Assembly: GCA_017409475.1 (NCBI GenBank) | Contig: JAFQSP010000004.1 | Span: 1-36,648 of the forward strand | Direction of reading: 5' to 3' | DNA: 36,648 nucleotides | Source: Clostridia bacterium | GTDB lineage: Bacteria; Bacillota; Clostridia; Oscillospirales; Acutalibacteraceae | Part shown: one piece after another, positions 1 to 36,648 of the stretch | Layout: every line of letters starts with the position of its first letter | Numbering within the stretch: the first letter of the stretch is position 1 | Program-made: the position numbers and the translations under genes | Notes under the pieces: model-generated | Database searches by the model: none | Told to the model about the DNA's origin: nothing | What the model saw: only the letters and a program-made list of their open reading frames with translations

Positions 1-40
1 AAAAATAATCAAGAGATTATTTTCTTAACCGTTCGTGCCT

Positions 41-63
41 TCTTAAGGTTCAAATCCTTCCAT
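41..63 (+). other. tRNA T-arm-like remnant at window edge
   Basis: The bases around 44-60 read like a tRNA T-arm: AAGG, then the loop TTCAAAT, then CCTT. The preceding bases could be the end of a long variable arm, and TCAAG at 9-13 could be a leucine-type anticodon loop. The arms do not pair well and the 5' half lies outside the window, so this may be a degenerate tRNA or chance. It is listed only because other tRNA fragments occur nearby. Confidence 0.2.
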
Positions 64-69
64 AAAAGA

Positions 70-102
70 AAAAGAACAACCCTATGAGAGGATTGTTCTT
101 TT
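70..102 (-). terminator. Rho-independent terminator of tRNA-Pro
   Basis: An inverted repeat pairs 70-82 with 90-102 (AAAAGAACAA against TTGTTCTTTT, one internal mismatch, 7-nt loop). It lies a few bases past the 3' end of the tRNA on the minus strand and is followed there by a T-rich run. The stem is T-flanked on both sides, so it could act in both directions. Confidence 0.75.
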
Positions 103-104
103 AA

Positions 105-178
105 TCGGGATGACAGGATTTGAACCTGCGGCTCCTACGTCCCGAACGTAGTGCCCTACCAAACTGGGCCACATCCCG
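105..178 (-). tRNA. tRNA-Pro (anticodon CGG)
   Basis: On the minus strand the sequence folds as a complete cloverleaf. The acceptor stem is CGGGATG/CATCCCG, the D stem GCCC/GGGC, and the anticodon stem CTACG/CGTAG around the loop TTCGGGA, so the anticodon is CGG and reads the proline codon CCG. The T arm is GCAGG-TTCAAAT-CCTGT. The discriminator base is A and no CCA end is encoded. A consensus promoter lies about 320 bp upstream and a terminator hairpin directly downstream. A 25-base copy of its 5' end lies at 444-469. Confidence 0.93.
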
Positions 179-309
179 ATGTTAACAATATTAAGGTGTG
201 TGTTTATGGGATAGTGTGTAGTCAAAAATGATTTGAGCACATAACCCATATTTTTTGAAATCTTCAGGCTGAATAGAAGGAACAACCCAAAGACGGTCAA
301 ACGGTGTAA

Positions 310-368
310 GTCATTTTAATGACTGTTCCGATTTTGAGCAAAAGGTCAAAATCGGCGAAATTTTTTTG
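310..368 (+). terminator. Hairpins, possible terminator or tRNA leader structure
   Basis: There are two adjacent perfect inverted repeats: GTCATT/AATGAC (310-323) and CCGATTTTGA/TCAAAATCGG (328-337 with 346-355, 8-nt loop). The second is followed on the plus strand by CGAAATTTTTTT, as in an intrinsic terminator, but no plus-strand gene precedes it. On the minus strand both would be in the long precursor between the promoter and the tRNA-Pro gene. Confidence 0.4.
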
Positions 369-443
369 CTGTTCACAAATGCAACTACAATAATTAAATG
401 AGTTGCAAAAGGATGGGAGAGTATACTGTGTGTCCAAGGAGGA

Positions 444-469
444 CTACCGAACTGGGCCACATCCCGATA
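444..469 (-). pseudogene. Duplicated 5' fragment of tRNA-Pro
   Basis: On the minus strand this repeats the first 23 or so bases of the tRNA-Pro at 105-178 (acceptor 5' strand, D stem and D loop to GGTAG) with one base changed. Homology stops exactly after the D loop; the following bases cannot complete the D stem or an anticodon arm. The fragment sits just downstream of the consensus promoter at 502-530, where the original tRNA start would be expected. It is therefore a truncated copy or a recombination footprint. Confidence 0.7.
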
Positions 470-501
470 TGTATAAGATGCTGTGACAAAACAGCTCTAA
501 C

Positions 502-530
502 ATTATATAATATTTTTTTGAAATTGTCAA
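502..530 (-). promoter_or_regulatory. Consensus promoter for tRNA-Pro region
   Basis: On the minus strand, TTGACA (530-525), a 17-bp spacer and TATAAT (507-502) form a perfect sigma-A promoter. It drives transcription toward the tRNA fragment and the intact tRNA-Pro. Confidence 0.85.
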
Positions 531-590
531 GCATTTTTATGCAAGCTGATATTATTTTTTTGTTATAATGGTGTTTGTGGAAAGTTTTTA

Positions 591-619
591 TTGACACTAC
601 ATGGATATAATGATAAAAT
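591..619 (+). promoter_or_regulatory. Promoter of the Hint-domain protein gene
   Basis: TTGACA (591-596), a 17-bp spacer and TAAAAT (614-619) lie about 57 bp before the start codon at 676. A purine-rich site AGAAGGGA (658-664) lies between. Confidence 0.65.
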
Positions 620-675
620 TATTATGTATATTTATGCAAAAAACGTAATTTATATAAAGAAGGGAAAGATGAAAA

Positions 676-3600
676 ATGGTAAAAGTTTTTAAAAGCCTTT
701 TGTCAACAATACTGATACTTTCAATGCTGCTTAACATTGTTGCATTTGGTGCGACGGTTGAAAATGAAGAGTTGCTTGCATCATTGAATTGGACAAGCGA
801 TTTTGAACAGGGTGAATGGAAAAACGGCGAGGCGGCATTTTCGGTTTCAGGTTTTGAACCCGGAAGTGAGGCTGTTCGTTATTTCAAGATTGAAAACGCA
901 GGAGAGCTTGCATTTTCATACGAAATGAAAATGATTGCATCCGAAATCGGAGAAATGGCAAGTGTGCTTGATGTTTACTATAAAAAAGGCATTTCTTCAA
1001 ATACCGCGGTTAAGGATATGACAAAAATCGGGACGCTTGCGGAGGTTCTCGGAGGTTTGACGGTTGCGGAGGGAAGCATTGTGCCTGAAGGTGAGTCGGT
1101 AAGTACGGCTGACACCAAGGAAACGGTTGTTGCAGTTGCTTTCAAGATGACTGATAATGTTCCAAAGGAATTCATGAATAAAGGAACAGGTGAATTTTCA
1201 ATTCAGCTTAATCTTACATCTTTTGATGAAGCAAACAAGTTTAAGGTGAAATTTGATAATACAGATAAATATTTGTACCGTGTGGGTAATGCAAACGATG
1301 TGGCTTTGAGTTCGCTTTTTGAGACTGTTGACGGTGCTGATGTGGGCAATGTTTCGGTTGTGATTAATTCACTTGATGCAAACACGGATGTTGCGGGTAC
1401 ATATACTGCTAATGCATCGAATTGGGGTTTAGGTACAATTAAGTTTAGCGGAACAGGTCCTGTTGAGGTTACAATTGATGATGACGGATATGCCAATGCA
1501 CTGTCACTTAAATTGGAGGTTGTTGATGCCACGAATTTTACATCGTATAGCAGTAAAATGGCAGAAACTAACAGCGTTTTTCTGAATGATATTAAAATGT
1601 CATCCGGCGGAAGTATTATGCTTGATGGAAAGAGTTTGTACGGTAACGGTTTCACTTTTGATGTAACTGACGGTGCCTATGCAAGTTCGGGATATATTAC
1701 CGGAAATTACGTTATCAGACTTGATAACTCAATACTTGACAATGTGAAAGTTGAGGGTGCTGTATATACTGAGTATGGTGCAACAAGATTGGATGCATAT
1801 AACAGGGCGACTGTTTTGGTTTGTAAGGATAGCGTAATTGCCAATAGCTATATTTCCAACTGTGCCGCTCCGGTTCGTGTAAACGGAGGTAATCTTGAAA
1901 TTGCAAATTCGACCCTCAAAGGGGGAAATTTTGCAAATGTTGATATCAGAGGCGGAAATGTTGTGCTTGATAATGTGACAACTATCAACCAGGTGAACGG
2001 AAATGATTTGGCTGCTGACGGAACAGTTGTTGCAGGATTTGGTGTTGTTGTTTACTATGAACAAGTTCCTTCTACAACAACTGTTGAGATTAGAAACGGG
2101 ATAACACAGTATAACAATCTTTCGAAAAAGCAGGCGAGTGATTACATTAAGGATACCAGTGCTAAACAGCTTACAGACGTAATGTTTGGTTCAAGCTGCT
2201 CAAGTATTCAGTATACTGATGCAAACAGTGATGTGTGGGTCAATTGTGGTATTCTTTCAATGACCAGTAATGTTGCCGATGCAAATATTTCGGATATTGA
2301 TGGATATAGTTCGGCAAATCCGGTGTTTGCGGGTAAGACAGGTTACGTATACTCAAAAGTGCCGGATGCTACAAGTATATCGGTGAGTGTACCTACATAT
2401 CATTCAACTGCACAAGCAGCCATTGCTCCTTTATACAGTTTTGAATACCCTGAATCCGAAGGTAACAAGAATTATGTTGCTAAGGTTGAAGGTTCAAATG
2501 ATTATTGTGTGATGACAGATGGCATGGTAACGATTTCTATGGATGCGGGTGATGTGTTCTCTTGGGATACATCAATACTGAATGTTACAAAAGCCGGTAA
2601 AGCCCTTGATTATACGGTAACAATGAACGGCACTGATTATACCGGAAAAACAATAGATTTTGATACTGCCGGCAATTATGTTGTAACATATACTTGTTCC
2701 GATGAAAATAATTATAGTATGGATTCTGATGGGAATATTATAGTTTACGAAAAGACATACAGAAAATCTGTAAATATTAATGTTGATGTAGTTAAAGCTG
2801 CTTGGAAAAATGCCGAAATTATGGTTGATACATCTGAGATAGCTTCCATGTCTGAATACGTGATGACTGGTGACTACGACTATCAATATAAAATGTATTT
2901 TTTGGGTTGTGTAACTGTTACTGACTATGATGAGACCGGAAATGCAACGGTTGTGGATTTGGACAGCGGAATATCCTCGTATACTTTTAGTACTTCAACC
3001 GGAAGCAACGGAACGATTGAGAATACCGGTATTTTGACGCTTAATTATTCAAATGGGAAAACCTTTAAGGTGAACATCGGAAACTGGAAGGGTAGTGGGC
3101 CGAGTGCAAAAACCTGTACAGTAAATATTTCGGATAATAATGTGTATATTATTACAGATGGTGCTTCGAATGCCGCTAACATAGACGTATCTTGGGATGC
3201 ATCTGCATTTACTTATACCGGAAATAATGGTGCTACTGTTACAAATAATACAACGGCATCGTTTTTGTGGAATGAGCAGACAAAAGGTTATAATAGCAAA
3301 TCAAGCGGCGGATGTGTAACAGGTGACACGCTTATAACACTGGCTGATGGAAGTGGAAAACGTATTGATCAGTTGACATACGAAGATAACCTTCTTGTAT
3401 GGAACTTCTTTGAGGGCGAGTATGATGTTGTTCCGCCTGCGATAATATTTAATCATGGCATAAATGACAACGAAATCGTAAAGCTCACATTTGATGATAA
3501 ATCGGAAATCAAAATAATAATGTCTCACGAGTTCTTTGATGTTGATGCTAACGAGTTTGTTATAGTAAACTCTGGAAATGTTGAAAGCTATATCGGACAT

Positions 3601-5616
3601 AAATTCCTGAAAGCGGATGGTGATGAGTTCAAGGCGGTTGAACTTACAGATTACGAGGTATGGACAGAAAATTGTCCGGCATATGGCGTGATTACTGCGC
3701 TTCATTATAATGCAATTACAGGTGGATTCCTCACAACCAACTTTGAAGAACAAGATTGCGGTCTTCATAACTATTTTGAAGTTGGAGAAGATTTGACCTT
3801 TGATAGGGAGAAGATGGAAGCTGATATTGAACAGTATGGCCTTTATAAATATGAGGATTTTGCTGATTATCTCACACCTGAGTTTTTTGAAGGCTATAAT
3901 GTAAAGTATATGAAAGTTGCAGTTGGCAAAGGTCAGTATACATATCAGGGCATGATTGATTTAATTCAGAAATGGCTTGTTGATTCAGATGAAGTTCTTC
4001 CCAATGGTCAGGAAAAACAAGTAGCTGAAGAAGATGATACTTCATGGACCCCTGGATATATTCCTTATGAATCCGATATTGAAGCTCTGACGGATGATGA
4101 ACCACAGGCGATAGAGTATGTTCCTGAAACGAAGACAATCACATTGGCCGGTAACAGTGTTGCGGCGGCAAATTATGCGATTGATGTTTCGGGCGAAGGT
4201 CTTGAAGAAGCTGCGGACGGATATTTGGTTAAAGAGGCTGAGTGTGATGTTGTTCTTGCGGCATGTGGCACAGCAACCACGGGATATGCAAAAATTTTGG
4301 TTGGCGAGGACGTTTATTACACAAATCAGATTGCAAATGGTGAGAATTTTATTCTTACATTGAAAAATGCTGTGGGCAAGGCGGTGTCGGTTGAAGCGTT
4401 CTGGGGTAATTCGGCAAATTATGACGTTGCACAGGATGCATTGATTGAAAGTGGAAAGGTTATTGAGTATACTTATACGGTTGAAATTACGGCTACAAAT
4501 GCAACAGAGGCGGAAGGCAGTTATGCTGTAACGGAAAATGAAAGTGTGTTCACCCTTACGGCAAACGGAAGTGCAACACCCGGATATGCAAAGATTTCGG
4601 TTAATGGTGATGATTATTATACAGAAGCCATTGCAAAGGGTGAGACATTTACATTCACGGTGAATAATGCAAGGGGCAAGATGGTTGCAATTGAGACCTT
4701 CTACGGAGAGCCAACAGCAGAGAATCTTATTGCAAGTGGAAGCGAAATTGGTTATGTTGCAGAAGTGACAGCAGAAAATGCAACACTTAACGAAGATGGA
4801 AAGTATGTTGTGGATGCAGACGAAGCAACAATTACGGTTACTGCAAGTGGTACCTCAGAGGGTTATGCAAAGATTACGGTGGGTGAAGAAGTTTACTACA
4901 CCAAGCAGATTGCAAGCGGAGAAAGTTTTGTAATGACCCTGAAGAATGCAAAGGGCAAGATTTTTGATGTTGAAACAATCTGGGCAAAATCGGAAAATGA
5001 CGGAGTTGCACAGGATGTATTGATTGAAAGTGGAAAGGTGATTGAGTATACTTATACAGTTGAAATCACGGCGACAAATGCAACAGAGGAAGAAAACGGC
5101 TATCTTGTGAACGAAAATGAAAGTGTATTCACTCTCAAAGCATCCGGAACGGCAACGATGGGGTATGCGACCATTGCTGTTGACGGAGATGTGTATTATA
5201 CGCAAAAGATTGTACCCAACGAAGAATTTAAGGTTACTGTTAAGAATGCAAAAGGCAAAACTGTTGGAATTGCATCATTCTACGGAGAATTTGATGATGA
5301 GGAAGTTTTGGATGAATATATCCTCGGAAATGAAGATGTGATTGATTGCGGTACATTCTCGATTAAGTCCGTTGAAGGTACAACTGTTGTACTTTCAAAT
5401 ACAACAAAGTATGCATCTGAGACGGTTGATATTTATGTTGCGGTTTACGATTCTCAAAACAGAATGATTGCCGTTAAACAGGAAAGAAATGTTTCGGTTG
5501 GCGGAAAGACTGAACATACATTTGATTCAAAATTGGTTATTCCTGAAAACGGATATGCAAAAGTCTTTGTGTGGAGCGGAACAGATGCGTTGAAGCCTGT
5601 GTTTGGTGCAAGATAA
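676..5616 (+). CDS. Very large secreted protein with internal Hint domain and C-terminal repeats
   Basis: This 1646-residue protein is secreted: a basic N-terminus and hydrophobic stretch end near AFGA (about residue 26). Residues about 30-175 resemble TasA/camelysin-type proteins (a PGSEAVRYFKIENAG stretch followed by LDVYY). Residues about 200-500 are Asn/Gly/Val-rich with short beta repeats, like a beta-helix. A Hint (hedgehog/intein) domain runs from Cys880 (GGCVTGDTLITLADG) to His1031-Asn1032 (GLHNYFEV). Four repeats of about 95-105 residues start near 1160, 1268, 1364 and 1461; each holds GYAxIxVxxxxYYT and a K-N-A-x-G-K core. The C-terminus is a short beta domain ending in AKVFVW. There is no LPXTG, SLH or C-terminal membrane segment. 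Inference: a cell-surface or released protein processed at the Hint domain. The gene is monocistronic, between its own promoter and the hairpin at 5634. Its role is unknown. Confidence 0.9.
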   Translation: MVKVFKSLLSTILILSMLLNIVAFGATVENEELLASLNWTSDFEQGEWKNGEAAFSVSGFEPGSEAVRYFKIENAGELAFSYEMKMIASEIGEMASVLDVYYKKGISSNTAVKDMTKIGTLAEVLGGLTVAEGSIVPEGESVSTADTKETVVAVAFKMTDNVPKEFMNKGTGEFSIQLNLTSFDEANKFKVKFDNTDKYLYRVGNANDVALSSLFETVDGADVGNVSVVINSLDANTDVAGTYTANASNWGLGTIKFSGTGPVEVTIDDDGYANALSLKLEVVDATNFTSYSSKMAETNSVFLNDIKMSSGGSIMLDGKSLYGNGFTFDVTDGAYASSGYITGNYVIRLDNSILDNVKVEGAVYTEYGATRLDAYNRATVLVCKDSVIANSYISNCAAPVRVNGGNLEIANSTLKGGNFANVDIRGGNVVLDNVTTINQVNGNDLAADGTVVAGFGVVVYYEQVPSTTTVEIRNGITQYNNLSKKQASDYIKDTSAKQLTDVMFGSSCSSIQYTDANSDVWVNCGILSMTSNVADANISDIDGYSSANPVFAGKTGYVYSKVPDATSISVSVPTYHSTAQAAIAPLYSFEYPESEGNKNYVAKVEGSNDYCVMTDGMVTISMDAGDVFSWDTSILNVTKAGKALDYTVTMNGTDYTGKTIDFDTAGNYVVTYTCSDENNYSMDSDGNIIVYEKTYRKSVNINVDVVKAAWKNAEIMVDTSEIASMSEYVMTGDYDYQYKMYFLGCVTVTDYDETGNATVVDLDSGISSYTFSTSTGSNGTIENTGILTLNYSNGKTFKVNIGNWKGSGPSAKTCTVNISDNNVYIITDGASNAANIDVSWDASAFTYTGNNGATVTNNTTASFLWNEQTKGYNSKSSGGCVTGDTLITLADGSGKRIDQLTYEDNLLVWNFFEGEYDVVPPAIIFNHGINDNEIVKLTFDDKSEIKIIMSHEFFDVDANEFVIVNSGNVESYIGHKFLKADGDEFKAVELTDYEVWTENCPAYGVITALHYNAITGGFLTTNFEEQDCGLHNYFEVGEDLTFDREKMEADIEQYGLYKYEDFADYLTPEFFEGYNVKYMKVAVGKGQYTYQGMIDLIQKWLVDSDEVLPNGQEKQVAEEDDTSWTPGYIPYESDIEALTDDEPQAIEYVPETKTITLAGNSVAAANYAIDVSGEGLEEAADGYLVKEAECDVVLAACGTATTGYAKILVGEDVYYTNQIANGENFILTLKNAVGKAVSVEAFWGNSANYDVAQDALIESGKVIEYTYTVEITATNATEAEGSYAVTENESVFTLTANGSATPGYAKISVNGDDYYTEAIAKGETFTFTVNNARGKMVAIETFYGEPTAENLIASGSEIGYVAEVTAENATLNEDGKYVVDADEATITVTASGTSEGYAKITVGEEVYYTKQIASGESFVMTLKNAKGKIFDVETIWAKSENDGVAQDVLIESGKVIEYTYTVEITATNATEEENGYLVNENESVFTLKASGTATMGYATIAVDGDVYYTQKIVPNEEFKVTVKNAKGKTVGIASFYGEFDDEEVLDEYILGNEDVIDCGTFSIKSVEGTTVVLSNTTKYASETVDIYVAVYDSQNRMIAVKQERNVSVGGKTEHTFDSKLVIPENGYAKVFVWSGTDALKPVFGAR
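3313..3774 (+). other. Hint / bacterial intein-like domain (residues 880-1032)
   Basis: The segment begins with a Cys in the context GGC-VTGDTLI, as in intein block A, and ends with His-Asn (residues 1031-1032) after YGVITALHYNA and a long loop, as in intein blocks F and G. It is about 153 residues, too short to hold a homing endonuclease. The residue after HN is Tyr, not Cys/Ser/Thr, so ordinary protein splicing is not expected. Bacterial intein-like domains of this kind are known for N- or C-terminal cleavage. Confidence 0.8.
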
Positions 5617-5633
5617 TGTATTAGAAAAGGGGA

Positions 5634-5664
5634 TTCCACTCAGCCGCATAGCGGCTGAGTGGAA
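5634..5664 (+). terminator. Strong hairpin after the Hint-protein gene
   Basis: A perfect 14-bp stem TTCCACTCAGCCGC with a 3-nt loop lies 18 bp past the stop codon. The T-tract behind it is weak (AAAATGATTTTG), so it may act as terminator or mRNA 3' stabiliser. Bases 5665-5770 show nothing recognisable. Confidence 0.65.
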
Positions 5665-5771
5665 AAAATGATTTTGATAAAAGTTGGATTATTCATTGCG
5701 GCTTTATGTATACAGTATTATAAAAAAAGGAAAAATGTAAATACCGTACATGAAACATAAGGTTAAAAGAC

Positions 5772-5800
5772 TTGACAAAATCGGGAAAATAAGGTAGAAT
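5772..5800 (+). promoter_or_regulatory. Promoter of the riboswitch-oadB unit
   Basis: TTGACA (5772-5777), a 17-bp spacer and TAGAAT (5795-5800) are immediately followed by the riboswitch leader. Transcription would start near 5807, just before the aptamer. Confidence 0.85.
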
Positions 5801-5810
5801 AATTAAAGTT

Positions 5811-5942
5811 ACTCATGAGGGAGTAGTTTGGCGCATGAAATATTGCGTGGCAAGTCGTCATTCACGACCAACCAAAAACGGTTCGGCTTGTCTTAAATAA
5901 CAAGACTCATGTACGGTTTTTTCCGTGCATGGTCTTTTTTTT
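5811..5942 (+). promoter_or_regulatory. yybP-ykoY manganese riboswitch with terminator
   Basis: The leader matches the yybP-ykoY aptamer in order. P1 is CATGAG (5814-5819) with CTCATG (5906-5911). Next come GGGAGTAG, a hairpin CGCA/TGCG, then GCAAGTCGTCATTC, a tip hairpin AACC/GGTT, then CGGCTTGT and AACAAGAC before the P1 3' strand. An intrinsic terminator follows: 5904-5916 pairs with 5923-5934, ending in eight Ts. The 3' strand of P1 is also part of the left terminator arm, so aptamer folding and termination exclude each other. From the known family, Mn2+ stabilises the aptamer; this layout predicts an ON switch. The leader ends 3 bp before the AGGAGG of the oadB-like gene. Confidence 0.85.
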
Positions 5943-5957
5943 CGAGGAGGATAAAAA

Positions 5958-7049
5958 ATGGAAGTACTTTACGAAAATTTACTGCAAATTAACTGGCAGC
6001 AGCTTGTGATGTGGATAATCGGTGCGATTCTGATTTTTCTTGCAATCAAGAAGGAAATGGAACCAACACTTCTTTTGCCCATGGGATTTGGTGCTATTTT
6101 GGTTAACCTTCCTAATTCGGGGGCAATTGAGACTCTTGAAACCTTGTTTAGTGCAGGTATTTCAAATGAGCTTTTTCCGTTGATTTTGTTCATCGGTATT
6201 GGTGCAATGATTGATTTTGGTCCTTTGCTTTCTAATCCGAAGCTGATGATATTTGGTGCGGCGGCACAGTTTGGAATTTTCTTTACACTTTGCTTTGCAT
6301 CAATGTTTTTCCCGGACATCAAGGATGCGGCATCAATTGCGATTATCGGTGCGGCTGACGGCCCTACCTCAATTGTTGTTGCTCAGGCTCTTGATTCGAA
6401 ATATCTTGGGGCTATTATGGTTGCTGCTTATTCATACATGGCACTTGTTCCCATTATTCAGCCGCCTGTGATTAAGCTGCTTACAACAAAAAAAGAACGC
6501 AGAATCCGGATGGATTATACCCAAAAGGAAGTTTCAAAAACAACAAAGATTTTGTTCCCCATTGTTATTACTGCCATTGCGGGACTTGTTGCTCCTGATT
6601 CGGTTGCTCTGGTTGGATTCCTTATGTTTGGAAACCTTATTCGTGAATGTGGGGTTTTGAATTCACTTTCGGAAACAGCACAGAAGTCTTTGGCAAACAT
6701 AGTTACCATTTTTCTTGGTATAACCATTTCGCTCAGAATGGAAGCAAGTGAGTTCTTGCAGACTGAAACCCTTTTGATTCTTGGACTTGGACTGATTGCC
6801 TTTATTTTTGATACGGCAGGTGGCGTTTTGTTTGCAAAGGTGCTTAACCTTTTCTCCAAAAAGAAAATCAATCCTATGATTGGTGCGGCGGGAATTTCGG
6901 CATTTCCTATGTCGGGCCGTGTTGTTCACAAGATGGGACTCAAGGAAGACCCTCAGAACTTTTTGCTTATGCACTCAATTGGGGTTAATGTTTCGGGTCA
7001 GATTGCCTCGGTTATTGCAGGCGGTTTGATACTCAACTTCTTTATGTAA
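5958..7049 (+). CDS. Sodium ion-translocating decarboxylase beta subunit (OadB/GcdB/MmdB family)
   Basis: This 363-residue multi-pass membrane protein shows the family signatures: KKEMEPTLLLPMGFGAI near the N-terminus, FIGIGAMIDFGPLL, the conserved IGAADGPTSI with the Asp implicated in Na+ transport, and a C-terminal NPMIGAAGISAFPMSGRVVHK. In the known complexes the beta subunit couples decarboxylation of a carboxybiotin to Na+ export. Here there is no alpha (carboxyltransferase) subunit or biotin carrier next to it, only a gamma-like small protein, and the unit sits behind a Mn2+ riboswitch. Start ATG follows AGGAGG by 7 bp. It could join subunits encoded elsewhere, or be an ion transporter on its own. 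Confidence 0.92.
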   Translation: MEVLYENLLQINWQQLVMWIIGAILIFLAIKKEMEPTLLLPMGFGAILVNLPNSGAIETLETLFSAGISNELFPLILFIGIGAMIDFGPLLSNPKLMIFGAAAQFGIFFTLCFASMFFPDIKDAASIAIIGAADGPTSIVVAQALDSKYLGAIMVAAYSYMALVPIIQPPVIKLLTTKKERRIRMDYTQKEVSKTTKILFPIVITAIAGLVAPDSVALVGFLMFGNLIRECGVLNSLSETAQKSLANIVTIFLGITISLRMEASEFLQTETLLILGLGLIAFIFDTAGGVLFAKVLNLFSKKKINPMIGAAGISAFPMSGRVVHKMGLKEDPQNFLLMHSIGVNVSGQIASVIAGGLILNFFM

Positions 7050-7066
7050 GGGAGGAAAAAAAGCAT

Positions 7067-7210
7067 ATGAATTTTAATCCAATGGCTTTTGTCGACAATC
7101 TCTACTATATGGGAATCGGAATGCTCAGCATTCTCATCGTTATGGGCGCTCTTATTGTTATTACCGTGCTGCTCAACTGGTTCGGTAAAAAGGGTAAAAA
7201 GGACGAATAA
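7067..7210 (+). CDS. Small OadG-like gamma subunit
   Basis: This 47-residue protein has one membrane helix (about residues 15-37, MGIGMLSILIVMGALIV) and a basic, Lys-rich tail. It begins 17 bp after the oadB-like gene with its own site GGGAGG. Size, topology and position fit the gamma subunit (OadG/PF04277-like), which anchors and stabilises decarboxylase complexes. It is shorter than typical OadG (about 80 residues) and lacks the C-terminal zinc-binding extension. Confidence 0.75.
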   Translation: MNFNPMAFVDNLYYMGIGMLSILIVMGALIVITVLLNWFGKKGKKDE

Positions 7211-7246
7211 CGGCTTTTTTAACCACACCATAAAGGAGACGGTAAA

Positions 7247-7957
7247 ATGATTAAAGTAACCGTTTGGAACGAATACCACCACGAACAAAATGACCCCGTT
7301 GTAAAAAATCTTTATCCCGACGGCATACATGGTCTGCTTGCCTCATTTTTAAAAGAGGATTTTGAGGTAAAAACAGCAACACTTTATGACGCTGAATGCG
7401 GACTAAGCGACGAGGTGCTCAAAAACACCGACGTGCTTATCTGGTGGGGTCACGTGCGTCATAATGATGTACCCGACGAAATCGTAGATAGGGTATATAA
7501 CGCCGTCATTTCGGGTATGGGGCTGATTGCCCTTCACTCGGCTCATCATTCAAAGATATTTAAAAGGCTGATGGGAACGCCCTGTAATCTCGGCTGGCGC
7601 GAGGACGGTGACCTGCTTCGCAACTGGATATGCGACCCGAGCCACCCCATCGCAAAGGGACTTGACCGATACTTTGAAGTAGAGCATGAGGAAACCTATT
7701 GCGAGCCCTTCTCTATCCCCGAGCCGATGGAAACGGTTTTTATCGGATGGTATGAAGGTGGCGAATGCTTCAGGACAGGTGTTACGTACAAAAGGGGTAA
7801 CGGAAGGATATTTTACTTTCAGCCGGGGCACGAAACCTATCCCACCTATTATAACAAGGACGTTCAGCTGGTTATCAAAAACGCTGTAAACTGGGCGGCT
7901 CCAATGTTGCGAAACAGCAATATTCTTGATTGCCCCCATATTGAAAAAATAGACTGA
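7247..7957 (+). CDS. ThuA-like domain protein (trehalose utilization family)
   Basis: This 236-residue cytoplasmic protein has the ThuA class I amidotransferase-like fold: an early VTVWNEYHHE, LIWWGHVRHNDV, then GMGLIALHSAHHSKIFKRLMG, HPIAKGLDRYF and a closing FYFQPGHETYPTYY segment. Family members (ThuA, PF06283) are linked to sugar metabolism, often with oxidoreductases. The exact reaction is not established. RBS AAAGGAGA precedes the ATG. It may be cotranscribed with the oadB unit (36-bp gap), which would put it under the same riboswitch. It converges on nagA across a shared terminator. Confidence 0.88.
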   Translation: MIKVTVWNEYHHEQNDPVVKNLYPDGIHGLLASFLKEDFEVKTATLYDAECGLSDEVLKNTDVLIWWGHVRHNDVPDEIVDRVYNAVISGMGLIALHSAHHSKIFKRLMGTPCNLGWREDGDLLRNWICDPSHPIAKGLDRYFEVEHEETYCEPFSIPEPMETVFIGWYEGGECFRTGVTYKRGNGRIFYFQPGHETYPTYYNKDVQLVIKNAVNWAAPMLRNSNILDCPHIEKID

Positions 7958-7969
7958 TTTGATGATACA

Positions 7970-8008
7970 AAAATCCCGATTGCGAATTTTACGCAATCGG
8001 GATTTTTT
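7970..8008. terminator. Bidirectional terminator between thuA-like gene and nagA
   Basis: The stem AATCCCGATTGCG pairs with CGCAATCGGGATT around a 7-nt loop. A T-run follows on the plus side and an A-run precedes it, so it serves both convergent genes. Confidence 0.9.
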
Positions 8009-9129
8009 TAATCTACTATCCTGCCGTTTTTGATAACGTATTTAATTTCGAAATCGTCGTTTATAATCACGAGGTCGGCGTCCATTCCCTTGTCAATGCG
8101 TCCCTTTTTATCCGCTATGCCGAGTATCCTCGACGGAACGGCAGAAGCGCAATATACCGCATCCTCAAAGGGAATACCGAAGCTCTTTACTGAGCGACGA
8201 ACACACTCGAAAAGCGAATTTACATTTCCATATAAGGTGCCGTTCGTAAGGGTGCATGTACCGTCATTTATGACAACGCGCTGACCCTGAATTTCGTATT
8301 CGCCATCGGGCATTCCGGCCGTGCTGACGTCGTCGCTGATGATACAAATACGTTCCCTGCCGACAAGCTTGTAAACAAGGCGAATTACGCGGCTGTCAAT
8401 ATGCTTTCCGTCGCAGATAAGCTCGACGGTAGCCGAACTGTCGAGTAAAGCTCCAACTGCCCCCGGCTCCCTATGTCCAAGCGGGCTCATCGCGTTAAAA
8501 AGATGGGTTGCGTGGGTGGCTCCCTCATTTATTGCGGCGGCAACAGTATCGGCTTGTGCATTTGTATGACCGATTGAGGCGACAATCCCTCTTTCCCGAA
8601 TTGCCGAAATTCCGTCGAAATTCGCCTTTATTTCAGGAGCAACCGTCATAATTTTTATATTATTCCTCGACCGAGAAATAAACTCGTCAAGCACCCTTTC
8701 GTCAAAGGGTAAAAAGTGCTTTTTATCCATTGCGCCATGACGCTCGGGAGAAATAAACGGTCCCTCCATATTTATACCGACGATTTCGGAGCCACTCGTG
8801 CCCTTTTCGATAGCCGAGCCGAGCGTTTCGAGAGAATTTCGCATAATTTCGGCATCGGTGGTGAGGGTGGTTGCTGCAAAAGAAGTTACGCCGCATTTTA
8901 TAAGCTCACTGCAAACCCTTTGAACCTCGGCAGCAGTTGCTCCCGTAAGGTCGATTCCGCCAAAGCCGTGGATATGCACATCAATCAGCCCGGGAATAAC
9001 CGTCAACCCCGAAATATCGAGGGCTTCACCATCGTCGCCCGAAAAACCAAGCCGTCCGTTTTCGATATACAAATCCATTTCTTCAAGCACAAAATCGCTG
9101 TTAAGAATCTTTCCGCCGGTCAAACGCAT
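8008..9129 (-). CDS. nagA: N-acetylglucosamine-6-phosphate deacetylase
   Basis: This 373-residue amidohydrolase removes acetate from GlcNAc-6-phosphate, giving glucosamine-6-phosphate in amino-sugar and cell-wall recycling. Metal and active-site motifs are in order: HIH (52-54), MEGPF with Glu122, SIGHT with His188, THLFNAMSP with His209, CDGKHID and the catalytic Asp in ISDD (266-267). The length is normal for NagA. It stands alone on the minus strand with its own promoter; no nagB or PTS gene is adjacent. Confidence 0.95.
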   Translation of the reverse strand: MRLTGGKILNSDFVLEEMDLYIENGRLGFSGDDGEALDISGLTVIPGLIDVHIHGFGGIDLTGATAAEVQRVCSELIKCGVTSFAATTLTTDAEIMRNSLETLGSAIEKGTSGSEIVGINMEGPFISPERHGAMDKKHFLPFDERVLDEFISRSRNNIKIMTVAPEIKANFDGISAIRERGIVASIGHTNAQADTVAAAINEGATHATHLFNAMSPLGHREPGAVGALLDSSATVELICDGKHIDSRVIRLVYKLVGRERICIISDDVSTAGMPDGEYEIQGQRVVINDGTCTLTNGTLYGNVNSLFECVRRSVKSFGIPFEDAVYCASAVPSRILGIADKKGRIDKGMDADLVIINDDFEIKYVIKNGRIVD

Positions 9130-9176
9130 AAACTCCCGCCACCTTTTTTTACTTAAGAAGGTTTCATCTAACGAAA

Positions 9177-9205
9177 ATTATACTTCCGCAACCGACGAAA
9201 AGCAA
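9177..9205 (-). promoter_or_regulatory. Promoter of nagA
   Basis: On the minus strand, TTGCTT (9205-9200), a 17-bp spacer and TATAAT (9182-9177) lie about 47 bp before the ATG. A GGGAG site precedes the start. Confidence 0.65.
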
Positions 9206-9244
9206 GAATTTCCGCATTCGTTTTTTGCCATATCACAACGCTTT

Positions 9245-10879
9245 TTATCGGATTGTATAGTATACTTCATTGTCGTAGGAATATCGATGCTTCCACTGCT
9301 CGGATAAAAAGTCCCCGTTATTCTCAATAAATTCGTTCAGCATTTTTTCAGCTCGCATAAAGGGGTAGGAATAACTGCCCAGTCCTTTTATACTGTTCTC
9401 ATTCCTTTCAATGCTGCATCCCTTGCCGGTCTCGACTATTCTGTATTCATAATTTCCATAGAGCAGAGCATCATAAATCATACTCTCAGCTTCAAAAGAC
9501 ATATCTTTATCTTCGCTTAACTTAATAAGATACGGAATTCCTTCAGGGCCTAAATAATAAAGAGCCCTTGTGTCTATCGTCTCGGTCCATCCGTTTTTGT
9601 AAGCGTTATAATTATATTCGCCTATAACCGAATTGATATTAAAACAGCCGAACAAGGTAAGAACAACCGCAAAGGATATCAAAGCCGTTCTAATCACTCT
9701 TACCTTCGATATATAAATACGTACAATCAGGCTTATAAATATTATGCCGAGGGCTATCATAAAGCCGCTTGTACCCACCCTCAATTCTGTCATACCAAGA
9801 GATTTTATGTATAAAACCATTTTTGAAAGGGCGGTTGATATTATAAGCAGGGTGAAAACGGCAATAAACGTACAAAGCGCTTTTATTCCTGCATGAAGTT
9901 TTCCGTCACGCTTTTTGGTGAGAATGAGAACTATAAAAATTATAAGAAAATTCATTGCCGCTATAACCGACATTTCAAAAAATCCTCTTCTGGCATAATC
10001 AGAAACACTAAACTCATAATTTTCGGGCAAAAATCCACTAAACGCGCTGAAAAAATATGCCAACTGTGAAAACAAATATGATAAATAACACAAGGAAATA
10101 ACAGATAAAAATACTCCTACCGTTATCCCTTCCACTCCTGCAAAGTTGCTCTTTTTTCTTTCAGGTAACACCTTCTTTTTAAGACTTAAACCGTAAGAAA
10201 TAATAAAAATAGAAATCACTGCACCGGCAACTATTTTAAATACGGTTGAGACAATATTACCGAAAAACAGCCCAACCATTCCGCTAAAAGCTTCATCAGA
10301 AGAAATTAACAATGGAATAATTACAAACAAAAAGGGTAAGGAAATCAAGCAACCTATAAGAGCTTTGCCGAGCTTTTTGTTTTTATCTCCATCGCCGGAA
10401 AATATTGAAGCAACCGAAACAGAAATACCCGGAATCGCAAGCTCATATATAGGATAAAGTATGTTTGTTATCAAATCAAGGTCGCGCTCTTCCTTTTGTT
10501 CCGAAATAAGACTCGTAAACCATATAAGAGAAAGTATTGTTACAAATATAAAGCTAAAAAAACGAACCCTGCTGTTTGTTGTAAGCGTAAAGCTTAGACA
10601 AACAGCTACCGCAAATATAGCGCAGCATAACGGAAATAATTTTACTTTCGCCTTTCCCGATTTAAAATAGACGGTTAGCATAGTTATTATAAAAATAACG
10701 GATAGGGTCATTCCTATTCGAAATCCGCCCCAAATGCCCAATACCGCAGTTATAACCGATATTATAAAGGCAAAAGCCGAAAAAATATAATCCCTTTTAA
10801 CAAGCTCAAATCTTTCGGGCTTATTATATGGTACATAGACCGTATTAAAACCCGGATTTACAACGTTATTATCATTCAT
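9245..10879 (-). CDS. DUF4173/DUF4153-type integral membrane protein
   Basis: This 544-residue protein has roughly a dozen hydrophobic segments. It carries the family-typical LLISSDEAF motif after a cytoplasmic KNKKLGKAL loop, and a soluble C-terminal tail of about 110 residues (from ALYYLGPEGIPYLIKL). This matches DUF4173-type proteins of unknown function that commonly follow a DUF2975 protein and a YozG-like regulator. Its start lies 2 bp past the regulator's stop, with its RBS (GGAGG) inside that gene, so the two are translationally coupled. The function is unknown. Confidence 0.82.
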   Translation of the reverse strand: MNDNNVVNPGFNTVYVPYNKPERFELVKRDYIFSAFAFIISVITAVLGIWGGFRIGMTLSVIFIITMLTVYFKSGKAKVKLFPLCCAIFAVAVCLSFTLTTNSRVRFFSFIFVTILSLIWFTSLISEQKEERDLDLITNILYPIYELAIPGISVSVASIFSGDGDKNKKLGKALIGCLISLPFLFVIIPLLISSDEAFSGMVGLFFGNIVSTVFKIVAGAVISIFIISYGLSLKKKVLPERKKSNFAGVEGITVGVFLSVISLCYLSYLFSQLAYFFSAFSGFLPENYEFSVSDYARRGFFEMSVIAAMNFLIIFIVLILTKKRDGKLHAGIKALCTFIAVFTLLIISTALSKMVLYIKSLGMTELRVGTSGFMIALGIIFISLIVRIYISKVRVIRTALISFAVVLTLFGCFNINSVIGEYNYNAYKNGWTETIDTRALYYLGPEGIPYLIKLSEDKDMSFEAESMIYDALLYGNYEYRIVETGKGCSIERNENSIKGLGSYSYPFMRAEKMLNEFIENNGDFLSEQWKHRYSYDNEVYYTIR

Positions 10880-10881
10880 GG

Positions 10882-11088
10882 CTATTCCTCCGATACATAT
10901 TTAATTATATCGCCGGGTTGACAATTCAGCTCCCGACAAATACTTTCAAGGGTCGAAAATCTAATTGCTCTTGCCTTTCCTGTTTTGAGCACCGATAAAT
11001 TTGCCTGAGTTATTCCGATTTTCTCGGCAAGTTGAGCAGAGGTCATTTTATTTATAGCTAACATTACATCAAGATTTATTTCTATCAT
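10882..11088 (-). CDS. Small XRE/Cro-type regulator (YozG-like)
   Basis: This 68-residue protein is essentially one helix-turn-helix. Helices MTSAQLAEKIG and TQANLSVLKTGKARAI are followed by STLESICRELNCQPGDIIKY, the standard ending of small Cro/C1 regulators of the YozG type. It sits between the DUF2975 and DUF4173 genes in one operon. It is a likely autoregulator, possibly binding the palindrome at 11643-11659. Confidence 0.9.
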   Translation of the reverse strand: MIEINLDVMLAINKMTSAQLAEKIGITQANLSVLKTGKARAIRFSTLESICRELNCQPGDIIKYVSEE

Positions 11089-11101
11089 TTTTTCTTCTCC
11101 G

Positions 11102-11569
11102 TTATATTGTTAAATCATTTTCTTTTTGTATTTCCACTGCCGACTGCATAACATTTTTAAGTACTCTGAGCAACACTCCGACAAACCCGCCTGACAAAGC
11201 GACAAGCATAAAAGGCATATAGAAAAAACCACCCACAAAAGTAATGGTCCCTATGGCAAAACAGCTCCACGAAACTCCTCTTAACAATTTCGGGTTTTGT
11301 TCAATAAATATATTCCCTGATTTAATATTATTTAACAGTTTTATGAGACGGAAAAAGATTATTCCGCCAAAAACAGCTGAGGGATAAAAACAGGCGGCAA
11401 AGGTTGTTTTTAGGTTAATTAAAGCATCGCCGTCCACATCAAAGCCTCTGTATTCGGTCATATATAAGGTGAAAACCCATGGACCTATAAACAAAAGCAC
11501 CAAAAGCACAGCCGATAAAAACCAACATACAAAAAGAGAAAGGTCCACAGATTTTTTATAATTCCACAT
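11102..11569 (-). CDS. DUF2975 membrane protein
   Basis: This 155-residue protein has four predicted membrane helices (about 10-33, 52-75, 95-117, 118-136), the layout of DUF2975 proteins. These are almost always encoded next to a small YozG-like XRE regulator, as here (13-bp gap). The biochemical role of the family is unknown. It is the first gene of the three-gene operon. Confidence 0.87.
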   Translation of the reverse strand: MWNYKKSVDLSLFVCWFLSAVLLVLLFIGPWVFTLYMTEYRGFDVDGDALINLKTTFAACFYPSAVFGGIIFFRLIKLLNNIKSGNIFIEQNPKLLRGVSWSCFAIGTITFVGGFFYMPFMLVALSGGFVGVLLRVLKNVMQSAVEIQKENDLTI

Positions 11570-11605
11570 AATTATTTCCTCCCGAAAATTTATTTTCCTA
11601 AAACG

Positions 11606-11634
11606 ATAGTAACACGATAATTATTGTTTGTCAA
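11606..11634 (-). promoter_or_regulatory. Promoter of the DUF2975 operon
   Basis: On the minus strand, TTGACA (11634-11629), a 17-bp spacer and TACTAT (11611-11606) lie about 37 bp before the DUF2975 start. Confidence 0.7.
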
Positions 11635-11642
11635 TAATAAAT

Positions 11643-11659
11643 TTATCGATTATCGATAA
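11643..11659. promoter_or_regulatory. Palindromic operator candidate
   Basis: TTATCGATTATCGATAA is a palindrome around a central base pair. It lies just upstream of the DUF2975-operon promoter and about 26 bp before the -35 of the divergent phosphatase gene. It is a candidate site for the XRE regulator at 10882. Confidence 0.5.
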
Positions 11660-11684
11660 TAAATTGCCGAAAAACAATATACGC

Positions 11685-11713
11685 TTGAAACAGCTGATAA
11701 AAAGTGATATATT
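11685..11713 (+). promoter_or_regulatory. Promoter of the phosphatase gene
   Basis: TTGAAA (11685-11690), a 17-bp spacer and TATATT (11708-11713). The leader that follows holds a small hairpin CCCTC/GAGGG near 11745-11758. Confidence 0.6.
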
Positions 11714-11794
11714 GAAAGTATGCAAGGTTGTAAAAATTAGCCTCCCTCTGACGAGGGCTCCAAGGATAAATTAATCTAAAAAAGGAAAATCACT

Positions 11795-12271
11795 ATGACT
11801 AAAATTATGTTCGTCTGCCACGGGAATATTTGCCGTTCGCCGATGGCGGAATTTATATTCAAGGATATGGTTGAGAAAAAGGGGCTATCGGGCGAATTTT
11901 TCATTTCCTCATGCGCCACCAGCACCGAGGAAATATATGGCGGAGTAGGAAACCCTGTTTATCCACCTGCTCGAAAGGAGCTTGCAAAGCACGGTCTTTC
12001 CTGCGACGGAAAGAGAGCCGTCCAAATAAAGCCCTGCGACTACGATAACTACGATTTGCTGGTTGCGATGGACTCGAATAACGTCCGCAATCTTTTAAGA
12101 ATGCTCGGCGACGACAAGCAGAATAAAATCAAAAAGCTGATGAGCTTCACAGACCGAGGCGGCGACGTTGCTGACCCCTGGTACACAGGCAATTTTGAGG
12201 TTACATACCGCGATATTTTCGATGGATGCAAGGCGCTCCTCGATTATCTGATGAAAAACCCGATTGCGTGA
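11795..12271 (+). CDS. Low-molecular-weight protein tyrosine phosphatase
   Basis: This 158-residue cytoplasmic enzyme has the P-loop CHGNICRS at residues 8-15 (nucleophile Cys8, Arg14) and the general acid Asp127 in DPWYTG. It dephosphorylates phosphotyrosine, or possibly phosphoarginine, on proteins; the C-x4-C-R-S of eukaryote-type enzymes appears here as C-H-G-N-I-C-R-S. It is monocistronic, with a weak RBS (AAAGGAAAA) and a strong terminator behind it. Confidence 0.95.
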   Translation: MTKIMFVCHGNICRSPMAEFIFKDMVEKKGLSGEFFISSCATSTEEIYGGVGNPVYPPARKELAKHGLSCDGKRAVQIKPCDYDNYDLLVAMDSNNVRNLLRMLGDDKQNKIKKLMSFTDRGGDVADPWYTGNFEVTYRDIFDGCKALLDYLMKNPIA

Positions 12272-12312
12272 CCAAAGCCCGACCACATGGTAAAAAAACA
12301 AAAACAAATATT

Positions 12313-12351
12313 AAAAAGGGACGGAGTGTGTTTTTCTCCGTCCCTTTTTTC
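12313..12351. terminator. Bidirectional terminator
   Basis: AAAAAGGGACGGAG pairs with CTCCGTCCCTTTTT around a 9-nt loop, between the convergent phosphatase gene and surface-protein gene. Confidence 0.9.
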
Positions 12352-12412
12352 ATCCTTATTCAATTAAGCGAGGGGTTGTTTTTAACCGAGTTCGTTTCTT
12401 TTTAACAAAGGT

Positions 12413-13402
12413 TTATTTCTTTCGCATTGTGATAATGGCAACAATACCAATAGCTATAGCCGCTACAAGAAGGCAGATTATTACAATCATCAGCACAATG
12501 GTTGAACTAATGCCGCTATTGCCGCTTGACGAGGCGGAGTCGGTCGGCTTGGTTAAATCGGTCGGCTGGGTTGAATCGATCGGCTGGGTCGAATCGGTCG
12601 GCTCGGTTGCGCTTATATTTTCAGCCAAATCCTGCTCGGATGAAGCCCCCTTGCTCTCATCCTTTTGCAAAGCGGTTGAGGAAGTTTCATTTTTATCCGC
12701 CTTTACTGTAACGGGGATAACACTTGAATAGGTAATGCCGCCGCTTGATGTTTTTACCATACATACATAGTATCGAATGCCGACCTTACTTGTATCGCAG
12801 GTGATGAAATCGCTGTATTCGCTTTCATCCGTTATCGCCTTTATATCGGCAAGCTTTCCTGTCGAGCTTTCATACCAATGATATGTAAGCTGCTCTCCGT
12901 CAGACGCCTTTGCTATACAGCGAATATCGGTCGCTTCACCCTTTTTTGCGGTAACAGCTGCGGGTACAGAAACTTCGGGAGGCTGCGCTTCCGACTCATC
13001 AACAACGCAGATGGTTACAACGTCGCTTTTCACTTCATTGTGTCCGTCCTCGATAACGCAATAAAGTTTGGCTCCGTCAAGCTCCTTTTCAATTCCGTCA
13101 AAAGCGAAATAGAATGTGTTTTTTTCACGGGAATCACCGTATGTTTCGCCGGCATATACCTCCCAGGGCTGCATTCCATATATACGCTTTGACGTATTAT
13201 AAGTTTTTCCATTATATTCAAGATACCATGTAGCGCTGAGATTACTTCCATCCGCCTTTACCGAATAAAGAACACAGCTGTATTCGGGGTTGTTGGGATT
13301 TTGCGGCTGTAAGGTTATTGTCGGCTGACCTGCCGCATAGGCCGAAAGGGTAATAACCGAAACAAATAAAACGAGAATTAAGCCGATAACAATCTTTTTC
13401 AT
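12413..13402 (-). CDS. Membrane-anchored surface protein with Ig-like domains
   Basis: This 329-residue protein begins with a signal peptide (cleavage near AYAAG, residue 24). Two Ig-like beta domains follow: about 27-135 (ATWYLEYNGKTY ... YCVIEDG) and about 145-235 (TYHWYESSTG ... YYVCMVKTSSGGITYSS). A Ser/Thr/Pro/Asp-rich stalk (about 240-295) carries a six-residue repeat of DSTQPT type, encoded by an 18-bp tandem repeat near 12538-12608. One membrane helix (about 303-325) and the basic end MRKK anchor it with the domains outside. The ligand is unknown. RBS AGGAGG precedes the ATG. Confidence 0.85.
   Translation of the reverse strand: MKKIVIGLILVLFVSVITLSAYAAGQPTITLQPQNPNNPEYSCVLYSVKADGSNLSATWYLEYNGKTYNTSKRIYGMQPWEVYAGETYGDSREKNTFYFAFDGIEKELDGAKLYCVIEDGHNEVKSDVVTICVVDESEAQPPEVSVPAAVTAKKGEATDIRCIAKASDGEQLTYHWYESSTGKLADIKAITDESEYSDFITCDTSKVGIRYYVCMVKTSSGGITYSSVIPVTVKADKNETSSTALQKDESKGASSEQDLAENISATEPTDSTQPIDSTQPTDLTKPTDSASSSGNSGISSTIVLMIVIICLLVAAIAIGIVAIITMRKK
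12538..12608 (-). repeat. 18-bp tandem repeat encoding the stalk
   Basis: Nearly four imperfect copies of an 18-bp unit (plus strand GTCGGCTGGGTTGAATCG type) encode TDSTQP-like hexapeptides in the stalk of the surface protein. Copy number may vary between strains. Confidence 0.75.
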
Positions 13403-13721
13403 AATAAAGTAATTCCTCCTGCTTTTTCACTATGCCGCTTAATTAAGGCTCGGTTGCCTTGACCGAGGTAAAAAGATATGGTAGAATTAAATAAATCAAA
13501 ACCATACATAACGAGTTTAAAGGGGAAACAACGGCTTATCTGCGGCTAATAAAACCGATTTGCCCCTCTCTGTTACAATAATTATACGAAAAATTTATAC
13601 ACAGCACCCCACACTTTTTTATTAAAAAGGGTGGGAAAGAATATTTTTTATTATTGACAATATATTTGTTTGAGGTTGCTGGCTTTTTTTAGAAACAGGG
13701 TCAGCTTAGGGGGATTTAACA
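13403..13721. other. Divergent intergenic region
   Basis: This is 319 bp between divergent genes. It holds the RBS of the Ig-like protein (13415-13420), a hairpin CTCGGT/ACCGAG (13449-13467), AT-rich -10-like boxes near 13574-13588, and a TTGACA at 13654-13659 with no good -10 at 17 bp. No gene is visible. Confidence 0.5.
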
Positions 13722-14825
13722 ATGAAAAAGATTGCTTTTAATATAGCTGCTGCGCTTGTTGCGGCGATTTTTCTTTGCGGCTGTTCATCCGTCGGAGATA
13801 AAGAGGCAAGCCTAACCATAGTTTACGGCGTTGCGGCAATTCTTGCTCTTGTGCTGCTTGCCGGCTACTGCCTTATTGTTCAAAAAAAGGAAAAGTGGCT
13901 TGTTTTTCTGTTTTCGTCGGTTTCGGTTGTAAACTTCGGCTATTATTGGCTTTCGGTTTCCTCCTCGGTCAACAGCGCTCTTATGGCAAACCGTCTTTCC
14001 TATCTCGGCTCAGTGTTTTTGCCGATGTCTATAATGATGATTATCCTCAAAGTTACAAAGCTCGAATATAAAAAATGGGTTCCGATTTTTCTTTTCATCC
14101 TCGGATTTGCTGTTTTTCTCCTTGCGGCAAGCGGCGGAATACTTGACATTTATTATAAGCAGGTTTGGATTGAAAAGGTTGACGGAATTACTATACTCAA
14201 CAAGGTTTATGGCCCGTTACATTCGGTTTATCTTTTCTACCTCTTTTCTTATTTTAGCGCAATGGTCGGTGCAATCAGCTACGCCATTCATAAAAAGAGG
14301 CTTGACTCAACCGTTCATTCAATTATTTTAGCCTTTGCCGTTTTTGTAAATATCGGCGTATGGTTTATCGAGCAGCTTGTCGAAATCGAATTCGAGATTT
14401 TATCAATTTCGTATATAATAAGCGAGCTTTTTTTGCTCGGTCTATATATGCTGCTTCAAGAAAGTGAAAGACGAATCACCCTTTCAAAGCAGGTAACGGG
14501 TGAACAGCTCAGCCGGCTTATAAAAGAAAGTGAAAAAAGTAACAACGAAGAGCAAACGTTGGAGCTTTCGGACGAATTCAAGGTTCAATGCGACCTTTTT
14601 GTTTCGGGGCTGGATTCCCTTACCCAAACCGAAAAGGCGGTTTACAACTACTACGTTGAAGGAAAGAACACCAAAGAAGTTCTCTCAATACTTGATATAA
14701 AAGAAAACACCCTAAAATATCATAACAAGAATATTTACAGCAAGCTTGGCGTTTCGTCACGAAAACAGCTTGTCGAAATGTCAAAAATTCTGAAAACTCT
14801 TGATAAAACGAATAAAAACGGCTAA
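13722..14825 (+). CDS. Membrane-bound LuxR-type regulator with seven-helix sensor
   Basis: This 367-residue protein has a lipobox-like N-terminus (FLCGCSS), then about seven further hydrophobic helices to residue 245 resembling the 7TM sensor domain found at the N-terminus of some histidine kinases. A short linker (246-290) leads to a C-terminal LuxR/GerE helix-turn-helix (about 300-355, LTQTEKAVYNYYVEGKNTKE ... HNKNIYSKLGVSSRKQL). There is no kinase or receiver domain, so it would be a one-component membrane sensor binding DNA directly. The targets are unknown; divergence from the Ig-like gene makes that gene a candidate. The start ATG has a GGGGGA site 8 bp upstream. Confidence 0.85.
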   Translation: MKKIAFNIAAALVAAIFLCGCSSVGDKEASLTIVYGVAAILALVLLAGYCLIVQKKEKWLVFLFSSVSVVNFGYYWLSVSSSVNSALMANRLSYLGSVFLPMSIMMIILKVTKLEYKKWVPIFLFILGFAVFLLAASGGILDIYYKQVWIEKVDGITILNKVYGPLHSVYLFYLFSYFSAMVGAISYAIHKKRLDSTVHSIILAFAVFVNIGVWFIEQLVEIEFEILSISYIISELFLLGLYMLLQESERRITLSKQVTGEQLSRLIKESEKSNNEEQTLELSDEFKVQCDLFVSGLDSLTQTEKAVYNYYVEGKNTKEVLSILDIKENTLKYHNKNIYSKLGVSSRKQLVEMSKILKTLDKTNKNG

Positions 14826-14869
14826 ATAACATAAAATCGGTATAATACGACTTATCATTTGGAGGCAAT

Positions 14870-16282
14870 ATGAGAAAGACGAAAATTGTTTGTACCATCG
14901 GACCCGCAAGTGAAACAGAGGAAACACTAATCGGCCTTTGTAAAGCGGGAATGAACGTTGCCCGACTCAACTTTTCACATAACACACACGAAGACCACAA
15001 GAGGCGCATCGACCTTATCAAAAAGGTAAGAAGCGACCTCAACCTGCCTATTGCGATAATGCTCGACACAAAGGGCCCCGAATACCGAATCAAGACCTTT
15101 GAAAACGGACGGGTTATGCTGAATGACGGCGACAGCTTCACATTTACTACCGAGAACATTATCGGAAACGAAAAAAGAGTTTCGGTCAACTACGAAAAGC
15201 TTACAAATGACCTTTCGATAGGCGACACAATACTGCTTAACAACGGATTACTTTCATTCAAGGTCACCGAGGTTAACGGCGCCGATATTCACACAACCGT
15301 GGTTTGCGGCGGTGAGCTTTCGGACAGAAAGAGTATGAGCTTTCCCGGAAAGGTCATGAAGCAAAAATATCTCTCTGACCAGGATAAAGAGGACATTCGC
15401 TTCGGCATCGAAAACGGGGTTGATTTTATCGCCTGCTCATTCGTTTCGAATAAGCAGGACCTCATTGACGTTCATGATTTTCTCGAAACCCTCGGCGCAA
15501 ACGAGATTGAGCTGATTGCAAAGATTGAAAATCAATCGGGCTTTGACAATATCGAAGAAATATGCAAGCACTGCGACGGAATAATGGTAGCCAGAGGTGA
15601 CATGGGCGTAGAAATCGCCTACGAAATGCTCCCCGCAATTCAGAAAAAGCTAATCACAAAATGCCGCATGCTCGGAAAAAGGGTTATCACCGCTACCGAA
15701 ATGCTCGAATCGATGATTCATAATCCCCGACCGACACGAGCCGAAATTTCCGACGTTGCAAACGCCGTTTATGACGGGACAAGCGCCATCATGCTTTCGG
15801 GCGAAACGGCGGCCGGAAAATATCCCGTTCAGGCGGTTGAATCGATGGCAAAAATTGCCGAAACAACCGAACGCAACATTAATTATAAAAAGCGCTTTCA
15901 TAACGCCGAATTCGAAACACGAAACACTGTTGACGCAATTTCTCACGCTACCTGCGGAATGGCAATCGACATTGATGCCGTTGCTATCGTCGCCTGCTCA
16001 CTTTCGGGTATGACGGCACGAATGGTTTCGCGATTCCGCTCACCCGTTGATATAATCGGTCTCACCACCGACGAAACAACCTGGCGAAAGCTTGCTCTTT
16101 CATGGGGCGTTATCCCCGCAATTTGCGAAAAGTTCAGCTCAACCGACGTACTTTTTTACACCGCAAAGAAAATTGCGGAAAAGGAACTGCACCTTAAACC
16201 CAATGACAAAATTGTAATAACCGGCGGCGTTACAACCGGCGAATCGGGCAACACCAATCTTATCAAAATCGAGGTTATCTAA
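14870..16282 (+). CDS. pyk: Pyruvate kinase
   Basis: This 470-residue glycolytic enzyme transfers phosphate from phosphoenolpyruvate to ADP. Visible motifs: KIVCTIGPAS at the start, NVARLNFSHN, the B-domain entry LDTKGPEYRIK, KIENQSGFDNIEEI with the catalytic Lys, MVARGDMGVEI, and the PRPTRAEISDVANAVYDGT signature leading to MLSGETAAGKYP. A C-terminal regulatory domain is present (to 470), but the extra PEP-utiliser-like tail of Bacillus enzymes is absent. GGAGG precedes the ATG; a TATAAT at 14841-14846 may be its -10 with a poor -35. A small XRE gene follows 1 bp later. Confidence 0.97.
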   Translation: MRKTKIVCTIGPASETEETLIGLCKAGMNVARLNFSHNTHEDHKRRIDLIKKVRSDLNLPIAIMLDTKGPEYRIKTFENGRVMLNDGDSFTFTTENIIGNEKRVSVNYEKLTNDLSIGDTILLNNGLLSFKVTEVNGADIHTTVVCGGELSDRKSMSFPGKVMKQKYLSDQDKEDIRFGIENGVDFIACSFVSNKQDLIDVHDFLETLGANEIELIAKIENQSGFDNIEEICKHCDGIMVARGDMGVEIAYEMLPAIQKKLITKCRMLGKRVITATEMLESMIHNPRPTRAEISDVANAVYDGTSAIMLSGETAAGKYPVQAVESMAKIAETTERNINYKKRFHNAEFETRNTVDAISHATCGMAIDIDAVAIVACSLSGMTARMVSRFRSPVDIIGLTTDETTWRKLALSWGVIPAICEKFSSTDVLFYTAKKIAEKELHLKPNDKIVITGGVTTGESGNTNLIKIEVI

Positions 16283-16283
16283 C

Positions 16284-16526
16284 GTGAAGTTAAACGAAGC
16301 CGTTTCAAAAAGAATAACCGAGCTTTGCAAACAAAGAAACATGACTCAATATTCGCTTTCTCTTAAAAGCGGAGTTTCTCAATCCACTCTCAGCACCATA
16401 ATTAACTGCACCTTCCCCAGTGTTAAGCTACGCATTATTTATGAGATTTGTGAGGGCTTTGAGATTACTCTTCGCGAATTCTTTGATTCTCCTCTCTTTG
16501 TCAGGGAAAATATTATTGATGATTAA
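16284..16526 (+). CDS. XRE-type regulator coupled to pyk
   Basis: This 80-residue helix-turn-helix protein (MTQYSLSLKSGVSQSTLSTI with SVKLRIIYEICEGFEITLREFF) is of the small Cro/C1 type. The start is GTG, one base past the pyk stop; the RBS (GAGG) lies in the last codons of pyk, so translation is coupled. Inference: it may sense or tune glycolytic gene expression. A strong terminator closes the two-gene unit. Confidence 0.88.
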   Translation: MKLNEAVSKRITELCKQRNMTQYSLSLKSGVSQSTLSTIINCTFPSVKLRIIYEICEGFEITLREFFDSPLFVRENIIDD

Positions 16527-16548
16527 CAAATTGCGTATATCATTAAAC

Positions 16549-16599
16549 AAAACGCCACCCTGAAAAGAACGCTACTGTTCTTTTCAGGGTGGCGTTTTA
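16549..16599 (+). terminator. Terminator of pyk-XRE unit
   Basis: A near-perfect long stem, AACGCCACCCTGAAAAGAAC with its complement around a 6-nt loop, is followed by TTTTAT. Confidence 0.93.
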
Positions 16600-16673
16600 T
16601 ATATTGATATTCCGTACAATTTGCGCTTTTTCTTGTGGCGAATATTGTGACAAAAGACAATTTTTTCAGCAAC

Positions 16674-16702
16674 TTGCAATATTAAATTTAATTTGCTATA
16701 AT
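16674..16702 (+). promoter_or_regulatory. Promoter of the aminopeptidase gene
   Basis: TTGCAA (16674-16679), a 17-bp spacer and TATAAT (16697-16702). The transcript would have an untranslated leader of about 210 nt. Confidence 0.8.
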
Positions 16703-16708
16703 AGTAAT

Positions 16709-16922
16709 TAATAAATAATAAAAGCCCTCGATATAGTGCTTACGCTCATGCAAATCGTTAAGACACTAACCGAGGACAATAGGAAAAAGCAAATCCAAGC
16801 TGAAAGGGAAAAATTCTCCAAACAAATTGCGATTTGCAAGATTAGTATATCACTACATCTTAAAAAAATCAAATACATTTTAAAAACACTAAAATTTATA
16901 AATTTACAGAGGAGCCCTACAT
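16709..16922 (+). other. Long structured leader of the aminopeptidase mRNA
   Basis: The first part can fold into an extended stem: CCTCG with CGAGG, then TAGTG-CTTA with TAAG-a-CACTA, around a loop of about 16 nt (16726-16778). The rest is A-rich. An open frame starting with GTG at 16736 (64 codons, Lys/Ile-rich) runs through it, but it has no RBS or recognisable homology and is probably not a gene. The class of leader is not recognised. Confidence 0.45.
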
Positions 16923-17993
16923 ATGATTAAAGAAAGAATTGCAAAAGTACAAGAAAACCTTTACGCAGATTGCGCATTTTTAGTTTTAAACGACACTAAC
17001 CGCTTTTATTACACCGGTTTTAAGTCAAGTTCGGGAGCCGTTTTAATCACAAAAGAGCATGCTTATTTTTTGACCGATTTCCGCTATATCGAAAGGGCAT
17101 CATCCTCTATTATCGATTATACCATTATGCTTAGCAATAATCCCGACAACGAGATTAAAAGAATTTGCAAAAGCCACGGAATAAAAAGCCTCTTTATCGA
17201 AACATATTCAACTTCAATAAGCAGACTTGCCTCGCTCAGATTAGCTTTAAGCGGAATCGAAATTGTCACCGACGATAAATTCGACCGATTAACCGAAAGC
17301 ATGCGCGCCATAAAAACAGCAAAAGAGCTCAAACTTATAAAAGAGGCTCAACGCATGACCGACGAAACATTTTTTTATATTGTCGAAAGATTCGAGGCAG
17401 GCCGTACCGAGCGCAACATTATGCTTGATATGGAATTTTATATGCGCCGACTCGGCAGCGAAGGTGTTTCCTTCGACTTTATCGTCGTTTCGGGAAAGAA
17501 TACGTCACTTCCCCACGGAGTTCCAACCGACAAAAAGGTTGAAAAGGGCGATTTTGTCACAATGGATTTCGGCGCAGTTTATAATGGCTATCGCGCAGAT
17601 ATGACAAGAACGGTTGCAATCGGCATGGTTTCCGATAAGCAAAAAGAGGTGTACGAAACCGTATTAAAGGCTCAACGTATGGCCGAAGAAGCAGTTAGAC
17701 CCGGCGTTGTTTGTAAAGACGTTGACAAAATTGCACGCGATATTATCAATGGCGCGGGATACGAAGGCTGTTTCGGCCACGGACTTGGTCACGGCGTAGG
17801 TATCGAAATTCACGAAAATCCATATCTTAACTCCCGTTGCGACACCGTTCTCGAGCCTGGAATGGTTATCACCAACGAACCGGGAATTTATATCGAAAAC
17901 GAATTCGGTGTACGCATTGAGGATATGCTGTATGTCACCGAGGACGGCTGCGAAAACCTTTCAAAAAGCAAGAAAAGCCTCATAATTATTTGA
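16923..17993 (+). CDS. M24 metallopeptidase (Xaa-Pro aminopeptidase/dipeptidase)
   Basis: This 356-residue cytoplasmic peptidase has a creatinase-like N-terminal domain (1-125) and a pita-bread catalytic domain. All five metal ligands are visible: Asp215 in MDFG, Asp226 in ADMTR, His in GHGLGHGVG (286-290), Glu319 in TNEPGIY and Glu333 in RIEDML. It releases N-terminal residues before proline, or splits X-Pro dipeptides. It lies just before the oligopeptide transporter operon, consistent with peptide use. RBS GAGGAG. Confidence 0.95.
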   Translation: MIKERIAKVQENLYADCAFLVLNDTNRFYYTGFKSSSGAVLITKEHAYFLTDFRYIERASSSIIDYTIMLSNNPDNEIKRICKSHGIKSLFIETYSTSISRLASLRLALSGIEIVTDDKFDRLTESMRAIKTAKELKLIKEAQRMTDETFFYIVERFEAGRTERNIMLDMEFYMRRLGSEGVSFDFIVVSGKNTSLPHGVPTDKKVEKGDFVTMDFGAVYNGYRADMTRTVAIGMVSDKQKEVYETVLKAQRMAEEAVRPGVVCKDVDKIARDIINGAGYEGCFGHGLGHGVGIEIHENPYLNSRCDTVLEPGMVITNEPGIYIENEFGVRIEDMLYVTEDGCENLSKSKKSLIII

Positions 17994-18072
17994 TATTTTA
18001 CACAAAACAACGGCTTTTTTTCGTCAAAATTAGTCAAATTTGAAATATATTGTTTCTTTTTTAACAAATCTG

Positions 18073-18081
18073 TGTTATAAT
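18073..18081 (+). promoter_or_regulatory. Extended -10 promoter of opp operon
   Basis: TGTTATAAT (TG-n-TATAAT) lies about 85 bp before the oppB start. The -35 is poor, as is usual with an extended -10. Confidence 0.55.
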
Positions 18082-18166
18082 TTCTCAAATACAGTATTTT
18101 TCCACCTATCACTAAGCAAAAAAACTGTATATTAGCATTTTACCCATTACTAAGGAGATGAAGGTA

Positions 18167-19093
18167 TTGAATTCCAAGCTGGCATTTTATATTGTAAAAC
18201 GCGTGCTTTTAGCGCTGTTTACAGTATTTCTTGTTATAACCATCACATTTTTTGCAATGAAAGCTATTCCGGGCGGCCCGTTCCTCAGCGAAAAATCGCC
18301 CAGCCCCGCAGTTACTGCCCAGCTCGAAGCTAAATACGGACTGGACAAGCCTATTTTAGAGCAGTATGGAACATATCTTTCTGACGTTCTTCATTTTGAT
18401 TTCGGCCCCTCGATAAAAAATCGAGGACGTACCGTTACCGACCTCATTTTAGAAGGATTTAAGACAAGTGGTATGCTCGGCCTCGAAGCAGCAGGAATCG
18501 CTATTCTTATCGGTCTTGCGCTTGGTTCACTTGCCGCCGTATTTCATAATAAATGGATTGACAAGATAATAATGGTCCTCTCGACCGGAAGCGTTGCTAT
18601 GCCTTCATTTGTTATAGCGACGTTACTACTGCTTGCCTTCTGTGTATGGGTACCAATATTCCCGCCAAACGGCTCAACCTCGGCAGGACTTGTTTTGCCT
18701 GTAATCTCACTTAGCCTCTATCCCATGGCATATATTACCCGACTTACCCGTTCGAGCATGCTCGACGTTCTCGGTCAGGACTATATCCGCACCGCAAGAG
18801 CAAAGGGCGTTTCACCGATAAAGGTTATTTTCAAGCATTCGTTAAAGAATGCGGTTACTCCGGTTATCACCTACGTAGGTCCTATGATTGCATACATCCT
18901 CACAGGAAGCCTCGTAGTAGAGAATATTTTCTCGGTACCCGGTATCGGCAACTATTTCTTTTCAAGCATAATCAACCGTGACTATCCGATGGTTATGGGT
19001 ACCACCATATTCCTCGCAACCCTCATGGTTATTATGACTCTTTTATCCGACATCGCTTACAAAATTTTCGATCCTCGCGTGGATCTTTCATAA
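18167..19093 (+). CDS. oppB: Oligopeptide ABC transporter permease OppB
   Basis: This is the first membrane subunit of a peptide importer, about 308 residues, with six helices. Markers are MKAIPGGPF near the N-terminus, the YGLDKPILEQYGTYL segment, and the EAA loop DYIRTARAKGVSPIKVIFKHSLKNA that contacts the ATPases. The ATG at 18158 is adjacent to AAGGAG (18152-18157), which leaves no spacing. The in-frame TTG at 18167 has correct 9-nt spacing, so it is taken as the start (giving MNSKLAFYIVKR). oppC follows 18 bp later. Confidence 0.93.
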   Translation: MNSKLAFYIVKRVLLALFTVFLVITITFFAMKAIPGGPFLSEKSPSPAVTAQLEAKYGLDKPILEQYGTYLSDVLHFDFGPSIKNRGRTVTDLILEGFKTSGMLGLEAAGIAILIGLALGSLAAVFHNKWIDKIIMVLSTGSVAMPSFVIATLLLLAFCVWVPIFPPNGSTSAGLVLPVISLSLYPMAYITRLTRSSMLDVLGQDYIRTARAKGVSPIKVIFKHSLKNAVTPVITYVGPMIAYILTGSLVVENIFSVPGIGNYFFSSIINRDYPMVMGTTIFLATLMVIMTLLSDIAYKIFDPRVDLS

Positions 19094-19111
19094 GAAAAGG
19101 GGGGTTTTGAT

Positions 19112-20194
19112 ATGAAAAAGAAAACAGCTTCTATGCCGAAAAAGAACCCTCTCAGCCTCCAGCTTGATATTTCAAAGTTTGAAAAGGCAAACGACGAGGA
19201 AAAATTTTTACAACAAAGAATGAGAGAGAGCACCACCTTCTTTAAGGACGGTATGCGCCGCCTTGCTAAAAACAAGCTGGCTATGACCTGCCTTATCATC
19301 GTTGTTTTCATCGTTCTTATAGCTATTTTTGTGCCGATGATTTATCCGTACAGCTACGAGCAGCAGCTTGGAGTTACCGCGGGTCAGAGCGTTGACTCAT
19401 CATATAACAACCTCAAGCCCTTCGAATACGGCGAAACCGAGCTCAAGCGTATGGAAGAGGGAGAATCCATTTTCCCGCATATTTTCGGTACCGATTCGCA
19501 CGGCCGTGACTACGCGATACGTGTAATTTACGGTACACGAATTTCGCTTATCGTTGGCTTCTTTGCAAGTATAATCGTTCTCATAATCGGCGCTATTTAT
19601 GGCGCAATTTCGGGCTACTATGGCGGAAAGGTCGACCTCATCATGATGAGAATAGTCGATATTATCTATTCGCTGCCCGACCTGCTTATGATTATCCTCC
19701 TTGCCACAGTATTAAAGCAAACGCTTACCCCCGTAATTGAAGGCACCGGACTCGAAAAGCTCGGTGTTGGTATGATAAGTATCTTTATCGTGTTTGCGCT
19801 TCTTTACTGGGTTGGTATGGCTCGTCTTATCCGTGGCCAGATTCTCACTATAAAGCAGCAGGACTATGTTCTCAACGCACGTTCAATCGGCGCAAAGGGC
19901 GGTCATATTATCCGCCGTCACATGCTGCCTAACTGTATCAGCGTATTGATTATTTCAACCGCGCTTCAAATTCCGTCGGCAATCTTCACCGAAAGCTATC
20001 TTTCCTTCCTCGGACTCGGTGTAAATATGCCAATGCCGAGCTTGGGCTCACTTGCCGCCGAAGCTCGTTCGGGAATTTTCACTTATAGCTACCGTTTGAT
20101 TATCCCTGCGGTCACCATCTTCCTCATCGTTCTGTCGCTCAACCTTTTAGGCGACGGACTGCGTGACGCATTCGACCCGAAACTCAAGAAATAA
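19112..20194 (+). CDS. oppC: Oligopeptide ABC transporter permease OppC
   Basis: This 360-residue membrane subunit has a long cytoplasmic N-terminus (about 65 residues, including an OppC_N segment FKDGMRRLAKNKLAM). It has six helices, an extracytoplasmic insert (100-130) and GTDSHGRDYAIRVIYGTRIS. The EAA loop DYVLNARSIGAKGGHIIRRHMLPNC docks on OppD/F. The ending SFLGLGVNMPMPSLGSLAAEAR is typical of DppC/OppC. Confidence 0.95.
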   Translation: MKKKTASMPKKNPLSLQLDISKFEKANDEEKFLQQRMRESTTFFKDGMRRLAKNKLAMTCLIIVVFIVLIAIFVPMIYPYSYEQQLGVTAGQSVDSSYNNLKPFEYGETELKRMEEGESIFPHIFGTDSHGRDYAIRVIYGTRISLIVGFFASIIVLIIGAIYGAISGYYGGKVDLIMMRIVDIIYSLPDLLMIILLATVLKQTLTPVIEGTGLEKLGVGMISIFIVFALLYWVGMARLIRGQILTIKQQDYVLNARSIGAKGGHIIRRHMLPNCISVLIISTALQIPSAIFTESYLSFLGLGVNMPMPSLGSLAAEARSGIFTYSYRLIIPAVTIFLIVLSLNLLGDGLRDAFDPKLKK

Positions 20195-20209
20195 GGAGGA
20201 GCTTATAAT

Positions 20210-21232
20210 ATGGAATTACTCAAAGTTACCAATTTACACACCTCCTTTTTCACTCCCGCCGGAGAGGTAAAGGCGGTAAACGGTATCTCCTTTTCATTAG
20301 AAAAAGGTAAGGTTCTCGGAATTGTTGGCGAATCAGGCTCGGGTAAGAGCGTAACCGCCTATTCCATTCTTCAAATTCTTGCAAACCCGGGAAAAATCGT
20401 CGACGGCAGCATCTTTTATGCAGGACAAGAGCTTGTCGGCGCTTCAAAAGAGGAAATGCGCAAGATAAGAGGAAACAAAATCAGCATCATTTTCCAGGAC
20501 CCGATGACAAGCTTAAACCCTGTTTTCACAATAGGAAATCAGCTTATGGAAGCGATTATGCTTCACACAGGCAGAAATAAAGAACAGGCTAAGGAACGCG
20601 CCATCGAAATGCTCCGTCTCGTTGGCGTTAACGAGCCCGAAAAGCGCATAAAGCAGTATCCGCACGAATTTTCCGGCGGTATGAGACAGCGCGTTATGAT
20701 TGCTATGGCTCTCGCCTGCGAACCCGATATTCTTATCGCCGACGAGCCCACAACAGCTCTCGACGTTACCATCCAGGCTCAGATTCTTGACCTTATCCGT
20801 GAGCTTCAGGCTCAGCTTGGTATGTCGGTTATCCTCATCACCCACGACCTCGGCGTTGTAGCCGAAATGTGCGACGAGGTTATCGTTATGTACGCCGGCG
20901 AGGTTTGCGAAAGAGGAACAGCCGACGAAATCTTCTATAACCCGAAGCATGAGTATACAAAGGGGCTTCTTCGTTCGATTCCTACCGTTTCGGACGACGA
21001 CCGCCGCCTCGAACCAATCGGCGGTACACCGGTCGACCTTCTCAATATGCCCGACGGTTGCCCCTTCTCTCCTCGTTGCGATAATGCGATGAAGATTTGC
21101 CTCGGATACAAGGCAAAGGAAATGAAAATTAACGATAACCATATCGCAAGCTGCTGGCATAACATAAAGGACGCCATTGCAGCAGGCGAAATCACCGAAA
21201 AAGAAGTTGAGGAGATGTATAACAATGAATGA
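20210..21232 (+). CDS. oppD: Oligopeptide ABC transporter ATPase OppD
   Basis: This 340-residue ATPase has Walker [12 protein letters not shown]-loop [11 protein letters not shown], signature FSGGMRQR, Walker [13 protein letters not shown] and the switch ITHDLGV. The oligopeptide-type C-terminal extension carries the iron-sulfur cysteine pattern [14 protein letters not shown] ... C. RBS AAGGAGGAG. It overlaps the start of oppF by 8 bp. Confidence 0.96.
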
Positions 21233-22193
21233 GCAAAAAAATCTTCTCGAAGTAAAGAATCTTAAACAGTACTTTGACGTACCGAACGGAATCCTTAAAT
21301 CACTTAAATTAAAGGCAGTAGACGACGTTTCCTTCACCATAAAAGAGGGTGAAACCCTCGGTCTTGTAGGCGAATCAGGCTGCGGAAAGACCACGGTTGG
21401 ACGCTCAATTCTCCAGCTTTATAAGCCTACGGCAGGCGAAGTTTGGTTTGACGGCCAGCTTATAAAGAGTAAAAAGTCGATTTCCGACTTCCGCAAGCAG
21501 GCTCAGATGGTTTTCCAGGACCCGTATTCATCGCTCGACCCTCGAATGACCGTCAGCGACATTATCGGCGAGCCCCTCGATGTTCACAAGCTCTATTCGA
21601 ATAAAAAGGAAAGAGCCGAAAAGATAAAGTATTTGATGGACCTCGTCGGTCTTTCATCCGAACACGCTACACGATATGCTCACGAATTTTCGGGCGGTCA
21701 AAGACAGCGTATCGGAATTGCGCGTGCTCTTGCAGTTGACCCGAAATTCATCATTTGTGACGAACCGGTTTCTGCTCTCGACGTTTCGATTCAGGCGCAG
21801 GTTGTCAACATGTTCGAGGATTTGCAGAAAAAACTCGGACTAACCTATCTCTTTATCGCTCACGACCTTTTGGTCGTAAAGCATATTTCGACAAGAATTG
21901 CCGTAATGTATCTCGGTAAATTGATTGAAATTGGCCCCGCAAACGACCTTTATCACAATCCGATTCACCCGTATACAATTTCGCTGCTTTCGGCTGTTCC
22001 GGTTCCCGACCCAAACATCGCAAGAGCAAACAAGCGCATTCACCTCGAAGGCGACGTTCCGAGTCCCCTTCATATGCCAAGCGGTTGCCCATTCCGTACC
22101 CGTTGCCCGAAAGCAACCGAAAAATGCGCCGAATCAATGCCCGAGCTTAAAGAGGTTCAGCCTGGACGCTTGGTTGCCTGCCACAATCTTTAA
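21225..22193 (+). CDS. oppF: Oligopeptide ABC transporter ATPase OppF
   Basis: This is the 322-residue partner ATPase, with Walker A GESGCGKTTVG, FQDPYSSLDPRM, signature FSGGQRQR, Walker B FIICDEPVSALD, switch IAHDL and the C-terminal CPFRTRCPKATEKC. The start ATG at 21225 ([12 protein letters not shown]) is preferred over an upstream one because GAGGAG lies 10 bp before it and the ATPase fold begins there. It overlaps oppD by 8 bp, implying coupling. Confidence 0.95.
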   Translation: MNEQKNLLEVKNLKQYFDVPNGILKSLKLKAVDDVSFTIKEGETLGLVGESGCGKTTVGRSILQLYKPTAGEVWFDGQLIKSKKSISDFRKQAQMVFQDPYSSLDPRMTVSDIIGEPLDVHKLYSNKKERAEKIKYLMDLVGLSSEHATRYAHEFSGGQRQRIGIARALAVDPKFIICDEPVSALDVSIQAQVVNMFEDLQKKLGLTYLFIAHDLLVVKHISTRIAVMYLGKLIEIGPANDLYHNPIHPYTISLLSAVPVPDPNIARANKRIHLEGDVPSPLHMPSGCPFRTRCPKATEKCAESMPELKEVQPGRLVACHNL

Positions 22194-22229
22194 TAAAAGG
22201 ATTGGCAAACATTTTTCTACGTAAATTGT

Positions 22230-22245
22230 ACTCGTTACGACGAGT
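22230..22245 (+). other. Intercistronic hairpin before oppA
   Basis: A perfect stem ACTCGT/ACGAGT with a 4-nt loop lies in the 80-bp gap between oppF and oppA, directly before a TATAAT-like box (22246-22251) with no clear -35. It may be an mRNA processing or stabilising element that raises oppA expression. Confidence 0.45.
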
Positions 22246-22273
22246 TATAATTAAAATCAAAGGAGGAAAAACC

Positions 22274-24061
22274 ATGAAAAAACTTATGAGTGTATTGCTC
22301 GTAGTAGCAATGTTGCTCGGCTGCATGATGTGCTTAAACTCATGTGGCGACAAAACCACCGACGAAAAGGTTATGACCCTTAACGTTGGCGCATACCCCG
22401 ACACCGTTGACCCTGCACTTAACTCTGCAGTTGACGGCGCTACCTACATCGTTCACGCTTTTGCCGGCCTCGTTGGATACGAGCAGAACGATAATGGCGA
22501 CTTAGAGTTGGTTCCCCAGTGTGCTACCTCTCTCCCCGAAGGTGTATTACTTGAAGATGGCAAAACCTCTTACACCTACACACTTAAAGACGGCTTAAAG
22601 TGGAGCGACGGCACCGACCTCACAGCAGAAGACTTTGTCTATGCTTGGAACCGTGCTGCAAGCCCTGTAACCGCAGCTGACTACGGCTACATGTTCGAAG
22701 TTATCGACGGTTATGCCGAAATGAACGAAACTGATGACGATGGCAACCTCGTAAATCCTGACGCTAAGCTCAACGTTACCGCTGATGGAAACAAGATTAC
22801 CGTAGTTCTCACCGTTGACGTTCCTTACATTCACGAGCTTTGCGCATTCCCTGCTTACATGCCCGTTCGCAAGGATTTAATCGAAAAGCACGGTGAAGCT
22901 TGGGCTACCTCAGCCGACACCTATATCGGAAACGGCGCTTACAAGGTTACCGAATTCACCCAGACTCAGATGGTTATGGAAAAGAACGAATATTTCTATA
23001 ACGCTGATGCAGTTGTTACAGACAAGATCGTTTTCGCATTTAATGACGACGACGTTTCTCTCTTAACCAACTATCAGAACGGAACATACCTCTTCATCGA
23101 TTCTGTTCCGAATGACGAAATTCAGTCACTCAAAACCGGTGCTTACAAGGATCAGTTCTTTATCGAAGGTCAGCTCGGTACCTACTACATTTCATTCAAC
23201 GTAAACGATACCGCTCTCAAGGACTTCACACAGGCTGAACAGGCTAAGCTCCGTCAGGCTCTTGGTCTCATCATCGACCGTAACTATATTGCAGAAGAGC
23301 TCGGTCAGGCAGGTCAGGTTCCTGCTGCAAGTTTCGTTGCTATGGGTCTCACCGAGCCCGACGGCAGCGAATTCATTTCTAAGAACGGCGTAAATCGCGA
23401 CGGTAAGGGCTACTTCAGCGTTGACAAGGCTGATTACTCAGCTAACTGCGACGCTGCCCTCGCTCTCTTCAAGGAAGTTGCTGATTCTTCTAAGAAATTC
23501 TCTGTAAAGGACAACAAGCTCGTTGGCTTCCCGACCCTCACCTATATCACAAACGAAAACACCTTACATGAATCGATTGCTACCTACTTGCAGACCGCTT
23601 GGGGTGCCTACGGCATTACAATCAAGGTTGAGGTTCAGGAATGGGCTACCTTCCTTAACACACGTAAGAATGGCGAATACTCGGTAGCTCGTAACGGTTG
23701 GTTAGGCGACTACAACGATCCTATCTCCTTCCTCGATATGTGGATCACCGATTCGGGTAACAACGATACCCAGTTCGGCCGTGGCGAACATGGAAAATAT
23801 GCTGCTTACAGCTACAACGGTCAGGATAACTTAACTTGGGCTGATTCTTATGACAAGATTATTGCCGAGGTTAAGGGCTCATCCGACGCTGAAAAGCGCT
23901 TTGAACTCATGCACAAGGCTGAAGATCTCCTTATGGAAACAGGCGCTATCTGCCCGATTTTCTACTACACAGATATCTATATGTGCAGCGATAAGATTGA
24001 AGGATTTTTCTCTTCACCGCTCGGCTTCAAGTACTTCATGTACGCTTCTCTCGCTAAATAA
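22274..24061 (+). CDS. oppA: Oligopeptide-binding lipoprotein OppA
   Basis: This 595-residue extracytoplasmic binding protein (SBP_bac_5) is anchored by lipid at Cys24 (lipobox LNSC). Family landmarks are TLNVGAYPDTVDPALNS, LKWSDGTDLTAEDFVYAWNRA, an RQALGLIIDRNYIAEEL segment and the late GWLGDYNDPISFLDMW. It delivers peptides to OppBCDF. The ATG at 22274 with AGGAGG 8 bp upstream is the start; an in-frame extension to 22202 has no RBS. It is the last gene of the operon. Codon use is strongly biased (GCT, CTC, AAG), consistent with high expression. Confidence 0.96.
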   Translation: MKKLMSVLLVVAMLLGCMMCLNSCGDKTTDEKVMTLNVGAYPDTVDPALNSAVDGATYIVHAFAGLVGYEQNDNGDLELVPQCATSLPEGVLLEDGKTSYTYTLKDGLKWSDGTDLTAEDFVYAWNRAASPVTAADYGYMFEVIDGYAEMNETDDDGNLVNPDAKLNVTADGNKITVVLTVDVPYIHELCAFPAYMPVRKDLIEKHGEAWATSADTYIGNGAYKVTEFTQTQMVMEKNEYFYNADAVVTDKIVFAFNDDDVSLLTNYQNGTYLFIDSVPNDEIQSLKTGAYKDQFFIEGQLGTYYISFNVNDTALKDFTQAEQAKLRQALGLIIDRNYIAEELGQAGQVPAASFVAMGLTEPDGSEFISKNGVNRDGKGYFSVDKADYSANCDAALALFKEVADSSKKFSVKDNKLVGFPTLTYITNENTLHESIATYLQTAWGAYGITIKVEVQEWATFLNTRKNGEYSVARNGWLGDYNDPISFLDMWITDSGNNDTQFGRGEHGKYAAYSYNGQDNLTWADSYDKIIAEVKGSSDAEKRFELMHKAEDLLMETGAICPIFYYTDIYMCSDKIEGFFSSPLGFKYFMYASLAK

Positions 24062-24097
24062 TTTAAAGGCGAAGAAAAAGCTAAACTAAACTAATAA

Positions 24098-24140
24098 GGG
24101 CGCGGATGTGACAACAGGTTGCATCCGCGCTTTTTATTAT
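24098..24140 (+). terminator. Terminator of the opp operon
   Basis: GCGCGGATG pairs with CATCCGCGC around a 13-nt loop and is followed by TTTTTATT. Confidence 0.9.
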
Positions 24141-24157
24141 ATCTATCGTTATATAAC

Positions 24158-24204
24158 AAAAAAACAGCCGTTTCACCTTTTTATTCGGGTGAAAGGGCTG
24201 TTTG
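24158..24204 (-). terminator. Terminator of the AIM24-like gene
   Basis: On the minus strand, ACAGCCCTTTCACC pairs with GGTGAAACGGCTGT (one mismatch) around the loop CGAATAAAAA. A run of seven Ts follows. Confidence 0.88.
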
Positions 24205-24218
24205 ATTTAGTTTTTCTA

Positions 24219-24941
24219 TCAGTCGCCAAAACTGATGTTTATTCCGCCGCCATTATCCTTTGAGCCGATTTTAAGATATGGTGTAAGTGTCTGAGCTGTA
24301 TTGATGATAGGCATCGACTGGATATAAACCTTTCCGGGACCCGTAATTCGTGTGTGGAAAAATCCTTCGCCGCCAAAGAACATATTTTTAACGCCCTTTA
24401 CGGTTTGAATATCCATTGTGCAGCTTTCACTCATTGCGGCAAGATAGCCTGTATCAACGATTATGCTCTCGCCAACACCGAGCTCATATTCCTTACAATA
24501 GCCGTCAATTTCGATAAACACCATTCCATTGCCGCTGATTCTCTGCATAATAAAGCCCTCACCGCCGAAAAAGCCGCTACCGAGCTTCTTTTGGAAATAA
24601 ACCGAAAGGTCGAGCCCCTTTTCCATAGCGAGGAAACCGCGCTTTTGAACGATAATTCCGTTTCCGTCGGTCACCTGATAGGGAATGATTGAACCGGGGT
24701 AACTTGACGCAAAGGCAATCATACCCGAGCCACCCTCGGCGGTATATTCATTCAAAAAAATTGACTCGCCCGAAAAAAGTCGTCCAAAAACCTTTTTAAT
24801 TCCGCCGCCGGTGTTGGTTTCCATTCGCATATTTGGCGTCATCCAGCTCATTGCTCCGCTTTCGGTGCAAAGCGTCTGTCCCGCCTCTGGATAGCAGATT
24901 ACGACAGGCAAATTTCCGCCTTCGATTTGATATTTTATCAT
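24219..24941 (-). CDS. AIM24 / TIGR00266 family protein
   Basis: This 240-residue beta-rich protein has the family's repeated glycine patterns: ESGAMSWM, FGRLFSGESIFLNEYTA, FFGGEGFIMQRISGNG and FGGEGFFHTRITGPGKVYIQSM. TIGR00266/AIM24 proteins form a tryptophan RNA-binding attenuator-like fold; the bacterial function is unknown. It has no signal peptide and is monocistronic, with RBS AAGGAG. Confidence 0.93.
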   Translation of the reverse strand: MIKYQIEGGNLPVVICYPEAGQTLCTESGAMSWMTPNMRMETNTGGGIKKVFGRLFSGESIFLNEYTAEGGSGMIAFASSYPGSIIPYQVTDGNGIIVQKRGFLAMEKGLDLSVYFQKKLGSGFFGGEGFIMQRISGNGMVFIEIDGYCKEYELGVGESIIVDTGYLAAMSESCTMDIQTVKGVKNMFFGGEGFFHTRITGPGKVYIQSMPIINTAQTLTPYLKIGSKDNGGGINISFGD

Positions 24942-25035
24942 AAAAAAGCAACTCCTTTTTTTCTATAATTGCAACGAGGTTCCCCTCAAATTTATACTAA
25001 CATATTCCAAATTTTATTTCAAGAAATAAATATCC

Positions 25036-25088
25036 ACCCGCATATGAACTGCCCCAATTTGTGCGGACAGTACAAAGCCGGTGGTTGT
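25036..25088. repeat. Nested imperfect inverted repeat
   Basis: The outer arms CCACC/GGTGG and inner arms ACTGCCC/GGACAGT flank CAATTTGTGC. It lies just past the stop of the EtfA remnant. It may be its terminator without a T-run, or the footprint of a lost mobile element. Confidence 0.35.
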
Positions 25089-25100
25089 CTATTTTAGTTG

Positions 25101-25589
25101 TCAAAACCTATCTATAATTCCAAAATCGGCATATTCAAAAATCCTTGCGTCCTTGTCAGGATTAATTGCGATAACGGTGGTACTTCCCTCAATTGCGCAG
25201 GTATGATGTATTGCCCCCGAAATTCCAATTGCGATATAAATTTTGGGGCTGACGGTTTTTCCTGTTAAGCCGATTTGTTTGTCATACGGCGTCTTATTCA
25301 TATCAACAAGCCCTCTTGATGCGCCAATTTCCGCACCAAGCGACTCAGCTAATTCGTAAAGCTTATCAATGCTGTCCGAAACGCCTTTGCCGCCCGAAAC
25401 AACAATATCAAAGCTCTCGGTTTTTGTTCGCACGGTTGCCATTTGCGGCTTTGTAACGCACTTTATCTTTGCCGTTATGTTTCCACCCTGTGCCGGACGG
25501 TGCATTATCAGGTTTTCGCCGTCCGTTTCAAGCATGGTGCAATCGGCGCAAGAATCAACATGCTGTTTACATTTTTCTGACATTATCAT
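25101..25589 (-). pseudogene. etfA: Electron transfer flavoprotein alpha subunit, N-terminally deleted
   Basis: Over residues about 14-162 this matches the C-terminal half of EtfA: ADCTMLE, HRPAQGGNITAKI, KPQMATVR, the FAD-binding VSGGKGV, GASRGLVD, YDKQIGLTGKTVSPK, IGISGAIHHTCAIEGS and VIAINPDKDARIFEYADFGI. EtfA is normally about 320-400 residues; here 160 or more residues are missing from the N-terminal ETF domain. A good RBS (GGGAGG) and ATG remain, so a short protein could be made. No etfB is present in the window, so it cannot form a normal ETF dimer from this locus. Confidence 0.85.
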
Positions 25590-25610
25590 TGCTCTTTTCC
25601 TCCCTCTGAA

Positions 25611-26568
25611 TTAAAGTCCCAACTTAAACGGATTCATAATTCCGTTGGGGTCAAGTGCCTTTTTAAGTCCCTCAAATACCTGCATAGCAGGACCGTACTG
25701 CTCCTTCATGAGACGGCCAAGCTTGATGCCAACGATTTTTTAATAAGAGAGCTGTTTCGGCTTCGTCATAAAGGCGCATTACGGAAGGCTTAAACTTTTG
25801 CAAAAGCTCACGTGATGCCTTGAAAGCGCCGCTCATATCCTGGAACAAGAAGCCACGGAAGCGTCTTTCTTCCGGCTGGTCATAAATTCTAATTTGTGCC
25901 TTTGTGATAATGCCCAAGGTGCCCTCCGAACCAATAAAAATCTGGTTCAGGTCGGGACCTGCCGCATGCTTTGGATCCGAGCAGGTTTCGATTAAGTCGC
26001 CGTTAGGAAGAACAACCTCCATTTTCAGCACCATATCGTCAATTTTACCGTGTTTTGTAGAAACAACGCCGATTCCACGATGAGCCAAGAAGCCGCCGAC
26101 CATTGAGCAGGTAAGAGAAGAAGGATAATGCATGGTAGCCTTACCAACTTCGTTTGCCGCCCATTCAATATGCTTGTAAATAGCTCCTGTGCCGCATTCG
26201 ATATACATACCATCGGTATTAACCTCATAAATCTTGTTCATTCTCTTTGTATCGAGGATGATACCGCCGCATACGGGTATAGCACCGCCCTGTGTGCCGC
26301 CGCCTGCTCCCCAAGTGGTTACGGAGATTTTATAATAATTAGCGATTTTAACAACCTTAGAAACCTGCTCTGCGTTTTCAGGACAAACAACAAAGTCGGC
26401 TTCGGGCATACGACAGCCACGGTCGGCCCACATGCGTGATAACCAGTAATAGTCAACGCTGTGTGTCACCCTGTCAATTGTTCTTGTTGAGCAGTTTTCT
26501 TTACCAACCGCGTCTTCAAGCTCGGTCAAAATCATCGCAAACAAAAATTCATTCATTTGATACTGCAT
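25611..26568 (-). pseudogene. FAD-linked oxidase (GlcD/lactate dehydrogenase type), deleted and frameshifted
   Basis: The main frame shows the FAD-binding PCMH domain: YYWLSRMWADRG, PEADFVVCPENAEQVSKVVKIANYY, WGAGGGTQGG, LDTKRMNKI, CSMVGGFLAHRGIG and FIGSEGTLGIITKA, up to LYDEAETALLLK. A frame change at a six-T run (25736-25741) then leads to the true C-terminus, KLGRLMKEQYGPAMQVF ... LDPNGIMNPFKLGL, ending at 25611. The catalytic/substrate domain of roughly 150 residues between these parts is missing. The N-terminus has no RBS and reads in from an isomerase fragment. Such oxidases normally work with EtfAB. A working enzyme is unlikely. Confidence 0.85.
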
Positions 26569-26882
26569 TTCGCTTGCTGGGAAGGGTCCGCAATGCCATA
26601 AAAGCTCGGCATTTTTTCGGGGTGGCGAACCGTAAACTCGCCAAAGAGCGGTTTTCCCTCGCCAAGAGTTGCGCATTTGAGCAGCGCCATGGTCATTGCG
26701 CAGTGCATATCACTCTCGCACGAAATCATATATCCCATCTCGTTAAGAAGTCCGTATAACGCGCAAGGGACTAATCCGTCAAACATAACGGGAGTTGCTG
26801 CCCAGCACTCAGCCGAAATAACATCGAGATTAAATTCTTCAAAAAGATGCTTGTATATCATCGCACCGGAGGCGCCTTGAAA
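26569..26882 (-). pseudogene. L-fucose/arabinose isomerase-like fragment
   Basis: The reading frame from 26882 carries GASGAMIYKHLFEEF, GYMISCESDMHCAMTMALL and PLFGEFTVRHPEK, typical of the C-terminal part of L-fucose isomerase-type proteins. The next motif, NAELLWHCGPFP, lies in another frame, across a six-T run at 26612-26617. The second frame then continues without stop into the FAD-linked oxidase. N- and C-terminal parts of the isomerase are absent, so this is a remnant. Confidence 0.75.
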
Positions 26883-26959
26883 TCAATACAGGAAACCGAA
26901 CACTCTCTTTTAACAAAGAAATACTGATTTTTTACATATTGAAAATTGTAAATAAAATT

Positions 26960-26995
26960 ATACAGCCCGAAACAAATTTGTTTCGGGCTGATTCA
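26960..26995 (-). terminator. Palindromic terminator candidate after the MaoC-like gene
   Basis: CAGCCCGAAACAA and its perfect complement form a 28-bp palindrome (about 26966-26993), followed on the minus strand by the AT-rich TATAATTTTATTT. Confidence 0.75.
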
Positions 26996-27010
26996 TTGTA
27001 TAATTATTTT

Positions 27011-27445
27011 TTATGGTGCTTTTCTGCATTTTACTATTGCTTCGGTGATATCGGTAAGCACAAGCTCACCATTTTGGTTATATGCCTCGATGGTGATTTC
27101 GACGAGTCCGTTTTTTTCATTACGCTTTGAAATATTTGTAACGGTTGCTTTTCCCGTCAGCACATCATCGGCAAAAACCGGCTTTATCCATTCGATTTTG
27201 GTCGATTTTCCTGCAAGCAGCTCCTCGCCGAAAAAGTCAACCTCCAAATACCTTGCCCACACCGACATAAAAGACATAACGCCCGGCGCAATTAACCTGC
27301 CGAAATGTGTCTTTTTCGCATATTCCTCGTCGGTATGAAGGGGTATATTATCATAATCGCGAGCGAAGGAAAGCATCTTTTCCTTTTCAATAACGGCTGG
27401 GGCAATGTCCACCGTCATACCTACTTTTACATCATCAAAATACAT
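27011..27445 (-). CDS. MaoC-like hotdog-fold hydratase
   Basis: This 144-residue protein has the MaoC/R-specific enoyl-CoA hydratase pattern: DYDNIPLHTDEEYAKKTHFGRLIAPGVMSFM, with the catalytic Asp and His in D-x4-x-H, then IEWIKPVFADDVLTGKATV. It hydrates enoyl-CoA esters or a related thioester in the cytoplasm; the substrate is unknown. It follows the transporter operon after a hairpin and precedes the broken FAD-oxidase genes, which fits an eroded organic-acid or CoA-ester pathway. Confidence 0.92.
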   Translation of the reverse strand: MYFDDVKVGMTVDIAPAVIEKEKMLSFARDYDNIPLHTDEEYAKKTHFGRLIAPGVMSFMSVWARYLEVDFFGEELLAGKSTKIEWIKPVFADDVLTGKATVTNISKRNEKNGLVEITIEAYNQNGELVLTDITEAIVKCRKAP

Positions 27446-27463
27446 AAAATCTAACCTCGTTTA

Positions 27464-27495
27464 AAGGGTTGCAGGTGATATCACTTGCAACCCTT
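27464..27495 (-). terminator. Palindrome between transporter operon and MaoC-like gene
   Basis: AAGGGTTGCA and its complement surround GTGATATCAC, a nearly perfect 32-bp palindrome. The T-tract on the minus strand is short (CCCTTTAAAC), so partial readthrough is likely. Confidence 0.6.
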
Positions 27496-27501
27496 AATCA
27501 T

Positions 27502-28299
27502 TTATTTAGAAAGCATAACCTTATCGCTGGTAAACTGACTTCCGCTGGATTTTTCAAACATTTGAAGCAGCTGTTCAATGGTGAGTTTCTTCTTTTCTTC
27601 ACCCTTAACGTCGACTACAATTTGTCCCTCGTGCATCATTATAAGTCGGTTGCCAACCCTTATTGCATCCGCCATATTGTGAGTAATCATAACGGTTATA
27701 AGATTATCCTTGGCAACAATCTCCTGTGTAATATCGAGAACTTTTTTTGCAGTTTTGGGGTCAAGCGCAGCTGTATGCTCATCGAGAAGAAGAAGCTTCG
27801 GCTTTTTGAGTGTTGCCATAAGCAAGGTTAACGCCTGACGCTGACCGCCCGAAAGAAGTCCCACCTTTGCGGTTAATCTTTCTTCGAGACCAAGGTCAAG
27901 AATTTTAAGCAGCTCCTTGTATTCAGCTCTTTCCTTGGCAGTAATGCCTGCGCGAAGCCATCTTTTCTTTCCTCTGCGAGCCGCAAGAGCAAGATTTTCT
28001 TCAATCTGCATATCGGCCGCCGTACCTGTCATTGGATCCTGAAATACCCGTCCCAAATATTTTGCGCGCTTGTATTCGGGCAGCGCGGTAACATCAACGC
28101 CATCAATTACAATGCTTCCGCAATCAACGGGATAAACACCGGCAATCATATTAAGCATGGTAGATTTACCTGCGCCGTTACCGCCGATAACGGTGACAAA
28201 ATCACCCTCGTCGAGATGAAGGTTGATGCCGTTCAGCGCTTTTTTCTCATTAATTGTCCCGGGGTTAAAGGTTTTTTCAACATTAATAATATCAAGCAT
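27502..28299 (-). CDS. ABC transporter ATP-binding protein, TrpZ-type
   Basis: This 265-residue ATPase has Walker A GGNGAGKSTM, FQDPMTGTAADMQIEENL, signature LLSGGQRQAL, Walker B LLLLDEHTAALD and switch ITHNMADA. The EHTAALD variant is typical of the ATPases paired with ABC_sub_bind systems such as TrpXYZ. It overlaps the permease gene by 8 bp. It powers uptake of the ligand bound by the lipoprotein encoded at 29305. Confidence 0.93.
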   Translation of the reverse strand: MLDIINVEKTFNPGTINEKKALNGINLHLDEGDFVTVIGGNGAGKSTMLNMIAGVYPVDCGSIVIDGVDVTALPEYKRAKYLGRVFQDPMTGTAADMQIEENLALAARRGKKRWLRAGITAKERAEYKELLKILDLGLEERLTAKVGLLSGGQRQALTLLMATLKKPKLLLLDEHTAALDPKTAKKVLDITQEIVAKDNLITVMITHNMADAIRVGNRLIMMHEGQIVVDVKGEEKKKLTIEQLLQMFEKSSGSQFTSDKVMLSK

Positions 28300-29233
28300 T
28301 TGCCTTTCCCCCTTTCGACCTTCTCATGTGCTTTTCGGTATATTGTCTTTTCCAATAGGGTACGGCAAGGAAGATAGCAACAATTGCCGCCGAAAGCAGT
28401 TTCAAAAGATTTGCGTCGAGTCCCATGGTGATAACCGCCTGAATAACGATATAGTAAATAATCGAACCGAATGCAACCGCCAAAAGCTTGAATGCAAAAT
28501 TCTTAAACAGCTTGCCAAAAAGGGCTTCGCCGATGATAACTGCGGCAAGTCCGATAACGATGGCACCCTGACCCATTTTTACGTCAGCAAATCCTTGATA
28601 TTGGGCAAGAAAAGCACCCGAAAAGGCGACAAGTCCGTTTGAAAGCATAATTCCGAGCACCTTGTTAAAGTTTGTATTTATGCCTTGCGCACGGCTCATA
28701 TTCAGATTGCTTCCGGTTGCCCGAATGGCACAGCCCATTTCGGTACCAAAGAACCAGTAAAGAATCGCAATCAGCACAATCAAAACAACGCCTACCGTGA
28801 TAAGCGGGTTGTGAAAGGCGAGCTCCTTAACCCAGCGAAGAGAAACGAGCAAATCGGTTTGATTTACGTTGACAGACTGGTTTGCCTTTCCCATAATTTT
28901 AAGATTGATGGAATAGAGTGAAAGCTGGGTAAGAATCCCTGCCAAAATAGGCGGAATTCCCATAAGCGTATGAAGGAGTCCCGTGATGGCACCCGCAATA
29001 AGTCCCGCAATAAATGCAACAAGCATTGCAAGCCACAAATTCCAGCCGTTAAGTATCAGCACAACCGCAACAGCACCTCCCGTTGCAAATGAGCCGTCAA
29101 CCGTAAGGTCGGCAACATCAAGAATGCGGTAGGTCAGATACACGCCTATCGCCATAATTCCCCATACAAGTCCTTGCGAAATTGAACCGGGAAGGGCATT
29201 AAAAAGCTGCATAAATAGTTCCATAAAATTCAC
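28292..29233 (-). CDS. ABC transporter permease, TrpY-type
   Basis: This 313-residue membrane protein of the branched-chain/ribose permease superfamily has about eight to nine helices. Markers are YRILDVADLTVDGSFATGGA near the N-terminus and ATGSNLNMSRAQGINTNFNKVLGIMLSNGLVAFSGA in the coupling region. It is the membrane channel for the TrpX-like binding protein. Confidence 0.93.
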   Translation of the reverse strand: MNFMELFMQLFNALPGSISQGLVWGIMAIGVYLTYRILDVADLTVDGSFATGGAVAVVLILNGWNLWLAMLVAFIAGLIAGAITGLLHTLMGIPPILAGILTQLSLYSINLKIMGKANQSVNVNQTDLLVSLRWVKELAFHNPLITVGVVLIVLIAILYWFFGTEMGCAIRATGSNLNMSRAQGINTNFNKVLGIMLSNGLVAFSGAFLAQYQGFADVKMGQGAIVIGLAAVIIGEALFGKLFKNFAFKLLAVAFGSIIYYIVIQAVITMGLDANLLKLLSAAIVAIFLAVPYWKRQYTEKHMRRSKGGKANA

Positions 29234-29262
29234 CTTTATCAGAGATAATAAAATAGGGAAAC

Positions 29263-29291
29263 AGCCGGAGAGAAATATATCCTCTCCGGCT
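29263..29291 (-). terminator. Intercistronic hairpin between binding protein and permease
   Basis: AGCCGGAGAG pairs with CTCTCCGGCT around a 9-nt loop in the 71-bp gap. With little T-tract behind it on the minus strand, it probably limits readthrough or stabilises the upstream mRNA, favouring the binding protein. Confidence 0.65.
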
Positions 29292-29304
29292 TAAGTATTA
29301 TAAA

Positions 29305-30282
29305 TTAGTTTGCTTCAATAGCGGTGTAACCTTCAATCGGTGTAAGTCCAAGTGCTTCGCAATTCTGCTTATTGTACTTGGGCGTCTGCTTTTCGGCATA
29401 TTCGATAGGCATTGCGGAAATGTCAGCACCGTCTCTGAGAATTTTAGCTGCCATTTTACCGGTGGTGTAGCCAAGGTCGTAATAGCTGATTGAAAGGGTA
29501 GCAATACCGCATCCCGAGCAGATACCTTCTTCGCCTGCGATTACAGGAATCTTTTTCGGCTCGCAAATGTTATCAATAATACCTGTGTTTTCTGCGGCAG
29601 TGTTATCAGTAGGAACGTAGATTGCATCGCAGGTGTCAGCGGCAGTTGTGCAAATCTGAGCCAAATCATTCGAATCGGTAAAGGGGAAAAGCTCCGCGGC
29701 AATGCCCTTCTTTTCGAGCTCGGCCTTTACAACGTCAACCTGATACTGGCTGTTTGCTTCCTTTGAGCAGTAAAGGAGACCGACTTTTTTTGCTTCGGGG
29801 CACCATTCGGTAATCATAGCGGCCTGCTTATCAAGAGGAGCAAGGTCGGATGTACCTGAAATATTTCCGCCTACTGTGCCGTTAAAATCGTTAAGTTCGA
29901 GCGCTACGCCGTATTCGGTTACCGATGTACCGAGAATCGGAATATCTCCTGTTGCGGCTGCGGCAGCCTGCAAAGCGGGTGTGGCATTCGCCATAATTAA
30001 ATCAACATTATTTGATACAAACTGGTTGGCAATTGTCGAGCAGGTAGCGGCGTCACCCTGACCGTTCTGAAGGTCAAATTCAACAGCGCCTTCGCCAAGC
30101 TCATCAATAAGTGCCTGCTTAAAGCCCTCGGTTGCGGCATCAAGTGCCTCGTGCTCTACGAGCTGAATAATACCGATTTTGTATTTTGTTTCGGTATTAC
30201 CCTCCGAGCATGAGGTGAAAGAAAACATACAACCTATACAAAGAGTAAGTGCTAAAATAACAGATATTATTTTTTTCATCAT
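29305..30282 (-). CDS. ABC transporter substrate-binding lipoprotein, TrpX-type
   Basis: This protein of about 325 residues begins MMKKIISVILALTLC and has the lipobox FTSC, so it is lipid-anchored outside. The ABC_sub_bind (PF04392) pattern is clear: KIGIIQLVEHEALDAATEGFKQAL, LIMANATPALQAAAAATGDIPILGTSVT, KKVGLLYCSKEANS, DAIYVPTDNTAAEN, PVIAGEEGICSGCGIATLSISYYDLGYTTGKMAA. Relatives (TrpX) bind tryptophan or other aromatic compounds, but the ligand cannot be read from sequence. AAGGAGAG sits 5 nt before the ATG at 30282. An ATG further upstream at 30300 lacks an RBS. Confidence 0.92.
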   Translation of the reverse strand: MMKKIISVILALTLCIGCMFSFTSCSEGNTETKYKIGIIQLVEHEALDAATEGFKQALIDELGEGAVEFDLQNGQGDAATCSTIANQFVSNNVDLIMANATPALQAAAAATGDIPILGTSVTEYGVALELNDFNGTVGGNISGTSDLAPLDKQAAMITEWCPEAKKVGLLYCSKEANSQYQVDVVKAELEKKGIAAELFPFTDSNDLAQICTTAADTCDAIYVPTDNTAAENTGIIDNICEPKKIPVIAGEEGICSGCGIATLSISYYDLGYTTGKMAAKILRDGADISAMPIEYAEKQTPKYNKQNCEALGLTPIEGYTAIEAN

Positions 30283-30314
30283 AATCTCTCCTTTTATCAA
30301 GGCTATTTTGAGCC

Positions 30315-30343
30315 TTGCAATTTGATTGTTTTTAATATATAAT
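30315..30343 (+). promoter_or_regulatory. Promoter of the LysR gene
   Basis: TTGCAA (30315-30320), a 17-bp spacer and TATAAT (30338-30343). Its -10 overlaps the -10 of the opposite promoter, so the two should compete for polymerase. Confidence 0.75.
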
Positions 30344-30362
30344 ACACATTGTCATTAGTCAA
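30334..30362 (-). promoter_or_regulatory. Promoter of the TrpX-type transporter operon
   Basis: On the minus strand, TTGACT (30362-30357), a 17-bp spacer and TATATT (30339-30334). Predicted start near 30327. Confidence 0.8.
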
Positions 30363-30382
30363 ACAAATGATTTAAATATTTA

Positions 30383-30404
30383 CTATCGAAATTTTCGATG
30401 ATAG
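30383..30404. promoter_or_regulatory. LysR-type operator candidate
   Basis: ATCGAAATTTTCGAT (30385-30399) is a palindrome around one base, with further partial symmetry outside (CT ... ATAG). Its centre is about 65 bp upstream of the predicted transporter start, the usual place for a LysR recognition site, and it lies in the LysR gene's own leader. Confidence 0.6.
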
Positions 30405-30416
30405 GAGGATAAAAAA

Positions 30417-31307
30417 GTGGAACTGCGAAATTTAATCACCTTTATTCATGTAGCCGAGCTTGGCAGCTTCACAAAGGCCGCTGAGCAGCTCGGATATTCA
30501 CAGTCGACCGTTTCGTTTCAGATAAAGCAGCTCGAAGAAGAGCTGAATTGCCTTTTATTTGAAAGGATAAATCATACAATAACGCTGACCGAACGCGGTC
30601 ACAAGCTTATTTCATACGCTCATCAAATTCGCGCTTTGATAGACGATTATAAGGAGGGCCTTGGCGGTGAGCAGGATTTAAAAGGGCATATTCATATTGT
30701 TTCTCCCGACTCGGTATGCGAAGAAATGATAAACAGCAATTACATTGATTTTCATAATAAATATCCTTCTGTATCTATTCAGTTTACTACCGGCGACTCG
30801 TCAGTAATGCTTGATATGCTCGACCATAATGAAGCCGACGTCATCATAACCCTCGACCAGCATTTATATAATAAGGACTACATTATTGCGAAAGAGGAGC
30901 TTTTGTCAATGCATTTTGTCGCAAGCGCAGGCTCAAAATTCGCAGGAATGAAAAATTTATCCATCAAAGATATTATTAGCGAGCCGTTTATCCTAACCGA
31001 ATACGGTCAAGGATACCGACGCGTTTTTGACAAGGAGCTGGCAAAAAAATCGCTCGAAATTGTCCCCGTTCTCGAAATCGGCAGAACGGATATCATTACG
31101 ACAATGGTCGCAAGCAGTAATATGATTTCATATTTGCCCGATTTTGTAACAAAGCCGCTGATTGAATCAGGTAAGCTTTGCTACCTCGACGTTAAGGATA
31201 TAAACATCGAGATATGGAAACAGCTTATTTATCATAAAAACAAATGGATATCAAAAAGCTTAAAGGCATTCATAGACTATGTAAAGGAAAAAGAATTTTC
31301 CTCATAA
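30417..31307 (+). CDS. LysR-family transcriptional regulator
   Basis: This 296-residue regulator has an N-terminal winged helix (MELRNLITFIHVAELGSF, then AAEQLGYSQSTVSFQIKQLEEEL, then LFERINHTITLTERG) and a periplasmic-binding-like effector domain (about 90-290). The start is GTG, with TAGGAGG 7 bp upstream. It is divergent from the TrpX-type transporter and probably controls it and itself through the palindrome at 30385. The effector is probably the transported compound or a metabolite of it. Confidence 0.94.
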   Translation: MELRNLITFIHVAELGSFTKAAEQLGYSQSTVSFQIKQLEEELNCLLFERINHTITLTERGHKLISYAHQIRALIDDYKEGLGGEQDLKGHIHIVSPDSVCEEMINSNYIDFHNKYPSVSIQFTTGDSSVMLDMLDHNEADVIITLDQHLYNKDYIIAKEELLSMHFVASAGSKFAGMKNLSIKDIISEPFILTEYGQGYRRVFDKELAKKSLEIVPVLEIGRTDIITTMVASSNMISYLPDFVTKPLIESGKLCYLDVKDINIEIWKQLIYHKNKWISKSLKAFIDYVKEKEFSS

Positions 31308-31317
31308 CGTAATTTAC

Positions 31318-31356
31318 AAAAAAGGTGTACCTCAAAAGCGAGGTACACCTTTTTTA
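31318..31356. terminator. Bidirectional terminator
   Basis: AAAAAAGGTGTACCTC pairs with GAGGTACACCTTTTTT around a 6-nt loop. It serves the LysR gene and the convergent ACT-MBL gene. Confidence 0.93.
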
Positions 31357-31386
31357 CTGTGTTATTTAGTTTAAAATAATATGCGC

Positions 31387-32823
31387 TTACGAATTAACCG
31401 AATAATCTTTCTTAAATCCGTGTGAGCCAAAAATCTGCCACTGTCCAACGCCAAGCCGTCCCATAATTGCTTTTCTTTCCTCTAAGCACAAGCCCCCATC
31501 CGTATCAACCGAGGTCATAAGTATCGGTGCATACTGATTATATTCGGCCTGCTCAGCCGTCAGTCCGTGAGTGTTGATATAGATATCTCCTGTAATTGCG
31601 ATATGCTTTGAATAGTCAATCAGCACAACCTCGCCGGGTAGATGACCACCCTTGCCCTCATACACCTCAAAATGCAATTCTTCAAAATCAAAGAAACCAA
31701 TTAGAGTAAGCGGTTCGGTCGGATTTGGCACATCGCTCCAAATCGCCGTTATCTTATCGGGGTTTACGGCCTTGTATGAGGTCAAAATCTTGCAAATATT
31801 TATATACGGCTTATGGAGAGGGTTTGACTCCCTGTATCCGTCCCTGCCGTCATATTCGTTTGTAAGACAGTTTGCAGTTTTAGCGCTTGCAAATATCCTG
31901 TCGAACATCGGAAGCAGACCGCAATGGTCAACGTCGGCGTGGGTTACAATGATTTTCTTTTCCATCGTATCAAAATCTGGAAGTATTTTTCTAAATACGT
32001 CAAGCATTTCATTCTTGTAACAAGCGTATCCGCTATCGACAAACAATACCTTGCCGTTGCTTTTTATTATTATAGTATTACTGCCGCAAGGCGGCTCGAT
32101 AAGAATTATTTCGGTATTATCCGTTATCTTATGGGTGCTTATGCGGGGATTAAAGCCATCACCCTTTGATGCACCCAGCAGCTCTGCAAACCTGCTGATA
32201 CTGTCAAATGTGCGATAGGGTGACAATCCTTGCTCGTCAAGTGTCTGCATTGCAAGATTTACGTGCACCAACAGCTCACGGCTTACTTCCTCCGAAAGCT
32301 CCATTATTTTAGATAACCCCAAAACATAGGTGTTATAAAAAATGCTGTTATCATAAATCTTTTCGGAGCTGTTGTAATCAATTACGCGAACCTTGCACAG
32401 CTTTTCAGCTTCTTTTAAGAATTCTGATATTTTTTCATAATCATCAACATACAAACCCATTTTGAAATATTGATAATCTGTTCCGTTCTCTTGGGAGCTT
32501 ATGTAAGAAATATTGAAATTGAACTCATTTATAAGCTCAAGTACATTGGTGACGCTTCCCGGAAGGTCACGCAGACAAAACTCTATCAAAACAATGCTTG
32601 TTTTATTGACGTTACTTTGCAGATACCCTATTTTTTCGAGCTCGGTGTCGGCTTTTTTCAGTTGCTCCTCGGCACCCTCCGCATCAATAAACAAGGTGTG
32701 AGAATCCACCGCTTTGTTATAGCTGACACGTGTAATATTGATTCCCAGTGCCGAAAAGCATTTACTTGCCTTTAAAAAAGCGCCTATATGATTTGGCATA
32801 GAAGTTACATACGTCTTTTTCAA
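31387..32823 (-). CDS. Two ACT domains fused to a metallo-beta-lactamase-fold hydrolase
   Basis: Residues about 1-70 (KTYVTSMPNHIGAFLKASKCFSAL) and about 75-150 (VLIEFCLRDLPGSVTNVLELI) are two ACT-type ligand-binding domains. After a helical linker, residues about 225-470 form an MBL domain with the metal motif THADVDH and the later GGHLPGEVVLID and AITGDIY segments. ACT domains usually sense amino acids, so an amino acid may regulate the hydrolase. The substrate is unknown. The GTG at 32832 overlaps GAGGTGA; the TTG at 32823 has proper spacing from it and is preferred. It lies downstream of the T-box-controlled synthetase gene after a hairpin. Confidence 0.87.
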   Translation of the reverse strand: MKKTYVTSMPNHIGAFLKASKCFSALGINITRVSYNKAVDSHTLFIDAEGAEEQLKKADTELEKIGYLQSNVNKTSIVLIEFCLRDLPGSVTNVLELINEFNFNISYISSQENGTDYQYFKMGLYVDDYEKISEFLKEAEKLCKVRVIDYNSSEKIYDNSIFYNTYVLGLSKIMELSEEVSRELLVHVNLAMQTLDEQGLSPYRTFDSISRFAELLGASKGDGFNPRISTHKITDNTEIILIEPPCGSNTIIIKSNGKVLFVDSGYACYKNEMLDVFRKILPDFDTMEKKIIVTHADVDHCGLLPMFDRIFASAKTANCLTNEYDGRDGYRESNPLHKPYINICKILTSYKAVNPDKITAIWSDVPNPTEPLTLIGFFDFEELHFEVYEGKGGHLPGEVVLIDYSKHIAITGDIYINTHGLTAEQAEYNQYAPILMTSVDTDGGLCLEERKAIMGRLGVGQWQIFGSHGFKKDYSVNS

Positions 32824-32846
32824 CTTAGTCACCTCGATTTCAAATT

Positions 32847-32879
32847 AAGCCGCAAGGAAAATTTGATTCCCTGCGGCTT
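32847..32879 (-). terminator. Hairpin between synthetase and ACT-MBL genes
   Basis: AAGCCGCAGGGAA pairs with TTCCTTGCGGCTT (one mismatch) around a 7-nt loop, followed on the minus strand by AATTTG rather than a T-run. It is probably a leaky terminator or stabiliser inside the operon. Confidence 0.6.
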
Positions 32880-32885
32880 GAAATC

Positions 32886-35189
32886 TTACTTGCCCATTTT
32901 CTCAATGTCGTTTTTGCGGATTTCTACACGTCTTACCTTACCGCTGATGGTCTTTGGCAGCTCGTCTACAAATTCAACGATTCTCGGATACTTATAAGGA
33001 GCAGTATGGGTTTTAACATATTCCTGAATTTCCTTTTTAAGCTCGTCGGTTCCTTCGGTGCCTTTTACAAGAACGATGGTCGCCTTTACAATCTGACCGC
33101 GAACTTCATCGGGAACGGGTGTGATTGCACACTCCAATACATAGGGAAGCTCCATGATTACGCTCTCGATTTCGAAAGGTCCGATACGGTAGCCCGACGA
33201 TTTGATTACGTCGTCGATACGGCCAACATACCAAAGATAGCCCTCTTCGTCCATTGTTGCGGTGTCGCCGGTATGATAATATCCGTCGTGCCAAACCTCG
33301 TTTGTCTTTTCTTCATCGAGATAGTAGCCGATAAAGAGGCCGCAGGGCGCTTCACCGTCTTTTACACGGATACAGATTTCACCGGTGTCACCTGTTTTAC
33401 ATTCGTTGCCGTCGGCATCGAGCACAACTACGTCATAAAGGGGGCTCGGTCTGCCCATTGAGCCGATTTTGGGAGTTGAACCCACAAAGTTCGCGATGGA
33501 AAGGGTGGTTTCGGTCTGGCCAAAGCCCTCCATGATGGTGAGCCCTGTCGCCTTTTTAAACTGATTAAACACTTCGGGGTTGAGCGCTTCACCTGCGGTA
33601 GTTGCGTACTCGATAGAAGACAGGTCATACTTTGACAAATCCTCCTTGATAAAGAAGCGGTACATTGTAGGAGGTGCGCAGAAGGTGGTGATATGATATT
33701 TTGCAAACATGGGCAAAATGTCTTCGGAATGGAATCTGTCAAAATCGTAGGTGAATACACCTGCTTCACAGAGCCATTGTCCGTAAAGCTTACCCCAAAG
33801 CGCCTTACCCCAGCCGGTATCGGAGATGGTAAAATGCAATCCGTCAGGATTTACGTTATGCCAATGCTTCGCGGTAGGATAATGGCCAAGAGCATATTTA
33901 TATGAATGGGTTGCGATACGGGGATAGCCGGTGGTACCCGAGGTAAAGAGCATAAGCATCGGGTCGTCACCGCAGGGAGTATCTTCGGTACGGAAATAAT
34001 GTGTGCTGAAACGCTCCATTTCAACGTTAAAGTCGTTCCAACCGTCCTTCTTTCCGCCAACCAAAACCTTTACCATTTCGGGAAATTCTGCTGCGGCCTT
34101 TTCAGCTTCGGCGGATACCTCTCCGTCAGCGGTACAAACGATGGCCTTTACCTTTGCCGCCTTGTATCTATAAGTGAAATCATGCTCTACAAGCTGGTTT
34201 GTGGCGGGAATTGCGATTGCGCCGATTTTATGAAGCGCAAGCATACAGAACCAGAACTGATAATGACGCTTGAGAACAAGCATTACTGTATCGCCCTTTT
34301 TGATGCCGAGCGATTCAAAGTAGTTAGCGGTTTTTGCCGAATATTTTTTCAAATCACTGAAGGTAAACTTGCGGTCGGATTTGTCATTTGCCACCCACAT
34401 CATTGCGAGCTTATCGGGATTCTTTTCGGCGATAGCGTCAACGCAGTCGAAGGCGAAGTTGAATTTATCCTCATTCTTGAATTTGATTCCGTTGAATACG
34501 CCGTTTTCGTCATAGAATGATTCTACGAAATTGTCGGCAACCGTCGCTGCGGTTTCTTCCTTTTCGACCGTTTTCGAAACGACATAAGGTGCCTCGGGGT
34601 ATTCCTCGCTAACGCGACCGTCCTGGGGATTAAGAACAACTGCGTGGAATTCGCATCCACCCTCGCTAACGGCAATCATTCCGTGCGGAATGAGACTGTT
34701 ATAGAATATTGAGTCGCCCTCGTGGAGTACGTCAACGTGATTTCCAACCTGAACCTTAAGAGAGCCCTTTACGATAACGTCAAATTCCTGACCGTTGTGG
34801 GAATTGAGCTTCATGGGCGCATTCTGTTCTTCAGGGAGGTAGGGGAACTTAACCAAAAAGGGCTCGGCAAGCTTTTCCTTGAATTTAGGAGCAAGGTTAT
34901 TATATTCAACGCCGTGCTGCTTTAAAATTTTAAGACCGTCGCCCTTTCTTGTAATAGCGAAGGAGCTTAAAGTTGTACTTGTTCCTTCAAGCAGATCTAC
35001 AACCTCTACTCCGCAGGCCTTTGCACACTTGTAAATAAAGGTAAAGCTAAAGTCGGTTTCACCCTGCTCCAAAAGCTTATAATCCTCTGCCGATACACCG
35101 GTGAGCTTGGCAAGCTGCTCCTGTGTATATCCTTTTGCTTCGCGCAGGTCCTTTATTCTGCCTGCAACCTCTTTCAAACTGTAATCCAT
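32886..35189 (-). CDS. XRE-cupin regulator fused to an AMP-forming acyl-CoA synthetase
   Basis: The protein is 767 residues. Residues 1-70 are an XRE helix-turn-helix (LREAKGYTQEQLAKLTGVS). Residues about 85-195 are a cupin (LNSHNGQEFDVIVKGSLKVQVG ... GDSIFYNSLIPHGM). Residues about 225-767 are an ANL-family ligase with P-loop LMLFTSGTTGYPR, the EGFGQTET motif, YHTGD, the hinge YVGRIDDVIKSSGYRIGPFE and the catalytic Lys in PKTISGKVRR. It would activate a carboxylic acid with ATP and CoA; the substrate is unknown, probably a medium or aromatic acid. HTH-cupin proteins are normally separate repressors. The ATG is preceded by AAAGGAGAC, directly after a T-box leader. Confidence 0.93.
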   Translation of the reverse strand: MDYSLKEVAGRIKDLREAKGYTQEQLAKLTGVSAEDYKLLEQGETDFSFTFIYKCAKACGVEVVDLLEGTSTTLSSFAITRKGDGLKILKQHGVEYNNLAPKFKEKLAEPFLVKFPYLPEEQNAPMKLNSHNGQEFDVIVKGSLKVQVGNHVDVLHEGDSIFYNSLIPHGMIAVSEGGCEFHAVVLNPQDGRVSEEYPEAPYVVSKTVEKEETAATVADNFVESFYDENGVFNGIKFKNEDKFNFAFDCVDAIAEKNPDKLAMMWVANDKSDRKFTFSDLKKYSAKTANYFESLGIKKGDTVMLVLKRHYQFWFCMLALHKIGAIAIPATNQLVEHDFTYRYKAAKVKAIVCTADGEVSAEAEKAAAEFPEMVKVLVGGKKDGWNDFNVEMERFSTHYFRTEDTPCGDDPMLMLFTSGTTGYPRIATHSYKYALGHYPTAKHWHNVNPDGLHFTISDTGWGKALWGKLYGQWLCEAGVFTYDFDRFHSEDILPMFAKYHITTFCAPPTMYRFFIKEDLSKYDLSSIEYATTAGEALNPEVFNQFKKATGLTIMEGFGQTETTLSIANFVGSTPKIGSMGRPSPLYDVVVLDADGNECKTGDTGEICIRVKDGEAPCGLFIGYYLDEEKTNEVWHDGYYHTGDTATMDEEGYLWYVGRIDDVIKSSGYRIGPFEIESVIMELPYVLECAITPVPDEVRGQIVKATIVLVKGTEGTDELKKEIQEYVKTHTAPYKYPRIVEFVDELPKTISGKVRRVEIRKNDIEKMGK

Positions 35190-35541
35190 TTTCTGTTGTC
35201 TCCTTTCAATTCTGACATCTTGGGTAATGGCTACGAATTTGAATAAAACAAAAAACTCGCCTCAAAGATTTTCTTTGAGACGAGTTATTAAACCCGCGGT
35301 ACCACTCAAATTACGGAAGATTTATTTCCGTCACTTTCCGAGCTCTAACAAGCCCTTTGCCTTTACGCAGCATTACGGAAGGAGTCTACTCGGCAAATGC
35401 CTTTTGGTCCTCCGACTCAGAAGGGATGGGTCATTGGAAGGATTCACTATTGCCTCGCACCACACGGCAACTCTCTGAAAAGCTTTATCTTTCCGACCGT
35501 CTTCATCATAGTCGTTTTTGTGATATTCAAATTTGTCATAA
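35190..35541 (-). promoter_or_regulatory. T-box leader with terminator
   Basis: On the minus strand the leader has a Stem I with the AGAGAG bulge and distal hairpin TTGCC/GGCAA (about 35480-35445). It then has the T-box core TGAGTGGTACCGCGGGT (35309-35293) and the terminator CTCGTCTCAAAG/CTTTGAGGCGAG followed by TTTTTT (35287-35250). The antiterminator bulge reads TGGT, so the paired tRNA should have discriminator A. The specifier codon is not certain; by spacing to CTGAGTC, ACC (threonine) is one candidate and TTC another. Uncharged tRNA would allow expression of the synthetase-fusion and ACT-MBL genes. Confidence 0.92.
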
Positions 35542-35570
35542 ATTTTAGCACCTTAAAGTACAAAAGTCAA
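35542..35570 (-). promoter_or_regulatory. Promoter of the T-box unit
   Basis: On the minus strand, TTGACT (35570-35565), a 17-bp spacer and TAAAAT (35547-35542) sit immediately before the T-box leader. Confidence 0.8.
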
Positions 35571-35725
35571 GAGGTTTTTTAAAAAAATTTTTTGACCGCA
35601 TTTACCTATATATTATTATGACGGCTCTGCGGCAAAAATTCCGATTATTTCGCTTAATCATTATCTGTCATTTTTTACCCTAATTTCAACCGCGGTACCC
35701 GTTCCTTGCTCACTTTTCCCACTTC

Positions 35726-36040
35726 TTACTCACTGTTTCCGTATCGATATTTTAGATTTGCGTGTTTGTCGAAAATCATTAAACTACTTTTACCCTTTAA
35801 ATATCCCATAAAACTTGATACACTTATCTTTGGCGGTATTGATACCAATAAATATATATGGTCAGGGCAAGCCTCGGCTTCAATGATTTCTGCGCCTTTC
35901 CATTCACATAGTTTTCTTATTATTTGTCCTATGTCGGCTTTTACCTTTCCATAGATTACTTGCCTTCTGTACTTGGGTGCAAAAACTATGTGATATTTGC
36001 AATTCCATCTTGTATGTGCTAAACTTCTATTGTCATTCAT
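35726..36040 (-). pseudogene. tnpA: IS200/IS605-type TnpA transposase, truncated
   Basis: The 104-residue frame has the Y1-transposase pattern: HTRWNCKYHIVFAPKYRRQVIYG, EAEACPDHIYLLVSIPPKISVSSFMGYLKGKSSLMIF, KYRYGN. The HUH motif reads H-I-Y where H-I-H is expected. The frame stops after YGNSE, before the segment that normally carries the catalytic tyrosine (full length about 130-150). Both changes predict an inactive enzyme. The RBS AGGAGG is held in the hairpin at 36051-36108. Confidence 0.85.
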
Positions 36041-36050
36041 TTTGAATGTC

Positions 36051-36108
36051 CTCCTTTTGGTGTTCCTTGCAGTTGCCAGACCGCAAGTTTATTATACACC
36101 AAAAGGAG
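36051..36108. repeat. IS200-type internal hairpin covering the tnpA RBS
   Basis: CTCCTTTTGGTGT (36051-36063) pairs perfectly with ACACCAAAAGGAG (36096-36108), with a smaller TTGC/GCAA stem inside. On the plus strand it is followed by TTCTTTTTT, like a terminator. In IS200 such hairpins block outside transcription and hide the transposase RBS; here the arm includes AGGAGG. Confidence 0.75.
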
Positions 36109-36144
36109 TTCTTTTTTCATATTCATCGCTAAAGCTTTTTCGCT

Positions 36145-36163
36145 CCACCGACATAGTCGGTGG
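36145..36163. mobile_element. IS200-type end hairpin
   Basis: CCACCGAC-ATA-GTCGGTGG is a perfect 8-bp stem, about 105 bp upstream of tnpA, in the place of the subterminal hairpin recognised by Y1 transposases. The other end of the element (past 35726) shows no matching hairpin, which agrees with truncation on that side. Confidence 0.6.
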
Positions 36164-36171
36164 TTGTTATA

Positions 36172-36218
36172 TAAAAAAACACCGAAAACCTTTATATATC
36201 AAGGCTTTTCGGTGTTTT
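36172..36218 (-). terminator. Hairpin A next to repeat unit 1
   Basis: AAAACACCGAAAA pairs with TTTTCGGTGTTTT around an AT-rich loop (with additional CCT/AGG pairing). On the minus strand it directly follows the tRNA-like 3' end of repeat unit 1 and ends in TTTTTT, as an intrinsic terminator. Confidence 0.7.
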
Positions 36219-36420
36219 CTTTGGCAGGGGCAGAAGGACTCACCCGTTTGCGGTGCCCGAAATTCGCTCATCCTCCCTTTCGTTCGGCGAATTTCGACCG
36301 CGGCACCCGCTTTTGCCTCGCTTTTCCCGCTTTTCGCGGCGCTCGCCAACGCGCCCCACGACACGCTCCGCCTGCCGAGTGTTCGATAATCTTTCTCATA
36401 TAAAAAACAAGCACGGCCGT
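36214..36420. repeat. Tandem repeat unit 1 (207 bp, GC-rich)
   Basis: This shares about 90% identity with 36431-36636. On the minus strand it ends in GAGTCCTTCTGCCCCTGCCA, which looks like the T-arm, acceptor strand and CCA of a tRNA-Trp-like molecule. The inner part is far richer in GC than the surroundings and holds a GAATTTCG/CGAAATTC inverted pair. Long frames run through it on both strands (VLVFYMRKIIEHSA type on the minus strand) but have no RBS and are repeat-derived. Confidence 0.85.
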
Positions 36421-36436
36421 GGCCGTGCTTGTTTTC
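36403..36436 (-). terminator. Hairpin B between the repeat units
   Basis: AAAACAAGCACGGCC pairs with GGCCGTGCTTGTTTT around a 2-nt loop. It has the same position and A/T flanks as hairpin A but an unrelated stem sequence. Confidence 0.75.
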
Positions 36437-36636
36437 TTTGGCAGGGGCAGAAGGACTCGCCCGTTTGCGATGCCCGAAATTCGCTTACCCTCTCTTTCGC
36501 TCGGCGAATTTCGACCGCGGCACCCGCTTTCGGCTCGCTTCTTCCGCTTTCGCGGCGCTCGCCAACGCGCCCCACGACACGCTCCGCGTGCCGAGTGTTC
36601 GATAATCTTTCTCATATAAAAAACAAGCACGGCCGT
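36431..36636. repeat. Tandem repeat unit 2 (206 bp)
   Basis: This is the second copy of the unit, offset 216-217 bp from the first, with the same tRNA-like 3' end on the minus strand and the same CATATAAAAAACAAGCACGG end. A third hairpin begins at 36621 and is cut by the window edge, so the array probably continues. Confidence 0.85.
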
Positions 36637-36648
36637 TTGCCCGTTGTT

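Follow-up and report, generated by a model that had tools for sequence, protein, structure and literature searches.

Riboswitches of the yybP-ykoY class carry in loop L3 an invariant adenosine that contacts Mn2+ via its N7 (A41 in the L. lactis sequence UCAAUUC, A48 in the X. oryzae sequence ACAUACU; PMC6754395, in excerpt). The L. lactis riboswitch is an ON switch, in which Mn2+ stabilises helix P1.1 and an overlapping terminator is thereby prevented (PMC11087558, in excerpt). On the protein side, the closest described system is the decarboxylase StOAD, where Glu40 of the beta subunit was reported, in the part of PMC7274780 drawn on here, to be critical for carboxybiotin decarboxylation.

We analyzed 36,648 nucleotides of DNA from a Clostridia bacterium (GCA_017409475.1, contig JAFQSP010000004.1, positions 1-36,648 of the forward strand; this whole stretch is the window). 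A first-pass annotation, made from the letters alone, had placed a yybP-ykoY riboswitch in front of an OadB-type beta subunit (here beta2) and a 47-residue gamma-like protein (mini-gamma), and had predicted an ON switch. The beta2 assignment and the leader anatomy stood up to family searches, folding and a purpose-built covariance model (R1, described below), and the features are as follows.

5772-5777 (+), -35 box TTGACA, by sequence
5795-5800 (+), -10 box TAGAAT, by sequence, at a spacing of 17 nt
5814-5912 (+), yybP-ykoY-type aptamer (P1, GGGAGTAG of L1, P2, P3/L3, AAGACTC), by R1
5814-5819 (+), P1 5' strand CATGAG, by R1 alignment
5831-5848 (+), P2 hairpin, by folding (5831-5835 with 5844-5848)
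5849-5892 (+), P3/L3, by folding (5849-5857 with 5884-5892)
5860 (+), an A that by sequence corresponds to the L3 adenosine in contact with Mn2+ in L. lactis and X. oryzae (PMC6754395)
5906-5911 (+), P1 3' strand CTCATG, by R1 alignment and folding, within the terminator left arm
5903-5942 (+), intrinsic terminator (left arm 5903-5916, loop 5917-5922, right arm 5923-5935, T run)
5946-5950 (+), ribosome binding site of beta2, GGAGG, by sequence
5958-7049 (+), beta2 (OAD_beta ORF), a decarboxylase beta-subunit paralogue of 363 aa (PF03977, 513.6 bits)
7067-7210 (+), mini-gamma, 47 aa, with one predicted membrane helix region; its homologues follow beta2 in relatives

Two other features of the window were recorded. 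Upstream of the leader, an ORF of 1646 residues at 676-5616 (+) matches no family above cut-off, and 36054-36165 (-) matches STnc490, an enterobacterial sRNA family, at 58.6 bits against a gathering score of 56, probably by chance.

The leader and its RNA class

The first-pass annotation had expected a significant score against RF00080, the Rfam family of yybP-ykoY, and none was obtained: there was no match in the window at the gathering score, and none at E <= 10 either on 5700-6100 or genome-wide. The same model also gave no match at E <= 10 for a relative's leader that precedes mntP (L007), and scored two others (L012, 23.1 bits; L010, 14.0 bits) below its gathering score of 45, so the non-match does not refute the class. 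In a positive control with 14 known genomes, whole-genome RF00080 searches gave a signal in nine, two of them above cut-off. The short form of yybP-ykoY found here escapes RF00080 scoring, and the manganese regulon of these bacteria is therefore probably under-annotated.

Since RF00080 fails even on a leader before mntP, we replaced it by R1, a covariance model built from seven relatives' leaders with the window and all OadB leaders excluded. These leaders go back to a leader BLAST in 60 relatives, which gave short matches, around several of which lay full leaders of the same plan. They precede MntP (L007, L012) or P-type ATPases (L005, L006, L008, L010, L014), the targets being assigned by Pfam (L005, L008, L014, L007 refetched as L037, and L010 refetched as L036) or by similarity (the L006 and L012 genes). 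R1 matched the window at 5814-5912 with 68.8 bits and an E-value of 9.6e-17, for an aptamer absent from its training set, bearing out the ordered yybP-ykoY elements that had been read from the letters. The leader of the genome's second beta2 copy (L035, contig C14) scored 52.2 bits (E 4.3e-12), and there was no match around the third OadB, on the contig C7 stretch.

When 39 beta2 leaders (38 distinct) were aligned by R1, 92.4% of 712 cells paired in this alignment, which is fitted to the model. In the same fitted alignment 17 of the 20 pairs had changed on both sides, with 141 double-change cells; shuffles gave a mean of 43.4, and slid partners never more than 21. The R1 match and the covariation together show L1/L3 elements and helices common to the window leader and the leaders of ATPases and mntP. 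The leader is almost certainly of yybP-ykoY type, as judged from its sequence, and its ligand is very probably Mn2+.

A yybP-ykoY fold that senses some other ion, such as Na+, would match the target gene, and a precedent exists in the Na+-sensing DUF1646 (Na+-I) class, which precedes oxaloacetate decarboxylase/pycB in the excerpted part of PMC9337991. L3 of the beta2 leaders is, moreover, mostly of a different sequence type from that of other leaders. The L3 pattern itself is present in 39 of 40 beta2 leaders (L094 being the exception), three of the 39 reading GACAAAT, possibly outside L3. Against such a change of ligand, the commonest beta2 L3 (GUCAAU..) resembles L3 of the L. lactis Mn2+ riboswitch (PMC6754395), and the same RNA type stands before MntP and P-type ATPases within the same family; we regard another ion as highly improbable. 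DUF1646 as the class of the leader was rejected, with no match on 5700-6100 at E <= 10.

The switching element would be the terminator, with a folding energy of -18.7 kcal/mol when taken by itself. Minimum-energy folding of the complete leader gives the terminator form, and the P1 3' strand does double as part of the terminator left arm, as had been proposed (5906-5911 within 5903-5916). In 37 of 40 beta2 leaders (exceptions L087, L213 and L233) a stem of at least six pairs overlaps the P1 3' strand and precedes a T run, as compared to 182 of 780 cases with shuffled downstream letters. The promoter position would place the RNA start just 5' of the aptamer. The leader is a predicted ON switch, and this prediction is well supported by the sequence.

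Recurrence and targets of the leader

A survey of leaders preceding OadB homologs, suggested on the basis of RF00080, was carried out with R1 in 200 genomes of the window genome's family. At E <= 0.01, 92 matches were listed, in 79 genomes. The 90 leaders outside the window genome precede P-type ATPases (43, in five of which the match starts 274-510 nt past the leader), MntP (18), OadB (14) and other genes (15). Pfam assigned the last group to Na_Ca_ex in six cases (L046, L049, L066, L071, L114, L124) and to GDT1/UPF0016 (L041), ABC (L055), TetR (L091), Na_Pi_cotrans (L112), CitMHS (L113) and Band_7 (L115) in one each; L078 and L093 (no Pfam family) and L069 (contig edge) were left unassigned.

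The Band_7 gene at L115 is of the SPFH type, and at a further locus two such leaders (L027:1395-1532 and 2471-2576) flank an SPFH-like gene, the second preceding a gene that by eye resembles Na/Pi cotransporters. SPFH and Na/Pi-cotransporter-like genes are possible further manganese targets.

Counting the window and contig C14, OadB follows 16 of the 92 leaders. All 16 OadBs belong to one subfamily, beta2, and 15 are followed by a small gamma-like ORF, with another gene in its place at L087. The window genome encodes three OadBs and has the leader before two. Its second copy of leader, beta2 and mini-gamma is directly followed, close to the contig C14 end, by the C-terminal portion of a group II intron reverse transcriptase/maturase (GIIM, RVT_1; L035:15514-16185, minus strand).

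We also examined the best 80 of 551 beta2 relatives, mostly from Clostridia and Oscillospiraceae draft genomes. The leader lies directly upstream in 24 of these 80, 23 recognized by R1 and one (L189) by pattern. Within the family, it was found on 22 of 86 beta2 genes: 16 from the survey, three more by R1 and three by pattern only (L189, L309, L322 and L328 are the leaders that rest on pattern). No leader was found directly upstream of the remaining 64 of 86 family beta2 genes and 56 of the best 80 named relatives. These two sets overlap, L225 and L084 encoding an identical protein, and the leader-beta2 count leaves aside L256, where mntP follows the leader and the distance from leader to beta2 is about 1.05 kb. 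Of the 67 family beta2 loci at which R1 recognized no leader, 40 showed no riboswitch at gathering score; two of these 40 (L309 and L322) do carry a pattern leader.

On a quick tree of 96 beta2 proteins, from which L229 was omitted as its contig ends within the leader region, the leader label requires 18-19 changes against shuffled means of 31-33. At least 6 leader changes are forced by well-supported branches of this quick tree, and its deepest branches carry the leader. The link between leader and beta2 is not an accident of one genome; either it arose early and was lost repeatedly, or it was gained many times. That a Mn2+-type leader is paired with OadB and mini-gamma repeatedly, in many genera, is well supported at the sequence level.

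Another neighbourhood joins the two functions. The Mn2+ exporter gene mntP adjoins OAD_beta in 4 of 178 loci. The order gamma-beta1-mntP, with no riboswitch, occurs in the window's genus (L001, L160), the window's own genome included (contig C7, L034:9835-12132). Leader, mntP and beta2 follow each other at L256:1357-3625, and mntP, a pyruvate kinase-like gene, leader and beta2 at L215:196-3610. The placement of mntP beside OAD_beta is a second tie of the Na+ pump to Mn2+ efflux. A literature search found no paper tying a yybP-ykoY riboswitch to oadB; its scope did not extend to the older target lists. Gene lists of the class are reportedly given in Dambach 2015, Price 2015 and Meyer 2011.

Beta2, mini-gamma and their biotin partners

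Beta2 matches PF03977 and TIGR01109 above cut-off and has the fold of the OAD beta subunit, a fold class that also holds the secondary transporters CitS, AspT and NhaP. Mini-gamma of the window reaches OAD_gamma (PF04277) at a sub-threshold E-value of 0.13, and 18 of 30 aligned homologues match that family at E <= 1 (best 5.5e-5). In 74 of the best 80 of 551 relatives, an ORF of 38-115 aa begins within 60 nt downstream of beta2.

The Na+-site residues D203, S382 and N412 and the catalytic E40 (StOAD numbering) are kept in 16/16 leader-associated beta2 proteins, and Na+ pumping is the function predicted for beta2 from its sequence. Arg304 is lost in 15 of the 16 and Asn311 in nine. Asp285, in a predicted membrane helix, and Gln348 are present in all 16 and in none of 14 beta1 proteins. 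Beta2 as defined by sequence is a distinct OadB subfamily, with an intramembrane Asp285 and usually followed by mini-gamma.

The altered site raises the idea that beta2 accepts Mn2+ and forms a decarboxylation-driven Mn2+ (or Na+/Mn2+) pump, that is, a primary Mn2+ exporter under riboswitch control. Most assignable targets of the leader are indeed cation transporters (43 ATPases, 18 MntP, six Na_Ca_ex and one GDT1 among the 92), mntP stands beside OAD_beta in the loci described above, and the beta2 operons of relatives contain the biotin partners that such a pump would use. However, Asp285 and Gln348 are carried by all of the best 80 of 551 relatives, including all 56 leaderless ones, and these residues therefore mark the subfamily and not Mn2+ control; as a sign of Mn2+ specificity they are weakened. 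With the Na+-site residues unchanged as well, we consider a Mn2+-translocating decarboxylase unlikely.

The window operon contains no alpha subunit and no biotin carrier, and in the leader genomes beta2/mini-gamma stands alone. Relatives lacking the leader show other arrangements. In five of them (L214, L238, L248, L254, L255) the order is oadA-gamma-BCCP-beta2-mini-gamma-gamma-(BCCP)-beta1, and in the Erysipelotrichaceae loci L232 and L235 it is oadA-small gamma-like ORF-BCCP-birA-beta2-mini-gamma, with no other beta in view. In these readings some genes are uncalled at individual loci, such as the gamma before BCCP in L248 and the BCCP in L232; family searches confirm OadA (L214, L238, L235), BCCP (L214, L235), gamma (L214) and BirA (L235), the other genes being read from likeness. 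A BCCP-like sequence precedes beta2 in L246, with no oadA in view. The presence of beta2 within oadA-gamma-BCCP operons of relatives indicates that at least some members of the subfamily are components of biotin-dependent decarboxylases.

The description of the pair as orphan subunits holds for the operon; outside it, PYC_OADA is encoded in 13 of 15 leader-beta2 genomes. A biotin domain is likewise found in 13 of the 15, the exceptions to both being G014 and G160, and 14 of the 15 have a second OAD_beta with no R1 match. Of 16 further beta2 genomes, 10 have a PYC_OADA match and six do not, the latter including G160, which was searched again. Among the 85 family genomes with beta2, 81 encode a biotin domain; PF00364 is absent only from G008, G014, G160 and G190, all four drafts (completeness 69% for G014, 87% for G190, and a listed 100% for G160, in 40 contigs).

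These genomes bear on a different possibility, in which beta2/mini-gamma has left the decarboxylase and works alone, independently of biotin, as an exporter of Mn2+ or a Na+/Mn2+ exchanger. Its isolation under the riboswitch, the loss of Arg304 and the secondary transporters within the fold class would all fit such a role, and G160, with no PYC_OADA or biotin-domain match, speaks for it, though a draft in which 246 bases separate an acc-type gene from a contig end. Yet Glu40, critical in StOAD (PMC7274780), is kept throughout, most beta2 genomes have the biotin domain, and at L232 and L235, next to oadA and birA, no beta other than beta2 is in view. As proof of biotin-free function, four genomes of 85, all drafts, are weak, and an exporter working alone appears improbable, more so than the decarboxylation-driven Mn2+ pump.

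The first-pass annotation had left the choice between manganese control of a Na+-coupled carboxylate decarboxylase and conversion of the pair into a Mn2+ transporter. Its first half is the better supported, by the operons of relatives, the Na+-site residues and Glu40; the second draws on Asp285, the frequent loss of Arg304, and G160. Most likely beta2/mini-gamma serves a biotin-dependent Na+ pump as its membrane module, which at this locus is set apart and placed under Mn2+ control.

Proposed mechanism and comparison with known systems

Under this reading of the locus as a Mn2+-controlled pump module, at low Mn2+ the terminator would take up the P1 3' strand and transcription would stop near 5942. 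In excess Mn2+, loops L1 and L3 would close over the ion and stabilise P1, no terminator would form, and beta2 and mini-gamma would be produced. The two proteins would then most likely act as the membrane module of a cation-translocating, oxaloacetate-type, biotin-dependent decarboxylase, whose carboxyltransferase and biotin carrier would be supplied in trans from elsewhere in the genome. Mn2+ excess would in this way equip the pump with a second membrane module as an alternative, the most probable purpose being additional Na+ extrusion, feeding Na+-coupled Mn2+ efflux, an option beside which we note the Na_Ca_ex genes of the same regulon. Taken as a whole, an Mn2+ ON riboswitch that controls the membrane module of a decarboxylase Na+ pump and so aids Mn2+ efflux is, on balance, the account we lean towards.

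The targets of manganese riboswitches thereby gain a gene outside the exporters usually named, in many genera of uncultured gut Clostridia, and manganese excess becomes tied to a decarboxylation-driven cation pump, a link that is apparently undescribed. The question raised is whether this pump powers Mn2+ efflux via the Na+ gradient or carries Mn2+ itself. If the latter were true, carboxybiotin decarboxylation of oxaloacetate or a related compound would expel Mn2+, making this a biotin-powered exporter induced by a Mn2+ riboswitch.

Compared to described yybP-ykoY RNAs (RF00080), the window leader shares GGGAGUAG of L1, the P1-P3 plan, the L3 adenosine and the AAGAC element, and, with the L. 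lactis ON switch as excerpted from PMC11087558, a terminator that overlaps P1. It differs in its short form, to which RF00080 gives no score, and in having as its target an OAD beta subunit with mini-gamma and no known Mn2+ exporter. Unlike the beta-gamma complex of StOAD (PDB 6iww), beta2 has Asp285 and Gln348 and has mostly lost Arg304, its gamma is only about 40-100 aa long, and in leader genomes the pair is set apart from alpha. The Na+-I (DUF1646) system resembles this locus in that a metal-ion riboswitch controls a Na+-pump decarboxylase gene (PMC9337991, in excerpt), but it is a different RNA class. Closest in leader type and terminator plan are the family's own yybP-ykoY-mntP and yybP-ykoY-P-type ATPase units, whose target genes, unlike beta2, code for known or probable metal exporters.
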